A DNA stretch of 64,000 nucleotides from NCBI RefSeq assembly GCF_000019965.1, contig NC_010571.1, positions 5,527,001 through 5,591,000 of the forward strand, given 5' to 3'. Origin of the DNA: Opitutus terrae PB90-1 (GTDB lineage Bacteria > Verrucomicrobiota > Verrucomicrobiia > Opitutales > Opitutaceae). The notes beneath the pieces were generated by a model, which was given only the letters and a program-made list of their open reading frames with translations, searched no databases and had not been told where the DNA came from. Both the position numbers and the translations under genes were made by a program. Every line of letters starts with the position of its first letter. Position 1 is the stretch's first letter. This document shows, piece after piece, positions 1-64,000 of this stretch.

Positions 1-2
1 AG

Positions 3-2030
3 GAGCCCGAGCTCTTCGACGAGGTGGCGAAACAAATCCTGCTGATGGACCAGCATGCCTGCGATCCGAAGACCGGGCTGCACTACCACGCGTGGGACGA
101 AAAGCGCGCGCAACCGTGGGCGAACAAGGAAACGGGCCACTCCCCGAATTTCTGGGGCCGCGCCGAAGGCTGGTACGCGATGGCGCTGGTCGACTCGCTC
201 GACTTCTTTTCGCCCACACATCCGGACGTGGAAAAAATCAACGAGGTGCTGCGTCGCGTGGCCGACGGCGTCGTCCGCTGGCAGGATCCGAAGACCGGGC
301 TCTGGTGGCAGGTGATGGACCAGGGTAACCGCGAGGGGAACTACCTCGAGGCGACCGCCTCCAGCATGTTCGTCTACTCGCTCGCGAAGGCGATCAACCG
401 CGGTTATCTGCCGCGCGAGAAATACCTGCCCGCCGTCCTCAAGGGCTACGAGGGCATCATTCGCGACCTCATCCGCCGCGACCCGGACGGCAAGATCAAC
501 CTCACGCGCTGTTGCGCCGTCGCCGGGCTCGGCTACACCACGTCGACGGGTCGGCCGCGCGATGGCAGCTTCGAGTATTACATCAGCGAGCCGATCATCG
601 ACAATGACCTCAAGGGGGTCGGCCCCTTCATCCTCGCCGGGCTCGAGCTCGACCAACTGCTCGCCGATGCAAGTGGCCCGGCGCGTGAGCGCAAGGATCT
701 CGGCGCCCGCGGCTGGTCGGACTACGAGGCCGTGCTCGCGCGGATCCAGCCGCCGACGTTTCCCGATCGTGATTTTCCCATCACTGATTTCGGCGCGAAG
801 CCCGACGCCGACTGCACCGACGCGATCCGCGCGGCGATCGACGCCTGCCACCAGGCCGGCGGCGGCCGTGTTGTCGTGCCCGCGGGCGAATGGCTGACCG
901 GCGCGATTCACCTCCGGAGCAACGTCAACCTCCACGTCGCGAAAGGCGCCACGCTCCGCTGGGTTTTCGACCTCGCCAAATACCCGATCGTCTTCACCCG
1001 CTGGGAAGGCGTCGAGTGCATGAACTTCTCTCCATTCATCTACGCGTGGGAGCAAGAGAACATCGCCATCACCGGCGAGGGCACGCTGGATGGCGGCTCC
1101 GATTGGAGCACCTGGTGGGGCTGGAACGACAAGCGCGACGGCACGGCGCCGAAACAGCGCGCCGCCCGCAACCGGCTGATCCAGATGGGCGAAACCAACG
1201 TACCCGTCGCCGAACGCGTCTTCGGTGCGAACGACTTCCTGCGGCCGAATTTCGTGCAGCCCTACCGCTGCAAGAACATCCTCATCGAGGGCGTCAGCAT
1301 CATCCGATCGCCGATGTGGGAACTGCATCCGGTGCTCTCGCAGAACATCACCGTGCGCAACGTGAAGATCACTTCGCACGGACCGAACAACGACGGCTTC
1401 GATCCCGAATCCTGCCGCGACATTCTGGTCGAGGACACGCTGTTCGACACCGGCGACGATTGCATCGCGATCAAGTCCGGCCGCAACGGCGACGGGCGGC
1501 GCGTGAACGTCCCGACCGAGAACATGGTCATCCGCCGCTGCGTGATGAAGGACGGCCACGGCGGCGTGGTGCTCGGCAGCGAATGCACCGGCGGCATCCG
1601 CAACATCTTCGTCGAGGATTGCGAGATGGACAGCCCGGACCTTGACCGCGGGTTGCGCTTCAAGAACAACGCGGTCCGCGGCGGCGTGCTCGAGAATGTT
1701 TTCATGCGCAACGTGAAGATCGGCCGCGTGGGCGAGGCCGTCCTGACCATCGACCTGCTGTACGAGGAGGGCGCGAAGGGCGCGTTCAAACCGATCGTCC
1801 GCAACGTGCAGATGGAAAACATCACCAGCTCGGCCAGCCCGCGCGTCATGTACATCCGCGGTTTCCCCGGCGCGGTGATCGAAGACATTCGCATCAGCAA
1901 CTCGACATTCAACAGTGTGACCGAAACCGAGGTCGTGCAGCACGCCGGAACCATCACGTTGAAGAACGTCACGATCACCCCTGCCAAGGGCACCCGCAGC
2001 CTCAACTCCGTCCCCGCTCCTCAGAAATAA
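3..2030 (+). CDS. GH105-GH28 fusion: unsaturated rhamnogalacturonyl hydrolase plus polygalacturonase (5' partial)
   Basis: A two-domain pectin enzyme whose reading frame is open from base 3, so the true start lies left of the window; the first in-window start is GTG at 24 (residue 1 below). Residues 1 to about 225 match GH105 (YteR type), with the NFWGRAEGWYAMALVD block and the aromatic GLWWQVMD segment; this family removes unsaturated uronates from oligosaccharides made by pectin lyases. From about residue 246 a GH28 right-handed beta-helix starts. Its active-site blocks are visible: N455-N-D457, D478-D479, G-H512-G and R545-F-K547 (the usual RIK). GH28 hydrolyses galacturonan or rhamnogalacturonan. 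The fusion couples two consecutive steps. An MFS transporter follows 81 bp downstream. Domain identity is firm; substrate is inferred from family and context. Confidence 0.93.
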   Translation, partial: EPELFDEVAKQILLMDQHACDPKTGLHYHAWDEKRAQPWANKETGHSPNFWGRAEGWYAMALVDSLDFFSPTHPDVEKINEVLRRVADGVVRWQDPKTGLWWQVMDQGNREGNYLEATASSMFVYSLAKAINRGYLPREKYLPAVLKGYEGIIRDLIRRDPDGKINLTRCCAVAGLGYTTSTGRPRDGSFEYYISEPIIDNDLKGVGPFILAGLELDQLLADASGPARERKDLGARGWSDYEAVLARIQPPTFPDRDFPITDFGAKPDADCTDAIRAAIDACHQAGGGRVVVPAGEWLTGAIHLRSNVNLHVAKGATLRWVFDLAKYPIVFTRWEGVECMNFSPFIYAWEQENIAITGEGTLDGGSDWSTWWGWNDKRDGTAPKQRAARNRLIQMGETNVPVAERVFGANDFLRPNFVQPYRCKNILIEGVSIIRSPMWELHPVLSQNITVRNVKITSHGPNNDGFDPESCRDILVEDTLFDTGDDCIAIKSGRNGDGRRVNVPTENMVIRRCVMKDGHGGVVLGSECTGGIRNIFVEDCEMDSPDLDRGLRFKNNAVRGGVLENVFMRNVKIGRVGEAVLTIDLLYEEGAKGAFKPIVRNVQMENITSSASPRVMYIRGFPGAVIEDIRISNSTFNSVTETEVVQHAGTITLKNVTITPAKGTRSLNSVPAPQK

Positions 2031-2037
2031 CGACTTT

Positions 2038-2070
2038 GTCGGGCGGCGGGATCAGGAAATTCCGCCCGAC
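2038..2070 (+). other. Inter-gene hairpin between glycosidase fusion and transporter
   Basis: A 9-bp perfect stem (GTCGGGCGG at 2038-2046 with CCGCCCGAC at 2062-2070) with a 15-nt loop lies just after the stop codon and before the MFS gene. There is no T-tract, so it is unlikely to be a full terminator. It could protect the upstream mRNA 3' end or lower expression of the transporter. Confidence 0.45.
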
Positions 2071-2111
2071 ACGTTCCAACCCTTTCGCGCTCTCCCGCCC
2101 CAACCCCATTC

Positions 2112-3518
2112 ATGAGCAAGTTCAATCAAATCAACGAACAGATCGGCCGCTACCGCTGGACGATCTGCGCGCTCGTCTTCTTCGCGACGACGATCAACTA
2201 CCTCGACCGGAACGTCCTCGGCCTGCTCAAGACGACGCTGTCAGAGGACGGCGTCTTCGGCGCGGATAAGGCCACGCAGGAGCTGAATTACTCGACGGTG
2301 GTCATCTGCTTTCAGGTCGCCTACGCGATCGGCATGCTCGCCGCCGGCCGGTTCATCGACTGGATCGGCACGAAGAAAGGCTACGCGTATTCGCTGATCG
2401 GCTGGAGCCTCGCGGCCATCGGCCACGCGTTCGGTCACCATACGTGGAGCTTCGGGTTCTGGCGCGCCGCGCTCGGCTTCACCGAAGCCGGCAATTTTCC
2501 CGCCGCCAACAAGACGATTGCCGAATGGTTCCCGAAGAAGGAGCGCGCCTACGCCACCGGGCTCTACAACTCCGGCGCGAACATCGGCTCCATCGTCGCA
2601 CCGCTCTGCGTGCCCTACATCGCGGACGCGTGGGGCTGGGAATGGGCGTTCATCCTCACTGGCGCGATCGGCCTGATCTGGATCGCGTTCTGGTATCTCA
2701 CCTACGCTTCGCCCGCGGAAAAGTTGAAGAGCGGTCACCTCAAGCAGGCGGAGTATGACTACATCCACAGCGACCGCGACGAGCAGGAAGCGCAGAAGGC
2801 CGACACGACCGGCGCGCGCGTTTCCGGCGCGAAGCTGCTCACTTTCCGCCAAACGTGGGCCTTCGTCCTCGGCAAGTTCCTGACCGATCCGATCTGGTGG
2901 TTCTACCTGTTCTGGCTGCCCGCATTTCTCACCGGCGAAAACAACCGAAAGATCGGCGAATATCTCGCGGCCAATCCCGGTTTCACCGGCGATCACTCGA
3001 GCATCCCCGGCGTCATCAGCTGGCCGTTCGCCGTCGCGGTGGTTTACACCGTATCGACCGTCGGCTCGATCTTCGGCGGCTGGCTGCCGAAGGCGTTCAT
3101 CAACGGCGGCATGGATGCCAACAAGGCCCGCAAGCTCGCGATGTTCCTGTTCGCGCTGATGCCACTCACCGTGCTGCTCGCCTCCCGGCTCGGCGCGATC
3201 AACACCTGGCTCGCCGTCGCGACGATCGCGATTGCCTGCGCCGCGCACCAAGCCTGGTCCGCCAACATCTTCACCACCGTCTCCGACATGTTCCCGAAGA
3301 AAGCGGTGGCGTCCGTCACCGGTCTCGGCGGCATGGCCGGCGCCGTCGGCGGCATTCTGATCGCACGCGTCGCCGGGCTTGTGCTGGCGCATTTCACCAC
3401 CTTGGGCAAAGTCGAGCTCGGTTACGGGATTCTCTTCATCATCTGCGGCTCGGCCTATCTCGTCGCCTGGATCACCATGCACCTGCTCGTGCCGCGGTTT
3501 AAGCAGATCACGCTCTGA
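2112..3518 (+). CDS. MFS transporter, anion:cation symporter family (hexuronate type)
   Basis: A 468-residue polytopic inner-membrane protein with about 12 hydrophobic segments. The N-terminus (RYRWTICALVFFATTINYLD) and the GFTEAGNFPAANKTIAEWFP block between helices 4 and 5 are hallmarks of the anion:cation symporter family that includes the hexuronate carrier ExuT. The family imports uronates or similar sugar acids with protons. It lies 81 bp after the GH105-GH28 fusion, so it likely imports the galacturonate or oligouronide products of that enzyme. The ATG at 2112 puts the first helix at the usual place; no Shine-Dalgarno sequence precedes it. The exact substrate is inferred. Confidence 0.9.
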   Translation: MSKFNQINEQIGRYRWTICALVFFATTINYLDRNVLGLLKTTLSEDGVFGADKATQELNYSTVVICFQVAYAIGMLAAGRFIDWIGTKKGYAYSLIGWSLAAIGHAFGHHTWSFGFWRAALGFTEAGNFPAANKTIAEWFPKKERAYATGLYNSGANIGSIVAPLCVPYIADAWGWEWAFILTGAIGLIWIAFWYLTYASPAEKLKSGHLKQAEYDYIHSDRDEQEAQKADTTGARVSGAKLLTFRQTWAFVLGKFLTDPIWWFYLFWLPAFLTGENNRKIGEYLAANPGFTGDHSSIPGVISWPFAVAVVYTVSTVGSIFGGWLPKAFINGGMDANKARKLAMFLFALMPLTVLLASRLGAINTWLAVATIAIACAAHQAWSANIFTTVSDMFPKKAVASVTGLGGMAGAVGGILIARVAGLVLAHFTTLGKVELGYGILFIICGSAYLVAWITMHLLVPRFKQITL

Positions 3519-3544
3519 GCGGCATCCGCCTTCTCCGTCAAGTT

Positions 3545-3572
3545 GAGCCCGGCCTTCCCGCCGGGCTCTTTT
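3545..3572 (+). terminator. Intrinsic terminator after the MFS gene
   Basis: A 9-bp GC-rich stem, GAGCCCGGC at 3545-3553 paired with GCCGGGCTC at 3560-3568, is followed by TTTT. It lies 26 bp after the transporter stop. A related stem occurs at 58114, so the hairpin may also belong to a dispersed repeat family. Confidence 0.65.
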
Positions 3573-3656
3573 CGTCTCCGAGCTTCGCGCCCAGCATCAT
3601 GCCACTGGAGGTGGAGCGCTCGAACACGCGTGCGTGGGAGCGCGGGCATCCGGTGG

Positions 3657-4988
3657 AGTGACATAAATCCGCTTACACTTTTTCGCACCAAGCCGGGTTC
3701 GTTTGTCTTGAAGAGGAAGCCATGAGGCTTGGGGAGGGTTGAGGGAGGGGCGCAGCCCCTCCCTCACCTGAACCTACGAACGGGGACGAGGCCGGATCTG
3801 GTTAGCCGCGGGTCGATCGTGCCCAGCAGGAGGGAATCGAAGTGTACGCGGTAAAGCTGCCGGTAAGGGGTGAACGCCACGGTCAGGCCAACGAAGGCCC
3901 GACCGATGTGGCGATGGCTGCCGTCCAGCTTCACGTAGCCGTGAGGCCTGACCCGGCGAGTGACGCAGCCGAGCGGGTACTGTGGCGGCACGAGTCGGGG
4001 CAGCAGCCGGGTGCTCGGGCGGTAGAGGCTGGCCGGAGTGCGTCCGGCCAAACCCTCATGCGGACGGTCGTGGTTGTACCGGCCGCACCAGCGCTGCAGG
4101 CGTCGGACTTGCGCGCCGTAGGAGCGGGACACGGGCGTGGCGGCCTCGGCCTTGAGCATGCGGTGCATCTGCTCGTGAGCGTTGTTGTCGAGGCGGCGTT
4201 TGCGGCTGACAAACTGCACTTCGATGCCCAGCCGCTGCCACCATAGGCTCAGCGCGGTCAGGCCATACGGCCCGCTGCCGCAAAACGGCGTGCCGCGGTC
4301 AACCCGAATCGCCTGCGGCACGCCGAAGCGGCGGAACAGCCGCGCGAACACGCGGCGGACCACCGGCTCGCTCTGCCGGGGCACGGGATGGGCCGTAAGC
4401 ATGAAGCGGCTGTACAGATCGCGCACCGTTAAAGCCAAGATCCACGCTCCGTCTTTGGTGTAAAAGTCTCCCTTGAAGTCCGCGGTCCAGACCGCGTTCA
4501 CTCGCTCGGCGAGCACGGTGGCGGGCCGCCCCGGTCCGGCTCTAAGCTTGCGACGTCGCTGGTGCACGCGACCGGCGGCTACCAGCCACCGGTGGAGCGT
4601 CCGGCTACACGGCACTCGCTCGCCGGGATGCGTCCGCTCGAGCCACCACCGCAACTTGGGCGCACCCCAACTGGGCCGCGCCTGACGCGCGAGCAACACG
4701 CGCGCGTGCCACCGCGCCAACGCCTGGCTCACCTGTTTGGGGCGGCCCGGTTGTCGCGCAACCAGCCCGTTTACCCCCTGAGCCACATACCTCGCCGCCC
4801 ACTTGTAAGCGGTCGTGCGGCTCACGCCAAACCGCGCGCACAACGCGGTCACCGACACCGTGCCTCGCGTCATCTCCCGAGCGAGAGCCTGACGCTGCTG
4901 CTCCGCCGTTTTGATCTTCCAGGGCATCGCACCCCAGAAAAAGTGTCAGCGGATTTATGGCACTAAGTGTAAACGAATATGTGGCACT
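3657..4988 (-). mobile_element. IS481-family insertion sequence, copy 1
   Basis: About 1.33 kb carrying one transposase gene on the minus strand. The left end (AGTGACATAAATCCGCTTAC, from 3657) matches in inverted orientation the segment 4937-4964 with only two mismatches over 28 bp. A second, more diverged copy of the terminal repeat follows at 4965-4988. The segment is repeated at 41568-42899 with no difference seen. Identity between copies runs slightly further, 3652 to 4993, so exact ends are uncertain, and no target duplication could be identified. The left flank is a dispersed palindromic repeat (3628-3650). Confidence 0.88.
3764..4927 (-). CDS. IS481-family transposase (DDE integrase type)
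   Basis: A 387-residue transposase. The N-terminus is a helix-turn-helix (SVTALCARFGVSRTTAYKWA, about residues 24-43), followed by a second DNA-binding region and an rve-type catalytic core. The acidic residues of the core are seen in WTADFKGDF, IRVDRGTPFCG and NNAHEQMHRMLKAE, giving a plausible DDE triad. A GRTPASLYRPS block near the C-terminus is also typical. The frame is intact, so the element may still be active. It is the only gene of the element, and its start at 4927 lies inside the right inverted-repeat end region. An identical protein is encoded at 41675-42838. Confidence 0.93.
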   Translation of the reverse strand: MPWKIKTAEQQRQALAREMTRGTVSVTALCARFGVSRTTAYKWAARYVAQGVNGLVARQPGRPKQVSQALARWHARVLLARQARPSWGAPKLRWWLERTHPGERVPCSRTLHRWLVAAGRVHQRRRKLRAGPGRPATVLAERVNAVWTADFKGDFYTKDGAWILALTVRDLYSRFMLTAHPVPRQSEPVVRRVFARLFRRFGVPQAIRVDRGTPFCGSGPYGLTALSLWWQRLGIEVQFVSRKRRLDNNAHEQMHRMLKAEAATPVSRSYGAQVRRLQRWCGRYNHDRPHEGLAGRTPASLYRPSTRLLPRLVPPQYPLGCVTRRVRPHGYVKLDGSHRHIGRAFVGLTVAFTPYRQLYRVHFDSLLLGTIDPRLTRSGLVPVRRFR

Positions 4989-5205
4989 GTGCCTCCCGCC
5001 CGCCCAGCTGCGCCGCATTCCGGCCCTGTCGCTCCAAGGCGACCGGTCGAATCGCATTAATCCGCCGGACGCCGGGCTCTACTGCTCCTCCGCGCACTCC
5101 GCAACGATGCGAACGCCAGATCGCTGGCGTCGCGCTCACCCATGCCTTCTCTTCTCGGCCAGACCGCTTCTCACTTTGCCGCTCTGCCCCGACCCCCAGT
5201 CTCCG

Positions 5206-6921
5206 ATGAACCGTTTCTCCCGCTCTCTCTTCGTTCTCGCCTTGCTCGCTTCCGTTTTCACCGCGGTTGGCTCGGCCAAGCCCGACGCGATCGTCGCCCC
5301 CGACGGCTCCGGCCAGTTCACCTCGCTGCAGGACGCGATCAGCGCGGCGCCGATGCGCACTGACCCGGCCGCACCGGCGTGGGTGATTCTGGTCAAGCCC
5401 GGCACCTATCGCGAGCGCATCTACGTGCAGCGCGAGCGCGGCAACATCCACGTGCTCGGCGAGGACGCGACGACGACGATCGTGAGCTACGATCTGCACG
5501 CCAATCTCCCCGGCCCCGACGGCAAGCCGATCGGCACGTTCCGGACGCCAACGCTCCAGATCGACGGCGATGGCATGATTTGGGAAAACATCACCATCGC
5601 GAACTCCGCCGGGCCGGTCGGTCAGGCGCTCGCGCTCCGCGCGGACGGCGATCGACTGGTGTTTCGCCACTGCCGTTTCCTCGGCTGGCAGGACACGCTC
5701 TTGCTCAACCGCGGCCGGCATTATTTCGTCGACTGCACCATCGAAGGCCACGTCGATTTCATTTTCGGCGCGGCCACCGCGTTCTTCGATCACTGCGCCA
5801 TTCGCTGCCTCCGCGACGGCTATATCACCGCCGCGTCGACGCCGAAGGGCGCCGCGCACGGCTTTGTCTTTGCGGACTGCACCATCACCGGCGCTGAAGG
5901 GGTGAAGACCTACCTGGGCCGGCCGTGGCGTGATTTTGCCCAAACCGTTTTTCTCCGGACCGAGATGTCGGCCGCGGTCCGCCCGGAGGGCTGGCACAAC
6001 TGGAACAAGCCCCACGCGGAACAAACCACATTCTATGCCGAGTTCGGCAGCACCGGTCCGGGCGCAAATCCGTCGGCTCGCGTGGCCTGGGCGCACACAC
6101 TCACCGCCGAGGATGCGGCTGATCTGACGCCGGCGCACGTGCTCGGTGGCGCCGATGGCTGGGATCCGGTTGCCGGAGCGGAACGCGCGAGCGTTTCACG
6201 CGAAAGTCCTACGACGTCTGCTACGACGACGGATGCTGCCCCTCCGCCGCGTCGGCCCGGGATCACGCGCATCGTTCTTGTCGGCGATTCCACGGTGACG
6301 GATCGCTCCGGCTGGGGCCGCGGGTTCAAGCAGTTGCTCGGGCCCGGCGCCGAATGCATCAACACCGCGCTCGGCGGCCGCAGCTCGAAAAGTTTCCGCG
6401 GCGAAGGCCATTGGGAACCCGCGCTCGCGCTGCGCGGCGACTACTACCTCATTCAATTCGGTCACAACGACCAGCCGGGCAAGGGCCCGAAGCGCGAGAC
6501 CGATCCGGATACGACGTTCGCGCAGAACCTCGCCCGCTATGTTGACGAAGTTCGCGCGATTGGCGCCGAGCCGGTGCTGTTGACTTCGCTCACGCGTCGC
6601 AACTTCGATCCGGCGAATCCGGGTCGCATCCTCTCGACGCTCACGCCCTACGCCAACGCCGCGAAACGAGTCGCCCGCGAGAAGGCCGTGCCGTTGATCG
6701 ACCTGCACGCGCGCAGCATCGCGTTGTGCGAAGCCTGGGGACCGGAACGAACCGCCGCGCTGAATCCCCGCAAACCCAACAGCCAGGATCCCGACACCAC
6801 TCATTTGGACGCGAATGGCAGCACAATCTTCGCGCAGCTCGTGGTCGATGACCTGCGGCAAGCCGTGCCGGCGCTCGCCTTCATTCTCCAAACCGCGCCG
6901 CAGCCCGGAAATCGGCCTTGA
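5206..6921 (+). CDS. Pectin methylesterase (CE8) fused to rhamnogalacturonan acetylesterase (CE12)
   Basis: A 571-residue secreted esterase pair. The ATG at 5206 begins a clear signal peptide (MNRFSRSLFVLALLASVFTA) and is preferred over upstream in-frame starts. Residues about 25-325 form a CE8 beta-helix with GWQDTLL (D163), DFIFG (D184) and YLGRPWR (R239), the catalytic set of pectinesterases, which release methanol from pectin. Residues about 353-571 are an SGNH hydrolase of the CE12 type, with GDSTV (S362), FGHNDQPGKG and DTTHLD. CE12 enzymes deacetylate rhamnogalacturonan. The linker (6176-6255) contains a dispersed repeat sequence (GCGGAACGCGCGAGCGTTTC) also found near 10376. It lies just downstream of an IS copy, which may have separated it from the upstream pectin genes. 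Confidence 0.93.
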   Translation: MNRFSRSLFVLALLASVFTAVGSAKPDAIVAPDGSGQFTSLQDAISAAPMRTDPAAPAWVILVKPGTYRERIYVQRERGNIHVLGEDATTTIVSYDLHANLPGPDGKPIGTFRTPTLQIDGDGMIWENITIANSAGPVGQALALRADGDRLVFRHCRFLGWQDTLLLNRGRHYFVDCTIEGHVDFIFGAATAFFDHCAIRCLRDGYITAASTPKGAAHGFVFADCTITGAEGVKTYLGRPWRDFAQTVFLRTEMSAAVRPEGWHNWNKPHAEQTTFYAEFGSTGPGANPSARVAWAHTLTAEDAADLTPAHVLGGADGWDPVAGAERASVSRESPTTSATTTDAAPPPRRPGITRIVLVGDSTVTDRSGWGRGFKQLLGPGAECINTALGGRSSKSFRGEGHWEPALALRGDYYLIQFGHNDQPGKGPKRETDPDTTFAQNLARYVDEVRAIGAEPVLLTSLTRRNFDPANPGRILSTLTPYANAAKRVAREKAVPLIDLHARSIALCEAWGPERTAALNPRKPNSQDPDTTHLDANGSTIFAQLVVDDLRQAVPALAFILQTAPQPGNRP

Positions 6922-6940
6922 CGGTGCGCCGGCCGTTGCC

Positions 6941-6963
6941 GTTACTACGAGCATCGTAGTAAC
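6941..6963. promoter_or_regulatory. Palindromic operator directly before the MarR gene
   Basis: A perfect 10-bp inverted repeat, GTTACTACGA at 6941-6950 and TCGTAGTAAC at 6954-6963, separated by 3 bp. It ends 3 bp before the ATG of the MarR-family gene. MarR proteins typically bind such sites as dimers and repress their own genes, so autoregulation is likely. The half-site TTACTACGA reappears with one change (TTATTACGA) at 7421-7429, upstream of the adjacent methyltransferase. Confidence 0.75.
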
Positions 6964-6966
6964 TCG

Positions 6967-7407
6967 ATGCCTGCCGACCTCGACACCGCGGCCAACCACG
7001 CGCTTCACGCCTTCGTGAAGGCGCTCAAACTGCTCGACCTGAGCGAGTGGTCGGCCCAGCTCGCCGGCATCGGCATGCTCGATCTCGGCATCCTGCACCA
7101 CGCCGCCCGCGACCCAAATGCCATCTTGGCCGACATTCGGCAGGCGTTGGGTGTACCAAACAGCACGCTCACCAGCGCCATCGACCGGCTCGAGCGAAAA
7201 GGGCTGTTGCGCCGCACGATCAATCCGCGCGACAAGCGCTCGTACGGACTCGCCCTGACCGACGCCGGCCGGGCGCTTGACAAGGAACACATGCGCGTGG
7301 ACCGCGCCATTACCCGCGCCGTCCTCGCCGCGCTCGATTCCGACCCGGAGCGGCGAACGCTGGTCGGACTGCTCGAGAAAGTCAGCCGGCAGATGGCCCG
7401 CCGCTGA
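6967..7407 (+). CDS. MarR-family transcriptional regulator
   Basis: A 146-residue winged-helix protein. The segment DIRQALGVPNSTLTSAIDRL (about residues 57-76) is the helix-turn-helix, followed by the wing with the family signature NPRDKRSYGLALTDAG. N- and C-terminal helices form the dimer interface. MarR proteins usually repress nearby genes and are released by small ligands or oxidants. A perfect palindrome ends 3 bp before the ATG and a similar half-site precedes the methyltransferase that begins 30 bp after its stop. The probable targets are therefore its own gene and the methyltransferase. The ligand is unknown. Confidence 0.9.
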   Translation: MPADLDTAANHALHAFVKALKLLDLSEWSAQLAGIGMLDLGILHHAARDPNAILADIRQALGVPNSTLTSAIDRLERKGLLRRTINPRDKRSYGLALTDAGRALDKEHMRVDRAITRAVLAALDSDPERRTLVGLLEKVSRQMARR

Positions 7408-7416
7408 TTTTTTCCG

Positions 7417-7435
7417 CGATTTATTACGATAATCG
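7417..7435. promoter_or_regulatory. Second candidate MarR site before the methyltransferase
   Basis: CGATT at 7417-7421 pairs with AATCG at 7431-7435 around TTATTACGATAA. The segment TTATTACGA matches the half-site TTACTACGA of the 6941-6963 palindrome at 8 of 9 positions. It ends 2 bp before the first possible start of the methyltransferase gene, the same relative position as the MarR site. Confidence 0.5.
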
Positions 7436-7437
7436 GA

Positions 7438-8148
7438 ATGTACGTCCTTCGCATGAACTCACCCATGACTGCACCCTCTTCGCCCGCCGCCGCCTCCGCG
7501 GACCTCATTCCTGCCCGGGCCTTTCGCGCCCGCGCCTCGCATCCGGCCTTCCGGGCCTTCGCCGCGCCCACCGGCTGGCTCGGCCGGCTGGCCGGGTGGA
7601 TCATGACTCGAAAGAACCTCCCGCTGAACCGGCTGGCCGTGCAGACGATGGAGGCGCGCGCCGGCGAGCACGTCCTCGAAATCGGTTTTGGCCCCGGCTG
7701 TGCGCTCGCGCTGCTCAGCGCCGCCGTCGGCCCCGACGGATTGGTTGCGGGCGTGGATCGCTCGCCGGAAATGCTCGCTGCCGCCACCCGCCGGAACCGC
7801 CCCGCCGTTCACGGCGGTCGGATGCGGCTGACCACCGGCACCGCGGACCAACTGGCTTGGCCTGAAGCGTCGTTCGATCGTGTGCTGTCCGTCAGCAACG
7901 TCCAATTCTGGCAGCCGGCCACCCGGTCGTTGGCCGAGATCCTCCGGGTGCTTAAGCCGCGCGGACGACTGGTCATCGCCGTGCATACGCTGCGCGAGGG
8001 GCAACGTCGACTGACGCCCGGGTTGTTCGCCGATGAGCTCGTGGCGGTGAAGCGGTGGATTGAACGGAACGGGTTCGTGCTCACCGGCGAGGTTGTCCTC
8101 GATCAGGGGATCACCGGCCTTTGTCTGGTTGCCCAACGTCCAGCTTGA
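7438..8148 (+). CDS. SAM-dependent class I methyltransferase
   Basis: A protein of 236 residues (231 if it starts at the ATG at 7453). The SAM-binding motif I is HVLEIGFGPGCALALL, followed by an acidic motif II (AGVDRSPEML) and a post-motif AWPEASFDRVLSVSNVQFW typical of Methyltransf_11 enzymes acting on small molecules or lipids. The hydrophobic N-terminal region (LGRLAGWIMTRKNLPLNRLAVQTM) resembles ubiquinone/menaquinone-type and phospholipid methyltransferases, but the substrate cannot be read. It lies directly downstream of the MarR gene with a shared half-operator, so it is likely the regulated output of that regulator. The metal-hydrolase gene follows 9 bp after its stop. Confidence 0.85.
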   Translation: MYVLRMNSPMTAPSSPAAASADLIPARAFRARASHPAFRAFAAPTGWLGRLAGWIMTRKNLPLNRLAVQTMEARAGEHVLEIGFGPGCALALLSAAVGPDGLVAGVDRSPEMLAAATRRNRPAVHGGRMRLTTGTADQLAWPEASFDRVLSVSNVQFWQPATRSLAEILRVLKPRGRLVIAVHTLREGQRRLTPGLFADELVAVKRWIERNGFVLTGEVVLDQGITGLCLVAQRPA

Positions 8149-8157
8149 TCATTGCCC

Positions 8158-9192
8158 ATGACCACTCACAGCCGGGCGCTCCTGATCGCGTTGCTGCCAT
8201 TCGCCGCCTTGACTGGTACATCCTGCGCCGTCCATCAGGGCCCGCGCTCGGATCATTTCGATGGTACACGGTTTACCACCGGCGAACCCACGGCAACGCT
8301 GGCTGACCATGCGAGATGGCTCTGGGAAATGGAGCCGGTCGCCTGGCCGGACTGGATCGTGGACCCACCGCAGCCACCACCGATCGCACGCACCGCACCG
8401 GGCGAGCTGCGCTTCACCTACATCAATCATGCCACCATCCTGATTCAAATCGACGGGATCAACATTCTCACCGATCCGATCTGGTCGCGCCGCGCCGGCC
8501 CGTGGGGGCTGCTCGGCGCCTCTCGCGTGCGCGCCCCTGGTCTCGCCTTCGATCAGCTGCCGCCCATCGATGTCGTGCTGATCAGCCACGATCACTACGA
8601 CCACCTCGACCGTCCGACGCTGCGTCGGCTCGTTGCGCGCCACCGCCCCGTGATTATTACCGGGCTCGGCGTCGGCGCGCGACTCGCGGATACTGCGCCG
8701 GGCGCCGTGGTCGAACTCGACTGGTGGCAGCAACACGCCCTGGCCAACGGCGGACCCGAAATCGTTTTCCTGCCCACTCGGCACGATTCCGGCCGCGGCT
8801 GGTTCGATGGCAACTGCACGCTGTGGGGTGGATTCGCCCTGAAATCGTCTCGCGGTTGGGTGCTTTTTATGGGCGACACCGGCTGGAGCCGGCACTTTCC
8901 GGCCATCGCCACGCGCTTTGCGCCCGTGCGGCTGGCCATCCTGCCGATCGGCAGCTACGAGAAGCGCTGGTTCATGCAGGATCGGCACTTGAACCCCGAT
9001 GACGCGGTGCGGGCGCACCTGCTGTTCCGCGCCGCGCAGAGCGTGGGCATACACTTCGGCACATTCTGCGAACATCCCGAGCAGGCGGTCGACGCCCACG
9101 AAACCGATCTCGCGCAGGCGCTGGATCGGCGGGGTGTGGCCCGCGACCGGTTCTGGGTGCCCGGCTTCGGCGAAGGACGCAGCATCCCTTGA
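8158..9192 (+). CDS. Metallo-beta-lactamase-fold hydrolase, probably exported
   Basis: A 344-residue protein of the UlaG / N-acyl-phosphatidylethanolamine phospholipase D-like branch of the metallo-beta-lactamase fold. The metal motif is SHDHYDHLD (H144, H146, D148, H149); further ligands are probably in TRHDSGRGWFD and FMGDTGWS. The N-terminus is a signal sequence ending in TGTSC, a possible but non-ideal lipobox, so the protein may be a lipoprotein. ATG at 8158 is chosen over TTG at 8152. The gene starts 9 bp after the methyltransferase stop, suggesting a MarR-methyltransferase-hydrolase operon. Members cleave phospholipid-like or cyclic ester bonds; the substrate here is unknown. Confidence 0.85.
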   Translation: MTTHSRALLIALLPFAALTGTSCAVHQGPRSDHFDGTRFTTGEPTATLADHARWLWEMEPVAWPDWIVDPPQPPPIARTAPGELRFTYINHATILIQIDGINILTDPIWSRRAGPWGLLGASRVRAPGLAFDQLPPIDVVLISHDHYDHLDRPTLRRLVARHRPVIITGLGVGARLADTAPGAVVELDWWQQHALANGGPEIVFLPTRHDSGRGWFDGNCTLWGGFALKSSRGWVLFMGDTGWSRHFPAIATRFAPVRLAILPIGSYEKRWFMQDRHLNPDDAVRAHLLFRAAQSVGIHFGTFCEHPEQAVDAHETDLAQALDRRGVARDRFWVPGFGEGRSIP

Positions 9193-9292
9193 CCTTCTGG
9201 CACGCCGCGGCGCAGGCCCCGTCGGGAGATCGCACCGCGTTCGGAAGCGCTCATCCCAGGTTCCGCCCTGGTGACCTGGGGTATTTTTCACT

Positions 9293-9327
9293 CGACTGCA
9301 GCTCTGCGCTCGCCGTTGACTGCAGTC
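9293..9327. promoter_or_regulatory. Candidate operator upstream of LacI gene (paired CTGCAG sites)
   Basis: Two CGACTGCAG / TGACTGCAGTC motifs lie at about 9293-9301 and 9317-9328. The second contains the perfect 10-bp palindrome GACTGCAGTC (9318-9327) ending directly at the likely GTG start at 9328. LacI-family genes are often autoregulated through such sites, but no experimental link exists. Confidence 0.4.
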
Positions 9328-10359
9328 GTGCAGCAGCCAGCCACGCTCGAGGACGTTGCCAAGGCCGCGGGAGTACATCGCACCACGGTCTCCCTTTCCC
9401 TGCGCAACCACCCCCGCATCCCCGAACCGACGCGCGTGCGCGTGAAGGCCATCGCGGACCGGCTCGGTTATCGGATCAATCCGCTGGTGTCCGCGCTCAT
9501 GCAGTCGCGCCGCTCCGGCAAGCCGGTGAAGCACGCCGCGCTCGCCTACGTGACGAACTACCCGACCCGCTACGGCTGGCGGCCCGAGCACCATGACCGG
9601 CCGGACTTCTTCCCCGGCGCCGTGGAGCGCGCGCGCGATTTCGGCTACAAGCTCGAGCACTTCTGGTTGGGCGAGCCAGGCATGACGCCGCGGCGGTTTT
9701 GCGACATGCTTTCCGCGCGCGGGATCAATGGCCTCATCATCGGTCGGCTGCCGCCAGGCCAGCACTCGCTCGAACTCGACTGGGACCGTTTCTCCGCGGT
9801 GGCACTCGGCATGACGCTCCGCTCGCCGATTCTCCATCACATCACCGAGAATCATTTCGACACCGTGTGGCAGGCGATGGACCGCTGCCGTGAGCGCGGC
9901 TACAAACGCCCCGGCTTCCTGTTCTCCGATGTCAACGACAGCCCGCGCGTCGGCCATCGCTGGCTCGGCGCCTATCTCACGCAGCAGACCCAGTTCCCCG
10001 CGCGCGACCGGCTGCCGGTTTGTCCGGGCAATCCCACCAACGAAGAGGATTTCCGCACGTGGTTTCTGCGCCACGAACCCGACGCGCTGCTGGTCAACAA
10101 TCCCAGCCTGTTGATGCGCTGGCTGAGCGACCTCAATCGCAACGTGCCGCGCGACGTCGGGGTGGTCGCGCTCGAACATCGCCGTGAACTGGAGTGCACC
10201 GGCATCTACTACGATCCCGCGAAGATCGGCGGCCTTGCGGTCGAGATGCTCGTCGGCCTGATGCACCGCAACGAAACCGGGGTGCCGTCGGTGCAGCACG
10301 AGATTCTGCTCACCGGCGAATGGCGGGAAAACTGCATGCTTCCGCCGCGCACCGCCTGA
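9328..10359 (+). CDS. LacI-family transcriptional regulator (type A)
   Basis: A 343-residue LacI regulator if started at GTG 9328, which places the helix-turn-helix (TLEDVAKAAGVHRTTVSLSL) at residue 6, the normal position; longer in-frame starts at 9271 and 9316 exist. The recognition helix reads HRTTVSLSLR rather than the classical ATVSRVLN. The sensor domain carries AYVTNYPTRYGWRPEHHDR, nearly identical in the regulator at 29557. The gene precedes three TonB-dependent receptors and sits inside a pectin region, so a role in controlling those genes is likely. The ligand is unknown. Confidence 0.92.
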   Translation: MQQPATLEDVAKAAGVHRTTVSLSLRNHPRIPEPTRVRVKAIADRLGYRINPLVSALMQSRRSGKPVKHAALAYVTNYPTRYGWRPEHHDRPDFFPGAVERARDFGYKLEHFWLGEPGMTPRRFCDMLSARGINGLIIGRLPPGQHSLELDWDRFSAVALGMTLRSPILHHITENHFDTVWQAMDRCRERGYKRPGFLFSDVNDSPRVGHRWLGAYLTQQTQFPARDRLPVCPGNPTNEEDFRTWFLRHEPDALLVNNPSLLMRWLSDLNRNVPRDVGVVALEHRRELECTGIYYDPAKIGGLAVEMLVGLMHRNETGVPSVQHEILLTGEWRENCMLPPRTA

Positions 10360-10490
10360 GCTCGGCCAGCCCGTAGCGGAACGCGTGAGCGTTTCGCCCT
10401 GCTCGGGGCAGGACACCTCCTCGTTTCGCCCCTCCGCCGGCGCCCGGGCCGCGCCCTCTCCCCGTTTCGCCTGGCGCCCCCTGCCGCGCA
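10360..10490. other. Gap before receptor 1 promoter, with dispersed repeat
   Basis: No gene seen. Bases 10373-10399 hold a repeat (GCGGAACGCGTGAGCGTTTC) also present inside the CE8-CE12 linker near 6178. Confidence 0.6.
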
Positions 10491-10544
10491 GTCAACGATG
10501 TGCGCAACACGGCACTTGTCCTGATTTTCTGCCGGCTTTGCCAT
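10491..10544 (+). promoter_or_regulatory. Promoter module of TonB receptor 1 (box A, -35, -10)
   Basis: Box A GTCAACGATGTGCGC starts at 10491; 25 bp downstream is the -35 TTGTCC (10516-10521), then 17 bp, then TGCCAT (10539-10544). The same arrangement precedes the other three receptors. The -10 lies 221 bp before the ATG, so a leader of roughly 210 nt is predicted. The leader (10545-10765) shares further blocks with those of receptors 2 and 3: a CCCC-rich segment followed by GAAtccACC, and GCCGTAG about 20 nt before the ATG. Confidence 0.7.
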
Positions 10545-10765
10545 GAGCCGTCTGGTTTTCCGACGGGTGTCAAAGCCCGCCATTTTCCCTCCCCCCTTAG
10601 AATCCACCTAACCCCGGCGTCGGCGCTTCGCGCCCCACGCCCTCCCTCCAGTTCCCCACTGAAGAGACTGCACGCCCTGTCCGGGCGGTGCTCGCCGCTG
10701 GCGATGCCCCCTCTCCTTTCCCGTGCCACGACACGGATCGTTCAAGCCGTAGCTACAAAGACAAC

Positions 10766-13700
10766 ATGACACCCCAACAACCACCACCCACCCTGCCTCG
10801 ATTCCTGCTCGCCCCCGCTTGTTTGTTCGGCCTGACCGCCGTCGGCCTGGCGCAGCAGTCCGCCCCCGCCTCCGCCTCCGCCACCGCGCCACGCGACGAA
10901 GAGGTCGTCGTGCTGTCGCCGTTCGAAGTCGTTTCCGACACGCGCGGCTACTACAGCGCGAACACGATGTCCGGCACCCGCTTCAACACCAAGATCGATG
11001 ATCTCGCCTCCTCGATCACGATCATGACGAAGGAGCAGATGAACGACTTCGCAATGACCGACATCAACGACGTCTTCCTCTACGTCGCGGGCACCGAAGG
11101 CACGGGCACCTACACCGACTACGTCCTCGACCGCAACGGCAGCATCGCGGACAACGTCCAGAACAACCCGACCCAGGCCAATCGCGTGCGCGGTCTCGCG
11201 CCGGCCAACGTCTCGCTCGGCAACATCGAAACGATGGGCCGCGTGCCGATCGACGCGGTCGGCATCGACTCCATCGAGGTGAGTCGCGGGCCCAACGCCA
11301 ACGTGTTCGGCCTCGGCAATCCGTCCGGCACCGTGAACCAGGTGCCCTCCGCCGCCAACCTGCAGCGCGACGACGCTCGCATCGTGCTGCGCGCCGATAG
11401 CTACGACGGCTACCGCAACAGCGTCGATGTCAACAAAGTCATCATCAAGGACAAGCTGGCCGTCCGATTCCAGCAGGTGTTCCAACACGAGGCGTTTCAA
11501 CGCAAGCCGTCGGGGGTGGATACCGAGCGCTACAACGGCATGATCAAATACCAGCCGTTCAAGAACACGACGTTGAGCGGCTCGTACTTCTACTATCACG
11601 CCTACGGCAACCGGCCGAACTCGATGCCGCCGCGCGACAACATCTCCTACTGGATCCAGAGCGGCCGGCCAACCTGGGATCCGGTCACCCGCGTGATCCA
11701 CGTCAACGGCCAGACGATCGGGCCAGTCACCGCGAACACGTTCCCCTCGAGCTTCAACGGCCAGACTATCGATTACTTCAGCGCGAGCTACCTGGGCTTC
11801 GATTCCAGCCAGCTGTTCATCGATCAGAATGGGATCGGCTACTGGGCCGCGCCATCGAGCGTGACGGGCACGACGCCGGCCACGGCCGCGCCCGGCAACC
11901 TCCGTTATCTGCAGACCACCGGCGCACCCGACGCACGCGGCACCGGCGTCCGCTCCAACGCCCAGCCACTGTTCCTCACCACACCCACCGTGAGCGACCA
12001 GTCCATCTACGACTGGGAGAACATCAACATCTCCGCCATCAATCGATTCTGGGACAAGACGGAGACGTTCAACGTCCAGCTCGACCAGCTGTTTTTCCGG
12101 AATGCGTTTCACACGCTCGCGTTCCAGGGGAATTTCTTCCGCGAGGACTCGGAGCGCTGGACGCGCAACTACATCGGCATCTCGAACGATCTCGGCCAGT
12201 CTGGCCAGCTCTCGATCGACCCGAACGAGCGACGGCTCGACGGCACGCCCAATCCCTACTTCCTGCGACCCTACATCGGCACCGCCCGGCCGCGCATGCA
12301 ATACGACCCGGCGCGCTGGGACACGACGCGTGGACAACTGGCGTATCTCATCGACTTCACGCAGCGCAACGACGGCTGGCGGCACCTCGGATCCCATCAG
12401 CTCACCGGCTACAGCGAGTACAAGTATCGCGTGAACCGCCGGTACTCGTGGCGCGACGTGATCACGTCCAACCATTCTTGGATTCCCGCCGGCGTTTATC
12501 GTGGCAATCAGTCCACTGTCAGCGGTCCGGGTCAGCCGCCCGCGAACATCAACGTGACGAAGAGTTTTTACCGCTACTATGTCGGCGACACCGAGGGCGC
12601 GAATGTGGACTACGCGCCGTCGGATTTCCAGTATGGCGCCTACGACTACGTCTGGGGCAACGCGGCCACCGGCGCGTTCAATCGTGAGCAGGTCAGCCTG
12701 GGCCTCGGCGCCGTCACCGACTCGACCGGCGGCACCAACAACACCAAGGTCACGATCCGCACCTTGGGCGGCGTCATGCAGAGCCACTTCCTCGGCGACC
12801 GGCTCGTCACGACGTTGGGCGCGCGCGAGGACAAGGTCTACACGATGTTCGGCCACACGGCCGTGCGGCTTCACAACGACGGGCTGACCCACGACAAAAC
12901 CACCACCGACCGCTGGTCCGGCGACGAGTTGTTCAACTCCGGCCGGACCACGAACGTGCAGGCGATCGTGCGGCCCTTCCGCGATCTCGGCTTCGTGCGC
13001 GACCTGCGGAATCAAAGCAGCTTCGCCGCCGATCTGATCAACAACCTCACGCTCGGCTACAACAAGTCCGACAGCTTCCTGCCCGCCACGCCGGCGCAGG
13101 ACCTCTACCACAACCGGCTGCCGAACCCGACGGGCGAGGACGAGAGCTACACGCTCGCGCTAAACCTGTTCGACAACAAGCTCGTCGTTCGCGCCACGCG
13201 CTACGAGAACACCCAGAAGGACGCCCGCAACAGCGACGCCAGCGTCTTCAATCAGCGTGTGACCCGCCTCGACATGTCGCCGTCGGGCCAGACGCCGAAT
13301 CCCGCGCGCCTGCTGTTCCAAGCCGACGCGTGGGTGCGGTGGCAAAGCCCCACGCTCAATGACGATCAGGTTCGCGCGAAGGTGACCGAAGTCACGGGCA
13401 TCTCCCCCGAGACCGAAGCGTTCCTCTTCGATCCCGGCGTGCCGTTCGCCGCCACGGCCGACATCGTCGCCAAGGGCACCGAGATCGAGATCAACTACAA
13501 TCCAACCAACTACTGGACCGTCTCCGGTTCGATCACCGATTCGGAGGTCACGAACCGCAACGTATCCGCCACGATCCAACGCTGGATCGATGAGCGCATG
13601 CCGGTCTGGACCACGGTGAAGGATCCGCGCATCGGCGTGCCCGTGGCGCAAGGCGGCCTCGATCCGACGCCAGGCAACACCGACGGACTGTGGTGGAAAC

Positions 13701-14206
13701 AACTCTACCAGGGCGCGAGCGGCAGCCAGACGCCGGAGTTCAACTTCATCGCGTTCGTCGGTGCACCTTACAGCGCCTTCCGCGAAAACGAAGGCAAGGC
13801 GAACCCGCAGACCCGCCGCTACAATGCCCGGTTCAGCACCAAGCTCGATCTCGCCGGCATCACCGATCAACGGCACCTGAAGAAATTCTCCATCGGCGGC
13901 GCGATCCGCTTGGAGAGCAAGGCCATCATCGGCTACTACGGTGTTCAGCAGTTGCCCGCGACCATCACCCAACTCGACACCAACCGTCCGATCTACGATG
14001 GCGCCCATCACTACCTCGATGCGTTCATCACGTATCGCACCAAGCTGTGGGGCGACAAGGTGAGCGCGCAGTTCCAGCTCAACGCGCGCAACCTGACGGA
14101 GAGCGGCGGGCTGCGGCCGGTCGGTGCGTTCCCCGACGGCCGGATTCACACCTACCGCATCATCGATCCGCGGATCTTCATCCTGACCGCGAGCTTCGAT
14201 CTGTAG
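10766..14206 (+). CDS. TonB-dependent outer-membrane receptor 1
   Basis: A 1146-residue receptor. ATG 10766 starts a signal peptide (hydrophobic core FLLAPACLFGLTAVGLAQ), and in-frame upstream codons are non-coding in character. A short acidic stretch leads to VVVLSPFEVV (residues 47-56), the probable TonB-contact box of this lineage. The plug follows, with YYSANTMSGTRFNT and the conserved NANVFGLGNPSGT near residues 174-186. The 22-strand barrel carries GTEIEINYNPTNYW and ends in RIFILTASFDL with the terminal aromatic-containing strand. Such receptors import oligosaccharides or complexes using TonB energy. No SusD-like partner is present. It is closely related to receptors 2 and 3. The substrate, probably pectin-derived, is inferred from context. 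Confidence 0.95.
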   Translation: MTPQQPPPTLPRFLLAPACLFGLTAVGLAQQSAPASASATAPRDEEVVVLSPFEVVSDTRGYYSANTMSGTRFNTKIDDLASSITIMTKEQMNDFAMTDINDVFLYVAGTEGTGTYTDYVLDRNGSIADNVQNNPTQANRVRGLAPANVSLGNIETMGRVPIDAVGIDSIEVSRGPNANVFGLGNPSGTVNQVPSAANLQRDDARIVLRADSYDGYRNSVDVNKVIIKDKLAVRFQQVFQHEAFQRKPSGVDTERYNGMIKYQPFKNTTLSGSYFYYHAYGNRPNSMPPRDNISYWIQSGRPTWDPVTRVIHVNGQTIGPVTANTFPSSFNGQTIDYFSASYLGFDSSQLFIDQNGIGYWAAPSSVTGTTPATAAPGNLRYLQTTGAPDARGTGVRSNAQPLFLTTPTVSDQSIYDWENINISAINRFWDKTETFNVQLDQLFFRNAFHTLAFQGNFFREDSERWTRNYIGISNDLGQSGQLSIDPNERRLDGTPNPYFLRPYIGTARPRMQYDPARWDTTRGQLAYLIDFTQRNDGWRHLGSHQLTGYSEYKYRVNRRYSWRDVITSNHSWIPAGVYRGNQSTVSGPGQPPANINVTKSFYRYYVGDTEGANVDYAPSDFQYGAYDYVWGNAATGAFNREQVSLGLGAVTDSTGGTNNTKVTIRTLGGVMQSHFLGDRLVTTLGAREDKVYTMFGHTAVRLHNDGLTHDKTTTDRWSGDELFNSGRTTNVQAIVRPFRDLGFVRDLRNQSSFAADLINNLTLGYNKSDSFLPATPAQDLYHNRLPNPTGEDESYTLALNLFDNKLVVRATRYENTQKDARNSDASVFNQRVTRLDMSPSGQTPNPARLLFQADAWVRWQSPTLNDDQVRAKVTEVTGISPETEAFLFDPGVPFAATADIVAKGTEIEINYNPTNYWTVSGSITDSEVTNRNVSATIQRWIDERMPVWTTVKDPRIGVPVAQGGLDPTPGNTDGLWWKQLYQGASGSQTPEFNFIAFVGAPYSAFRENEGKANPQTRRYNARFSTKLDLAGITDQRHLKKFSIGGAIRLESKAIIGYYGVQQLPATITQLDTNRPIYDGAHHYLDAFITYRTKLWGDKVSAQFQLNARNLTESGGLRPVGAFPDGRIHTYRIIDPRIFILTASFDL

Positions 14207-14237
14207 TCACCTTCGGTTGGTCGATTGCGCAGGCGCA

Positions 14238-14271
14238 CGCCGCCGCCCGTCCGGGCGGCGGCGTTGTTTTT
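14238..14271 (+). terminator. Intrinsic terminator of receptor 1
   Basis: A 12-bp GC stem (14238-14249 with 14252-14263) followed by TTGTTTTT. The same CGCCGCCGCCC-type stem recurs after receptors 2 and 3, so these units were duplicated with their terminators. Confidence 0.9.
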
Positions 14272-14332
14272 GGGCGCAGAAGCACGAGCCGGGTTAAGGC
14301 TGCGCCGATTGCCCGATTCCCCGCGGCTTGCG

Positions 14333-14386
14333 GTCAACGATGTGCGCTACAGGGCTCTTGTCCCGGGTTTATGACGGGCTTGCCAT
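14333..14386 (+). promoter_or_regulatory. Promoter module of TonB receptor 2
   Basis: Box A GTCAACGATGTGCGC at 14333, -35 TTGTCC at 14358-14363 (25 bp on), 17-bp spacer, -10 TGCCAT at 14381-14386. The predicted leader to the ATG at 14611 is about 220 nt. Bases 14272-14332 before it show no gene. Confidence 0.7.
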
Positions 14387-14610
14387 GCCCGTCGCAGTTC
14401 CTTCGGCAGGTCTTCAAAAACCCGCCCTTTGTTCCTGATCCTACCCCTGGAAACACCCAGCAACCCCCGGCGTTCGCCGCTCTGCGTCCTGCGCTCCCTG
14501 TAGTCACCCCGAGAGTCTGTCCCACCGGCTTGGTGTGCCCGGCCATCGGGATCTCCCTAACCCGGCTCGGCTGCACGGAGCGAGTTTGCCGTAGTGAAAA
14601 AGATAACACC
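14387..14610 (+). other. Long 5' leader of receptor 2
   Basis: No gene. It aligns in block order with the leaders of receptors 1 and 3: a CCCC(T)GGAAACACC block near 14448, then GCCGTAG at about 14589. The equal spacing suggests either a retained duplicated leader or a functional RNA element. No known riboswitch fold was recognised. Confidence 0.45.
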
Positions 14611-17600
14611 ATGAGAATCCAACAACCACCACGAACCCTGCACCGGCTCCTGCTCATGCCCGCTTGTCTGTTCGGACTTGCGATCACGGGTTGGGCCCAG
14701 CAGGCCGCCTCCACCCCCGCGCAGCCCGAAGACGACGAGGTCATCGTGCTGTCGCCGTTCGACGTCGTGTCCGACACCAAGGGCTACTACAGCGCGAACA
14801 CGATGTCGGGCACGCGCTTCAACACGAAGCTCGCCGACCTCGCGTCGTCGGTCACGGTAATGACCAAGGCGCAGATGAACGACTTCGCGATGATCGACGC
14901 GAACGACATCTTCCTGTACGCGGCCAACACGGAGGGCACCGGCACCTACACCGACTACACCCTGGACCGCAACGGCAGCATCGGCGACAACGTGCAGGCC
15001 AACCCCACGGGGGCGAATCGCGTGCGCGGCATCGCACCGGCTAATGTCTCGCTCAGCAATTTCGAGACGATGAACCGCGTGCCAGTCGATTCCGTCGAAG
15101 TCGAGTCGGTGGAAATCAGCCGCGGCCCGAACGCCAACGTGTTCGGCCTGGGCAACCCCTCGGGCACGATCAACCTGGTGCCAACCGCGGCCATCCTCAC
15201 CCGTGACCGCGTGTCCGCCGAGGCCCGCGCCGACAGCTACGGTGGCTGGCGCACGAGCCTCGACGTGAATCAGGTGCTCATCAAAAACAAGCTGGCCGTG
15301 CGGTTCTCCGGCGTGTTCCAGCAGGACGAGTTCGAGCGCGAGCCTTCCGGGGTCAAAACGGAGCGCTACAAGGGCATGATCAAATACCGGCCGTTCAAGA
15401 ACACCACCATCACCGGCTCGATCGGCTACTATCACGCCTACGGCAATCGGCCCAACGCCATCCCGCCCCGCGACAACCTCTCCTACTGGATCGCCAGCGG
15501 CAAGCCCACGTGGGATCCCGTGACGATGACGGTCTACTTGAACGATGCGCCCGTCGGGACCTACACCGCCAACAACTATAACGGGCCATACTTCACCTCG
15601 GCGTATCTGGGCAATAACCGCAACCAGATGTTCATCGACCGCGACGGGCTCGTGTATTGGTCCGCCCCACAGATCGTCACCAATGCGACCAACCCGACCG
15701 CCAACGCCGTCGGCCAGCGCTACCTTCAGCCCGCGGCCGCCGCTGGTCCGACCTTCTCGGGCACGGCCCCGCGCCCGTTCGATCAACCGCTCTTCAACAC
15801 CACGCCCACGGTGAGCGACAAGAGCATCTACGATTGGTCGTCCATCAATCTGTCGTCCCCCAATAGCTTCTGGGACAAGACCACCACGAGCCTCTTCCAA
15901 ATCGACCAGATCATCCTCGACACGCCGATGCAGACGCTGGCGGCTCAGGCGGCGTTCTTCCGCGAGGAGTCCGAGCGGTGGACCAACAACGTCCTGGGCA
16001 CCATCAACGACAATGGCCAGTCCGGCCAGCTCACGGTGGATATCAACCGGCGACTGCTCGACGGCTCGCCCAATCCATTCTACCTGCGGCCCTACGTCGC
16101 TTCGGACCGGCCGCGCATGCAGTACAACCCGCAGAAGTGGGATACCACGCGTGGCCAGTTGGCCTATCGGCTCAATCTCACCGACCAGGACAACCTGCTC
16201 AAGTGGCTGGGCTGGTTCCAGATCACCGGATACGGCGAATACAAATACCGCATGAACCGCCAGTACTCCTGGCGCGACGCCATGATCTCCCCCGTTTCGT
16301 GGATTCCGGCTGGCACGTACGTCGGCTCCCAAAGCTCGCCCTCCGGCAGCCCGCCGAATCTCGCGATCACCACCGGCCTCCAACGCTACTACGTGGGTGA
16401 CACGAACGGAAACAACGTCGACTACGCGCCGGCCACCACCTTCGAGAACAACCAGACGTATCCATTTGTTTGGGTGAGCCGGACCGGTTCTGGCACGGCG
16501 GCGGCGCCGTATGTCTTTACGAGCCACACCGACAATATTCTGATCGGGCCGGCCGCCGCGGACAAATCCGGCCGGTTCAGCGGCGACTTCAACAGCAAGA
16601 CCACCTTGAAGACCGCCGGCGTCGTCGGGCAAAGCCATCTCTTCAACGACCGCCTGATCACGACCGTGGGTTGGCGCAATGACAGCCTCTGGACCAAACT
16701 GGGCAATCCCGGCAATCCTCGCAACGCGGTCTTCCAAGCCGACGGCATCACGTTCAACCACGACGTCATCGATCATTGGGACGCGAATTATTTCAAGAAC
16801 GGCGGCCACACGACCAACGTGCAGTTCGTCGTGCGGCCCTTCACCGGCATGTCCTGGGTGAACCAGCTGCAGCAAAACGGCCGCGGTGGCCAGTTCCTCT
16901 CCGAACTCCTCAACGGGCTGTCGGTCAACTCGAACAAATCGAACAGCTTCCTCCCGACCAATCCGGCCCAGGATCTGAACAAGAATCTGCTGCCCAACAC
17001 CACCGGCACCGACAAGAGCTGGGGTCTCGGCCTGAGCCTGTTCGGTGACAAGCTGCAGATTCGTGCGACGCGCTACGACAACAAGCAGACCAACGCTCAA
17101 ACGAACGACATGAGCACGATGGCCGGCCGCGTCCTGCGCATGGACTTCCCGGTCGTCGGCGCGGGCAGCCCCACGGGCAGTCACAATCTCTACTACAACG
17201 CCCAACGCTGGGTCACGTGGCAGAATCCGGGCTGGTCGACGGCGCAGGTCGAGGCTGAGGTCGAGCGGCAGACTGGCCTCAGCGCGGAGAACCGCGACTA
17301 TTACTCGAACGCGAGTCCCGGCATCGGTGCGACCACCGATATCCGCTCGACCGGCACCGAGATCGAGATCAACTACAACCCGACCAACTTCTGGACGGTC
17401 GCGGCTTCGATCACCAAGACCAAGTCGGTCAACACGAACGTGTCCCGCGCGTTGGTCGATTGGATCGAAACCCGCAGGGACATCTGGACTTCGATCGTCG
17501 ATCCGTCGATCACCGATGCCAATGCCGCAGACGAGGGCAACCCCGGCAAACTGTGGTGGAAGCACCGCTACACCCAACTCGCCGTCGGCAACTCGGCGCT

Positions 17601-18117
17601 GACCTACGGCACCCCGGCCTCCTATACCGCCTCGGCCGCGACGCCGGAGCAGAACTTCATCGCGTTCGTCGATGCTCCGTTCGCCGTCATGCGTGAGCTG
17701 GAAGGCAAGTCCAACCCGCAGATCCGTCCGTGGGCGTTCCGCGCCAGCACCAGCGTGCAGCTCGGCGGTCTCTTCGACAACAAGCACCTCAAGCGGATGA
17801 GCGTCGGCGGTGCGCTACGTTGGGAGGACAAGGGCGCCATCGGCTACTACGGCGTGCAGCAGTTGCCCGCGATCATCACCCAACTGGATGTCAACCGGCC
17901 GATCTACGACGAAACGCACACCTACGTGGACCTCTTCGCTTCCTATAAAGTGAAGCTCTGGAACGACAAAGTCGTCATGACGCTGAAGGCCAACGTCCGC
18001 AACCTCGGCGAGACCGGCCGGCTGCAACCCGTGGGTGCGTTCCCCGACGGTACGATTCACACTTATCGCATCATTGATCCGCAGCTGTTCATTCTGACGG
18101 CCAGCTTCGATCTGTAA
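14611..18117 (+). CDS. TonB-dependent outer-membrane receptor 2
   Basis: A 1168-residue paralogue of receptor 1. ATG 14611 begins a signal peptide ending near GWAQQA; VIVLSPFDVV (about residues 44-53) is the putative TonB box. The plug shows YYSANTMSGTRFNT, NDIFLYAANTEGTGTYTDY and NANVFGLGNPSGT. The barrel has GTEIEINYNPTNFWTV and the C-terminal strand LFILTASFDL. Compared with receptors 1 and 3 it has longer insertions in barrel loops (for example around residues 610-650 and 985-1010), suggesting a different ligand surface. It has its own promoter module and terminator, so each receptor is probably a separate transcription unit. The substrate is inferred only from context. Confidence 0.95.
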   Translation: MRIQQPPRTLHRLLLMPACLFGLAITGWAQQAASTPAQPEDDEVIVLSPFDVVSDTKGYYSANTMSGTRFNTKLADLASSVTVMTKAQMNDFAMIDANDIFLYAANTEGTGTYTDYTLDRNGSIGDNVQANPTGANRVRGIAPANVSLSNFETMNRVPVDSVEVESVEISRGPNANVFGLGNPSGTINLVPTAAILTRDRVSAEARADSYGGWRTSLDVNQVLIKNKLAVRFSGVFQQDEFEREPSGVKTERYKGMIKYRPFKNTTITGSIGYYHAYGNRPNAIPPRDNLSYWIASGKPTWDPVTMTVYLNDAPVGTYTANNYNGPYFTSAYLGNNRNQMFIDRDGLVYWSAPQIVTNATNPTANAVGQRYLQPAAAAGPTFSGTAPRPFDQPLFNTTPTVSDKSIYDWSSINLSSPNSFWDKTTTSLFQIDQIILDTPMQTLAAQAAFFREESERWTNNVLGTINDNGQSGQLTVDINRRLLDGSPNPFYLRPYVASDRPRMQYNPQKWDTTRGQLAYRLNLTDQDNLLKWLGWFQITGYGEYKYRMNRQYSWRDAMISPVSWIPAGTYVGSQSSPSGSPPNLAITTGLQRYYVGDTNGNNVDYAPATTFENNQTYPFVWVSRTGSGTAAAPYVFTSHTDNILIGPAAADKSGRFSGDFNSKTTLKTAGVVGQSHLFNDRLITTVGWRNDSLWTKLGNPGNPRNAVFQADGITFNHDVIDHWDANYFKNGGHTTNVQFVVRPFTGMSWVNQLQQNGRGGQFLSELLNGLSVNSNKSNSFLPTNPAQDLNKNLLPNTTGTDKSWGLGLSLFGDKLQIRATRYDNKQTNAQTNDMSTMAGRVLRMDFPVVGAGSPTGSHNLYYNAQRWVTWQNPGWSTAQVEAEVERQTGLSAENRDYYSNASPGIGATTDIRSTGTEIEINYNPTNFWTVAASITKTKSVNTNVSRALVDWIETRRDIWTSIVDPSITDANAADEGNPGKLWWKHRYTQLAVGNSALTYGTPASYTASAATPEQNFIAFVDAPFAVMRELEGKSNPQIRPWAFRASTSVQLGGLFDNKHLKRMSVGGALRWEDKGAIGYYGVQQLPAIITQLDVNRPIYDETHTYVDLFASYKVKLWNDKVVMTLKANVRNLGETGRLQPVGAFPDGTIHTYRIIDPQLFILTASFDL

Positions 18118-18151
18118 CACCACACGGCCTACCCGAACCTCCGGGTTCACC

Positions 18152-18186
18152 CGCCGCCGCCCAACCTTGGGCGGCGGCGTTTTTTT
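18152..18186 (+). terminator. Intrinsic terminator of receptor 2
   Basis: A 12-13-bp stem (CGCCGCCGCCCAA at 18152-18164 with TTGGGCGGCGGCG at 18167-18179) followed by seven T residues. Confidence 0.92.
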
Positions 18187-18245
18187 GCGCACGATTCACC
18201 CCCGCGCGAAGCCGCGTCCCCACCCACCGGAGTCGACCCGAGTCG

Positions 18246-18299
18246 GTCAACAATGTGCGCAACAGCACCCTTGTCCCGGGTTTATGACATGGGTGCCAT
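18246..18299 (+). promoter_or_regulatory. Promoter module of TonB receptor 3
   Basis: Box A GTCAACAATGTGCGC at 18246, -35 TTGTCC at 18271-18276, 17-bp spacer, -10 TGCCAT at 18294-18299. The -10 ends 227 bp before the ATG at 18527. Confidence 0.7.
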
Positions 18300-18526
18300 T
18301 GTGTCATAAGCCGTCGGCGGTTCACAGCTGCCGCAGTCCTCATCACTACCCCCTTGGAAAGCACCGATTTACCAGCGCCCCGCTGTGCGATCGCCTTTTT
18401 TTCCCGACCCCACGGACAGGGCGTCCGGCCCGAATCCGGTGCTCTTCACAACGGGAAGTTTCAAACCGCTCCAGCTCACCCGCAAACCACACCAACCAAG
18501 AACCAAGCCGTAGTTACCATCACATC
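18300..18526 (+). other. Long 5' leader of receptor 3
   Basis: No gene. It contains CCCCCTTGGAAAGCACC near 18348 and AGCCGTAGTTACC about 20 nt before the ATG, both shared with the leaders of receptors 1 and 2. Confidence 0.45.
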
Positions 18527-21500
18527 ATGACGCCTCTACAAACCCTACGCTCCCGGCACCGGTTCCTGCTCGTACCGGCCTGCCTGTTCGGACTCACGGC
18601 GATCGGCCTGGCCCAGCAAGCCACGCCCGCCCCGGCGCAACCCGACGAAGATGTCGTCGTGCTGTCGCCGTTCGAAGTCGTTTCCGACACCCGCGGCTAT
18701 TACAGCGCGAACACGATGTCGGGTACCCGCTTCAACACCCGCATCGAGGATCTCGCCTCTGCCGTGACCATCGTCACCAAGGAGCAGATGAACGACTTCG
18801 CGATGCTCGATATCAACGATGTCTTCCTCTACACGCCCGGTACCGAAGGCACCGGCACGTTCACCGACGTCGTCATCGATCGCAACGGCTCGGTCTCCGA
18901 CAACGTGCAGTTGAATCCGGCGCAGGCCAACCGCGTCCGCGGCATCGCCTCCGCCAACGTTTCGCTGAACAACATCGAGACGCAAAACCGGATGCCGATC
19001 GATCCGATCATCGTCGATGCGATCGAGATCAGCCGCGGACCCAACGCCAACGTGTTCGGCCTCGGCAATCCATCCGGCACCGTCAACCAGGTCGGCGCCT
19101 CCGCCAACCTGCAGCGCGACAGCATTCGCTTCGAGGCGCGCGCCGACGATTGGGACGGCTACCGCCAGAGCGTCGACGTCAACCAGGTCATCATCAAGGA
19201 CAAGCTCGCGGTCCGCTTCAGCCAGGTCTTCAACCACGAGGAGTGGGTCCGCAAGCCTTCCGGCGTCGATACCGAGCGCTACAACTTCATGGTGAAATAC
19301 CGGCCGTTCAAGAACACCACGATCAGCGGCGCCTACTACTACCACCACATGTACGGCAACCGCCCGAACGCCCTGCCGCCGCGCGATGCCATCACCTACT
19401 GGCAGGCCAACGGCCGCCCGACGTGGGACCCGATCACCCGCCTCGTCCACGTGAACGGCACGACGATGGGGCCCTACGGCCAGACCAACGGCAACTACAA
19501 CGGACCCGCCGGCACGCCCGCCGCCGCGCTCGGCGCCGGCTGGCTCGGCTCCGCTGACAGCCAGGTCTTCATCGACGAAAACGGTCAGATCACGCACTGG
19601 AGCGCCGCCACGGGCGCGACCGGCACCAACCCCTCGCAGACGATTCAGCCCAACCGGTTCCTCGCGCCCAATTCACGCGAAGGTCAGGCCAACAACTACG
19701 GCACCGGCACGCAGCCACTGTGGTCCACGGTCCCCAGCATCGCCGACAAGTCCATCTACGACTGGTCCTCGATCAACATGGCCGCCCCGAACCGCATCTG
19801 GGACAAGGCCGAGATCTCCACCGTCCAGCTCGACCAGATCTTCCTGAACACCCCGCGGCAGACGCTCGCCGGCCAGTTCACGTTCCTCCGCGAGGAGTCC
19901 GAGCGCTATACGCGCAACTTCATCGGCATCTCCAATGATAACGGTCTCTCCGGCCAGCTCACGATCGACGTCAACGAGAAGCTCCTCGACGGCACGCCGA
20001 ATCCTTACTTCCTGCGCCCCTACATCACCACCAACAAGCCGCGCACGGTCTACTCGCCGTGGAAGTGGGACACCTACCGCGCCCAGCTCGCCTACCGCTT
20101 CGACTTCACCCAGAACCAGGGCTTCTCGAAGTGGCTCGGGTGGCACCAGCTCACCGGTTACGACGAATACAAGTATCGCGTGCAGCGCCAGTATTCCTAC
20201 CGCGACACGTTCGTCTCGAACAACAGCTGGATCCCGGCCGGCCTCTATCGCGGCAACCAGTCAGGTGTCTCCGGCACGCCCGCGGTGATCGCCGCCGCCC
20301 GGAATAACTTCCGGTTCTACGTCGGCGACGCCAACGGCGAGAACGTCGACTACGCTCCGCGCTCCTTCTCCTACGGCACCTACGAATACCTGTGGGGCAA
20401 CGTGCAGACCGGCGCGCTTCGCCGCGAGAGTTCGGAACTCGGCCTCGGCGCCGTCACCGACAGCGCCGGCGGGACCCAGAACACCAAGCGCATCCTCAAG
20501 ACCATCGGTGGCGTGCTTCAAAGCCACTTCTGGAACGACTCGATCGTCACCACGGTCGGCGTCCGCCGCGACGACGTCTACAAGATGTTCGGCAGCCGGA
20601 ATAATCAGATGCTCAATACCGACGGGTTGACCTACAACTACGAGGTCGTGGACGCGTGGGAATCGACCAGCTGGCGTCACAACAGCGGCGACACGACGAA
20701 CTACCAGGCCGTCGTCCGTCCGTTTAAGAACATCAAGTTCTTCGACCAGATGGCCAGCGGCACCGGCGCCAGCCGGTTCTTCGGCGACCTGCTGAGCGAC
20801 ATGTCGGTCTTCTACAACCGCTCCGACAGCTTCCTGCCCGAGGGCGAGGCACTCGACATCTACCGCAATCCGCTGCCCGACCCGACCGGCGAGGACCGCA
20901 GCTTCGGCCTCAACTTCGCGCTGGGCGACAAGCTCGTCGTCCGGCTCACGCACTACAAGAACACCGCGAAGAACTCGCGCAACGGCGACGCCAACGCCTT
21001 CTTCCAGCGCGTCAGCCGCGTCGACGTCCCCGTCGTCTCGACCACCGCGTCGCGCTTCGTGCTCTGGAATGTCGCCAGCGCCTACACGCCATCCGCCGCG
21101 AACTACAACCGCGCCGGCTGGCTCACGCGGCAGTATCCGAGCGAGTCCGAGGAACAGATCCGGCAACGCGCCGCCACGCTGATGCAGCTCCCGCTGGATC
21201 ACATCGACTTCCTCATCAACCCGACCACGCCGATGGCCGCCACCAACGACATCGAGGCAAAGGGCACGGAAATCGAAATCAGCTACAACCCCACGGCCTA
21301 CTGGACCGTCGCCGCGTCGTTCGAGGAATCGGAAACCCGCAACCTCAACATCTCCGGCTCGCTCACGCGCTGGATCGATGAACGCATGCCGGTGTGGACG
21401 TCGATCGTCGATCCGGAAGCCGAGCGCAATGCCGACAATCCAAACGGACTCTGGTGGAAAGCTCGCTATCCGAGCGCGACGCAGACAGCCGAGCAGAACT

Positions 21501-21961
21501 TCATCGGCTGGATTCAGCAGCCGTTCTCGGTCATCCGCGAACTCGAAGGCCAGGCCAGCCCGCAGTTCAGCAAATACAAGGGTCGCCTGAGCACGAACTT
21601 CCGGCTCACCGGCGTCACGGACAACAAATGGCTCAAGCGCTTCAACGTCGGTGGCGCCATCCGCTACCAGAGCAAGCAGGCGATCGGCTACCGCGGCGTC
21701 CAGGAGCTGCCCGCCATCGTCACTGAGCTCGATGTGACGCGTCCGATCTACGACAAGGAGCACTACTACTTCGACGTCTTCGTCGGCTACAAGCAGAAGC
21801 TCTTCAACGACAAGGTCGGCATGGAACTGCGCCTCAACGTCCAGAACCTCCAGGAAGACGGAAAGCTGCAGCCAGTGGGCGCCTATCCCGATGGCACCAT
21901 CCACACCTACCGCATCGTCGATCCGCGGCGGTTCATCCTGACCGCGAGCTTCGACCTCTGA
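18527..21961 (+). CDS. TonB-dependent outer-membrane receptor 3
   Basis: A 1144-residue receptor with the same plan as receptors 1 and 2: signal peptide from ATG 18527, VVVLSPFEVV (about residues 43-52), plug with YYSANTMSGTRFNT and NANVFGLGNPSGT, barrel with GTEIEISYNPTAYWTV, and C-terminal strand RFILTASFDL. It is closest to receptor 1 in the plug and central barrel (for example LFNDKV-type strands and RVQRQYSYRDT). It has its own promoter module and terminator. Family function is TonB-driven uptake of large substrates across the outer membrane; a pectic oligosaccharide is the best contextual guess, with no SusD partner nearby. Confidence 0.95.
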   Translation: MTPLQTLRSRHRFLLVPACLFGLTAIGLAQQATPAPAQPDEDVVVLSPFEVVSDTRGYYSANTMSGTRFNTRIEDLASAVTIVTKEQMNDFAMLDINDVFLYTPGTEGTGTFTDVVIDRNGSVSDNVQLNPAQANRVRGIASANVSLNNIETQNRMPIDPIIVDAIEISRGPNANVFGLGNPSGTVNQVGASANLQRDSIRFEARADDWDGYRQSVDVNQVIIKDKLAVRFSQVFNHEEWVRKPSGVDTERYNFMVKYRPFKNTTISGAYYYHHMYGNRPNALPPRDAITYWQANGRPTWDPITRLVHVNGTTMGPYGQTNGNYNGPAGTPAAALGAGWLGSADSQVFIDENGQITHWSAATGATGTNPSQTIQPNRFLAPNSREGQANNYGTGTQPLWSTVPSIADKSIYDWSSINMAAPNRIWDKAEISTVQLDQIFLNTPRQTLAGQFTFLREESERYTRNFIGISNDNGLSGQLTIDVNEKLLDGTPNPYFLRPYITTNKPRTVYSPWKWDTYRAQLAYRFDFTQNQGFSKWLGWHQLTGYDEYKYRVQRQYSYRDTFVSNNSWIPAGLYRGNQSGVSGTPAVIAAARNNFRFYVGDANGENVDYAPRSFSYGTYEYLWGNVQTGALRRESSELGLGAVTDSAGGTQNTKRILKTIGGVLQSHFWNDSIVTTVGVRRDDVYKMFGSRNNQMLNTDGLTYNYEVVDAWESTSWRHNSGDTTNYQAVVRPFKNIKFFDQMASGTGASRFFGDLLSDMSVFYNRSDSFLPEGEALDIYRNPLPDPTGEDRSFGLNFALGDKLVVRLTHYKNTAKNSRNGDANAFFQRVSRVDVPVVSTTASRFVLWNVASAYTPSAANYNRAGWLTRQYPSESEEQIRQRAATLMQLPLDHIDFLINPTTPMAATNDIEAKGTEIEISYNPTAYWTVAASFEESETRNLNISGSLTRWIDERMPVWTSIVDPEAERNADNPNGLWWKARYPSATQTAEQNFIGWIQQPFSVIRELEGQASPQFSKYKGRLSTNFRLTGVTDNKWLKRFNVGGAIRYQSKQAIGYRGVQELPAIVTELDVTRPIYDKEHYYFDVFVGYKQKLFNDKVGMELRLNVQNLQEDGKLQPVGAYPDGTIHTYRIVDPRRFILTASFDL

Positions 21962-21988
21962 GAGCCGTCGCTCGATCCTTCCAACTCA

Positions 21989-22021
21989 CGCCGCCGCCCG
22001 CCCGGGCGGCGGCGTTTTTTT
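21989..22021 (+). terminator. Intrinsic terminator of receptor 3
   Basis: A 12-bp perfect stem (CGCCGCCGCCCG at 21989-22000 with CGGGCGGCGGCG at 22003-22014) followed by seven T residues. Confidence 0.93.
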
Positions 22022-22329
22022 CTCCTGCAGCCGGAAGGTGGAGCGCCTTGCCCTCAAGGCCCTTTGTATCGGAACCCGTAAGGCTTTCGCCGAAATGCTG
22101 AAAGTGGCACGGACATCCTGCCCGTGGACGGCGCCCCGCGCCGCCAACATGGGCGGAACGCCCATGCCACGCAAAGGGACAAGATTCCCGTACCACCACC
22201 CGCACCTCGCGCCCGATCAAAAGCTGATTCGCTCCGCTCTCGCCCGCCGTCGCCTGCTTCTGCTGGAACTCACCCCGCGAGATCGACAAGCTCCTCCGCT
22301 GCCGGCGCGCCGCCGCCGCAATTTTTGAT
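22022..22329. other. Intergenic region before the pectate lyase, with two inverted copies of a dispersed palindrome
   Basis: No gene seen. Bases 22104-22126 (GTGGCACGGACATCCTGCCC...) and 22151-22170 (the same family in reverse) are members of the GTGGCACGGGCGTCCCGCCC repeat also found inside coding sequence at 24351 and 32303. No box A promoter was found here. Confidence 0.55.
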
Positions 22330-23694
22330 ATGCGTCTTTTCCGAACGAGTTTCCTTCGCCCTGCTGTTTCCTGCGCGTGCGTGTTGCTCGCCGGCTTGAC
22401 CACGGCCGCGTCCGCCGCGGTCTCGCCGCCTTCCCTCGCGGTCCCCGCCTTTCCCGGCGCCGAGGGCGCCGGAGCACACACGCCCGGCGGCCGCGGCGGT
22501 CAGGTGTTGTTTGTCACCAACCTCGACGACTCCGGCCCCGGCAGCCTGCGCGCCGCCTGCGAAACCGCCGGCCCGCGCACGATCCTCTTTCGTGTCAGCG
22601 GCACCATTCAGCTGAAACGCCCGCTCATCGTCACGAAACCGTTTCTCACGATCGCCGGCCAGTCCGCGCCCGGCGACGGAATCTGCCTGCGCGACTATGC
22701 ATTCGGCGTCGCCACCCACGACGTCGTGGTGCGCTATCTCCGCTTCCGGCTCGGCGACGAAACCGCGCAGGAATCCGACAGCGCCGATTTCTTCCTCGGC
22801 GCCCGCAACTGCATCTTCGATCACTGCTCCGCGACGTGGTCCATCGACGAATGCCTCTCGCTCTCCGGTCGGGTCACCGACGTGACGGTGCAATGGTGCC
22901 TCATCGGCGAGCCCCTGCACGCAAGCAAACACAAGAAGGGCGCCCACGGGCTCGGTTCGCTTTCCCGCGCCATCGGTCCGGTCACGTGGCACCACAATCT
23001 CTGGCTTCACACGCACTCGCGCAATCCGCGGCTCGGCGACAACTATGGCCAGCCGCCGTATCCGTCTTTCGACGTCCGAAACAACGTGGTCTATAACTAC
23101 ATTTCAACCGCCGCCGGTCTCACGCAGGGCACGTTCACGGTCAACTACGTCGGCAATTACCTCCGCCCCGGCCCGGACACGCGCACGTCGAAACCCATCC
23201 AGATCGGCTTCCCGTCCAATCTCGAGTTCTACCTCGCCGGCAACGTGCTCGATGGCGACGAGGCGCTCACGGCCGACAATCGCGCGATGTTCAGCGCCAC
23301 CGAAGCGGACGGCCGCGTGCAGGTGCGGTTTCAGGCGCAGCCGTTCCCCGCCGCGCCCGTCACCACGACCTCCGCCTCCGCGGCCTTCGAACAGGTGCTC
23401 GCCGAGGTTGGTGCCTCACGGCCGCGGCGTGACGTCGTCGACGCGCGTTTGGTGGGCGATGTGCGCCAACGTTCCGGCCGGATCATCAATTCCCAAACGG
23501 AGGTCGGCGGCTGGCCGTTGCTGAAATCCGCCGCTCCTCCACTGGATTCCGATCAGGACGGCATGTCCGACGACTGGGAGCAGGCGCATCAGCTGAATCC
23601 TCGCGACCCCGCCGACCGCAACGACGATCCGGGCCGCGACGGCTACACCCATCTCGAGGAATTCCTCAACCAGACCGATCCGCACGCCAGCTAG
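22330..23694 (+). CDS. Secreted pectate lyase (PL1-like) with C-terminal calcium-loop segment
   Basis: A 454-residue exported protein. The signal peptide spans about residues 1-28. The mature protein begins with AFPGAEGAGAHTPGGRGG, the typical start of bacterial PL1-type pectate lyases, followed by LDDSGPGSLRAA and beta-helix repeats containing DHCSATWSIDE and HHNLWLHTHSRNPRLGDN, the substrate and calcium region. The C-terminus holds an EF-hand-like loop (D406-SDQDGMSDDWE) and a second acidic loop, as in thrombospondin-type-3 or dockerin-like tails. The family cleaves homogalacturonan by beta-elimination, yielding the 4,5-unsaturated ends that GH105 enzymes remove. Its place after the receptor array fits that pathway. 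Confidence 0.9.
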   Translation: MRLFRTSFLRPAVSCACVLLAGLTTAASAAVSPPSLAVPAFPGAEGAGAHTPGGRGGQVLFVTNLDDSGPGSLRAACETAGPRTILFRVSGTIQLKRPLIVTKPFLTIAGQSAPGDGICLRDYAFGVATHDVVVRYLRFRLGDETAQESDSADFFLGARNCIFDHCSATWSIDECLSLSGRVTDVTVQWCLIGEPLHASKHKKGAHGLGSLSRAIGPVTWHHNLWLHTHSRNPRLGDNYGQPPYPSFDVRNNVVYNYISTAAGLTQGTFTVNYVGNYLRPGPDTRTSKPIQIGFPSNLEFYLAGNVLDGDEALTADNRAMFSATEADGRVQVRFQAQPFPAAPVTTTSASAAFEQVLAEVGASRPRRDVVDARLVGDVRQRSGRIINSQTEVGGWPLLKSAAPPLDSDQDGMSDDWEQAHQLNPRDPADRNDDPGRDGYTHLEEFLNQTDPHAS

Positions 23695-23705
23695 TCGTCC
23701 GCCAA

Positions 23706-23740
23706 TGCGTGCGTGGGAGCGCGGGCGTCTCGCTTGCTCC
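23706..23740 (+). repeat. Dispersed GCGTGGGAGCGCGGGCGTC element
   Basis: An intergenic copy of a repeat found also at 3628, 24456, 41539 and 48729. This copy continues as a hairpin-forming GCGGGCGTCTCGCTTGC tail. Confidence 0.75.
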
Positions 23741-23853
23741 TATTCCGCGCAACCCCGCCGCCACGCCCTCACTCGCGCAAAAATCCTCGCCCGCTCGAGT
23801 GCGCGGCGCATCGTCTGACGCAGCGCGTCGCGCGTTCGCGGCCGTCGTCGTTC

Positions 23854-26001
23854 ATGTCCTCCCGCCCCGGCTCCTCGTCCCCCTCCACCCCCGCCGATCC
23901 GTTCGCGCTGCCGGCCCGTTGGCTGTATCCGCTGCTCTTCCTCGTGGCGCTGGCAGCCTATTGGCCCGCGCTCGGTGGCGGCGTGTTGTGGGACGACCTT
24001 GGTCACCTCACCCGCCAGGATCTGCGCTCGTTCGATGGACTCGGCCGCATTTGGTTCGAGATCGGCGCCACCCAGCAATACTATCCGCTGCTGCATTCGG
24101 CGTTCTGGCTGGAGCATCGGCTGTGGGGCGACGCGACGCTCGGCTATCATCTCACGAACGTCTTCCAGCACGCCCTCGTCGCCTGTTTGTTCGCCGCGTT
24201 GCTGCGCCGGCTGGCCGTCCCCGGCGCCGCGCTTGCCGCCCTGCTGTTTGCGCTCCATCCGGTGGGCGTCGAGTCCGTCGCGTGGATCTCGGAACAGAAG
24301 AACACCCTCTCCGCGATCTTCTATCTCGCCGCCGCGCTCGCGTATCTGCAGTGGCACGGGCGTCCCGCCCGTGAATCCATGTTGGGCGTGGCACGGGGGC
24401 CAGATCCGGCTCGATCCCCGACCGAAACGCCCGCGCCACCTCGTTCTGCGCCCCCGCTTGCGTGGGAGCGCGGCCGTCCCCGGCCGCTCTTCGGGTATTT
24501 CTTCGCCACCTTTCTTTTTCTCTGCGCTTTGCTGACGAAAACCGTCACCGCCACACTACCGGCGGCGCTGCTGGTGATCTTCTGGTGGCGCCGCGGCAAG
24601 CTCGGCTGGCGGCACGACGTGGTGCCGCTGCTTCCGTGGTTCGGCCTGAGCATTGCCGGCGGCGCGCTCACCGCACACTTCGAACGCACGCTCATCGGCG
24701 CGCAGGGCGCCGCGTTCGATCTTGGCTGGATTGAGCGTGGCCTGCTGGCCGGTCGCGTGGTGTGGTTCTACCTGGGCAAACTTCTCTGGCCAGCTGAGCT
24801 GAGTTTCATCTATCCGCGCTGGCACGTCGACGCCACCGCCTGGTGGCAATGGCTCTTCCCGCTCGCCACCCTCGCGGTATTGGCGGTGCTTTGGCGTATC
24901 GCCCACTCCGGCTCCCAACCCTCAACTCTCAACTCTCAACTCTCCGCCCCTGCCCTCCGTAGGCTTGGCGAAGGAGGGCGCCGCGCTCCGCTCGCCGCGG
25001 CACTCCTCTTCGGCGGCACGCTGTTTCCCGTCCTCGGTTTTTTCAACGTCTACCCGTTCGTCTTTTCCTACGTCGCCGACCACTTCCAATATCTCGCCGC
25101 GCTCGCCGTCTTCGCCTTGGTCGCCGCGGCGATCGCCCACGCTGCGGTGCGCTGGACTCGTCCCGCCGCCCTCTCCAGCGCGGGCGTGATCCTGCTGGTG
25201 CTCGGCGCGCTGACCTGGTCGCAGGCCGCCATCTATCGCGACGGGTTCAGGCTCTACCGCGACACCCTCGCGAAAAACCCCGATTGCTGGATGGCGCACA
25301 ACAACCTGGCGATGTTGCTCACCGAATCCGGCCGGCCCGCGGAAGCGATTCCGCATCTCGAGCAGGCGCTCCGGATCCGACCCGACTATCCGCAGGCGAT
25401 GAGCAATCTGGGCGACGATCTCATCCGGCTCGGCCGGTCGCGGGAAGCGATTCCGCACCTCGAGCGCGCGCTGGCGCTTCAGCCGGACTACGTCCAGGCG
25501 CACAACAACCTCGGCACGGCGCTGCTCACGCTCGATCGGGCGGCCGAGGCGATCGCGCATTTCGAACGCGCCGTGCAGCTCGACCCGCGCTACACCATGG
25601 CTCACTACAATCTCGGCCTCGCGCTGGCCCAGACGGATCGGGTGCGGGAGGCCATTCCTCACTTCGAGCGCGTCGTCACCCTGCAGCCCACTCATGCGCA
25701 CGCCGAGCTCAGCCTCGCCTACGCCCTCGCCTCCACTGATCGGTTCAGCGAATCCATTCGGCACTTCGAGCGCGCGCTCGAGCTCGAACCCGATTCCGTC
25801 GAAGCCCATCAGACCTACGCGCGGATGCTCGCCCGACACGGACAGCTCGACCAGGCGCTCCCGCATTTCCGCGCCGTCGTGGAGCTGATGCCACAGTCCG
25901 GCGCGGCGCATCGCGACTTGGGCTTTGCGCTCCGTCAGCTCGGCCGCAGCGACGAAGCCATGCCGCACTTTCTCGAAGCGCAGCGGCTCGGCGAACGATA
26001 G
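23854..26001 (+). CDS. Polytopic membrane protein with C-terminal TPR repeats (glycosyltransferase-C-like)
   Basis: A 715-residue protein. ATG 23854 is chosen because the hydrophobic part begins about 24 residues later. Residues about 25-475 contain roughly nine to eleven membrane segments, with an early [14 protein letters not shown] loop holding an acidic pair as in PMT/TMTC-type glycosyltransferases, and [20 protein letters not shown]. Residues about 475-715 are around seven tetratricopeptide repeats (for example [30 protein letters not shown]). The plan resembles bacterial proteins often labelled O-GlcNAc-transferase-like; enzymatic activity is not established. Two loops carry dispersed repeats in frame (24351-24489 and 24918-24979), so those loops are lineage-specific insertions. 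It is unrelated to pectin genes by sequence. Confidence 0.8.
24351..24373 (+). repeat. In-frame copy of the GTGGCACGGGCGTCCCGCCC palindrome
   Basis: The element starts at 24351 with GTGGCACGGG and ends CCGTG. It is read here as WHGRPARE within a loop of the TPR membrane protein; another coding copy at 32303 is read in a different frame. Confidence 0.75.
24456..24489 (+). repeat. In-frame copy of the GCGTGGGAGCGCGG element
   Basis: GCTTGCGTGGGAGCGCGGCC followed by GTCCCCGGCCGCTC forms a hairpin and is translated as [11 protein letters not shown] inside the TPR membrane protein. Confidence 0.75.
24918..24979 (+). repeat. Heptamer array CTCAACT plus TGCCCTCCGTAGGCTTGGCG palindrome, in frame
   Basis: Three CTCAACT units at about 24921-24941 are followed at 24951-24979 by a hairpin (GCCCTCC...GGAGGGC). 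Close relatives of both parts occur together at 49200-49305 in another gene. All are translated. Confidence 0.75.
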
Positions 26002-26079
26002 CGTCGCCGCACCGGGCGACTGCCCCCCCGCGTCAGCATCCACCGGCGGGCCTGTCCTCCGCTCTTGCGGCGTCCCGCT

Positions 26080-26149
26080 CGAATTCGATACTTGTGCTCT
26101 GGAATTCGGATTTGTTTCGGATTTCGAGCTTACGATTTCGGATTTCCCC
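26080..26149 (+). repeat. AT-rich GGATTTCG minisatellite abutting a start codon
   Basis: Degenerate repeats of GGAATTCGGATTT / GATTTCGGATTTC run right up to the ATG at 26150. Base composition differs sharply from the surroundings. No Shine-Dalgarno sequence is present. Confidence 0.6.
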
Positions 26150-29100
26150 ATGTCTCCCCTCTCACGGCTGTTCATCTTTCTCACCCTCGCCGGTCTCAGT
26201 TCCCTCTCCGCGGACGTGGTTCAGCGCGACCTCGTCTACGGCGAAGCTGGCGGCGAACGGCTGCTCCTCGACGCGCACGTGCCCGACGGCGCGGGACCAT
26301 TCCCGATCGCGATCCTCGTCCACGGCGGCGGCTGGAGCGGCGGCGACAAGTCTGGCAGCGATAAACCGGGCAACGGCGCCGACATCACCCCGTGGTTCGC
26401 TCCGCTCACCGCGGCCAACTACACGTGGTTCTCCATCAATTACCGGCTCGCGCCGAAACACCGCTGGCCAGCGTGTTTCGACGACGTGCAGACCGCGATC
26501 CGCTGGGCCAAGGCGCACGCCGCCGAATTCAAGGGCGATCCCAAGCGCATCGCGCTCTTCGGCCACTCCGCCGGCGGCCACCTCGTCGCGCTCGCCGGCG
26601 TGCTCGCCAACGACGACACGCGCATTCAGGCCGTCGTCGGCTACGCGCCGGTCACCGACTTCGAGTCCGAACTTCCGCGCCGCGGCGGACTCAGCACTTC
26701 CCTGCAAGCACTGCACAACCGCGACGCCGTGGTCACTCCTGAAGCGCTGCAGCTGCTCCGCGACACTGCGCCGCTCAATCACATCAAACCCGGTCTTCCG
26801 CCGTTCCTCATTCTGCACGGCGATGCTGACAAGACCGTCTTCTACAGCCAGTCGCTCGAGTTTCAGAAACGGATGCGCGCGGCCGGCAACACCTGCGATC
26901 TCATCACCCTCCCCGGCGCCCCACACGGTTTGCTGAAGTGGTCCGAGTTCGCGCCCGACTACACCGATCGGATGATCGCCTGGCTCGACGGCACCCTCGG
27001 CCGCAGCGCGTCGTCCAATTCCACTGCACCCGACGCCAACAGCCATTTTCACGTAATACGTGAAATTAGCTCCCCCGCGCCGGCGGCGCCCGCGGCCTCG
27101 GCAGCGGTCCCCCGCGAAACCGACCAACGACATTTTCACGTAATACGTGAAAATGGCTCGGCCCCGGAGGAAGCCGCGACAGCGGCGCTCAAGCTCTGGT
27201 ACCGCCAACCCGCCGCCCAGTGGGTCGAGGCGCTGCCCGTCGGCAACGGCCGGCTCGGCGCGATGGTGTTCGGCGGCATTCAGCAGGAGCGGCTGCAGCT
27301 CAACGAAGACACGCTCTGGGCCGGTGGACCCTACGATCCGGCCAGTCCCGAGGCGCGCGCCGCACTGCCGGAGATTCGCCGGCTGATTTCCGCCGGCAAC
27401 TACGCTGCAGCGCAGCAACTCACGCAGGGAAAATTCATGGGGCGGCCGATCGTGCAGATGCCGTATCAGACGGTCGGTGACCTCATGATCACCCAGGCCG
27501 GCAGCGAACAGGTGGCGAACTACCGCCGGGAACTCGACCTCGACACCGCCATCGCCCGCACGGAGTACGTGCTCGGCGGCGTGACGTTTGTTCGGGAGGT
27601 GTTCGCCAGCCCGGTCGACCAGGTAATCGTGATCCGGCTCACCGCATCGCGGAACCCGCCGCGGCCGGAATGGGGCGGTCCATTGAGTTTCACGCTGGCC
27701 TTCCAAAGTCCGCAGCGCGCCACGGCCGCCGCCGACGGCGCCGAGCTGGTCCTGTCCGGCTCCAACAGCGACGCCGCCGGCATCAAAGGCCGGCTGAAGT
27801 TCGAGGCCCGCGCCCGGCTGATCGTCGAAGGCGGCGCCGTCGTCGCCGACGGCACCGATCTGCAGGTGCAGGGCGCGCATGCAGCCACCATCCTGCTGGC
27901 CGCGGCGACAAGCTATCGCCGCTACGACGACGTCAGCGGCGATCCCGCCGCGCTGAATCGCGCCACGCTCGCTGCGGTCGCGACCAAACCTTATGAAGCG
28001 ATCCGCGCCGCCCACGTCGCCGAGCACCAGCGGCTCTTCCGCCGCGTCTCGCTCGATCTCGGCACCAGTTACGCCGCGCAACTGCCCACCGACGAACGCG
28101 TCCGCCTCTCCACCACCAGCGTCGATCCCGCGCTCGCCGCGCTTTATTTCCAGTACGCGCGTTACCTGCTGATCTCCTCGTCCCGACCGGGCAGCCAGCC
28201 GGCAAACCTGCAGGGCCTCTGGAACGATCATGTCACCCCGCCGTGGGGTTCGAAGTACACGATCAACATCAACACCGAGATGAACTACTGGCCGGCCGAG
28301 GTCGCCAACCTCGCCGAATGCACCGAGCCGGTGTTCAGCATGATTCGCGATCTCACCGAAACCGGCACGAAGATGGCGCAGGCTCAGTATGGCGCGCGCG
28401 GCTGGGTGGTGCATCACAACACCGATCTCTGGCGCGCCGCCGCGCCGATCGACGGCGCTTTTTGGGGCATGTGGCCGACCGGCGGGGCCTGGCTCTGCCG
28501 CACCGCGTGGGAACATTACCTCTACAGCGGCGACCGCGAGTTCCTCGCCCGGATCTACCCCTGGCTGAAAGGCGCGGCCGAATTCTTCCTCGACACGCTG
28601 GTCGAAGAACCGCGCCACCGCTGGCTCGTCACGAGTCCCTCGATCTCGCCGGAAAACGCGCACCACCCGGGCGTCACGATCAGCGCCGGACCCACGATGG
28701 ACGAACAGATCATCCGCGACCTGTTCTCCGAGGTGATCACCGCCAGCGAACAGCTCGGCGTGGATGCGGACTTCCGCCAAAAGGTCGCGGCGGCCCGCGC
28801 CCGGCTCGCGCCGAACCAGATCGGCGCGCAGGGCCAGCTGCAGGAATGGGTCGAGGACTGGGACGCGATCGCGCCCGAGCAAGACCACCGGCACGTCTCG
28901 CATCTCTACGGGCTGTTCCCCAGCGATCAGATCGATCCGCGCACCACGCCTGAGCTGGCCGCCGCCGCAAAGAAAACGCTCGAAACCCGGGGCGACATTT
29001 CCACCGGCTGGGCCATCGCCTGGCGGCTCAATCTCTGGACGCGGCTCGCCGACGCCGAGCGCGCCTACAAGATCCTGCGCGCGCTGCTGGCGCCCGAGCG

Positions 29101-29434
29101 CACCTATCCGAACCTGTTCGACGCGCATCCGCCCTTCCAGATCGACGGCAACTTCGGTGGCGCAAACGGCATCGCCGAGATGCTGCTGCAATCGCACCGC
29201 GGCGAGATCGAGTTGCTGCCCGCGTTGCCCAAGGCGTGGCCGACGGGTTCCGTCAAGGGCCTGCGCGCGCGTGGCGGATTCGAAGTCGACCTCGCCTGGG
29301 CCAACCAGCAGCTCGTGAGGGTCGAGCTCCGGTCCGCGTCCGGCGGCACGGCGCGCGTGCGCTGCGGCTCGCACACCGCCGAGGTCACCGTGCCCGCGGG
29401 CGGACGGATTCAACTCGGCGCAGAGCTGCGCTAG
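26150..29434 (+). CDS. Esterase / GH95 fusion (alpha-L-fucosidase or alpha-L-galactosidase type)
   Basis: A 1094-residue secreted two-domain enzyme starting at ATG 26150 with a signal peptide of about 21 residues. Residues about 22-290 are an alpha/beta hydrolase of the CE10/BD-FAE type, with the oxyanion motif HGGGW, nucleophile elbow GHSAGG (S140), and a late HGDADKTV and HGLL for the Asp and His. Residues about 345-1094 are GH95, with the [13 protein letters not shown] block (N706, N708) and FQIDGNFGG (D999), matching the catalytic Asn/Asp set of the family. GH95 removes alpha-1,2-fucose or L-galactose, for example from xyloglucan or rhamnogalacturonan side chains; the esterase likely deacetylates the same glycan. 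The linker contains two perfect TTTCACGTAATACGTGAAA palindromes in frame. Confidence 0.92.
27047..27065. repeat. Perfect 19-bp palindrome TTTCACGTAATACGTGAAA, linker copy 1
   Basis: A perfect odd-centred palindrome translated as FHVIRE within the esterase-GH95 linker. The same motif occurs at 27132-27154 and, with a C centre, at 38045-38063. Confidence 0.85.
27132..27154. repeat. Palindrome copy 2, extended to 23 bp
   Basis: The same palindrome with arms extended by AT on the left and AT on the right (23 bp perfect). It is translated as FHVIREN. It lies 85 bp from copy 1, with an alanine/proline-rich segment between. Confidence 0.85.
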
Positions 29435-29499
29435 CCTGCCGTCGACCCGCCGCCCGAAGCAACGGCGGACCACGATGCGACTTACAACCGCATTGACGT

Positions 29500-29521
29500 A
29501 GCTCGATCGTCGTTTCGAGCT
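29500..29521. promoter_or_regulatory. Candidate operator upstream of LacI gene (type A, second copy)
   Basis: The inverted repeat AGCTCGA (29500-29506) and TCGAGCT (29515-29521) with an 8-bp spacer sits 35 bp before the GTG start at 29557. A possible -35 (TTGACG at 29493) overlaps the left arm, as expected for a repressor site. Confidence 0.45.
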
Positions 29522-29556
29522 GTCAACCGGACACCCCCTTCGCTCTTCCCCGCTCC

Positions 29557-30612
29557 GTGCCTGCGAACGCCACCCTCCAAGACGTAGCCGATCGCGCCGG
29601 CGTGCATCGCTCCACCGTGGCGCTTGCGCTGCGCGACAGCACGCGCATCTCTGCCACCACGCGCCGACGGGTGCAGGCCATCGCGCAGGAACTGGGCTAT
29701 CAGCTGAATCCCCTCGTCGCCGCGCTGATGAGCACCCGGCGTTCGGGTCATGCGGTGAAGGACGTCGTGCTCGGTTACGTGACCAATTACCCGACGCGTT
29801 ACGGCTGGCGCCCCGAGCATCACGACCGGCCTGACTACTTCCCCGGCGCGGCGCAGCGGGCGCAGGATTTCGGCTACAAGGTCGAGCACTTCTGGCTGCG
29901 CGAGCCGGGCATGAGTCCCGCGCGGTTCGCCGCCATCCTGCGCGCCCGCAGCATCTATGGCCTGATCATCGGCCGACTGCCGCCGGGCGAACACACCCTG
30001 GACCTGCCCTGGACGCAGTTCTCCGCGGTCGCGCTCGGCATGACCCTCCAGTCGCCGCGGCTGCACCATGTGACCGAAAACCATTTCGAGGCCGCCTCCC
30101 TCGCGATGCGCCAGTGCATCGATCGCGGCTACCGCCGGATCGGCTTCGTGTTTTCCGAGGCGAACGACAGCCCGCAAGTCGGCGAACGCTGGCTCAGCGC
30201 CTACGCCGGCGCGTTGCTGCGGCTCGCGTCCGCGGACCGGCTGCCCGTTTGTCCCGGCGACCCGGCCACCGAATCCGATTTCGCCCGCTGGTTCACCAAG
30301 CACCGGCCGGATGCGTTGCTGGTCACGCACGCGCGACCGGTGCTCAGCTGGCTGCGCGCGCTGGGCCGTGAAGTGCCGCGCGATGTCGGGCTCATTGACC
30401 TCGCCGGCGATCATCCGGAACTCGACTGCGCCGGCGTCTATTGCGGCGCGGACCGGATCGGGGCGGTCGCGGTCGAGATGTTGATCGGCTTACTGCATCG
30501 CAGCGAAATCGGCGTGCCCGCGTTGCGACACGAAATCCTGCTCACTGGCGAATGGCGCGAAGGACTCACGCTCCCGCCGCGACGGGACGTTGAGGAACAG
30601 AGAAAGAAGTGA
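29557..30612 (+). CDS. LacI-family transcriptional regulator (type A paralogue)
   Basis: A 351-residue LacI regulator starting at GTG 29557, which puts the helix-turn-helix (TLQDVADRAGVHRSTVALAL) at residue 6. The sensor domain has YVTNYPTRYGWRPEHHDR, GLIIGRLPPGEHTLDL and LHHVTENHF, all shared closely with the regulator at 9328, so the two are recent paralogues probably sensing related sugars. It stands between the esterase-GH95 gene and a GH28 gene. A 7-bp inverted repeat lies upstream. It most probably controls adjacent pectin genes; ligand and targets are unproven. Confidence 0.92.
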   Translation: MPANATLQDVADRAGVHRSTVALALRDSTRISATTRRRVQAIAQELGYQLNPLVAALMSTRRSGHAVKDVVLGYVTNYPTRYGWRPEHHDRPDYFPGAAQRAQDFGYKVEHFWLREPGMSPARFAAILRARSIYGLIIGRLPPGEHTLDLPWTQFSAVALGMTLQSPRLHHVTENHFEAASLAMRQCIDRGYRRIGFVFSEANDSPQVGERWLSAYAGALLRLASADRLPVCPGDPATESDFARWFTKHRPDALLVTHARPVLSWLRALGREVPRDVGLIDLAGDHPELDCAGVYCGADRIGAVAVEMLIGLLHRSEIGVPALRHEILLTGEWREGLTLPPRRDVEEQRKK

Positions 30613-30835
30613 CGGCACTCAGGTAGGGCGCGTCCTGCTGGCCAGCAGAACGCTCCGCGCCGCGAGTACCTCTGGTCGTCGCAGCGGTCCCGCGGCCGCG
30701 GGACCACCCCACTCGGCGTCACTGCTTCGGGTAAGTTTCGGTAGAAACGATCCGAAAACCTCGCGCCATAGGAACGCCTCTCCGAGGCGCCCGCAGGCTC
30801 CCGCGCTACATTCCCCCCACCCCGCCCTCTTCCCA
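30613..30835. other. Intergenic region with perfect NotI-core palindrome
   Basis: No gene. It holds GTAGGGCGCGTCCTGCTGGC at about 30623, a perfect 20-bp palindrome GGTCCCGCGGCCGCGGGACC at 30686-30705, and a hairpin GGCGTTCC-like segment near 30771. These look like dispersed repeats. Confidence 0.55.
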
Positions 30836-30867
30836 TTCGACAATGCGCACGCGCCTCGCCCTTGCGG
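30836..30867 (+). promoter_or_regulatory. Box A and -35 of the GH28 gene
   Basis: TTCGACAATGCGCAC at 30836 is followed 26 bp later by TTGCGG at 30862-30867. Box and spacing match receptor 4 exactly (26 bp). The -10 would fall near TCTGGA at 30885, a poor match, only about 14 bp before the ATG, which implies a very short or absent leader. Confidence 0.5.
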
Positions 30868-30903
30868 CGCGTCCGTCGCTCGCATCTGGAATGACCCGCC
30901 CCC

Positions 30904-32535
30904 ATGCGATTCTTCCCCGCCGCATTCATCGTCGTTTCCGGGCTCCTCGGCCCGTTGTTCGGCGCGACCGTTCAGCCCTCCGCCGAGCCGGAACCCATCG
31001 CGCCAATTCGCGCGCCGTTCCCGATGCCGCAACTCGCCCGGCCGACCTTCCCCGCGCGCGTCGAGGACATTCGCGATCATGGCGCCGTCCCCGGCGGCAA
31101 AACGAAGAACACCGCCGCGTTTGCCCAGGCGATCGCCGCCTGCGCCGAAGCCGGCGGCGGCCGCGTGCTCGTCCCCGCGGGGCGCTGGCTGACCGGCCCG
31201 ATTCACCTGCGCAGCAACATCGAACTGCATCTCGCCCAGGACGCCGAAGTGATTTTCAGCGACCGGTTCGAGGATTACCTGCCGGTCGTGCTCGTCCGGG
31301 TTGGCGGCATCGAGCTCTACAACTACTCGCCGTTCATCTACGCGCGCGACTGCACCAACGTCGCGATCACCGGCCCCGGCCGGCTCAACGGCAATTCGCA
31401 GCGCTGGTGGGCCTGGAAAACCAAGGAGACGAAGCGCATCTTCAGGCTCGCCCCCGACGGCGTCCCGGTCGAGCAGCGGATCTTCGGCACGCCCGAGGCC
31501 GCCATCCGGCCGAACTTCGTCGTGTTCTTCAACTGCCGCAACGTGCTCATGGAGGGCTTCACCATCGGCGGCGGACCCAACTGGACGATCCATCCCGTTT
31601 ACTCGGAAAACATCATCATCCGCCGCGTCCACGTCCTCACCGAGGGGCCGAACAACGACGGCATCGACCCCGATTCCTGCCGCAACGTGCTCATTGAACA
31701 CTGCGTCTTCGACACCGGCGATGACTGCGTCGTCCTCAAGTCCGGTTACAACGAGGATGGCTGGCGCGTCGCCCGCCCGACCGAGAACGTCGTCATGCGC
31801 TGGTGTTCGAGCGCGCGCGGCCACGGTGGACTCGTCGTCGGCAGCGAGATGTCCGGCGACGTCCGCAATGTCTACATGCACGACTGCGACTTCGCCGGCA
31901 CCGATCGCGCCGTCCGGATCAAATCGCGCCGCGGCCGCGGTGGCGTCGTGGAAAACATCTGGGCCGAAAATCTGCGCGTTCGCGACATGCAGCAGGAGGT
32001 CGTCATTCTCAACATGGACTACGGCGCCGATCGCAACCAGGCGTTCACCGAAAAACCGCCGCTGTTCCGCAACATTCACGTGCGTCGCGTCACCGCCGAC
32101 GGCGCGCCCGCCGCCATCCGCATCGCCGGACTCGCCGACTCGCCGATCGAGCACGTCACCTTCGAGGATCTGACGATCCAGTCGACCCGCGGCGTCATCG
32201 CCCAGCATGTCCGCGGACTCACCTTCGCGAATGTCGCGATCGGGCCGCGTATCGGCCCGGTGTTCGAGCTCACCGACGCGCAGGACGTGCTCGTCCGGAC
32301 CCGTGGCACGGGCGTCCCGCCCGTGGCTACAGCCACCGACACGCCTGCCAGTGCTCCGCGGAATGCGTTCCTGCAGGTCGCGGGCGCCCGTTCGGACAAC
32401 ATCCGAATCGAAACCGCTGTCGCCGACGCGACTCCCGCCATTCAGCGCGCAGACGACGTCGCCCCCGACGCGGTCAGCATCGTTCCGTTGTCCGCCGACC
32501 CCGCCGTCGTCCCGGAGGCGTGGCCGCAGTTTTAG
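30904..32535 (+). CDS. GH28 polygalacturonase-family enzyme
   Basis: A 543-residue secreted enzyme with a signal peptide of about 20 residues from ATG 30904. The beta-helix begins with VEDIRDHGAVPGGKTKNTAA, and GH28 catalytic blocks are complete: N250-N-D252, D273-D274, G-H307-G and R338-I-K340. It hydrolyses galacturonan or rhamnogalacturonan, the exact linkage not being readable. It resembles the GH28 half of the fusion at the left edge but carries its own signal peptide. The C-terminal region includes an in-frame dispersed palindrome (32303-32325) and a low-complexity tail. The LacI gene follows 42 bp later. Confidence 0.93.
   Translation: MRFFPAAFIVVSGLLGPLFGATVQPSAEPEPIAPIRAPFPMPQLARPTFPARVEDIRDHGAVPGGKTKNTAAFAQAIAACAEAGGGRVLVPAGRWLTGPIHLRSNIELHLAQDAEVIFSDRFEDYLPVVLVRVGGIELYNYSPFIYARDCTNVAITGPGRLNGNSQRWWAWKTKETKRIFRLAPDGVPVEQRIFGTPEAAIRPNFVVFFNCRNVLMEGFTIGGGPNWTIHPVYSENIIIRRVHVLTEGPNNDGIDPDSCRNVLIEHCVFDTGDDCVVLKSGYNEDGWRVARPTENVVMRWCSSARGHGGLVVGSEMSGDVRNVYMHDCDFAGTDRAVRIKSRRGRGGVVENIWAENLRVRDMQQEVVILNMDYGADRNQAFTEKPPLFRNIHVRRVTADGAPAAIRIAGLADSPIEHVTFEDLTIQSTRGVIAQHVRGLTFANVAIGPRIGPVFELTDAQDVLVRTRGTGVPPVATATDTPASAPRNAFLQVAGARSDNIRIETAVADATPAIQRADDVAPDAVSIVPLSADPAVVPEAWPQF
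32303..32325 (+). repeat. In-frame copy of the GTGGCACGGGCGTCCCGCCC palindrome
   Basis: The same 23-bp element as at 24351, here translated as RGTGVPPVA near the GH28 C-terminus, in a different reading phase from the other coding copy. Confidence 0.75.
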
Positions 32536-32577
32536 GTCCCCGCCCTTCCTGCCCTCGCCTCACTCAGGTTCACCGCC

Positions 32578-33621
32578 GTGCGCTTGAAAGCCACCCTCGA
32601 TGACGTCGCCCGGACCGCCGGGGTTCACCGCAGCACGGTGTCGCTCTCGCTGCGCGATCACCCGCGCATTCCGGTGCGTACCCGCGAACGCGTGAAAGCC
32701 GTCGCCCGTGAACTCGGCTACCAGATTGATCCGCTTGTCGCGGCGTTGATGCAGCTCCGGCGTTCCCCGCGGCCGCACCAAGCTCCTGCCCTCGCTTTCG
32801 TGCGGCTTGGCCCGCCGAACGCGACCCTCGCGCCCGGTGACATCGACTACCTTCCGGGTGCCGCGGCCCGGGCCCGCGAATGCGGGTTTCGGCTGCTGCG
32901 CTTCGACGACAGGGACGCCGCCGCCCGGCCGCTGGCCGACGAATTCTCCGTCCGTGGCATCAAGGGCGCGCTCATCGATTCGACCGCCGCGACGGGGCGC
33001 GCGGAGTTGCTCACGGGCGACGGCTTTTCCTGTCTCTCGATCGGGCCGCAGGTCACGCCGTCGCTGCATCACGTGGCGGAAAATCATTTCGACGCCGTCG
33101 GCGAGGCGCTTCAGCGCGCGGCGGAGCGCGGCTACTCGCGGATCGGATACGTCCCGGCCGCGCCGACGGCGGCGTGGCGTGCCGAGCGCGCACTCGGCGC
33201 CTATACGATCCACCAGTTGCGGCAGCCGGCCGGCGCCCGGCTGCCGGCCTGCCCCGGGAGTCCCGCCACGTATTCACTTTTCGAGCCGTGGTTCCTCGCG
33301 CACGCGCCGGCCGCGCTGCTCACCGACGATCCCGCGCTCGTGCGCGATTGGCTGCGGCAATTGGGACGACGCGTGCCCGACGACGTCGGGCTCGTGAGCG
33401 TGCGGGCGGGTGGCGAGGCCGATTGCAGCGGTTTCTATCCCGATCCCGCCATCACCGGGGCGTTCGCGGTGGACGCGCTCCTCGATCTGATGCGCCAGCA
33501 CGAAACGGGTATTCCCGCGGTCGCATACGAAATCCTGCTCGGCGCGGCCTGGCGCGAGCACGACACGCTGCCGCTGCGTGCACCCGCCGCCGTATGCCCC
33601 GTGGCGTCGTCCTCGGCGTGA
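32578..33621 (+). CDS. LacI-family transcriptional regulator (type B)
   Basis: A 347-residue LacI regulator from GTG 32578, with helix-turn-helix TLDDVARTAGVHRSTVSLSL at residue 6. The sensor domain keeps LHHVAENHFDAVGEALQ but lacks the YVTNYPTRYGW signature and is more diverged, so it may sense a different ligand. It starts 42 bp after the GH28 gene and is probably in the same transcript. The next gene is TonB receptor 4, 700 bp downstream. Target genes are unproven. Confidence 0.9.
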   Translation: MRLKATLDDVARTAGVHRSTVSLSLRDHPRIPVRTRERVKAVARELGYQIDPLVAALMQLRRSPRPHQAPALAFVRLGPPNATLAPGDIDYLPGAAARARECGFRLLRFDDRDAAARPLADEFSVRGIKGALIDSTAATGRAELLTGDGFSCLSIGPQVTPSLHHVAENHFDAVGEALQRAAERGYSRIGYVPAAPTAAWRAERALGAYTIHQLRQPAGARLPACPGSPATYSLFEPWFLAHAPAALLTDDPALVRDWLRQLGRRVPDDVGLVSVRAGGEADCSGFYPDPAITGAFAVDALLDLMRQHETGIPAVAYEILLGAAWREHDTLPLRAPAAVCPVASSSA

Positions 33622-34094
33622 GGCGCAGACGCTGAGCCGGCCTCGTGCAGTCGGAAGTGGAGCCCGACGTCCTCGTCGGGCTGGTTTGAGAGGAACGTAC
33701 TTGAAGCCCGATGGGGACATCGGGGTCCACCATTTGGTCGGTACATTTTCCGCGAACGGAGAGCCCCACGACATCGTCCCGGCTTGGTTCCGCGGCTCCT
33801 TGAAATCGAAAAGGACCGCAGAATGCACCGAAGCTCTTCTGTGTTTTTTGTGCCTCTTGTGGCCATGCCCACGATGATTCGTCACGACCGCGCCTCACAG
33901 TCTAGCGACTATCCGAAAACCTGTCGCGATCGCCGATTTCCCCGGTAGGGCCGGTGCTCGCCGCCGGCCGGGAACGCGTTTGGTCCTCCGTTTTATTTCA
34001 CGGCTACCGGCCAGCGGCAGCCCTACAACTTGCACCGCGCGGTTTCCGGGCAGCCTCTAAAGCGATCGGGGACAAAACCCTTTGCGCGCGCGAA
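33622..34094. other. Repeat-rich intergenic region
   Basis: No convincing gene; the 99-codon frame crossing 33578-33877 has no protein-like features. It holds a hairpin GTGGAGCCCGACGTCC near 33657, a low-complexity stretch CTGTGTTTTTTGTGCCTCTT near 33838, and a long inverted repeat family member at 33945-34027 that starts GTAGGGCCGG and ends GCGGCAGCCCTAC. The last is repeated inside the GH43 gene at 40701-40797. Confidence 0.6.
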
Positions 34095-34149
34095 TTCGAC
34101 AATGCGCGCGTTGCAGCCGCTTGAGCCGGCGGGACGCCGGGATTGCCAT
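34095..34149 (+). promoter_or_regulatory. Promoter module of TonB receptor 4
   Basis: Box A TTCGACAATGCGCGC at 34095, -35 TTGAGC at 34121-34126 (26 bp on), 17-bp spacer, -10 TGCCAT at 34144-34149. The -10 and spacer are identical in type to receptors 1-3 although the rest of the leader is not alignable, so the match points to selection. The leader to the ATG at 34323 is about 165 nt. Confidence 0.7.
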
Positions 34150-34322
34150 CCGGCGTTCGCTCCGCGCGCGGTCTCCGCCGTGCGATGCTTCCCCCTCAAC
34201 CCCCAGTGATAGCAGAACCAAACCCGTTCGCGTGATTTCGCTCCGCGGCTGCGCTGCGCATCCGCCCTCGATCGAGCCCGCGCGCGCGGCTGGTTGGCCA
34301 ACCTCCTCAGCTTATTCCAGAC

Positions 34323-37300
34323 ATGAACCGTAGACCAAGCCACCACCGTCTCCGCACGCCCCTCGCCGCATCCTTCTTGTTCTGCGCGGCCGCGGCACTC
34401 GCTCAAACCGCCACGCCCGCAGCCGACGCCAGCGCCAAAGAAGACGAGGCGATCATCCTCTCGCCGTTCGAAGTCGTCGCCGACACCAAGGGCTACTACT
34501 CCGCGAACACGATGTCCGGCACCCGCTTCAACACGAAGCTGCAGGACCTCGGCGCTTCCGTCAGCGTCATGACGACGGAGCAGATGCACGACTTCGCGAT
34601 GACCGACCTCAACGACGTGTTCCTTTACATGGCCGGCGTCGAGGGCACGGGCACCTACTCGGACTTCGTGACCAACCGCAACGGCGAGGTTCTCGACAAC
34701 GTCTCGATGAACCCGACCCAGGCCAATCGCATCCGCGGCATCTCTGCCGCCAACATCTCGTATGGCAACTTCGAGACGATGGCCCGCACGCCGCTCGATC
34801 CGCTGGTCCTCGAGGGCGTCGAGGTCAACCGCGGTCCCAACGCGAACGTCTTCGGCCTCGGCAATCCGTCCGGCACGGTCAATCAGGTCCCGGTCTCGGC
34901 CAATTTGACGCGCGACCGCATGACCGTGGAAGCCCGCGTCGACGACTGGGACGGCCATCGCGCCAGCGTCGACGTGAACAAGGTCGTGTTGAAGCACAAG
35001 CTCGCCCTCCGTTTCAGCGCGCTGGACCAGGAGGAAGGCTTCGTCCGCAAACCGTCGGGCATCGATACCCGCCGCTACAACGGCATGATCCGTTTCCAGC
35101 CGTTCAAGAATACCACGATCAACGCCTCCTATCTCTACTACGAGAGCGAGGGTCGCCGGCCCAACTACGCCACGCCCCGCGACTTTGCCTCTTACTGGTT
35201 CGAGAGCGGCAAGCCGGGCTGGGATCCCGTGCGCCAGATGATCGTCAAGGCCGACGGCACCACCTACGGTCCGTTCGTCAACGACAACTTCCTGAACACC
35301 GACATCGGCTACGCGCTGCAACGCTCGGGTGGCCAGTTCCAGCGCAGCAACGTCTTCGTCGATCGCGACGGCATCACCTACTGGACCACGCCGACCAACA
35401 ACACCGGCACCACCCCCGCCGCCAACACCGGCACCGGCGCCAATTTCATCCGTCTCCTCGGGTCGAGCCCCGGGCCCGGCGGCGCCACCGGCAAGTTCAC
35501 CAACCAGCCGCTCTTCAAGGCCGTCCCCGGCGTTTCCAACAAGGACATCTACGACTACGAAAACATCAACCTGGCGTCGCCCGACTATCGCTGGGATGAG
35601 AGCGAGACCTATCTGGTCACGCTGGACCAGTTGTTCCTCAACACGCCCACCCAGACCCTCGCCGCGCAGCTCGGTTTCTTCCGCGAGGACGCCGATCGCT
35701 ATCAGCAGTTCCCCGTCGGCAATGCCGGCGGCGGCGGCCAGAACGGCCAGCTCTGGGTCGACGTGAACAAATTCAATCTCGACGGCTCGGTGAATCCGAA
35801 CTTCGGCCGCACGTACATCGGCGTCGGTGAGCCGGTCTACTCGTACTATCCGGAAAAGTGGGACACCTATCGCGGCCAGCTCGCCTACCGCTACGATTTC
35901 ACCCAGTCGGATCGCTGGACGAAGTGGCTCGGCACGCATCAGCTTACGGGCTACTCCGAGTACAAGTACCGCCTCGCCCGGAAATACTCCTACCGCGACA
36001 CGATCACGTCGGATCATCCTTGGTTGGCGGAGGGCCAGCCCGGCGTCGTCGGGAATTTTGCCCGCGCCAATCAGGCCAACATCACCGGCGGTCCGCAGGC
36101 GGGCCCGAACATCATTCGCGAGTTCTACCGGTTCTACGTTGGCGACGATCAGGGCGGCGACATCGACTACGCGCCCGGCCAGATCATCCCCGGTACCTAC
36201 GACTTCGTCTGGGGCACGACCGGCAACTGGCGGCATGAGAAGACCACCCTTGGACAACTGGCCACCACCAACAACACCGGCGGTCCGAACAACCTGAAGC
36301 GCATCATCAAGACCAACGGCGGCGTGATCCAGAGCCACTGGCTCGACGGCAAGTTCGTCTCCACCTTCGGCCTTCGCCAGGACCTGGTCTACGCGAAGCA
36401 GGGCATGACCCCGCAGCAGCTGCTCAACAACAACACCGAGCACGACTTCAAGCAGATCAACTCCTGGGAGCCGGACTACCGCTACAGCAGCGGCAAGACC
36501 AAGACCATGCAGTTCGTCGCCCGCCCGTTCCGCGATCTCGGTTTCGTGAATCGCTGGGCTCAGGGCACCGGCTTCACCCGGTTCTTCGGCACGCTCCTTC
36601 GCGATTCAGCGATCACCTATAACAAGTCCGACAACTTCATCCCCGCGCCGCCGGCCATCGACCTGTTCCTCAACCCGCTGCCGAATCAAACCGGCGAGGG
36701 CGAGGACATCGGCGTTTGGTTGAACATGTTCGACAACAAGCTCGTCGTTCGCGTCAACCACTACGACAACACGCAGATCAACGCCCGCGATGGCGACGCC
36801 AACACGATCGCCCAACGCGTGCTCCGGCTCGAGTTCTATGCCAACGACCGCCACCAGTTGTTCAACCGCGCCCGCGACTGGCACCTGCTGCAAAATCCCG
36901 CGGCCCCCGTCGGCCAGGCGGAAGACTCCGCCCTGCAGCTGATGAAGTTGTCCCGCGGTCAATTCGACCTGCTGCTGGACAACGCCAACGCCGGCACGCT
37001 CGCCGCCACCAACGACATCCAGGCGAAGGGTACGGAAATCGAAATCAACTACAACCCCACGTCCTACTGGACGATCTCCGCCAACGGCGAGGAGAAGCGC
37101 TCCATCAACCAGAACGTCTCTTCGACGGTGCAGGACTGGATCGATCTGCGCATGCCCATCTGGACCTCGGTCGTCGACCCGATCAGCGATCCCAACATGA
37201 TCCTGGGCACGGATCGAAACACTCAGGGTTGGGCGACCGATGCCACCAATCCGAACCGCCTCTGGTGGCTCCACCGCTACGGCGGCGGCTCGCAGAGCCC

Positions 37301-37772
37301 AGCCGAAAACTTCGCGGTCAACGTCGAGGCGCCGTGGTCCGTCATCCGCGAGACCGAGGGCAAGGCCCGTCCGCAGGTCCGGCGCTACGCCGCCCGGCTG
37401 AGCACGAACTTCCGGCTCGAAGGCATCACCAGCCACAAGCTGCTCAAGAAGTTCAGCGTCGGTGGCGCCTTCCGCTGGGAGGACAAGGGCGCGATCGGTT
37501 ATTACGGCGTGGCCGACAGCCAAGGCATCTATCGCAGCCTCGACGCCAATCGTCCGATCTGGTCTGACGCCACCACCGACATCGACGCGTTCATCACGTA
37601 TCGGACGAAGCTGTTCCACGACCGCGTGGGCGCGACGTTCCGGCTCAACGTGCGCAATCTCACGCGCGGCGGCGAACTGCAGCCGACCGATGCTCTGCCG
37701 GATGGCACGCCGCTGACCTTTCGCATCATCGACCCGCGTCAGTTCATTCTGACCGCCAGCTTCGATCTCTAG
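34323..37772 (+). CDS. TonB-dependent outer-membrane receptor 4
   Basis: A 1149-residue receptor with signal peptide from ATG 34323, AIILSPFEVV (about residues 43-52), plug motifs YYSANTMSGTRFNT and NANVFGLGNPSGT, barrel motif GTEIEINYNPTSYWTI, and C-terminal strand QFILTASFDL. It is more distant from receptors 1-3 than they are from one another, but of the same subfamily. It stands alone with its own promoter module and terminator, before an MFS transporter and a GH43 enzyme. Function is TonB-dependent uptake; a plant-cell-wall oligosaccharide is inferred. Confidence 0.95.
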   Translation: MNRRPSHHRLRTPLAASFLFCAAAALAQTATPAADASAKEDEAIILSPFEVVADTKGYYSANTMSGTRFNTKLQDLGASVSVMTTEQMHDFAMTDLNDVFLYMAGVEGTGTYSDFVTNRNGEVLDNVSMNPTQANRIRGISAANISYGNFETMARTPLDPLVLEGVEVNRGPNANVFGLGNPSGTVNQVPVSANLTRDRMTVEARVDDWDGHRASVDVNKVVLKHKLALRFSALDQEEGFVRKPSGIDTRRYNGMIRFQPFKNTTINASYLYYESEGRRPNYATPRDFASYWFESGKPGWDPVRQMIVKADGTTYGPFVNDNFLNTDIGYALQRSGGQFQRSNVFVDRDGITYWTTPTNNTGTTPAANTGTGANFIRLLGSSPGPGGATGKFTNQPLFKAVPGVSNKDIYDYENINLASPDYRWDESETYLVTLDQLFLNTPTQTLAAQLGFFREDADRYQQFPVGNAGGGGQNGQLWVDVNKFNLDGSVNPNFGRTYIGVGEPVYSYYPEKWDTYRGQLAYRYDFTQSDRWTKWLGTHQLTGYSEYKYRLARKYSYRDTITSDHPWLAEGQPGVVGNFARANQANITGGPQAGPNIIREFYRFYVGDDQGGDIDYAPGQIIPGTYDFVWGTTGNWRHEKTTLGQLATTNNTGGPNNLKRIIKTNGGVIQSHWLDGKFVSTFGLRQDLVYAKQGMTPQQLLNNNTEHDFKQINSWEPDYRYSSGKTKTMQFVARPFRDLGFVNRWAQGTGFTRFFGTLLRDSAITYNKSDNFIPAPPAIDLFLNPLPNQTGEGEDIGVWLNMFDNKLVVRVNHYDNTQINARDGDANTIAQRVLRLEFYANDRHQLFNRARDWHLLQNPAAPVGQAEDSALQLMKLSRGQFDLLLDNANAGTLAATNDIQAKGTEIEINYNPTSYWTISANGEEKRSINQNVSSTVQDWIDLRMPIWTSVVDPISDPNMILGTDRNTQGWATDATNPNRLWWLHRYGGGSQSPAENFAVNVEAPWSVIRETEGKARPQVRRYAARLSTNFRLEGITSHKLLKKFSVGGAFRWEDKGAIGYYGVADSQGIYRSLDANRPIWSDATTDIDAFITYRTKLFHDRVGATFRLNVRNLTRGGELQPTDALPDGTPLTFRIIDPRQFILTASFDL

Positions 37773-37790
37773 TTTTGGTGTCTGTTTGCG

Positions 37791-37823
37791 GCGGCGCCGG
37801 TCGTTCCCGGCGCCGCTTTTTTT
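37791..37823 (+). terminator. Intrinsic terminator of receptor 4
   Basis: A 10-bp stem (GCGGCGCCGG at 37791-37800 with CCGGCGCCGC at 37807-37816), 6-nt loop, then seven T residues. Confidence 0.92.
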
Positions 37824-38130
37824 CGCCCCGGCCCTCCCTGCTGTTTTCGGAGCTCGCCCACCCTCGCTCCCATGCGCCGTCTGCATTCGCGTCGCCCGCC
37901 CTCCATGGTGAGAGCGCCGCTCGCTGCGCCCTTGCCGATTCCCTCTCGCGCGATCGCCTGGCCGCTCGCGTGCGTCACCGTCTTCTCGCTCCTCTGCGGC
38001 GCTGCCCTCCGTCCGCCGCACCTGTCGCAGCCGCCCCGGGCGATTTTCACGTACTACGTGAAACCAGCCCGGCCTCAACCCGCGCACCACGCCCGAGCTC
38101 GCAACGGGCGCCCGCCGAGCCTTGAACCGA
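37824..38130. other. Intergenic region before the second MFS gene
   Basis: An 89-codon plus-strand frame (37872-38141) with one hydrophobic stretch is present but has arginine/proline-rich shadow-like composition, so it is not called. The region contains the third TTTCACGTACTACGTGAAA palindrome. Confidence 0.5.
38045..38063. repeat. Perfect 19-bp palindrome TTTCACGTACTACGTGAAA
   Basis: The same arms as the two palindromes in the esterase-GH95 linker, with C instead of A at the centre. It is intergenic here, 68 bp upstream of the box A of the MFS gene. Confidence 0.8.
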
Positions 38131-38161
38131 TTCGACGATGAGCGCATCCGGCAGGTTGGGG
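38131..38161 (+). promoter_or_regulatory. Box A and -35 of the second MFS gene
   Basis: TTCGACGATGAGCGC at 38131 is followed 25 bp later by TTGGGG (38156-38161). A -10 is less clear (CATCGT at 17 bp). The gene starts at 38243. Confidence 0.5.
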
Positions 38162-38242
38162 CGGACCCCGCGATCCTCCATCGTCGTTTGATCCAGTCAC
38201 CGTGCCGCCTGCCTCCGGCATGAGTGTGCACGCCCTCTTTTG

Positions 38243-39616
38243 ATGAACCCCTCGCCTGCCTCCACCGTCGCGTCTCCCGGCCGCTTCCGCTGGGCGATCT
38301 GCGCGCTGCTTTTCTTCTCGGTCGCGCTGAATTACATCGATCGAAACATCATCGGGATTCTGAAGGGCCCGCTGAGCAAGGAACTCGGCTGGAGTGAAAC
38401 CGACTACGCGCACATCGCCTCCGCCTTTCAGTTCGCCTATGCGTTCGGCTATCTTTTCGGCGGACGACTGATGGACTGGATCGGCGTGAAGCGCGGGCTG
38501 CCGTTCGCGGTGCTGCTTTGGAGCCTCGCCGCGGGCGCCCACGGACTTTGCTCGCTGCTGCCCGCCAACGAAACGCTCACGCTCTCGCTTGCGTGGCTCT
38601 CGCTTGGAGCGTTCACCGTGCCCGTGACGGTGTTCGGTTTCATGGCTGCGCGCATCGCGCTCGGCCTCGCCGAGGGCGGCAACTTTCCCGGGGCAATCAA
38701 GACGGTCGCCGAGTGGTTCCCGGTCAAGGAACGCGCGCTCGCCACCGGTCTGTTCAATGCCGGCACCAATATCGGCGCGATCTTGTGCCCGTTCGCCGTG
38801 CCGCGGCTGTACGCCGCATGGGGCTGGCCCGCCACGTTCTACGTCACGGGCGCGCTCGGACTCGTCTGGCTGGTCGCCTGGCTGTGGATCTACGAAAATC
38901 CCGAGAAACATCCGCGGCTTTCCGCGGCGGAGCGCGAGTACATCCGCTCTGGCCAGCCGGCCACCGCGGAGAAAAAAGTCTCCGTCCCCTGGCTGTCGCT
39001 GCTGGGCTACCGCGCCGTATGGGCCTACATCGCCGCCAGCATTCTCGCCGGTCCGGTCTGGAACATCTACATGTTCTTCCTCCCGGATTTCCTGCAGAAA
39101 AATTTTCAGCTCGATCTCGTCGCCGTCGGCGACTGGACCGCGGTGTTTTATTTCATCGCGTCGTTCGGCGGGGTCGCCGGCGGCTGGCTCTCCGGCCGGC
39201 TGATCGGCCGCGGCTGGTCGCTTAATCTCGCGCGCAAGCTCACCCTCCTCTGCTGCGCTCTCGCCGTGGTGCCGATCTTCCTCGCGCCGAGCATGCCCAA
39301 CGTCCTGCTCACCGTCCTCATCGTCGGCCTCGCGGGCTCCGCGCATCAGGGCTGGTCCGCCAATCTGTTCAGCTTCGTCTCCGACACGATGCCCAAGGCC
39401 GCCATCAGCTCGGTCGTCGGGCTCGGCGGATTCGTCGCCTATTTCACCGGCGGCGTGATGACCGAAGTCATCGGCCTGATTCTCCAGAAGACCGGCAGCT
39501 ACGCGTCGATTTTCGCCGCCGCCTCGCTGCTCTACCTCGCCGCTCTGCTCGTCCTGCACCTCCTCGTGCCGCGGATCGGACAACCGGTCCCTCCAGCACC
39601 GTTCTCCTCGCCATGA
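38243..39616 (+). CDS. MFS transporter, anion:cation symporter family (second copy)
   Basis: A 457-residue, about 12-helix inner-membrane carrier. ATG 38243 is preferred over the TTG just before it. It shares the family blocks RFRWAICALLFFSVALNYID, GLAEGGNFPGAIKTVAEWFP and AHQGWSANLFSFVSDTMPK with the transporter at 2112, so both belong to the ExuT/ACS group. It sits between receptor 4 and a GH43 enzyme and carries the shared box A promoter, so it likely imports uronates or related sugar acids. The exact substrate is not readable. Confidence 0.9.
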   Translation: MNPSPASTVASPGRFRWAICALLFFSVALNYIDRNIIGILKGPLSKELGWSETDYAHIASAFQFAYAFGYLFGGRLMDWIGVKRGLPFAVLLWSLAAGAHGLCSLLPANETLTLSLAWLSLGAFTVPVTVFGFMAARIALGLAEGGNFPGAIKTVAEWFPVKERALATGLFNAGTNIGAILCPFAVPRLYAAWGWPATFYVTGALGLVWLVAWLWIYENPEKHPRLSAAEREYIRSGQPATAEKKVSVPWLSLLGYRAVWAYIAASILAGPVWNIYMFFLPDFLQKNFQLDLVAVGDWTAVFYFIASFGGVAGGWLSGRLIGRGWSLNLARKLTLLCCALAVVPIFLAPSMPNVLLTVLIVGLAGSAHQGWSANLFSFVSDTMPKAAISSVVGLGGFVAYFTGGVMTEVIGLILQKTGSYASIFAAASLLYLAALLVLHLLVPRIGQPVPPAPFSSP

Positions 39617-39713
39617 TCCTCCCAACGCAGTCAACCGCCGACAACGCGAAGACCCTCGGGAGGTCGGCCCTGCCCCTTTGATCTGCCCGCGCTCTTTGCG
39701 GGTACTTTTGGGA

Positions 39714-41432
39714 ATGCTCCGCCCCTTTAGCCTCATGACCCTGCTTTCGACTGCGCTCGCCGCGTCTGTCACTTCCGCCGTCCCACCTTGGGCGGCCGAT
39801 CTCGGCGACGGCACCTACCGCAATCCGGTACTCTACGCCGACTACTCGGATCCTGATGCGATCCGCGTCGGCGACGACTACTGGCTCATCTCGTCGAGTT
39901 TCAGCCACGTGCCCGGGCTGCCGATCCTGCACTCGCGCGACCTGGTCAATTGGTCGCTCGTCGGTCACGCGTTGCCGCGGCTGGTGCCCGAGACGGCGTT
40001 CGCCACGCCGCAGCCCGGCAAGGGCGTCTGGGCCCCCGCGATCCGCCACCACGCGGGCCGGTTCTGGATCTATTATCCCGATCCCGATTTCGGACTCTAT
40101 GTCCTCACCGCCGATGATCCGCGCGGTCCGTGGTCAGCACCCACGCTCGTGAAAGCGGGGCGAGGGCTGATCGATCCGTGTCCGTTGTGGGACGATGACG
40201 GCTCGCTTTATCTGATCCACGGCTGGGCCCACAGCCGCGCAGGGTTTGCCAACGTCCTCTCGCTGCTCCGGCTCAGCGCCGACGGCACGCACGTCGAGGA
40301 GGATCTCGGCATCCTGATCGATGGCCACAAGGTCCCGGGCTGCACTACGCTCGAAGGCCCAAAGCTCTACCGGCGCAATGGCTGGTATTACGTCTTCGCG
40401 CCCGCCGGTGGCGTGAAGCAAGGCTGGCAATCCGTGTTCCGCGCGCGCGCGCTGACCGGACCCTACGAGCATCGCATCGTCCTCGCGCAGGGCACCACGC
40501 CGATCAACGGACCGCATCAGGGCGCGCTCGTCGATACGCCGACCGGCGAAGAGTGGTTCCTGCACTTCCAGGATCAGCACGCCTACGGCCGCGTCGTGCA
40601 CCTGCAGCCGGTCGTGTGGAAAAACGACTGGCCCGTGATCGGCAACGATCCGGACGGCGACGGCACCGGGGAGCCGGTACTCGTTTTCCGCAAACCCGAC
40701 GTAGGGCCGGCGCTCGCCGGCGGTGAGCCTGTCGAATCCGCGGCCGGCCGGGAAACCCCCGACCACCGCTCGACTGCCGGCCAGCGGCAGCCCTACGAGA
40801 CACCTTTGCCCGTCGGAGCCGCTCGCGTCGCGCCACCGCTTGCCGCCATTCCCTGTTCCGACGAGTTCGCCTCGCCGGAGCTCGGCTTGCAGTGGCAATG
40901 GCAGGCAAACCCGCGCGCCGAGTGGCTCTCGCTCACCGCGCGGCCAGGCTGGTTGCGGCTGTTCGCGCACCCCGTCGCGACTGGCAATCTCTACCACGCC
41001 CCGCAGCTGCTCCTCCAAAAGCTCCCCGCGCCCGCGTTCACCGTCACCACGAAGCTCGACTTCACTCACGCTGCCGCCGGCGACGCCGCCGGACTGATCG
41101 TGTTCGGCTACGACTATGCGTGGCTCGGCGTCCGCGACGGGAAGCTTGTCCACGTCGTCGTGAAACACGCGCACCAGCAACCGGTGCGGACCGAAACCCC
41201 GCTCGAGGTTCCCGTCGCGGGTCCTTGTTTCCTGCGCCTGGTCGTCCGCGAGGGCGCCCACTGCGAATTTTCCCACAGCACCGACGGCCGGCACTACACG
41301 CCCATCGGCACTCCCTTCGTTGCGAACGTTTCGCGCTGGGTCGGTGCCAAGATGGGCCTGTTCGCCGCCGGTCCGGGCAGCTCCGCCGCCGATTGGGAAT
41401 TCTTCCACGTCGAGCCCGTGAGTGCGCGTTGA
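39714..41432 (+). CDS. Secreted GH43-family glycoside hydrolase with C-terminal beta-sandwich
   Basis: A 572-residue enzyme. ATG 39714 begins a signal peptide (RPFSLMTLLSTALAASVTSA); a TTG further upstream and an ATG at 39735 are alternatives. The five-bladed propeller carries YSDPDAIRVGDDYWL (base D46), LIDPCPLWDDDGSLYL and CTTLEGPKLYRRNGWYYV (acid E214), as in GH43 xylosidase/arabinofuranosidase-type enzymes. Residues about 385-572 form a concanavalin-like C-terminal domain common in GH43 subfamilies 10-12. The linker (about residues 330-362) is made of an in-frame dispersed repeat. Likely substrates are arabino- or xylo-side chains of pectin or hemicellulose. It lies 97 bp after the MFS gene. 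Confidence 0.9.
   Translation: MLRPFSLMTLLSTALAASVTSAVPPWAADLGDGTYRNPVLYADYSDPDAIRVGDDYWLISSSFSHVPGLPILHSRDLVNWSLVGHALPRLVPETAFATPQPGKGVWAPAIRHHAGRFWIYYPDPDFGLYVLTADDPRGPWSAPTLVKAGRGLIDPCPLWDDDGSLYLIHGWAHSRAGFANVLSLLRLSADGTHVEEDLGILIDGHKVPGCTTLEGPKLYRRNGWYYVFAPAGGVKQGWQSVFRARALTGPYEHRIVLAQGTTPINGPHQGALVDTPTGEEWFLHFQDQHAYGRVVHLQPVVWKNDWPVIGNDPDGDGTGEPVLVFRKPDVGPALAGGEPVESAAGRETPDHRSTAGQRQPYETPLPVGAARVAPPLAAIPCSDEFASPELGLQWQWQANPRAEWLSLTARPGWLRLFAHPVATGNLYHAPQLLLQKLPAPAFTVTTKLDFTHAAAGDAAGLIVFGYDYAWLGVRDGKLVHVVVKHAHQQPVRTETPLEVPVAGPCFLRLVVREGAHCEFSHSTDGRHYTPIGTPFVANVSRWVGAKMGLFAAGPGSSAADWEFFHVEPVSAR
40701..40797 (+). repeat. In-frame copy of the GTAGGGC...GCCCTAC long inverted repeat
   Basis: It starts GTAGGGCCGGCGCTCGCCG and ends CCAGCGGCAGCCCTAC, matching the intergenic element at 33945-34027 in both ends and much of the interior. 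It is translated as the linker between the two GH43 protein domains. Confidence 0.8.
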
Positions 41433-41538
41433 TCCGCCGATCGCACCGCCGCGGCGCATCCGGTGTGGCACGGGTTGCTCGCCCGCGCTCAGCCCATCTT
41501 CACGACGGCACTCCCGTGCCCCGCTGCACCTCGTCGAC

Positions 41539-41562
41539 GCTTGCGTGGGAGCGCGGGCGTCT
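41539..41562 (+). repeat. GCGTGGGAGCGCGGGCGTC element interrupted by IS481 copy 2
   Basis: GCTTGCGTGGGAGCGCGGGC followed by GTCT, then the IS end. IS copy 1 has the same element (3628-3650) at the same distance from its left end. Confidence 0.75.
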
Positions 41563-41567
41563 GGTGG

Positions 41568-42899
41568 AGTGACATAAATCCGCTTACACTTTTTCGCACC
41601 AAGCCGGGTTCGTTTGTCTTGAAGAGGAAGCCATGAGGCTTGGGGAGGGTTGAGGGAGGGGCGCAGCCCCTCCCTCACCTGAACCTACGAACGGGGACGA
41701 GGCCGGATCTGGTTAGCCGCGGGTCGATCGTGCCCAGCAGGAGGGAATCGAAGTGTACGCGGTAAAGCTGCCGGTAAGGGGTGAACGCCACGGTCAGGCC
41801 AACGAAGGCCCGACCGATGTGGCGATGGCTGCCGTCCAGCTTCACGTAGCCGTGAGGCCTGACCCGGCGAGTGACGCAGCCGAGCGGGTACTGTGGCGGC
41901 ACGAGTCGGGGCAGCAGCCGGGTGCTCGGGCGGTAGAGGCTGGCCGGAGTGCGTCCGGCCAAACCCTCATGCGGACGGTCGTGGTTGTACCGGCCGCACC
42001 AGCGCTGCAGGCGTCGGACTTGCGCGCCGTAGGAGCGGGACACGGGCGTGGCGGCCTCGGCCTTGAGCATGCGGTGCATCTGCTCGTGAGCGTTGTTGTC
42101 GAGGCGGCGTTTGCGGCTGACAAACTGCACTTCGATGCCCAGCCGCTGCCACCATAGGCTCAGCGCGGTCAGGCCATACGGCCCGCTGCCGCAAAACGGC
42201 GTGCCGCGGTCAACCCGAATCGCCTGCGGCACGCCGAAGCGGCGGAACAGCCGCGCGAACACGCGGCGGACCACCGGCTCGCTCTGCCGGGGCACGGGAT
42301 GGGCCGTAAGCATGAAGCGGCTGTACAGATCGCGCACCGTTAAAGCCAAGATCCACGCTCCGTCTTTGGTGTAAAAGTCTCCCTTGAAGTCCGCGGTCCA
42401 GACCGCGTTCACTCGCTCGGCGAGCACGGTGGCGGGCCGCCCCGGTCCGGCTCTAAGCTTGCGACGTCGCTGGTGCACGCGACCGGCGGCTACCAGCCAC
42501 CGGTGGAGCGTCCGGCTACACGGCACTCGCTCGCCGGGATGCGTCCGCTCGAGCCACCACCGCAACTTGGGCGCACCCCAACTGGGCCGCGCCTGACGCG
42601 CGAGCAACACGCGCGCGTGCCACCGCGCCAACGCCTGGCTCACCTGTTTGGGGCGGCCCGGTTGTCGCGCAACCAGCCCGTTTACCCCCTGAGCCACATA
42701 CCTCGCCGCCCACTTGTAAGCGGTCGTGCGGCTCACGCCAAACCGCGCGCACAACGCGGTCACCGACACCGTGCCTCGCGTCATCTCCCGAGCGAGAGCC
42801 TGACGCTGCTGCTCCGCCGTTTTGATCTTCCAGGGCATCGCACCCCAGAAAAAGTGTCAGCGGATTTATGGCACTAAGTGTAAACGAATATGTGGCACT
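41568..42899 (-). mobile_element. IS481-family insertion sequence, copy 2
   Basis: Matches copy 1 (3657-4988) with no difference seen and lies in the same orientation 37.9 kb away. Its right end lies 118 bp before box A of the SDR operon. Confidence 0.88.
41675..42838 (-). CDS. IS481-family transposase, copy 2
   Basis: A 387-residue transposase identical to the one at 3764-4927: N-terminal helix-turn-helix, integrase-like core with acidic residues in WTADFKGDF, IRVDRGTPFCG and NNAHEQMHRMLK. Both copies are intact, so transposition was recent or gene conversion keeps them alike. The neighbouring GH43 gene ends 136 bp left of the element. Confidence 0.93.
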   Translation of the reverse strand: MPWKIKTAEQQRQALAREMTRGTVSVTALCARFGVSRTTAYKWAARYVAQGVNGLVARQPGRPKQVSQALARWHARVLLARQARPSWGAPKLRWWLERTHPGERVPCSRTLHRWLVAAGRVHQRRRKLRAGPGRPATVLAERVNAVWTADFKGDFYTKDGAWILALTVRDLYSRFMLTAHPVPRQSEPVVRRVFARLFRRFGVPQAIRVDRGTPFCGSGPYGLTALSLWWQRLGIEVQFVSRKRRLDNNAHEQMHRMLKAEAATPVSRSYGAQVRRLQRWCGRYNHDRPHEGLAGRTPASLYRPSTRLLPRLVPPQYPLGCVTRRVRPHGYVKLDGSHRHIGRAFVGLTVAFTPYRQLYRVHFDSLLLGTIDPRLTRSGLVPVRRFR

Positions 42900-43017
42900 G
42901 TGCCCTCCCGGCCGCTCCGTTCTTGCCCCTCGACGCAACACCTTGTTGGCTCCTGCTGCCTCGCGCCGGAACCCCGCACTCTCTGTGACGCATGCCTTGG
43001 ATGGCGAACTGACGCAT

Positions 43018-43070
43018 ATCAACGATGAGCGCAGTCCGTGGATTGGGCTGCGCCGACCGGCGGGTATGCT
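43018..43070 (+). promoter_or_regulatory. Promoter module of the hexuronate operon
   Basis: Box A ATCAACGATGAGCGC at 43018, -35 TTGGGC at 43043-43048 (25 bp on), 16-bp spacer, -10 TATGCT at 43065-43070. The leader to the ATG at 43243 is about 165 nt. The rest of 42900-43242 shows no gene. Confidence 0.65.
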
Positions 43071-43242
43071 GAGCGCGACGATAGGGATGGCCTGCCCCGC
43101 TGCACACCGTCCGATTTTCTGTCCCATAGTTTGCATGGACATCCCCTCGCCTCCCTTCCTTTAGCATCTCTCTTATGCTGGCTTGGTCACGTGCGTCCTG
43201 CGCCGAAGCGTCGGACAATCCGCGACCTCTTCCAAAACCAAC

Positions 43243-44031
43243 ATGAAATCCCCTGATTATCTTCAGCAACTCTTCGGTCTGAGCGGCAAAGTCGCCGTCG
43301 TCATCGGCGGCACCGGCGAATTGTGCGGCGCCATGGCCGAAGGCCTGGCCGGCGCCGGCGCCGAGGTCGTGATCGTCGGCCGCAATGCCGAGAAGGCCAA
43401 GGCCCGGATCGACAAGATCGCCGCCGCCGGCGGCAAGGCGTGGTTCCACGCCGCCGAGGCCACGAGCAAAGCCGAAGTGCAGGGCCTCCTCGATGCCGTG
43501 CTGAAAAAATCCGGCCAGGTCGACGTGGTCGTCAACGGCGCCGGCATCAACTCCGCCACGCCGTTCTTCGACATCAGCGAGGAGGAGTTCGAGCGCATTC
43601 TCCGTGTCAACGTCAAGGGCGTGTTCCTCGGCTGCCAGGTGTTTGGCAAATACCTCGTCGAGCGCGGCCAGGGCGGCTCGATCATCAACCTCGGCTCGAT
43701 GTCCGGCGTCGTGCCGCTTTCCCGCGTGTTCACCTACTCCGCCTCCAAGGGCGCGGTGCACAATCTCTCGCTCAACCTCGCGCGCGAATGGGCGCCGCAC
43801 CGCGTGCGCGTGAACGTCCTCGTCCCCGGTTTCTTTCCCGCCGAGCAAAACCGCAAGGTGCTCACGCCCGACCGCGTCACCGCGATCATGGGCCACACGC
43901 CCGCCAAGCGCTTTGGCGAAGCGCGCGAGCTGATCGGCGCCACGCTGCTGCTCGCCTCCGACGCCGCCGGCTCGTTCATCACCGGCGAAGAGCTGATCGT
44001 CGACGGCGGCTACCACGCGATGACGATCTGA
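43243..44031 (+). CDS. SDR oxidoreductase, probable D-mannonate (fructuronate) oxidoreductase
   Basis: A 262-residue short-chain dehydrogenase. The cofactor loop is GGTGELCGA near the N-terminus, NNAG appears as VNGAGIN, the catalytic set is S152 (LGSMSG) with Y165-SAS-K169, and the C-terminus ends [21 protein letters not shown]-type mannonate oxidoreductases like Bacillus YjmF reduce fructuronate to mannonate with NADH. That role is inferred mainly from the next two genes, which encode tagaturonate epimerase and uronate isomerase; sequence alone only establishes an SDR. ATG 43243 is chosen because it places the Rossmann fold at residue about 16. Confidence 0.85.
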
Positions 44032-44267
44032 AAAATCTCAAACGCCAACCTCCCAAGCTCCAAAGAATACCCGCGGGACCAGAGAGCCAACCTCCCGATC
44101 TCTTTGGTGTTTGGGTTCTGGCGTTTGGAATTTTCTACCCCCGAGTCCCGATCTCCGGCCTTCGTTTCCGCCCCTCAACTCTCATCCCTCAACTCTCAAC
44201 CGATCGGGCACTCCGCTCTCAGCTCTCGGCTCTGGACTCGCCGCTCTCAGCTCTGGACTCCCCTCTC
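44032..44267 (+). repeat. Spacer made of hairpin, CTCAACT heptamers and CTCAGCTCTGGACTC units
   Basis: AAACGCCAACCTCCCAA near 44040 pairs with TTTGGGTTCTGGCGTTT near 44111 to form a long imperfect hairpin. Heptamer repeats CTCAACT/CTCATCC lie at 44174-44200, and CTCTGGACTC/CTCAGCT units run up to the ATG at 44268. Confidence 0.65.
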
Positions 44268-46112
44268 ATGAACCCCATCAATCAATTCCTCCTCACCCAC
44301 AATCTGCGGATTGCGCAGAACCCGTGCGTCAGCCCGGACTTCTGCCTCGATTGGGGTGCGCTCAGCGGCAAGATCGTCGCCGGGGCTCCGCTGCGCCACT
44401 GGCCGCGCAGCCGGTTCCAGACCGCCGCCGGCACGTGGTCGCTGCTGGAGGACGATGTTACCGGCGATTGCGCCTGGCAGCTGGAGGCGCGCACGCCCGG
44501 CACGATCGCCGGGCTGCTCGACGGTGGCGTGGCGCTCGACGGCTCGCTCGCAGTGTATCCCGCCACGTGGACGAACCTGCTCCGGTTGAAAAATCTCGTG
44601 CAGGAGCACGATGCCGCCTCGACGATCTTCCCCTCCGCCGCCGGTAACCTCGGTCAGAGTACGCTCGGCGTCGGCGCCCGGTTCACCACCCTGCACTGGC
44701 CCGCCGTCGACTGGGCGATGAGCGCGCTCGATCTCGGCGTCACCGCCAACCAGAACTCGATCCCGCGCGAGCTGGTTTACGACGTGAACGCCATGCTCGC
44801 CGGCCAGCTCGACACCGTGCCGTTCCCTTTCATCGGTACCAACGTCCCGGAAGGTCACCAAGGCCAGAGCGTCGAGGGCATGAGCCACGGTTGCGTGCTC
44901 ACCAAGCTCAAGACCGGCTTTCACCAGCGCAAGATTCCGTGGAGCTTCAACGCCGACCACCAGCCGATCGGCGGCAAGTTCGACGCGCGTGAGGACCAGC
45001 TCGTCACCGGCTGCGTGCTCGCCAGCTACATCACGTTCGACCTCTCGCCCGAGCTCGCGCTCAACCAGCCCGCGAAACTCAGCGACGTGCCCGCTGACCT
45101 TGTCCAGAAGGTCCGCGCGCGCGTCGCCGCCGTCGGACTGCAGCTGAACGACGCCGACTTCAACGCGCTGCTCACCAAGGTGTGGCCCTCACTGCAGAAG
45201 ATGCAGCGCCGCGACGAGAAATACGCCGCCGCCCGCGCCAAGCTGTTCACCACCGCCGCCGGCCGCGCCTATCTCCGCGAGCTCTCGATCGACGAACTTC
45301 CCGGGCTTACGACGCCCGAGACCACCGCGATCATGCTCGCGCTGTGCGAGACGATGGGGATGAAGATCAACTTCGTCGCGCCGGCGTTCGGTTTTCAAAA
45401 GAACATGCCGTACCCCGACAATGCGGCGCTGCGGGCGTTGATCCAGAAGCAGTGGGACGTCTGCAAAAAGTTCGACGCGAGCATCGGCTTCCATTCGGGC
45501 TCCGGCAAATCCGCCGAAAATTACCAGGTCATGGGCCAGGTCACGGGTGGCCGGCTCGAGATCAAAACCAGCGGCCGCTACACCTATGAGATGGGCAAGG
45601 CGCTCTTCGCCTCGAAGAATGCCGCCGATCATGCGCTGTGGCAGGATTGGTACAAGTTCACCGTCGAGCTCGCGCTCAAGGGCGCCGTTAGCACCGACGC
45701 GACCGAACAGAAGATGGCGCGCAGCTTCATCGTCGACGCGCTGAGCAAGTCCGGCAAACCGACCGATGTGTTCGCCTCGCCAGCCGCCACGCGCCAGGCA
45801 ATCGAGGCGCTGCCGCCGAGCCCCGAGCACATGTTCTGGTTCGAATACAACTTCCTCTACGTGCTCGCTGGCGGCGGCAAACCGGAGAAATCCGCGCTCG
45901 GTGACCACTCGCCCGCGGGCTACCAGCAGCGCGCGCGGTTTTATTCGATCAGCGAGGAAGGCCGGCTGCTCTTTGCCAAAGGCATCGCCAGCTACCTGAT
46001 CTTCCTCGCCGAAAACACCGGCCTTGCCACCAAGGAACGCTGCGCCGCCGCCGCGAAACTCCTCGCCGGCTACACCTCGCTCCGCGCCATGCTCAGCGAC
46101 ATCGCGCGGTAG
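44268..46112 (+). CDS. uxaE: Tagaturonate/fructuronate epimerase
   Basis: A 614-residue cytoplasmic protein resembling the UxaE family (tagaturonate 3-epimerase first found in Thermotoga-type hexuronate pathways). Recognisable stretches include NQNSIPRELVYDVNAMLAGQ, PFPFIGTNVPEGHQGQSVEGMSHG and FHSGSGKSAENYQVMGQVTGGRLEIKTSGRYTYEMGKA, the last being a sugar-phosphate-isomerase-like TIM-barrel segment. UxaE converts tagaturonate to fructuronate, linking galacturonate breakdown to the mannonate branch without UxaB and UxaA. Its neighbours are the SDR reductase and the uronate isomerase, which support this. The start at ATG 44268 follows a repeat spacer; the long upstream open frame is antisense-like filler. 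Confidence 0.85.
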   Translation: MNPINQFLLTHNLRIAQNPCVSPDFCLDWGALSGKIVAGAPLRHWPRSRFQTAAGTWSLLEDDVTGDCAWQLEARTPGTIAGLLDGGVALDGSLAVYPATWTNLLRLKNLVQEHDAASTIFPSAAGNLGQSTLGVGARFTTLHWPAVDWAMSALDLGVTANQNSIPRELVYDVNAMLAGQLDTVPFPFIGTNVPEGHQGQSVEGMSHGCVLTKLKTGFHQRKIPWSFNADHQPIGGKFDAREDQLVTGCVLASYITFDLSPELALNQPAKLSDVPADLVQKVRARVAAVGLQLNDADFNALLTKVWPSLQKMQRRDEKYAAARAKLFTTAAGRAYLRELSIDELPGLTTPETTAIMLALCETMGMKINFVAPAFGFQKNMPYPDNAALRALIQKQWDVCKKFDASIGFHSGSGKSAENYQVMGQVTGGRLEIKTSGRYTYEMGKALFASKNAADHALWQDWYKFTVELALKGAVSTDATEQKMARSFIVDALSKSGKPTDVFASPAATRQAIEALPPSPEHMFWFEYNFLYVLAGGGKPEKSALGDHSPAGYQQRARFYSISEEGRLLFAKGIASYLIFLAENTGLATKERCAAAAKLLAGYTSLRAMLSDIAR

Positions 46113-46143
46113 CTCGTCCCATACGTCCTATAGGCCCATCCGG

Positions 46144-46174
46144 CTCTCAACTCTCAACCCTCAACTCTCAACTC
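46144..46174 (+). repeat. Heptamer array (CTCAACT/CTCAACC) before uxaC
   Basis: About four units of CTCAACT or CTCAACC end 2 bp before the GTG start at 46177. Other arrays are at 24921, 44174 and 49200. Confidence 0.75.
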
Positions 46175-46176
46175 CG

Positions 46177-47595
46177 GTGCGCCCCTTCATTCACGACGAC
46201 TTCCTGCTGCACACCGATGCGGCTCGCGATCTCTACCACAGCTTCGCGAAGGCCGAGCCGATCTTCGACTATCACTGCCATCTGCCGCAGCAGCAGATCC
46301 TCGAGAATCACCAGTTCGCCGATCTCGCCGAGATCTGGCTCGGCGGCGATCACTACAAATGGCGCGCGATGCGCGCCAACGGCGTGAAGGAGCGGTTCTG
46401 CACCGGCGCCGCCACGCCGCGTGAGAAGTTCGACGCCTGGGTCGGCGCCGTGCCGCACACGCTGCGCAATCCGCTCTACCACTGGTCGCACCTCGAGCTC
46501 GCCCGCTACTTCGGGATTTTCGATCTCATCAACCAGAAGTCCGCCGACAAGATCTGGCGCGAGGCCAACGAGAAACTCGCGACGATGCGCGTCCACGACA
46601 TCCTCGCTGCCAACAAGGTCGCCGTCATCTGCACGACCGACGACCCCGCCGACTCGCTCGAGCAGCACGAGAAGATCAAAAAGCTCGGGATCAAGACCCG
46701 CGTTTATCCGACCTTCCGGCCCGACAAGGCGCTGAACGTCGGCTCGCCCGCCGCCTACAACGCCTGGCTCGAGAAGCTCGCTGGCGCCGCGAAAACAAAG
46801 ATCGCTTCCTTCGACGACTTCCTGAGCGCGCTGAAAAAACGCCACGACGACTTCCACGCCATCGGCGGCCGGCTCTCCGATCACGGCATGGAGAATTGCT
46901 ACGCCGAGCCGTGCACGGCCACCGAAGCCCAGGCGATCTTCGACGCTGCGCGCGCCGGCCGTGCCGCGAGTGTCGCCGATCAGGCGAAGTTCGCGTCGTT
47001 CATGATGCTCGAGTTCGGCCGCTGGGATGCGAAGAAGGGCTGGACCAAACAACTTCACCTCGGCGCCCTGCGTAACAACAACACCCGGCTGCTCGCGACG
47101 CTCGGGCCCGACACCGGCTTCGACTCCATTGGCGATTTCCCGCAAACCCGCGCACTCAGCCGTTACCTCGACACGCTGGACTCGACCGACGAGCTGCCCC
47201 GCACCGTCCTCTACAATCTCAACCCTGCCGACAACTACGCGTTCGCGACGATGATCGGCAATTTCCAGGACGGCAGCGTGCCCGGCAAGATGCAGTTCGG
47301 CAGTGGCTGGTGGTTCCTCGACCAGAAGGAAGCGATGGAGTGGCAGATGAACGCGCTCTCCAACCAGGGCCTGCTCAGCCGGTTCGTCGGCATGCTCACC
47401 GACTCGCGCAGCTTCCTCAGCTACACGCGGCACGAATATTTCCGCCGCACGCTGTGCAACCTGATCGGCGCCGAAATGGAACGCGGCGAGATCCCGAACG
47501 ATCGCGAGCTCGTCGGGCCGATGGTCCGCCGGATCTGCTTCGCCAACGCCCGCGAATACTTCCGGCTCGAACTGGATCCGTCCTTCCGCGGGTAG
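46177..47595 (+). CDS. uxaC: Glucuronate/galacturonate isomerase
   Basis: A 472-residue uronate isomerase of the amidohydrolase superfamily, full length for the family. The N-terminal metal motif is FDYHCHLP (H33, H35), followed by ADLAEIWLGGDHYKWRAMRANG, and further conserved blocks VICTTDDP, TFRPDKALN, MQFGSGWWFLDQ and the C-terminal ANAREYF. It converts galacturonate to tagaturonate and glucuronate to fructuronate in the cytoplasm. It is the third gene of the hexuronate cluster. GTG at 46177 is chosen because the family starts at about this point (RPFIHDDFLL); upstream codons are repeat sequence. Confidence 0.95.
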   Translation: MRPFIHDDFLLHTDAARDLYHSFAKAEPIFDYHCHLPQQQILENHQFADLAEIWLGGDHYKWRAMRANGVKERFCTGAATPREKFDAWVGAVPHTLRNPLYHWSHLELARYFGIFDLINQKSADKIWREANEKLATMRVHDILAANKVAVICTTDDPADSLEQHEKIKKLGIKTRVYPTFRPDKALNVGSPAAYNAWLEKLAGAAKTKIASFDDFLSALKKRHDDFHAIGGRLSDHGMENCYAEPCTATEAQAIFDAARAGRAASVADQAKFASFMMLEFGRWDAKKGWTKQLHLGALRNNNTRLLATLGPDTGFDSIGDFPQTRALSRYLDTLDSTDELPRTVLYNLNPADNYAFATMIGNFQDGSVPGKMQFGSGWWFLDQKEAMEWQMNALSNQGLLSRFVGMLTDSRSFLSYTRHEYFRRTLCNLIGAEMERGEIPNDRELVGPMVRRICFANAREYFRLELDPSFRG

Positions 47596-47678
47596 CTGGA
47601 TTCCCCCGTACGGGCGCAGCTTGCTGCGCCCTAACGCCACACTGCGCCTGCAGCCGGGTCGCCGATCCCGGGTCTGCT

Positions 47679-48686
47679 TTACGGGGTTGCCGACTCGCCA
47701 AAAACTTCCACCCGCGCCTCTCCACTCGACAGCCGCATCGCACGGTACATGCCCGCAGTGTTGAACGGCATCGCGACGTTCCCTCTGCCGTCGATCGCAA
47801 TCACCCCGCCATCGCCGCCGAGTTTCGCCACCTTCGCGAGCGTGGCGCGCGCCGCCTCGTCCACCGACACCCCCTGGTACTCCATCTGCGCGGCAATATC
47901 GCGCGCCACGCCGACGCGAATGAAATACTCGCCCCAGCCCGTCGCGCTCACGGCGCACGTCGTGTTGCTGGCGTAGGTCCCGGCCCCGACGATCGGCGAG
48001 TCACCGACGCGGCCGAATTTCTTGTTCGTCATTCCGCCGGTCGAGGTACCCGCCGCGAGGTTGCCGTGCCGGTCGAGCGCCGCGCAGCCGACGGTGCCGT
48101 GTTTCCTCTCTGCAGGAGCGCCGCTGGTCGGCGCCTTCCTCTCGCGCTCCGCCGCCTGTACCCGCTCGAGTTGCTTTCGCCTGAGCTTGGTTTCGAAATA
48201 ACGCGCCGGCATCATCTCGTAGCCGAGTTGCCGCGCAAACACCTCCGCACCGTCGCCCGTCAGCATCACGTGGGGCGATTTCTCCATGACGTCCCGCGCC
48301 AGCAGAATGGGATTCCTGATGTGGTGTACTCCGGCGACCGCCCCAGCTGCCTGGGTCCGTCCATCCATGATCGACGCATCTAGTTCGCACCGGCCTTCGG
48401 CGTTGAGCACCGCGCCCTTGCCGGCGTTGAAGAGCGGCGAGTCCTCCAGGATCGTGATCGTGGCGACCACCGCATCAAGCGCACTGCCGCCGCGCTCGAG
48501 CACCGCATAGCCCGCGTCGCGCGCTTCGGTAAGTTTCGCGCGATACTCCGCCTCGCGCTCCGCGGACAACTCCTCGCGCCGAATCACACCCGCCCCGCCA
48601 TGAACTACGAGGCCAAATCTTTCTGCTGCCGGGAGAACGGCCACCATACCCAGTCCCAGTGCTCCCGCCATGACTACGCGTTTCAT
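47679..48686 (-). CDS. Exported isoaspartyl peptidase / type III L-asparaginase
   Basis: A 335-residue Ntn-hydrolase precursor. ATG on the minus strand at 48686 starts a signal peptide (MKRVVMAGALGLGMVAVLPA). The alpha part has LVVHGGAG and LFNAGKGAVLNAEGRCELDASIMDG; autocleavage is expected before T198 in KHGTVGCAALD, and the beta part has GTSTGGMTNKKFGRVGDSPIVGAGTYA. Such enzymes hydrolyse isoaspartyl dipeptides or asparagine, here probably in the periplasm. The segment before the cleavage site (residues about 181-196) is encoded by a hairpin-forming stretch. It is convergent with uxaC (83 bp apart). Confidence 0.92.
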   Translation of the reverse strand: MKRVVMAGALGLGMVAVLPAAERFGLVVHGGAGVIRREELSAEREAEYRAKLTEARDAGYAVLERGGSALDAVVATITILEDSPLFNAGKGAVLNAEGRCELDASIMDGRTQAAGAVAGVHHIRNPILLARDVMEKSPHVMLTGDGAEVFARQLGYEMMPARYFETKLRRKQLERVQAAERERKAPTSGAPAERKHGTVGCAALDRHGNLAAGTSTGGMTNKKFGRVGDSPIVGAGTYASNTTCAVSATGWGEYFIRVGVARDIAAQMEYQGVSVDEAARATLAKVAKLGGDGGVIAIDGRGNVAMPFNTAGMYRAMRLSSGEARVEVFGESATP

Positions 48687-48728
48687 GCGGCGCTGATCCT
48701 GGCCATTCCCGCTCGCGCCGCAATCGCC

Positions 48729-48761
48729 GCGTGCGTGGGAGCGCGGCCGCCCTCGGCCGCG
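48729..48761 (+). repeat. GCGTGGGAGCGCGG element between divergent genes
   Basis: GCGTGCGTGGGAGCGCGGCC then GCCCTCGGCCGC forms a hairpin, in the 234-bp gap between the asparaginase and glycosyltransferase genes. Confidence 0.7.
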
Positions 48762-48920
48762 TGGTTCGCCCGCGGTCTTGACCACGGCTGAGAACGGACC
48801 CGGGTGCATCCGCGTTATCCGCGGTCGTACCGATCGTGTCATGCGTCCACGCCGTCGCGCCCTGTTCTTCGAGTTTCGCGGCTTCGCGTTTTCTTGCGCC
48901 TTTTGCGCATTTTTGCGGCC

Positions 48921-50183
48921 ATGGCTCCTCGCATGGCCGGCTCCTCCCAGGCTTCTCGTTCGTGGTTCTCACGCGTCCTGCAACGCGTGCGCCCGGCCGC
49001 CCCGATCACCGTCGGCGTCGACCTGATGCTCATGCAGCCCGGCGGAGCGAACGGCGGGGTCAAACCGCTCGTCTACTCGTTCCTCGCCGAGATCGCCCGC
49101 ACGCATGGCCGCTCCTTCCGCTACGTCGTCTTCGCGCAGCCTGAGCTGGCCCCTGAGATCACCGCTTTTCTCCGGCCATGCGATGAACTGGTCTGCGCCA
49201 CTCAACCCTCAACGCTCAACCCTCAACTCCCTGCCCGCCGTAGCCTCGGCGAAGGCGGGTCAACTCTCAACCCCCCGCCCAACGTAGCCTCGGCGAAGGC
49301 AGGTCAACCCTCAACTTCTCACCTCTCCGTCCTCTACGCGCCTTTCGGCCGCTCACCGCTGATCCGCCCCGGACTGCCCACCGTCAGCCTGATCGTCGAT
49401 CTGCTTCATCGCGATCTGCCCGAGGCCTTGCCGCCGGAGGAGGTGCATTACCGCCACGAGTGGTTTCAACAGCTGGCCACGAGCGCGACGTTCTTCCAGT
49501 GCATCTCGCACTACACCGCCTCGCGGCTGCAGCTCCACAATGCGGTGCCGCCCGCGCGCTGTTTCGTGACGCACATCCCCGTTCACCAGCGGCTCGCGAC
49601 CGATGCTATCGGCACCGCTGAATCGCCCATCGCCGGTCCGTTCTTCTTCTATCCGGCGAACTCCTGGCCGCACAAAAACCACGAGGCGCTGCTCGCGGCG
49701 TATCAGCGTTACCGCTCCGCCGCCTCGGCCGAAGCCTGGCCGCTGGTTCTTACCGGCTATCCCGACGCGCGCATGCAGTCGCTCGCCACGCACGCGACGA
49801 GCCTGGGGCTTGGCGGACACGTCCATTTCCTCGGCCACGTCGACGACGCACACTTCCGGGCACTGTGGCGCGCCGCCGGCGCGCTGGTTTATCCGTCGCG
49901 CCACGAGGGTTTCGGCATTCCGCTGCTCGAGGCGATGTCGTTCCGCTGTCCAATCATCGCTGCGAACACCACCTCGCTGCCCGAGGTTGGCGGTGATGCC
50001 TGCCTCTACGTCGACCCAAATGACGTCGCCTCCCTCGCCTCGGCGCTGACGCGCATCGCCTCCGACGCCGCCCTGCGTGCGGCGCTGGTGCAGCGTGGCA
50101 CGGAACGACTCGCGGAGTTTTCTCTTTCGCGTGAAGCGGCTAAGCTGGCCGATTGTCTCGTCCGGGCCGCCGGCCGGTCGTAA
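48921..50183 (+). CDS. GT4-type glycosyltransferase
   Basis: A 420-residue glycosyltransferase. The acceptor half has VGVDLMLMQPGGANGGVKPLV and LIVDLLHRDLPE; the donor half contains FFFYPANSWPHKNHEALLAAY, LTGYPDARM, and the nucleotide-sugar EX7E motif SRHEGFGIPLLEAMSFRCP followed by NTTSLPEVGGDACLYVDP. This is the GT4 group of retaining, GT-B-fold enzymes for polysaccharide or lipid glycosylation. ATG 48921 is the best start; another lies at 48933. Residues about 94-134 are encoded by heptamer repeats and two dispersed palindromes, an insertion between two Rossmann strands. A low-complexity TTTTGCG stretch directly precedes the start. Confidence 0.88.
   Translation: MAPRMAGSSQASRSWFSRVLQRVRPAAPITVGVDLMLMQPGGANGGVKPLVYSFLAEIARTHGRSFRYVVFAQPELAPEITAFLRPCDELVCATQPSTLNPQLPARRSLGEGGSTLNPPPNVASAKAGQPSTSHLSVLYAPFGRSPLIRPGLPTVSLIVDLLHRDLPEALPPEEVHYRHEWFQQLATSATFFQCISHYTASRLQLHNAVPPARCFVTHIPVHQRLATDAIGTAESPIAGPFFFYPANSWPHKNHEALLAAYQRYRSAASAEAWPLVLTGYPDARMQSLATHATSLGLGGHVHFLGHVDDAHFRALWRAAGALVYPSRHEGFGIPLLEAMSFRCPIIAANTTSLPEVGGDACLYVDPNDVASLASALTRIASDAALRAALVQRGTERLAEFSLSREAAKLADCLVRAAGRS
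49200..49320 (+). repeat. In-frame heptamer arrays and two TGCCCGCCGTAGCCTCGGCG elements
   Basis: CTCAACC/CTCAACG/CTCAACT units at 49201-49229, 49260-49272 and 49303-49318 alternate with palindromes at 49232-49260 and 49272-49305. All are translated inside the GT4 gene. The combination resembles 24918-24979. Confidence 0.8.
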
Positions 50184-50267
50184 CGACGCTGCCGCATCGA
50201 CAGCTTCACCGTTTTTTTCGGCTCCGCTGCGCCTCGCAAGCGTCACTTCGCCCTTGGCGCCGGTTCC

Positions 50268-50312
50268 GGGCTCTGGACGCTCAGCTCTAGTCTCTGAGCT
50301 CTCGACTCATTC
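50268..50312 (+). repeat. CTCTGGAC/CTCAGCTCT minisatellite before the GNAT gene
   Basis: Degenerate units run up to the ATG at 50313 and resemble the spacer at 44223-44267 before uxaE. Confidence 0.6.
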
Positions 50313-50738
50313 ATGCCCCTCACCTGGCGCGAAGCCACCGCCGCCGATCTCCCCCTGCTCGCCGAGTGGAATCACCAACTCATCCGTGACGAGGGTCATC
50401 GCAACGCGATGACGGTGCCCGAGCTCATCGAACGCATGCAGGGTTGGCTGCGCGCTGAGTATCAGGCGATCGTCTTCTGCGCCGCGGGCGAGCCGGTCGC
50501 TTATGCACTGTACCGCCACGATGACGAATCGCTTTATCTCCGCCAGTTCTTCGTCCGCCGCGATCGCCGCCGGCTTGGACTAGGCCGGGCGGCCATCACT
50601 GCGCTCCGCCACGAGATTTGGCCGCAGGAGACTCGGCTGACGCTCGACGTGCTGTGCGGCAACACTGCCGGCATCGCTTTCTGGCACGCGGTCGGCTACC
50701 GCGACTATTGTCTCACCTTGGAGATCCCTCCCGCCTGA
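50313..50738 (+). CDS. GNAT-family N-acetyltransferase
   Basis: A 141-residue acetyltransferase. The core shows AYALYRHDDESLYLRQFFVRRDRRRLGLGRAAI, which contains the acetyl-CoA-binding R-x-x-x-x-G-x-G/A signature, and a C-terminal NTAGIAFWHAVGY. Length is typical for a single-domain GNAT. The substrate is not predictable. The start at ATG 50313 follows a repeat spacer. Confidence 0.88.
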   Translation: MPLTWREATAADLPLLAEWNHQLIRDEGHRNAMTVPELIERMQGWLRAEYQAIVFCAAGEPVAYALYRHDDESLYLRQFFVRRDRRRLGLGRAAITALRHEIWPQETRLTLDVLCGNTAGIAFWHAVGYRDYCLTLEIPPA

Positions 50739-50950
50739 CTCGCTGAGAGGCGGCCGCACCGGACGCGCAACAGCGGCGATCACCGTCTGCGGAAGCTCCG
50801 GCGCCTCAGTGCATCCCGATTCCGGTTACCGAACGTGCGTCCGTCCGGCAGCGGCGCGTTGCTGAGCGCGTGCTTCACCCCGTCGTGAGGAAACGCGCCG
50901 CAAATGTGTAATAGCTGGCAGCCGGCGTTGTCCGTATTCTCCGCGCCGTC

Positions 50951-51175
50951 ATGCGCACTTCATCGCTGCCGATCGAACGTTTCGCGATCGCGGGAAAACC
51001 GATTCGCTGCCCGCACTGCCAGGGAACGGAATTCAGCAGCCGCCAGGTTCTCATGAACACGCGCGGCGTCACCTTCTTCAACCTCGACTGGCTCAACCGC
51101 GGCGCCTTCGCGCTCACCTGTCAGACGTGCGGCCGGATCGAGTGGTTCAGCCGCCGGCCCGACGCCGGCGGGTGA
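50951..51175 (+). CDS. Small zinc-ribbon protein
   Basis: A 74-residue protein with two cysteine pairs, C20-PH-C23 and C-QT-C near residue 57, in a zinc-ribbon arrangement, with FFNLDWLNRGAFALTC between. Such small proteins often bind nucleic acid or assist regulation, but no specific function is known. Its TGA overlaps the GTG of the next frame (51172). Confidence 0.75.
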   Translation: MRTSSLPIERFAIAGKPIRCPHCQGTEFSSRQVLMNTRGVTFFNLDWLNRGAFALTCQTCGRIEWFSRRPDAGG

Positions 51176-51444
51176 ATCCCAAGACTCCACCCTCAGCCCC
51201 TTCCGCCGTGCCCTCCCGTGTACCCGCTGCTGTTGGGCCCTCTTTCACGCGCCGACGCTGGCGGGCCTCGGTTCTGCCTATGCTCGCCTGGACGCTCGTC
51301 GCGCTTTCCGCGTTAACCTATAGTCTGCACCGCCCGTCAGTCTCGACCTCGTTCGCGTATCACTGGGAGCGCGCGTCGCGCGTGCTGTGCGTCTCGCCGG
51401 TGCTCGTCGCACCCGCTTCCGTCCTGAAATCGCTGCTACCCTAG
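51172..51444 (+). CDS. Small putative membrane protein
   Basis: A 90-residue frame starting at GTG 51172, overlapping the zinc-ribbon stop by 4 bp. It has one convincing hydrophobic segment (SVLPMLAWTLVALSALTYSL) followed by a basic stretch and a second weak one. No family recognised. Codon-position composition is acceptable, but the frame could be chance; a start at 51208 is possible. Confidence 0.4.
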   Translation: MNPKTPPSAPSAVPSRVPAAVGPSFTRRRWRASVLPMLAWTLVALSALTYSLHRPSVSTSFAYHWERASRVLCVSPVLVAPASVLKSLLP

Positions 51445-51491
51445 TCGCGCGCCGCAGCGGCGTCCGAATGTCGCCGCCGGTGCCCACCCCG

Positions 51492-51848
51492 ATGAAAATC
51501 GAAAAACTTCTGCTCACGGTGCTCTGCAGCATCGCCTGCGCCTGGGTCGTTTGGACGGCGGTAGGCGTCGCCGGACTCGCTCAGCACCAGGGTCCGCCCT
51601 CGCTGGCCGGTGGACTGGAGCTGCTCGCGTTTGCTGCCGCGAGCGCGATCCCGCTCGTGCACACCTGGTGGCGGTCGGGGCGGCGCCCGTGGCTGCTGGC
51701 GGTCTGGGCTCCTTGCCTGCTCTATGAGTGTTTTCTCGCCACGCGCGTGGCGCTGCACCAGCCGCTGGCCGGTGCCGCCCGACTCCTGTTGTGGCTGGCA
51801 ATCGCCGTGCTCGTCGCTCGGCAGAGTCATCAGGAACAGGCCGCCTGA
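51492..51848 (+). CDS. Small four-helix membrane protein
   Basis: A 118-residue protein from ATG 51492 with four hydrophobic segments: KLLLTVLCSIACAWVVWTAV, LELLAFAAASAIPLV, WLLAVWAPCLLYECFLATRV and ARLLLWLAIAVLVARQ. No family is recognised. It follows other short genes in the same direction. Confidence 0.65.
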   Translation: MKIEKLLLTVLCSIACAWVVWTAVGVAGLAQHQGPPSLAGGLELLAFAAASAIPLVHTWWRSGRRPWLLAVWAPCLLYECFLATRVALHQPLAGAARLLLWLAIAVLVARQSHQEQAA

Positions 51849-51895
51849 CCGCCCGTGCCACTTGAACCCCCGCCGCGCTTCACTACGGTACTCGT

Positions 51896-52282
51896 ATGAG
51901 TGTGCGCATCGTCCGCCTCGGCACCCCTCGGCAGCCCGACGAGGGCCTTCGCATCGGCACCGTTCGTCGTCCTCCACGTGGCGTCCCCAAGGAGCAATTC
52001 GCGAAACAAAATTGGTACGACGTCTGGTTCCCCAATCTCGCGCCGAGCCTCCCAGTGATGAAGTCCGCGCTGAAAGCGACCACGCCGGCGCAGTGGGCGG
52101 CCTTCGTCCGCAGCTACAAGTCCGAGATGGCCCAGCCCGCCGCCCGCCACGACGTCGCCCTCCTGGCCGCGCTCTCGCGGCACACCAACTTCTCGGTTGG
52201 CTGCTACTGCGAGCGCGAAGAGCACTGCCACCGCTCGGTACTGCGGCAGCTGCTCCTCGAAGCGGGGGCGAAGGTCGAATAG
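51896..52282 (+). CDS. DUF488-family protein
   Basis: A 128-residue protein of the DUF488 family (YeaO-like). It shows the family segments GTVRRPPRGVPKEQFAKQNWYDVWFP and the C-terminal CYCEREEHCHRSVL with cysteine/histidine residues. Function in the family is unknown. It ends 8 bp before the next GNAT gene, so the two are probably co-transcribed. Confidence 0.88.
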   Translation: MSVRIVRLGTPRQPDEGLRIGTVRRPPRGVPKEQFAKQNWYDVWFPNLAPSLPVMKSALKATTPAQWAAFVRSYKSEMAQPAARHDVALLAALSRHTNFSVGCYCEREEHCHRSVLRQLLLEAGAKVE

Positions 52283-52290
52283 CGCACGGC

Positions 52291-52848
52291 ATGGAGCGGA
52301 TTGCCTTGCGACAGTGGCGGGACTCCGACCTGGAGCCCTATGTCGCGATGAACCGCGATCCCGAGGTGATGCGCTTCTTTCCCGCGCGGCTCGAGCCGGA
52401 GCAAAGCCGCGCCTCACTCGAGCGCCAGCGCCGGTTCATCACCGAACGCGGTTGGGGACTCTGGGCCGTCGACGTCGACGGCACGTTCGCCGGTTTCACC
52501 GGGCTCTCGGTCCCGACGTTCGCGGCGCCGTTCATGCCGTGCGTGGAGATCGGCTGGCGGCTGCGCCGCGAATTCTGGGGTCGCGGCATCGGCTTTCGCG
52601 CCGCGCAGCAGGCGCTCGCCTATGGGTTCGACACGCTGCACCTCGCGGAGATCGTGTCCTTCACCGCCGCGGTGAACCAACGCTCGCGCCGGCTGATGGA
52701 GCGGCTCGGGCTCGTACGCGACCTGACGGGCGATTTCGATCATCCAACGATCCCTCTCGGGCACGAGCTGCGCCGGCACGTGCTCTACCGTGTATCCGCG
52801 AGACTCGACAACGCCGGAGCGTTTGGCCATCGTGCGCCGCTCCCATGA
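52291..52848 (+). CDS. RimJ/RimL-type GNAT acetyltransferase
   Basis: A 185-residue acetyltransferase of the RimJ/RimL group, with RQWRDSDLEPYVAMNRDPEVMRFFP at the N-terminus, EIGWRLRREFWGRGIGFRAAQQAL (acetyl-CoA site) and FTAAVNQRSRRLMERLGL. It could acetylate a protein N-terminus or a small amine; the target is unknown. Its TGA overlaps the ATG of the next gene. Confidence 0.9.
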   Translation: MERIALRQWRDSDLEPYVAMNRDPEVMRFFPARLEPEQSRASLERQRRFITERGWGLWAVDVDGTFAGFTGLSVPTFAAPFMPCVEIGWRLRREFWGRGIGFRAAQQALAYGFDTLHLAEIVSFTAAVNQRSRRLMERLGLVRDLTGDFDHPTIPLGHELRRHVLYRVSARLDNAGAFGHRAPLP

Positions 52849-53069
52849 ATAATCCGGCTTTGGGGGCCATTGAGTTGGTCCTCCTCCTCACGGTTGTCCT
52901 GCTCTGGCTTTGGAGCGTGATCTGGGCCGCCCGCGACGCCCGCCGGCGGGGCAAGTCCGGCTTCCTCGTCGCGCTGTTGGTGATCTTCCTGGCCTGGCCG
53001 TTGGGCTTGCTGGTGTGGCTGATTTTCCGCCCGCGCCTGCGCGAGCCGGGAGTCGGTAGGTTCCACTGA
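52845..53069 (+). CDS. Small two-helix membrane protein
   Basis: A 74-residue protein starting at ATG 52845 in an ATGA overlap with the GNAT stop. Two membrane helices (IELVLLLTVVLLWLWSVIWA and FLVALLVIFLAWPLGLLVWL) flank a basic loop RDARRRGKSG, resembling the phospholipase-D-nuclease-N-terminal type of small membrane proteins. The strong overlaps on both sides support it as a real gene. Confidence 0.75.
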   Translation: MNNPALGAIELVLLLTVVLLWLWSVIWAARDARRRGKSGFLVALLVIFLAWPLGLLVWLIFRPRLREPGVGRFH

Positions 53070-53350
53070 TGGCGCTGTTCCGGCGCATTCGCCGCTTGTT
53101 TCGCTCGCCCGAAGAAGATCCTCGCGAGGTGCTCGCCAGTCTGCTGCTCGCTGCGAGGGAAGACCCGGCCCTGCGTCGGCAGGTGTTGTTTGTTCTGGAG
53201 GCACCGCCCCTGCAGCGTGCGTCCCTGATTCACAGCGCCGTGCATGAGATGACGCTCCGCGGCGAGCCAGCGGCGGCGCGGGCCGCGTTTGTGTTCCTCA
53301 CCACCGACGAAGGCGCCCGCGCCGCGCGTGAGGCGCTGCGCGCGCCGTAG
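53069..53350 (+). CDS. Hypothetical small helical protein
   Basis: A 93-residue protein starting at ATG 53069 in a TGATG overlap with the preceding gene, implying translational coupling. It is predicted mostly helical and charged (EEDPREVLASLLLAAREDPALRRQ). No family recognised. Confidence 0.65.
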   Translation: MALFRRIRRLFRSPEEDPREVLASLLLAAREDPALRRQVLFVLEAPPLQRASLIHSAVHEMTLRGEPAAARAAFVFLTTDEGARAAREALRAP

Positions 53351-53471
53351 CGATCACAGGGGTGCGCAGCTGCACGCCCTCGGGCGGGACGCTCGTGCCA
53401 CGTGGCCTGGCGATCGCACGGGCGGCGTTGACTGGCGGTACGCCGGGGAGACAGTGTGTCTGTTCGCGAAC

Positions 53472-56234
53472 ATGCTTTACCCCGCGTTCCTCTCCGTCCT
53501 CCGCGTGGCGACTCTGGCGGCTCTGCCTGTCGCCGCTGCCGCTGTGGAGATCACGATCGACCCAAACGCCGGTCGCACGCCAATCAGTCCGCTGGTCTAT
53601 GGCAGCAACGCCGCGCTCGAGGGCGTGCGCTTTCCACTCCGCCGGCAAGGCGGCAACCGGATGACCGGCTACAACTGGGAGAACAACGCCTCCAATGCCG
53701 GCCACGACTACCGCCACCAAAGCGACAACTACCTCACGTGGGTCGTCGGCATCCCGGACAGCCAGGCCAACACGCCCGGCATCGTGATGACGCATTACCA
53801 CGACCAGGTCCTCGCCGACAGCGCGCGATACTCGATCATCACGGTGCCGATGGCCGGCTACGTCGCCGCTGATAAGATCAACCGCGGGCTCTTCGCGAGT
53901 GAAGCCGCGCCGTCAGTGCGCTGGGTCGCCGTCGAGAACACCAAGCCCACCGCGCTCTCGCTCGTGCCGGACGTGACTGACGCTCGGGTCTACAGCGACG
54001 AAATGGTAAACTTTCTGGTGAACCGTTACGGCTCCGCCTCCGGCCCACGCGGCGTGAAAGCTTACAGCCTCGATAACGAGCCTGATCTTTGGTCCGACGG
54101 CCAGTATGTGAATGGGCAGGTCGCCCTCGAAAACAACGCCACGCATCCGCTGATTCATCCCGCCAAGCCTCGTGCGGCCGAGTTGATCACGCGCTCGGTC
54201 GATCTCGCCAAAGCAATCAAGCGCGTGGATCCCGCCGCGGAAGTCGTGGGTTTCGCGAGCTACGGATTCGGCGGTTACAGCACCTTTCAGAGCGCACCGG
54301 ACTGGGACACGGAAAAGGCCAAGGGGAGCTATCGTTGGTTCATCGACTACTTCCTCGATCAGATGCGACAGGCCTCCACGACAGCCGGCGTGCGACTGCT
54401 GGACGTGATGGACCTGCACAACTACAGCGAAGCGCGCGGCGGCGGCGTGCGCGTCAACGATACGACCGACTACACCAATACGGCCGCGAACGAGGCCCGG
54501 ATGCAATCGCCACGTTCGTTCTGGGATTCGACCTACATCGAGGACAGCTGGATCGGCCGGTACAACGTGCAGTTCCTCCCCTGGCTACCGAACATCAAGC
54601 AGTCGATCGACGCGTTTTATCCCGGCACGAAACTGATGATCGGCGAGTATAACTTCGGTGGCGAGGGCCACATCTCCGGCGGCATCGCCCAAGCCGACAT
54701 TCTCGGCATCCTCGGAGAGAACGGCGTCTACGCGGCCGCGCTGTGGCCCTTCAGCGGCTCGCATACTTACTCGATCGCTGCCTTCAAACTCTACCTCGAT
54801 TACGACGGCGCCGAGAGCAAGTTTGGCGACACCGCCGTTTCCGCGACGTGGGCCGAGCGCGCGTTATGTTCCGTCCACGCGGCGGCAGAAAGCGGCGATC
54901 CCACTCGGCTGCACGTGATCGTGCTCAACAAGAGCACCACCGCAGCGGCCCCGGTCGATCTTTCCATCGCCGGCACGACGACCTACCGCCGGGCGCGCGT
55001 CTTCGCGTTCGACTCCGCCAGCGCGACGATCACCGAGCGCGATCCCATCCCGACCATCACCGGCAACCGGTTCACCTATTCGCTGCCCGCGCTCACCGCC
55101 GCGCACTTCGTGCTCGATGCGTCGCTGGTTCGCGCCGATCCCGCCGTTCGACAGGTGGTGCTCGGCGGCGGCACTTCGTTCAGCGCCGGCGCGAGCGGCT
55201 TGAGCGGCTATCAATGGCGGCACAATGGCACCGATCTCACCTCGGCCAGCGCGACTGCCGCGACACTCACGCTCGCCGACATCCAGCCAGCGAACACGGG
55301 ACTTTACTCGGTCCAAGCCGGCGGGAACGTGAGCGGCGCGGGCAGCGATCCGGTGATTCTCGGGCTCAGCACGACGAGCAAGTTCGTCGGTTCCGGCGAG
55401 GTCGTCGGTACGGACATCGAACACCCGAATGGCAACATCTTCGACCAGGTCCTGCTCACCGGAGCCGCGGAGGCGGTCACAGCCGATTACGCGCAGAATC
55501 AAATCACCCGCACCTCGTTCATCGACGTGGACGGCGACATCGTGCAGGTCGAGTTCAGCGGCCCCGGGACGCTCTCGCTGGTGCTCGATGCACCGACGGG
55601 CCGCGCCACTCCCGAGAAGTACCACCAGCTGGACGTCGAGTACATGAAAGGGCACGCGGGCATCGTCATCACCGGCGCGGATGAACGAACCAATATTTCC
55701 GTGTTCACCGTCGGCCGGGCCACCGCCTTTGACCCCTCAGGTCAGTTCAATTTTCTGCAGCCGATCACCGCGGCGAACAACCCGGCGAACAATGGCAGCC
55801 CGTTGTTCGTAGGTCACGACAGCACCGAGTACGACGGCCACGCCGACATCGCGTTTATCGCGATCTCGTCGCTCAACGGCAAGTTCGGCGGCGTGCGCAC
55901 GGCGAACACGACCTACTTCGCCCGGCGTGGCTACACCGGCCTCTACGCGCCCGGCGTGGCGTTCAGCGGTCCTGTCTTCATCGGCGACATCACCGCGTTC
56001 GAATCGGCGCAACCCGTGATCATGCTCGGGGCCGCCAGCGACACGCGAATCACCGGCGGCGATCTTTCGCAGGGCAACGGCCGCGCGGTCCGCGTCAGCG
56101 GACTCACGCAGCTGCGGTTCACCGACGGTTCCGATTCGCACGGCCACACGCTGACCGCGCAGGTCAACCACGCTCGGCTCGAGCAGAACGGCGTCGACGT
56201 TACCGCAGCCGTCGTGGTGAATCCCACGCCCTAA
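53472..56234 (+). CDS. GH44 endoglucanase/xyloglucanase with Ig-like domain and C-terminal module
   Basis: A 920-residue secreted enzyme from ATG 53472 with a signal peptide ending near VAAAAVE. Residues about 25-460 are GH44: ISPLVYGSN, RRQGGNRMTGYNWENNASNAG, YSLDNEPDLW (acid/base E203) and LMIGEYNFGG (nucleophile E392). An all-beta domain follows to about residue 555, then an Ig-like unit (YQWRHNGTDLTSASATAATL to TGLYSVQAGG), and a C-terminal region of about 280 residues of unknown fold. GH44 cleaves beta-1,4-glucan or xyloglucan, so the strain also attacks hemicellulose. No transporter is next to it. A candidate -35 TTGACT at 53428 lies just upstream. Confidence 0.9.
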   Translation: MLYPAFLSVLRVATLAALPVAAAAVEITIDPNAGRTPISPLVYGSNAALEGVRFPLRRQGGNRMTGYNWENNASNAGHDYRHQSDNYLTWVVGIPDSQANTPGIVMTHYHDQVLADSARYSIITVPMAGYVAADKINRGLFASEAAPSVRWVAVENTKPTALSLVPDVTDARVYSDEMVNFLVNRYGSASGPRGVKAYSLDNEPDLWSDGQYVNGQVALENNATHPLIHPAKPRAAELITRSVDLAKAIKRVDPAAEVVGFASYGFGGYSTFQSAPDWDTEKAKGSYRWFIDYFLDQMRQASTTAGVRLLDVMDLHNYSEARGGGVRVNDTTDYTNTAANEARMQSPRSFWDSTYIEDSWIGRYNVQFLPWLPNIKQSIDAFYPGTKLMIGEYNFGGEGHISGGIAQADILGILGENGVYAAALWPFSGSHTYSIAAFKLYLDYDGAESKFGDTAVSATWAERALCSVHAAAESGDPTRLHVIVLNKSTTAAAPVDLSIAGTTTYRRARVFAFDSASATITERDPIPTITGNRFTYSLPALTAAHFVLDASLVRADPAVRQVVLGGGTSFSAGASGLSGYQWRHNGTDLTSASATAATLTLADIQPANTGLYSVQAGGNVSGAGSDPVILGLSTTSKFVGSGEVVGTDIEHPNGNIFDQVLLTGAAEAVTADYAQNQITRTSFIDVDGDIVQVEFSGPGTLSLVLDAPTGRATPEKYHQLDVEYMKGHAGIVITGADERTNISVFTVGRATAFDPSGQFNFLQPITAANNPANNGSPLFVGHDSTEYDGHADIAFIAISSLNGKFGGVRTANTTYFARRGYTGLYAPGVAFSGPVFIGDITAFESAQPVIMLGAASDTRITGGDLSQGNGRAVRVSGLTQLRFTDGSDSHGHTLTAQVNHARLEQNGVDVTAAVVVNPTP

Positions 56235-56557
56235 GCCGCCGAGCGTTGGGAGGGTGGGGTCTTCCGACTCCACGGAAGCGCCGGTAGAGGCCGGCTCCCG
56301 CGATCCGACCCCCGCGATCGGCTCTGGCCGTCGCTCGCCGCGATGGAGGGATTCGGCACGCCGTAAAACGTCAGCACCCGCGCGAACCAGCCTTGCCGAT
56401 AGAACGTGCGGTCGGGGATCGCGAATGCGGCCCAGACCAGAAAACCCGCCGGCAGCCACGCGCCTACTCGATTTTCTGTAGGACTCGCTGCCAAGCGGAG
56501 GGCCAGCAGCACGCCGAGCACGCTACCCGTCACATTTGCCGCGGTGATCCAGTCCAT
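56231..56557 (-). CDS. Possible small membrane protein
   Basis: A 108-residue minus-strand frame (start MDWITAANVTG) with two hydrophobic segments, NVTGSVLGVLLALRLA and VGAWLPAGFLVWAAFAI, then YRQGWFARVLTFYGVPNPS. It overlaps the GH44 stop by 4 bp. The N-terminal 75 residues look protein-like, the tail does not. No family recognised; it may be a remnant or a chance frame. The rest of 56235-56751 shows no gene. Confidence 0.35.
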   Translation of the reverse strand: MDWITAANVTGSVLGVLLALRLAASPTENRVGAWLPAGFLVWAAFAIPDRTFYRQGWFARVLTFYGVPNPSIAASDGQSRSRGSDRGSRPLPALPWSRKTPPSQRSAA

Positions 56558-56751
56558 CGCCAACGAATCGCGCGCCTGCCGCATCAACTCAATCTAGAAG
56601 AGACGGTTTGGGAACTCGCGCGCAGGCGGCGCCGCACCCCGCTCGCGACCCTCACGCGGGGATGCGTGACGTTCGCTGTAACAAAACTAAACGGGCTGCA
56701 TCCAATCGCGGCACAGCTTCAACACACTCCCCCCCTGCGTCGAATCCCATC

Positions 56752-58095
56752 ATGAAGCCCGCAGTTTCCTCGATCCTGTTTACTTTCGGAGCGGTCGCGA
56801 CCGTCACGCTGCTCCTCACGGGGGCCACGGCCCCTCGTTCCGCCTCCGCCGGCACGTCCGGCGACGCCTTCGATTACCGCGTTCTGCAAAACAACTTTCA
56901 GCTGTTTCACGAAGGGCAGCGCATCTTTCGTTTCGATACGTTCGGCAGCGAAGCCTTCTGGGGCGATGCGCTGAAACTCCATCAAGCGATCGCCGGCCAA
57001 GCCAACGGCGGAGTGGGTGGTGGCGTCAGTCCGGAAACCGCGCTCGCCGTCGGTCTGAAGGTCGACAGCGAAGCGATTCCCCGCTCGGTCGCCACCGCTC
57101 TTCGACAGGGGAAGGTTGATCTGAAGAATCCCGCGACCACGCTCGCGCTGCTGAAATTCGGCGCGGTCGTGGGCGTCAAGGGTACGTTCGATCGCAAGGG
57201 CAAGCTCACCGCCGTCGGCATCCAGTGCTCGCTTTGCCACTCCACCGTCGACGACTCCTTCGCCCCCGGCATCGGCAAACGGCTCGACGGCTGGCCCAAC
57301 CGGGACCTCAACGTCGGTGCCATCATCGCACTGGCTCCGGATCTTTCGGTGATCGCCAACTTACTCGGCGTGGACGCGGACACCGTGCGCGAAGTCCTGC
57401 ACAGTTGGGGCCCGGGCAAGTTCGACGCCTCGCTGCTACTCGACGGAAAAGCCTTCCGGCCTGACGGCGGCGCCGCGGCCACGTTGCTGCCTGCGGCGTA
57501 CGGCCTCGCCGGCGTGAATCTCCACACCTACACGGGCTGGGGCTCGGTCACGCATTGGAACGCCCTCGTCGCCAACCTCGAGATGGGTGGCCGCGGCACG
57601 TTCTACGATCCCCGCCTGGCCGACGCGGAGAAATTTCCCATCGCGGCGAAGCGCGGTGCGTTCGACGTGCGCAACACCCCGGATCTCGTGACCTCGAAGC
57701 TGCCCGCACTGCATTTCTATCAGCTCGCGTTGCCGGCGCCGAAGCCGCCGCGCGGCAGCTTCAATGCCGCCGCCGCCGAGCGCGGACGCGCCGTGTTCAA
57801 CGGCAAGGCGCAGTGCGCGACGTGCCATGTGCCACCGCTGTTCACCGAACCAGGCTGGAACATGCACACCGCGGCGGAAATCGGCATCGACGACTTCCAA
57901 GCCATGCGCTCGCCTGACGAGCACTACCGCACAACGCCGCTCAACGGTCTGTTCGCTCGCGAAAAGGGCGGATTCTACCACGACGGACGTTTCGCCACCT
58001 ATCGGGCCGTGGTCGATCACTATGACGCCCACCTCCATACCGGACTCGGCGAAAGCGAGAAGAACGACCTGGTCGAATATCTGAAATCGCTGTGA
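56752..58095 (+). CDS. Di-heme cytochrome c peroxidase-like protein
   Basis: A 447-residue exported protein with a signal sequence (SSILFTFGAVATVTLLLTG). Two c-type heme sites are seen, C159-SLC-H163 and C355-ATC-H359, and a C-terminal LNGLFAREKGGFYHDGRFAT followed by DLVEYLKSL as in MauG/CcpA-type di-heme proteins. This group reduces peroxide or oxidises protein or small substrates in the periplasm. An unusual feature is the long N-terminal region (about 150 residues) before the first heme. It stands alone between a GH44 gene and a minus-strand repair cluster. Confidence 0.88.
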   Translation: MKPAVSSILFTFGAVATVTLLLTGATAPRSASAGTSGDAFDYRVLQNNFQLFHEGQRIFRFDTFGSEAFWGDALKLHQAIAGQANGGVGGGVSPETALAVGLKVDSEAIPRSVATALRQGKVDLKNPATTLALLKFGAVVGVKGTFDRKGKLTAVGIQCSLCHSTVDDSFAPGIGKRLDGWPNRDLNVGAIIALAPDLSVIANLLGVDADTVREVLHSWGPGKFDASLLLDGKAFRPDGGAAATLLPAAYGLAGVNLHTYTGWGSVTHWNALVANLEMGGRGTFYDPRLADAEKFPIAAKRGAFDVRNTPDLVTSKLPALHFYQLALPAPKPPRGSFNAAAAERGRAVFNGKAQCATCHVPPLFTEPGWNMHTAAEIGIDDFQAMRSPDEHYRTTPLNGLFAREKGGFYHDGRFATYRAVVDHYDAHLHTGLGESEKNDLVEYLKSL

Positions 58096-58113
58096 CACGC
58101 GCCGGCCTCGGGG

Positions 58114-58136
58114 AGCCCGGCGTCCCGCCGGGCTTT
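58114..58136 (+). terminator. Probable terminator of the cytochrome gene
   Basis: AGCCCGGC (58114-58121) pairs with GCCGGGCT (58127-58134) followed by a short TT. The T-tract is weak. The stem belongs to the same family as 3545-3568 and the reversed copy near 58152. Confidence 0.45.
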
Positions 58137-58223
58137 CCTGCGACTCGCGCTGAACTCGCCGGGACGGCGGGCTCCACCTGAGCCGCGGTCGACTCGGCGT
58201 TCGGCGGATCGGAATGTCCCACC

Positions 58224-58797
58224 CTATGACTCGGCGCCGATCAGCCGGTGCAGTCGTTCGTACGCCGCGACGGCTTTGCCCGCTTTCAGCTCCTTCATCG
58301 CCCGCGTGATCTCGCGGGCGATGCTCGGATCGAGTGAAGGCGCCGCCTTGGGCGGCTGCTTCGACTTGGGGAACGTCGGCCCGGGCCTCGCCCGCGCCTC
58401 GCGCGCCGGCGGAGCAGCCTCGCTCGGTGCCGCGCGGTGCCGCGACGCCTTGCTGCTTCCTGACCCGCGGCGCGCTTTTGCCACGGGTCTCCGTCGCGGC
58501 CGCCGCGAACGTCATCGCGGGTTGTTCCAGCAGGTCGTAGTTGATGCCAATCACCCTTCGGCCTTCGAAGTCGCGGATCGATTTGGGAAAAACCACGAAC
58601 TGCGCGCGTGGCTCCTCGTGAAATCCCACCGCGCCGAAATCTTTCTTCGTTCCAACATTTTCCTGGTGAATCGTCAGCACGCGATGCTCCTTGCGTGCAC
58701 GCTGAAAGGTCCGGTCCCGGCCCGGATCACTCCACAATTGATGCGGCTCCGGCTTGCCCGCCTTCGCCACGAGTTCTGCAAATCGCACCGTCTTCAT
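58224..58797 (-). pseudogene. Frameshifted gene downstream of the LigD polymerase gene
   Basis: Two overlapping minus-strand frames together give a coherent protein of about 190 residues. The first part (from ATG 58797) begins MKTVRFAELVAKAGKPEPHQ and runs well-formed for about 100 residues to AAAATETRGK. The second part (58484 down to the stop at 58224) is a basic linker plus a helix ending KAVAAYERLHRLIGAES. Removing one A from the AAAA run on the minus strand (58476-58479) joins them. The first frame otherwise runs on antisense to the cytochrome gene without a stop. It could be a sequence error, a real mutation, or a recoding site. It lies 52 bp after the polymerase gene, so it belongs to the end-joining operon. 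No family recognised. Confidence 0.6.
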
Positions 58798-58849
58798 CAA
58801 CGGCTTCCCGCCCTCGCGTTGCGCGCGCGTCGCGCGGCAGTTCGCGGCG

Positions 58850-59770
58850 TCACGCCAGTTCTCCGATCGGCGGAAGCTTCTGTTTCAGCTGCAACACCGG
58901 CGCGAACAGATCGCCGTGTTTCGCGATTCGCTTCACCACGTCTTCCGACTCGAACACGAGCAGATCCGCCTTCTGCTTTTTCCACGCCGCCTCGACTTCT
59001 TCCCACGTGACGGGCGTCGACACCGTCGGCTGGTCCTTCGCGCGCAACGAGTAGACGTTCACCGTCGTCTTGTGATCGTCGTTCTGGCTCCAGTCCACGA
59101 GCACCTTGCCGGTGCGCAGTGACTTTAGCATCTTCGACACGACCACGTCCGGAAACTGCCGCTCCAGCGCCTGCGCGAGCGTGTGCGCGAACGCCTTCGT
59201 CCGGTCGTAGGTCACCGGCGTGTTCAGCGGCACGTAGATCTGCAGGCCTTTCGAGCCGGACGTCTTCGCGAAACTTTTCAAACCCAGCCGGTCGAACACC
59301 GCCTTCACCCACAATCCGACCTGGCAGCAGAGCACGATGTCTGCGGGCGGCCCCGGATCGAGGTCGAATGCGATCGCCGTCGGTCGGCCGATCGCCGGCG
59401 CCTTGTGCAAAAACGTGTGCAGCTCGAGATCCGCGAGATTCGCCGCCCAGACCAGCGCCGGCAGGTCGTTCATCACGCAATAGTGGATCTCACCCTCGCG
59501 CTTGCCGCGCGGCACCGTCGCGGTCTTCACCCATTTCGGCCGGTGGGGCGGACACTGCTTTTCATAGAAAAAGAATCCCGCCACGCCATCGGGATAGCGC
59601 TTCAACGTGATCGGTCGGTTCTTCAGATGCGGTAGCAACACGTCGGCCACGCGCACGTAGTAGTCGATCACGTTGCCCTTGGTGAAGCCCGTTTTCGGAT
59701 ACATCACCTTGTCGAGATTGCTCACCATCAGCCGCGTGCCCGCGACGACGAGTTCGGTTTTCGTGGCCAT
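58850..59770 (-). CDS. ligD: LigD polymerase (primase-like) domain protein
   Basis: A 306-residue protein of the LigD polymerase family (archaeo-eukaryotic primase fold) used in bacterial non-homologous end joining to fill gaps. The start ATG is at 59770, 2 bp after the ligase stop. Motifs include NLDKVMYPKTGFTKGNVIDYY, GFFFYEKQCP, the catalytic FDLDPG (D136, D138), TSGSKGLQIYVPL and KVLVDWSQN (third acid). It is a stand-alone version of a domain that in many bacteria is fused to the ligase. The upstream gene encodes the ligase, so the two are one operon. Confidence 0.95.
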   Translation of the reverse strand: MATKTELVVAGTRLMVSNLDKVMYPKTGFTKGNVIDYYVRVADVLLPHLKNRPITLKRYPDGVAGFFFYEKQCPPHRPKWVKTATVPRGKREGEIHYCVMNDLPALVWAANLADLELHTFLHKAPAIGRPTAIAFDLDPGPPADIVLCCQVGLWVKAVFDRLGLKSFAKTSGSKGLQIYVPLNTPVTYDRTKAFAHTLAQALERQFPDVVVSKMLKSLRTGKVLVDWSQNDDHKTTVNVYSLRAKDQPTVSTPVTWEEVEAAWKKQKADLLVFESEDVVKRIAKHGDLFAPVLQLKQKLPPIGELA

Positions 59771-59772
59771 GA

Positions 59773-61584
59773 TCAATCACTCCGTTCGCGCACCACCTCG
59801 CGGGCGGGCTTGTCTTCGCGCAGTCCGAGAAACACCGGCTGACGCAGCCGGTCGTCGCGCGTCCACTCCGCAAACTTGATCTGCGCCACCAGTTCCGGCT
59901 TCACCCAGGTGCAGCGCTTCATCTCGGCCGCCGTGACGCCCGCGCCATAGCGGCCGCGGCGTTTCTCGGGCAGGTTCACGAACGGACAGGCCTCCGTGCG
60001 GATTTTTTGAAACCGGCCGTGCAGCTCGCGCAGCAGCTTTACGTTGAATCCGGTCCCCACCTTCCCGGCAAACGTGAGCCCCGCGCCCTCGTGGACTCCG
60101 ACGAGCAGTGCACCGAAATACGGCCGCGAACCGCCCGGCGGACTGTAGCCGCCGATCACGAACTCCTGCTCCTGATGCAGCTTCAGTTTGATCCACGCGC
60201 CGCTGCGCTGGCCCGTTTCGTAACGTGCATCCGGCCGCTTGCCGATCAGGCCTTCCAACCCGAGTTTTCGCGCCTGCGCCAGCAGTGGCTCTGCGTCCGC
60301 GCCCAGCGATTTCGAATACCGCACGAGCCCGTCGTGGCCGGCGAGCAGCCGCTCCAGTTGCGCCTTCCGTTCCGTCAGCGGTTCGGCGCGCAGGTCGCGC
60401 CCGTTCCACTGCAGCAGGTCGAACGCATAGAAAAACAACGGTGGGTGTTCCTGCCCGAGATCATACGCCTGCAGCAGCTGAAACGAGGAGCGCCCCTTGT
60501 CGTCGAGCGCAACAATCTCTCCGTCGATCACCGCATCCTTTACGTCGAGCGCCGCCACCGCGTCGACGATTTCCGGAAACTTTGCCGCGAACGGCTTGTT
60601 GTTCCGTGAGAGCAGCCGCACGCCCTTCCGATCGCGAAACGCCATCGCGCGAAAGCCGTCGAACTTAATCTCGTAAATCCATTCGCCCGGCGGCGGCGCG
60701 TCCACCAGCAGCGCCTTCATCGGCTCGATGAACGACGGGGTGAGTTTGGAGGCTCGGCCCTGGGCGCGCGGGCGTCTCGCCCGCTCCGATCCGTGCTCGG
60801 CCTTCACGCCCGCGCTTTTATCCGCAGCTCGACCGTGAGCGGCTTTGGCTGGGGCCGCGACGCCCTCGTCGCGGCTCGCTTTCGCGTCGCTCGCCTGCCG
60901 GCCGCGACGGGGGCGTCGCGGCTCCAGGTTCGCGAACGTTTCCTTTTTTGTCCGCCGCTTTGTCTCGGCCGCGTGCATTGCCTCCGCCACGCTCGCGCGA
61001 AACGATTTCGGTTCGCTCCGGTTCGATTGCCATACCCGGCCCTTCCCTTCCGACAGCTGCTTCATCGATTTTCCGGAGAGCACGGAGGTGTCATCCGCCT
61101 TCGCACTCACCGGCTTCATGTCCTCGCCGCCTTTGATCAGCAGCCACTCGTCGCCCCCACGCAACCGGACGAGATACCACTCGCCCTTCAGTTTTTTTCC
61201 GCGCAGCACAAAATGCAGTTTCCCGCCGTCGAGCTCCTTCAACGGCGCCTCGCTCAGCGGTTCGAAGGTGCCGCGGTCCCACACCATCACCGTGCCTCCC
61301 CCGTACTGGCCCTGCGGAATCGTTCCCTCGAAATCGATGTAGGAGACCGGGTGGTCCTCGACGTGCACCGCCAGCCGCTTGTCGCCTTTCGCGTAGGGCA
61401 TGCCCTTCGGCACCGCCCACGACTTCAGCGTGCCGCCGAGTTCGAGCCGAAAATCGTAATGCAGCCGCGAGGCCGCGTGCTTTTGCACGACGAACCGATG
61501 CCCTGCTCCGCCGGGCGCGCGCCCCCCCTTCGGCTCCGCCGTTTTGCGGAAGTCCCGCTTTTTGACATAGGCCTTGAGCGACAT
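59773..61584 (-). CDS. ligD: LigD 3'-phosphoesterase and ATP-dependent DNA ligase
   Basis: A 603-residue protein from ATG 61584. Residues about 25-180 are the phosphoesterase domain with FVVQKHAASRLHYDFRLE (H42, D44) and AVHVEDHPVSYIDFEGTIP. Residues about 280-600 are an ATP-dependent ligase: the active-site lysine is K307 in EIKFDGFRA, followed by DGEIVALDDKG, EGLIGKRPDARYETGQRSG and WIKLKL, then an OB-fold. It seals breaks in end joining and cleans 3' ends. The domain order is PE-Lig, with Pol in the next gene. The linker (residues about 200-275) is basic and encoded by palindromic repeats (60767-60930). A Ku gene is not in the window. Confidence 0.95.
   Translation of the reverse strand: MSLKAYVKKRDFRKTAEPKGGRAPGGAGHRFVVQKHAASRLHYDFRLELGGTLKSWAVPKGMPYAKGDKRLAVHVEDHPVSYIDFEGTIPQGQYGGGTVMVWDRGTFEPLSEAPLKELDGGKLHFVLRGKKLKGEWYLVRLRGGDEWLLIKGGEDMKPVSAKADDTSVLSGKSMKQLSEGKGRVWQSNRSEPKSFRASVAEAMHAAETKRRTKKETFANLEPRRPRRGRQASDAKASRDEGVAAPAKAAHGRAADKSAGVKAEHGSERARRPRAQGRASKLTPSFIEPMKALLVDAPPPGEWIYEIKFDGFRAMAFRDRKGVRLLSRNNKPFAAKFPEIVDAVAALDVKDAVIDGEIVALDDKGRSSFQLLQAYDLGQEHPPLFFYAFDLLQWNGRDLRAEPLTERKAQLERLLAGHDGLVRYSKSLGADAEPLLAQARKLGLEGLIGKRPDARYETGQRSGAWIKLKLHQEQEFVIGGYSPPGGSRPYFGALLVGVHEGAGLTFAGKVGTGFNVKLLRELHGRFQKIRTEACPFVNLPEKRRGRYGAGVTAAEMKRCTWVKPELVAQIKFAEWTRDDRLRQPVFLGLREDKPAREVVRERSD
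60767..60930 (-). repeat. Palindromic repeats inside the LigD interdomain linker
   Basis: On the plus strand GCGGGCGTCTCGCCCGCTCC at about 60768 is followed by two related hairpins, GCCGCGACGCCCTCGTCGCG near 60856 and GGCCGCGACGGGGGCGTCGC near 60900. All are translated on the minus strand as the linker. Confidence 0.6.
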
Positions 61585-61648
61585 CGCAGCCACATTGTCA
61601 GCGCAGGCTGACCGCCGTTCCCGGCGCCGGACGGCGTCCGCCGCTCGT

Positions 61649-62758
61649 CTAGCTGGCGACGATCGCCATCGGATCTGGGCACACCGCCCGGATCGGGCAG
61701 GACGCTCCATCGAACCAGGTGCCTTCAACAAACGTGGTCGTCGCCACCGGCGGGATGCCAAACTTCTTGTGTTGCAGCTGGCCCGCGAGGATTTCCACCG
61801 CGATGCTGCCGACCACATCGTGATTCTGGTGCACGCCGGCGACGCTGCCGTCCGGATCCTCAAGAAACAGGTTCACAAACGCGACATCCCGGGGGATCTG
61901 AAGCCCCAGCTTGCGGAACAGCGGGAGCACGTAATCGCCCTTGGCCACGATCACCTCCGGCCGGTAACGGCGCAGCCACTTTTCGAACGGCTCGACGTCG
62001 GCCAGCACGGACGCGTTGGTTTCGTTAAACCAGCGCTTCATCGGATGCAGCGTCGGGAAAAGGTGCGGCGGCAGCCGGTCGCCGCGCGGCAGGTGCTCCA
62101 GCTCGCCGCAATACCCCGCCGTCCAGTTGTGGTCGACCGCGTGGTCCCATCCGCGATGCACGACGAATCCGATTCGCCGGTAGCCGGCGGCGCGAACCTT
62201 GCGCATCGCCAGCCGGATCACGTTCGTCTGGTTGTTGGTGACGTTGTGCAGCGGCGGCTGGTGCGGGAAGTAGTCGATCTTCACCGCACTGAAATGCTCC
62301 CATTCGAACTGCAGCTCGTCGCCCATCTCGCGGCTGTGCGAAGCGATGATCAGCCCGTGAATCCCGCGGGAATACAGGATCTTGCTCATCCGTTTCTGCG
62401 ACAGCCCCGGCTCGTGCAGCCAGAAATGCTCGAGCTTGTAGCCCAGCTCGTTCGCCTTGCTCTCCGCGCCGGCGAAAAACTTCCGGTGCGCCGGGACTTC
62501 CTTCCAGCCCCAGCGCGAATTCCAGTTCGTCACGTAGGCCAGCGTCGGCACGTTGCGCCGCGGCATCATGCCGCCGCGATACGCAACCAGCGCGCCGAGG
62601 AACGGATCCGGCCGGTAACCCATCTCTTTTGCCAGCGCCTGCAGCCGCGAACGTGTGCTCTCCGGCAGCCGCGGGCTGTTCCGCAGCGCGAGCGAGACCG
62701 TAGTGACATGCACGCCCGCCCGGTCGGCCACGTCGGAAAGCGTGACCCGATCCTTCAT
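61649..62758 (-). CDS. LacI-family transcriptional regulator (type C, downstream copy)
   Basis: A 369-residue LacI regulator. ATG at 62758 places the helix-turn-helix (VTLSDVADRAGVHVTTVSLA) at residue 5. The sensor has AYVTNWNSRWGWKEVPAHRKFF, GLIIASHSREMGDELQFEW and LHNVTNNQTNVIRLAMRKV. It overlaps the upstream regulator by 4 bp (ATGA) and shares most of its sequence, so the pair arose by tandem duplication and is translated from one transcript. Targets are unknown; no sugar genes are adjacent within the window. Confidence 0.93.
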   Translation of the reverse strand: MKDRVTLSDVADRAGVHVTTVSLALRNSPRLPESTRSRLQALAKEMGYRPDPFLGALVAYRGGMMPRRNVPTLAYVTNWNSRWGWKEVPAHRKFFAGAESKANELGYKLEHFWLHEPGLSQKRMSKILYSRGIHGLIIASHSREMGDELQFEWEHFSAVKIDYFPHQPPLHNVTNNQTNVIRLAMRKVRAAGYRRIGFVVHRGWDHAVDHNWTAGYCGELEHLPRGDRLPPHLFPTLHPMKRWFNETNASVLADVEPFEKWLRRYRPEVIVAKGDYVLPLFRKLGLQIPRDVAFVNLFLEDPDGSVAGVHQNHDVVGSIAVEILAGQLQHKKFGIPPVATTTFVEGTWFDGASCPIRAVCPDPMAIVAS

Positions 62759-63867
62759 GCCAGCTGAACTTTTTCCTCGGGCGCAGCCGTCGACAGTACC
62801 GGACAGGAGGCGCCCGCGAACCACGTTCCCTCCACATAAGTGGTCGTGGGAATCTCCGGGATGCCGCGCTTGTTGTGCTGCAGCTGGCCCGCCAAAATCT
62901 CCACCGCCAGCCCGCCGACCGTCGCGTGATTCTGCCGCACACCCGCGGTCGCGCCCGTGAGATCTTCGAGAAAAACATCCACGAACGCCAGGTCGCGCGG
63001 AACCTTGATCCCGAGTTCCTTGAACGCGTCTTCGACGAACGAGCCTTTGCTGATCACCACCTGCGGCTGATACTTTTCCAGCCACATCCGGAACGGCTCG
63101 GGATCCACCGTCACCGGCGCGTTGTTTTCATTCAACCAGCGGTCCACCGGTTGCGCGTCCGGGAAAATGTGCGCCGGAATCCGCTCCTTCGGCAGCAGGT
63201 TCTCCTGCTCGCAAAGGTAGCCGGCCATCCAGAGGTGATCCACCGCGTGATCCCAGCCGCGATGCATCACGAAGCCGATTCGACGATAGCCGGCCGCCAT
63301 CACTTTCTGCATCGCGAGCCGCACGATGTCGCACTGGTTGTTGGTCACGTTGTGCAGCGCCGGCTGGTGCGGGAAATAGTCGATCTTCACCGCGCTGAAA
63401 TGATCCCACTCGAGCTGCAGTTCGTCGCCCATCTCGCGGCCATGCGAGGCCACGATCACGCCGTGAATGCCCCGCGCGTTCAGGATCCGGCTCAGCCGGC
63501 CCTGCGTCAGTCCGGGTTCGCGCATCCAGAAATGGTCGAGGTGAAACCCCAGCTCCTTCGCCTTCGCCTCGGCGCCCGCGAAGAAATCCGAATGCGCCGT
63601 CGCCTTCTTCCAGCCCCAGCGCGTGGCCCAGTTGGTCACGTAGGCGAGCGTCGGCGGATTGCGCCGCGGCATCACCTGGCCCCGATACGCCACCAGCGCA
63701 CGCAGGAACGGGTCGGGCGTGTAGCCCATCTCCTCGGCCAGCGCCTGGATTCGCTTACGGGTACTTTCGGGCAGTCGCGGATGATTGCGCAGGGCCAGTG
63801 ACACGGTGGTCACATGCACTCCGGCTTTCAGGGCGACGTCGGCGAGGGTAACACGGCGCTCGTTCAT
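62755..63867 (-). CDS. LacI-family transcriptional regulator (type C, upstream copy)
   Basis: A 370-residue LacI regulator starting at ATG 63867, with helix-turn-helix VTLADVALKAGVHVTTVSLA at residue 6, AYVTNWATRWGWKKATAHSDFF and LHNVTNNQCDIVRLAMQKV in the sensor. The C-terminal tail AGASCPV is also shared with its neighbour. A 7-bp inverted repeat lies directly upstream and may be the operator. The two regulators probably form homo- or heterodimers. Confidence 0.93.
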   Translation of the reverse strand: MNERRVTLADVALKAGVHVTTVSLALRNHPRLPESTRKRIQALAEEMGYTPDPFLRALVAYRGQVMPRRNPPTLAYVTNWATRWGWKKATAHSDFFAGAEAKAKELGFHLDHFWMREPGLTQGRLSRILNARGIHGVIVASHGREMGDELQLEWDHFSAVKIDYFPHQPALHNVTNNQCDIVRLAMQKVMAAGYRRIGFVMHRGWDHAVDHLWMAGYLCEQENLLPKERIPAHIFPDAQPVDRWLNENNAPVTVDPEPFRMWLEKYQPQVVISKGSFVEDAFKELGIKVPRDLAFVDVFLEDLTGATAGVRQNHATVGGLAVEILAGQLQHNKRGIPEIPTTTYVEGTWFAGASCPVLSTAAPEEKVQLA

Positions 63868-63872
63868 GGGGC

Positions 63873-63892
63873 TGGGCTCACTTTGGAGCCCA
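63873..63892. promoter_or_regulatory. Candidate operator upstream of the LacI pair
   Basis: The inverted repeat TGGGCTC (63873-63879) and GAGCCCA (63886-63892) with a 6-bp spacer lies 5 bp upstream of the ATG at 63867. The remaining bases to 64000 contain no complete gene; a plus-strand frame starting at GTG 63935 stays open to the edge and might be the start of a divergent gene. Confidence 0.45.
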
Positions 63893-64000
63893 TTTCGCGC
63901 CGCCGCTCAAGTCTATTGTTAGAGTGTACGTCCGGTGGCCTCACCTTCCGCCCAACCAGACGATCCAGCTTCCGCCGCGTCGCCGACTGCTCGTGACGGA

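Follow-up and report, generated by a model that had tools for sequence, protein, structure and literature searches.

The gene for a MarR-family regulator in Opitutus terrae PB90-1 starts directly behind a perfect inverted repeat, and a related sequence lies in the short gap before the next gene. The locus therefore raises the question of whether the regulator controls both genes through these sites, and how close to the start codons such control would act. We analysed a window of 64,000 nucleotides, bases 5,527,001-5,591,000 of the single-contig genome of 5,957,605 bp, and all positions below are counted from the first base of the window unless the genome is named.

The regulator gene, called marR here (6967..7407, + strand), encodes a 146-aa winged-helix protein matching Pfam MarR (4.3e-11) and MarR_2 (6.3e-11). 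The start of marR is sound, because no in-frame ATG, GTG or TTG exists upstream of the ATG at 6967 and the annotated start of a Sphingomonas homologue aligns with residue 1. The ORF of a class I SAM-dependent methyltransferase (7438..8148, +; Pfam Methyltransf_11, 1.5e-17) begins 30 bp after the marR stop, with alternative in-frame starts at ATG 7453 and ATG 7465. Only 3 bp past the methyltransferase stop follows the gene of a metallo-beta-lactamase-fold hydrolase (8152..9192, +; Pfam Lactamase_B_2, 1.5e-37; start TTG 8152 or ATG 8158), which is probably carried on the same transcript. On the other side of marR, a pectinesterase gene of the same strand ends at 6921, 45 bp before marR. The window also contains two IS481-like transposase ORFs (3764-4927 and 41675-42838, both on the - strand) with identical Pfam scores and identical 20 bases upstream. 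Both show the same 27-bp hairpin sequence with 12-bp arms across the stop-codon end, at 3740-3766 and 41651-41677.

An earlier note on this DNA had described a perfect palindrome, GTTACTACGA-N3-TCGTAGTAAC, ending 3 bp before the marR ATG, and this was confirmed exactly. The 23-bp palindrome GTTACTACGA-GCA-TCGTAGTAAC (site 1, 6941..6963) is followed by TCG and then by the ATG at 6967. Palindromy alone is not rare here, since the window holds further perfect palindromes of about this length or longer, mostly G+C-rich. Shuffling of the 60 bp upstream of marR with dinucleotides preserved gave a perfect 10-bp arm with a loop of 0-8 in 2 of 3000 cases. The core of site 1, TTACTACGA-N3-TCGTAGTAA, was found at a single place in the 5.96-Mb genome with up to 3 mismatches allowed. 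With up to 1 mismatch it occurred in one of 252 family genomes, that of Opitutus terrae itself, as compared with 3 of 252 for a backwards control pattern. A palindromic site of MarR size was thus found at the regulator's own start, as looked for in a negatively autoregulated MarR gene, and site 1 is the putative primary MarR operator.

The hexamer TTGACG at 6918-6923 (+) agrees with the -35 hexamer at 5 of 6 positions and overlaps the stop of the upstream gene. It is a possible -35 element of marR, and a 17-bp spacer would set the -10 element within site 1. The consensus scan did not call this hexamer as a promoter and found no sigma-70-type promoter in 6850-7500, a result that is weak evidence either way because shuffled sequences averaged 0.1.

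Other repeats were observed in the window. The palindrome TTTCACGTA[A/C]TACGTGAAA has three copies, at 27047-27065, 27134-27152 and 38045-38063. Two copies fall within the ORF at 25925-29434, in the region that separates its esterase-like part from its GH95 part, and the third is upstream of an MFS transporter ORF. This palindrome is possibly a sugar-regulon operator, or possibly a sign that the 25925-29434 ORF represents two genes. Three similar 28-bp inverted repeats, with 13-bp arms rich in CGCCGCC and a 2-bp loop, were located at 14237-14264, 18152-18179 and 21988-22015. The first and the last of these stand about 30 bp past the stops of large ORFs and are terminator-like, and that at 18152-18179 is at a called ORF start.

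A matching half-site had also been claimed at the gene next to marR. The sequence TTATTACGA at 7421-7429 does match the half-site at 8 of 9 positions, a likeness that 125 of 10,000 sequences equalled when the 30-bp gap was shuffled. It is better read as the left half of a degenerate full operator, TTATTACGA-TAA-TCGGAATGT (site 2, 7421..7441, +), which agrees with site 1 at 13 of 18 positions and extends into the ATG at 7438. In its right half, TCG is found at the correct spacing and the match is poor past TCG. When the 40 bp around it were shuffled with dinucleotides preserved, 33 of 10,000 sequences reached a score of 13/18, as did 18 of 10,000 mononucleotide shuffles; all site 2 tests were post hoc, run once site 2 was known. 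No operator-like site was found before the hydrolase gene (best score 8/18). The CGATT/AATCG arms reported for this gap are present at 7417-7435, ending 2 bp before ATG 7438. The centre of this dyad is 5 bp away from the operator register, and 5-bp arms with a loop of up to 9 arose in 1138 of 5000 shuffles, so the dyad was rejected as a chance feature.

Could the repeat act as RNA instead? A 10-bp hairpin immediately before the marR AUG would then block translation of messages reading through from the pectinesterase gene, which lies upstream on the same strand. The site 1 hairpin alone folds with -12.5 kcal/mol (z -3.53). However, such folding is a property of any perfect palindrome, and RNA from the site 2 region is no more stably folded than its shuffles (z 0.62) despite the likeness of site 2 to site 1. 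We consider a role as RNA extremely improbable.

The 15-base pattern TTAYTACGANNNTCG (TTAYTACGA-N3-TCG) was built from sites 1 and 2. Three exact matches occur in the genome, two at site 1 (one on each strand) and one at site 2. Allowing up to 1 mismatch raised the number to 16, against 9 for a backwards control pattern. All 13 one-mismatch places lie within ORFs of either strand, the 13th in an apparent ABC-ATPase gene. Two of these in-ORF places reach a full-operator score of 14/18 and thereby exceed site 2, so that 13/18 is unremarkable genome-wide and the remarkable part of site 2 is its position.

The same data bear on a reading with site 1 as the sole operator. Transcripts from the marR promoter would then extend through the methyltransferase gene, and the likeness of site 2, an AT-rich gap and perhaps a -10 region, to site 1 would be due to chance. 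A gap of 30 bp leads one to expect one operon, and shuffles do reach both the half-site likeness and the full register at the frequencies given above, in after-the-fact tests. On the other hand, the absence of any other exact genome match to the 15-base pattern speaks for a relation between the two sites. We regard a single operator as unlikely.

A scan of the window disclosed one more candidate, which was tested afterwards. Site 3, TCACTACGG-TAC-TCGTATGAG (51880..51900, +), agrees with site 1 at 13 of 18 positions and overlaps the ATG at 51896 of a gene for a 128-aa DUF488-N3a protein (51896..52282, +; Pfam PF22751, 1.1e-45), the candidate third gene of the regulon. The start of this gene is secured by orthologs of 67-75% identity that align from residue 1. 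Sites 1, 2 and 3 share the pattern TYAYTACGRNNNTCGKA, whose four exact genome matches are site 1 on both strands, site 2 and site 3; because the pattern was derived from these sites, part of this uniqueness is there by construction. Allowing up to 1 mismatch gave 14 matches, as against 6 for the backwards control. Nine of the ten one-mismatch places were examined and all nine lie in ORFs, the tenth being left out as it overlaps another. Two one-mismatch places that seemed intergenic by the filter are actually inside ORFs.

By a rough hand estimate, 0.2 to 0.5 start-proximal sites scoring 13/18 are expected by chance genome-wide, and site 3 therefore remains a candidate. No counterpart of site 3 was found before the three closest DUF488 orthologs (67-75% identity; scores 7, 7 and 8), which come from genomes with no MarR match at E <= 1e-12. 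Five more distant relatives gave operator scores of 7 to 9 at extrapolated starts. Such absence in orthologs would be expected of a recently gained target and of a chance match alike. That site 3 is a genuine third target, with the DUF488 gene 45 kb away, seems to us possible but somewhat doubtful.

Start-proximal scores were surveyed in 60 spread stretches of 20 kb together with the window, 1.264 Mb in all. Simple codon-model gene calls yielded 874 genes with 685 distinct ATG starts; these calls are crude, and the window was added deliberately. An operator score of at least 13 between -32 and +6 was found at 3 of the 685 starts, those of marR (18), the methyltransferase at 7438 (13) and DUF488 at 51896 (13), and the best score at surveyed starts outside the window was 12. 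Over the whole 1.264-Mb sample one place scored 18 and three scored 13, one of the latter lying away from surveyed starts. Candidate operators on or against start codons, as they appear at these genes, are unusual.

The earlier note had further stated that both sites abut start codons, and had drawn from this very short or leaderless transcripts. The first statement is correct for site 1, which is 3 bp off. Site 2 in the operator register overlaps ATG 7438, itself a doubtful start. A reference set was made of the 275 surveyed starts that stand more than 45 nt from any other start codon; those of marR and the methyltransferase were excluded. Shine-Dalgarno-like motifs preceded 27 of the 275 starts, as compared with 26 and 31 in two control stretches, and the Opitutus terrae genome shows no Shine-Dalgarno signal. 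Some other Verrucomicrobia have been listed as Shine-Dalgarno-scarce (PMC10783764). As the genome is without this signal, a missing motif is no evidence on leader length, and arguments from missing motifs to leader length fail in this organism. C occupies position -1 in 68% of the 275 starts. The missing signal and the strong preference for C at -1 are results at the level of the organism and reach farther than the locus.

The context of ATG 7438 is poor by this standard, with 8 of 275 reference starts scoring as low. ATG 7453 is ordinary (109/275) and ATG 7465 is typical, 255 of 275 starts scoring equal or lower. The true methyltransferase start may be 7453 or 7465, and site 2 would then be wholly upstream. 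ATG 7438 may still be the start, since the secure starts of marR and DUF488 rank low as well (33/275 and 40/275). Low ranks would be natural wherever an operator crowds the start codon.

Boxes of the form TANNNT were counted before 182 genes with at least 80 bp of upstream space, with the expectation taken from far background. At gaps of 5-19 nt, 23 were seen against about 10 expected, and at gaps of 30-39 nt, 15 against about 7; at gaps of 5-19 nt the mirror motif gave 24 against about 17 and the complement motif 13 against about 16. TANNNT is mildly enriched at 5-19 and 30-39 nt before the ATG. Site 2 contains a putative -10-like box of this form, TACGAT (7425..7430, +), 7 nt before ATG 7438, and a TANNNT box also occurs 6 nt before the DUF488 ATG at 51896. 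If used, the TACGAT box would yield a leaderless message or a very short leader. Short leaders may exist in Opitutus terrae, and nothing fixes them at the marR locus; the very short or leaderless transcripts are not established. Literature searching gave nothing relevant on leaderless transcripts of Opitutus terrae, as judged by title or abstract start.

The regulator itself belongs to the MarR family by domain scores above the curated cut-offs (PF01047, 43 bits vs 24.6; PF12802, 42.7 bits vs 27). An alignment of 9 sequences has 9 columns without variation, and these include P87, R91, L97, T98 and G101, residues of the wing and following it that are shared with other MarR proteins. The protein scored below the cut-off of each of the 14 NCBIfam families listed for named MarR regulators (BilQ, FabT, SlyA, OhrR and others), the best being BilQ with 41.9 bits vs 125. 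A single-sequence structure model was unusable, with a mean pLDDT of 45.7.

At E <= 1e-12 the protein was found in no family genome of 252 other than its own. Weaker matches at E <= 1e-8 were present in 56 of 150 family genomes, the best at 1.9e-12. In its own phylum 3 of 387 genomes, its own included, gave matches at E <= 1e-10, and in the phylum of a Kordiimonas genome 4 of 398 did so at E <= 1e-11, the best at 2.9e-15 over residues 54-144. The genome contigs collection returned one match of 43 residues; no match was confirmed in viral contigs and none was found in phages. Plasmids gave 45 records, all below 60% identity. The methyltransferase showed partial matches in family genomes (41 of 150) and on plasmids (149 records), and such matches are widespread at roughly 28-45% identity. 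No orthologous marR-methyltransferase pair was seen among the loci returned. The upstream regions of the distant MarR loci that were scanned scored at most 12/18 for the marR operator, and some bear other palindromes. Another MarR of Opitutus terrae (4942811-4943089 of the genome) has a palindrome of its own upstream, GTTAGCCGGCTAAC, and resembles a MarR group common in the family.

A match to the regulator (E <= 1e-12) and the palindrome (<=1 mismatch) thus co-occur in the same single genome of 252. It is unusual that neither was found in the other 251 family genomes. The partnership of MarR with the sites is suggested by adjacency, and the sites might instead be operators of another regulator. 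The palindrome stands in the Opitutus terrae genome solely at the marR start, and the regulator and palindrome share their restriction to this genome, although that amounts to one positive genome. These observations make another regulator very improbable, and MarR itself remains the preferred binder.

Autoregulation with a related site at the next gene, as the earlier note proposed, is supported by the sequence because the palindrome is genome-unique and stands at the regulator's own start, and because the second TTAYTACGANNNTCG match is found nowhere else. It is probable that an autorepressed MarR controls its own gene and the downstream methyltransferase gene through sites 1 and 2. A MarR dimer would bind the 23-bp palindrome of site 1, where its own gene starts, and with lower affinity the degenerate site 2 between marR and the methyltransferase gene, in the gap of 30 bp. 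The bound protein would repress its own transcription, and would hinder initiation by RNA polymerase at the methyltransferase gene or its passage into this gene and probably the hydrolase gene. A small ligand may release MarR, as suggested by its family. What was observed directly is the sites themselves, where they lie, how rare they are, how their sequences are related, and to which family the protein belongs; we infer this MarR as the binder, repression as the sign of control, the arrangement of two affinities and the inducer.

A wider scheme would make this a three-promoter regulon of a lineage-specific MarR, comprising marR itself, the methyltransferase gene and the DUF488 gene 45 kb away. 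In this scheme the -10 element would lie within the operators, which would also reach over the start codons, and the messages would be leaderless or nearly so, in an organism that lacks a Shine-Dalgarno signal. The site at the DUF488 gene would have been gained in the sole sampled genome with the regulator. We consider this full scheme distinctly unlikely. An uncharacterised MarR thereby gains a precise, testable candidate operator, and the analysis also assigns it a small candidate regulon.

A literature search on the operator letters returned no MarR operator among the titles listed, and one linking DUF488 with MarR gave nothing relevant by title or abstract start. The top plasmid match is a MarR of Sphingomonas sp. 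R1 plasmid pR1a, with 34.9% identity over residues 1-139, and its gene is likewise upstream of same-direction genes. It differs in its neighbours, an aldehyde dehydrogenase and a p-hydroxycinnamoyl-CoA hydratase/lyase, and its 150 bp upstream hold no good operator match (best 9/18). For SCO3205 of Streptomyces coelicolor, operators were sought in its own upstream region, such factors tending to autoregulate, and the dimer inserts its recognition helices into successive major grooves of a symmetric 22-mer (PMC3737563). Its operator, with prominent TT/AA, and its genes are different, and it has a solved protein-DNA complex. MarR-type regulators are described as binding palindromes of 16-20 bp that often overlap the -10 and -35 elements (PMC5401885). 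In the same source, CrtR of Corynebacterium glutamicum represses its own gene together with an adjacent operon, its regulon is very small, and the crtR transcript is reported to be leaderless. The crtR gene is transcribed divergently from the target operon, with perhaps a single binding site, and the regulator responds to isoprenoid pyrophosphates (PMC5401885). In Opitutus terrae, marR lies upstream of its putative target on the same strand, and the two candidate sites are arranged in tandem; no orthology is claimed. Overall, the arrangement looks like an ordinary self-limiting repressor of a known kind.
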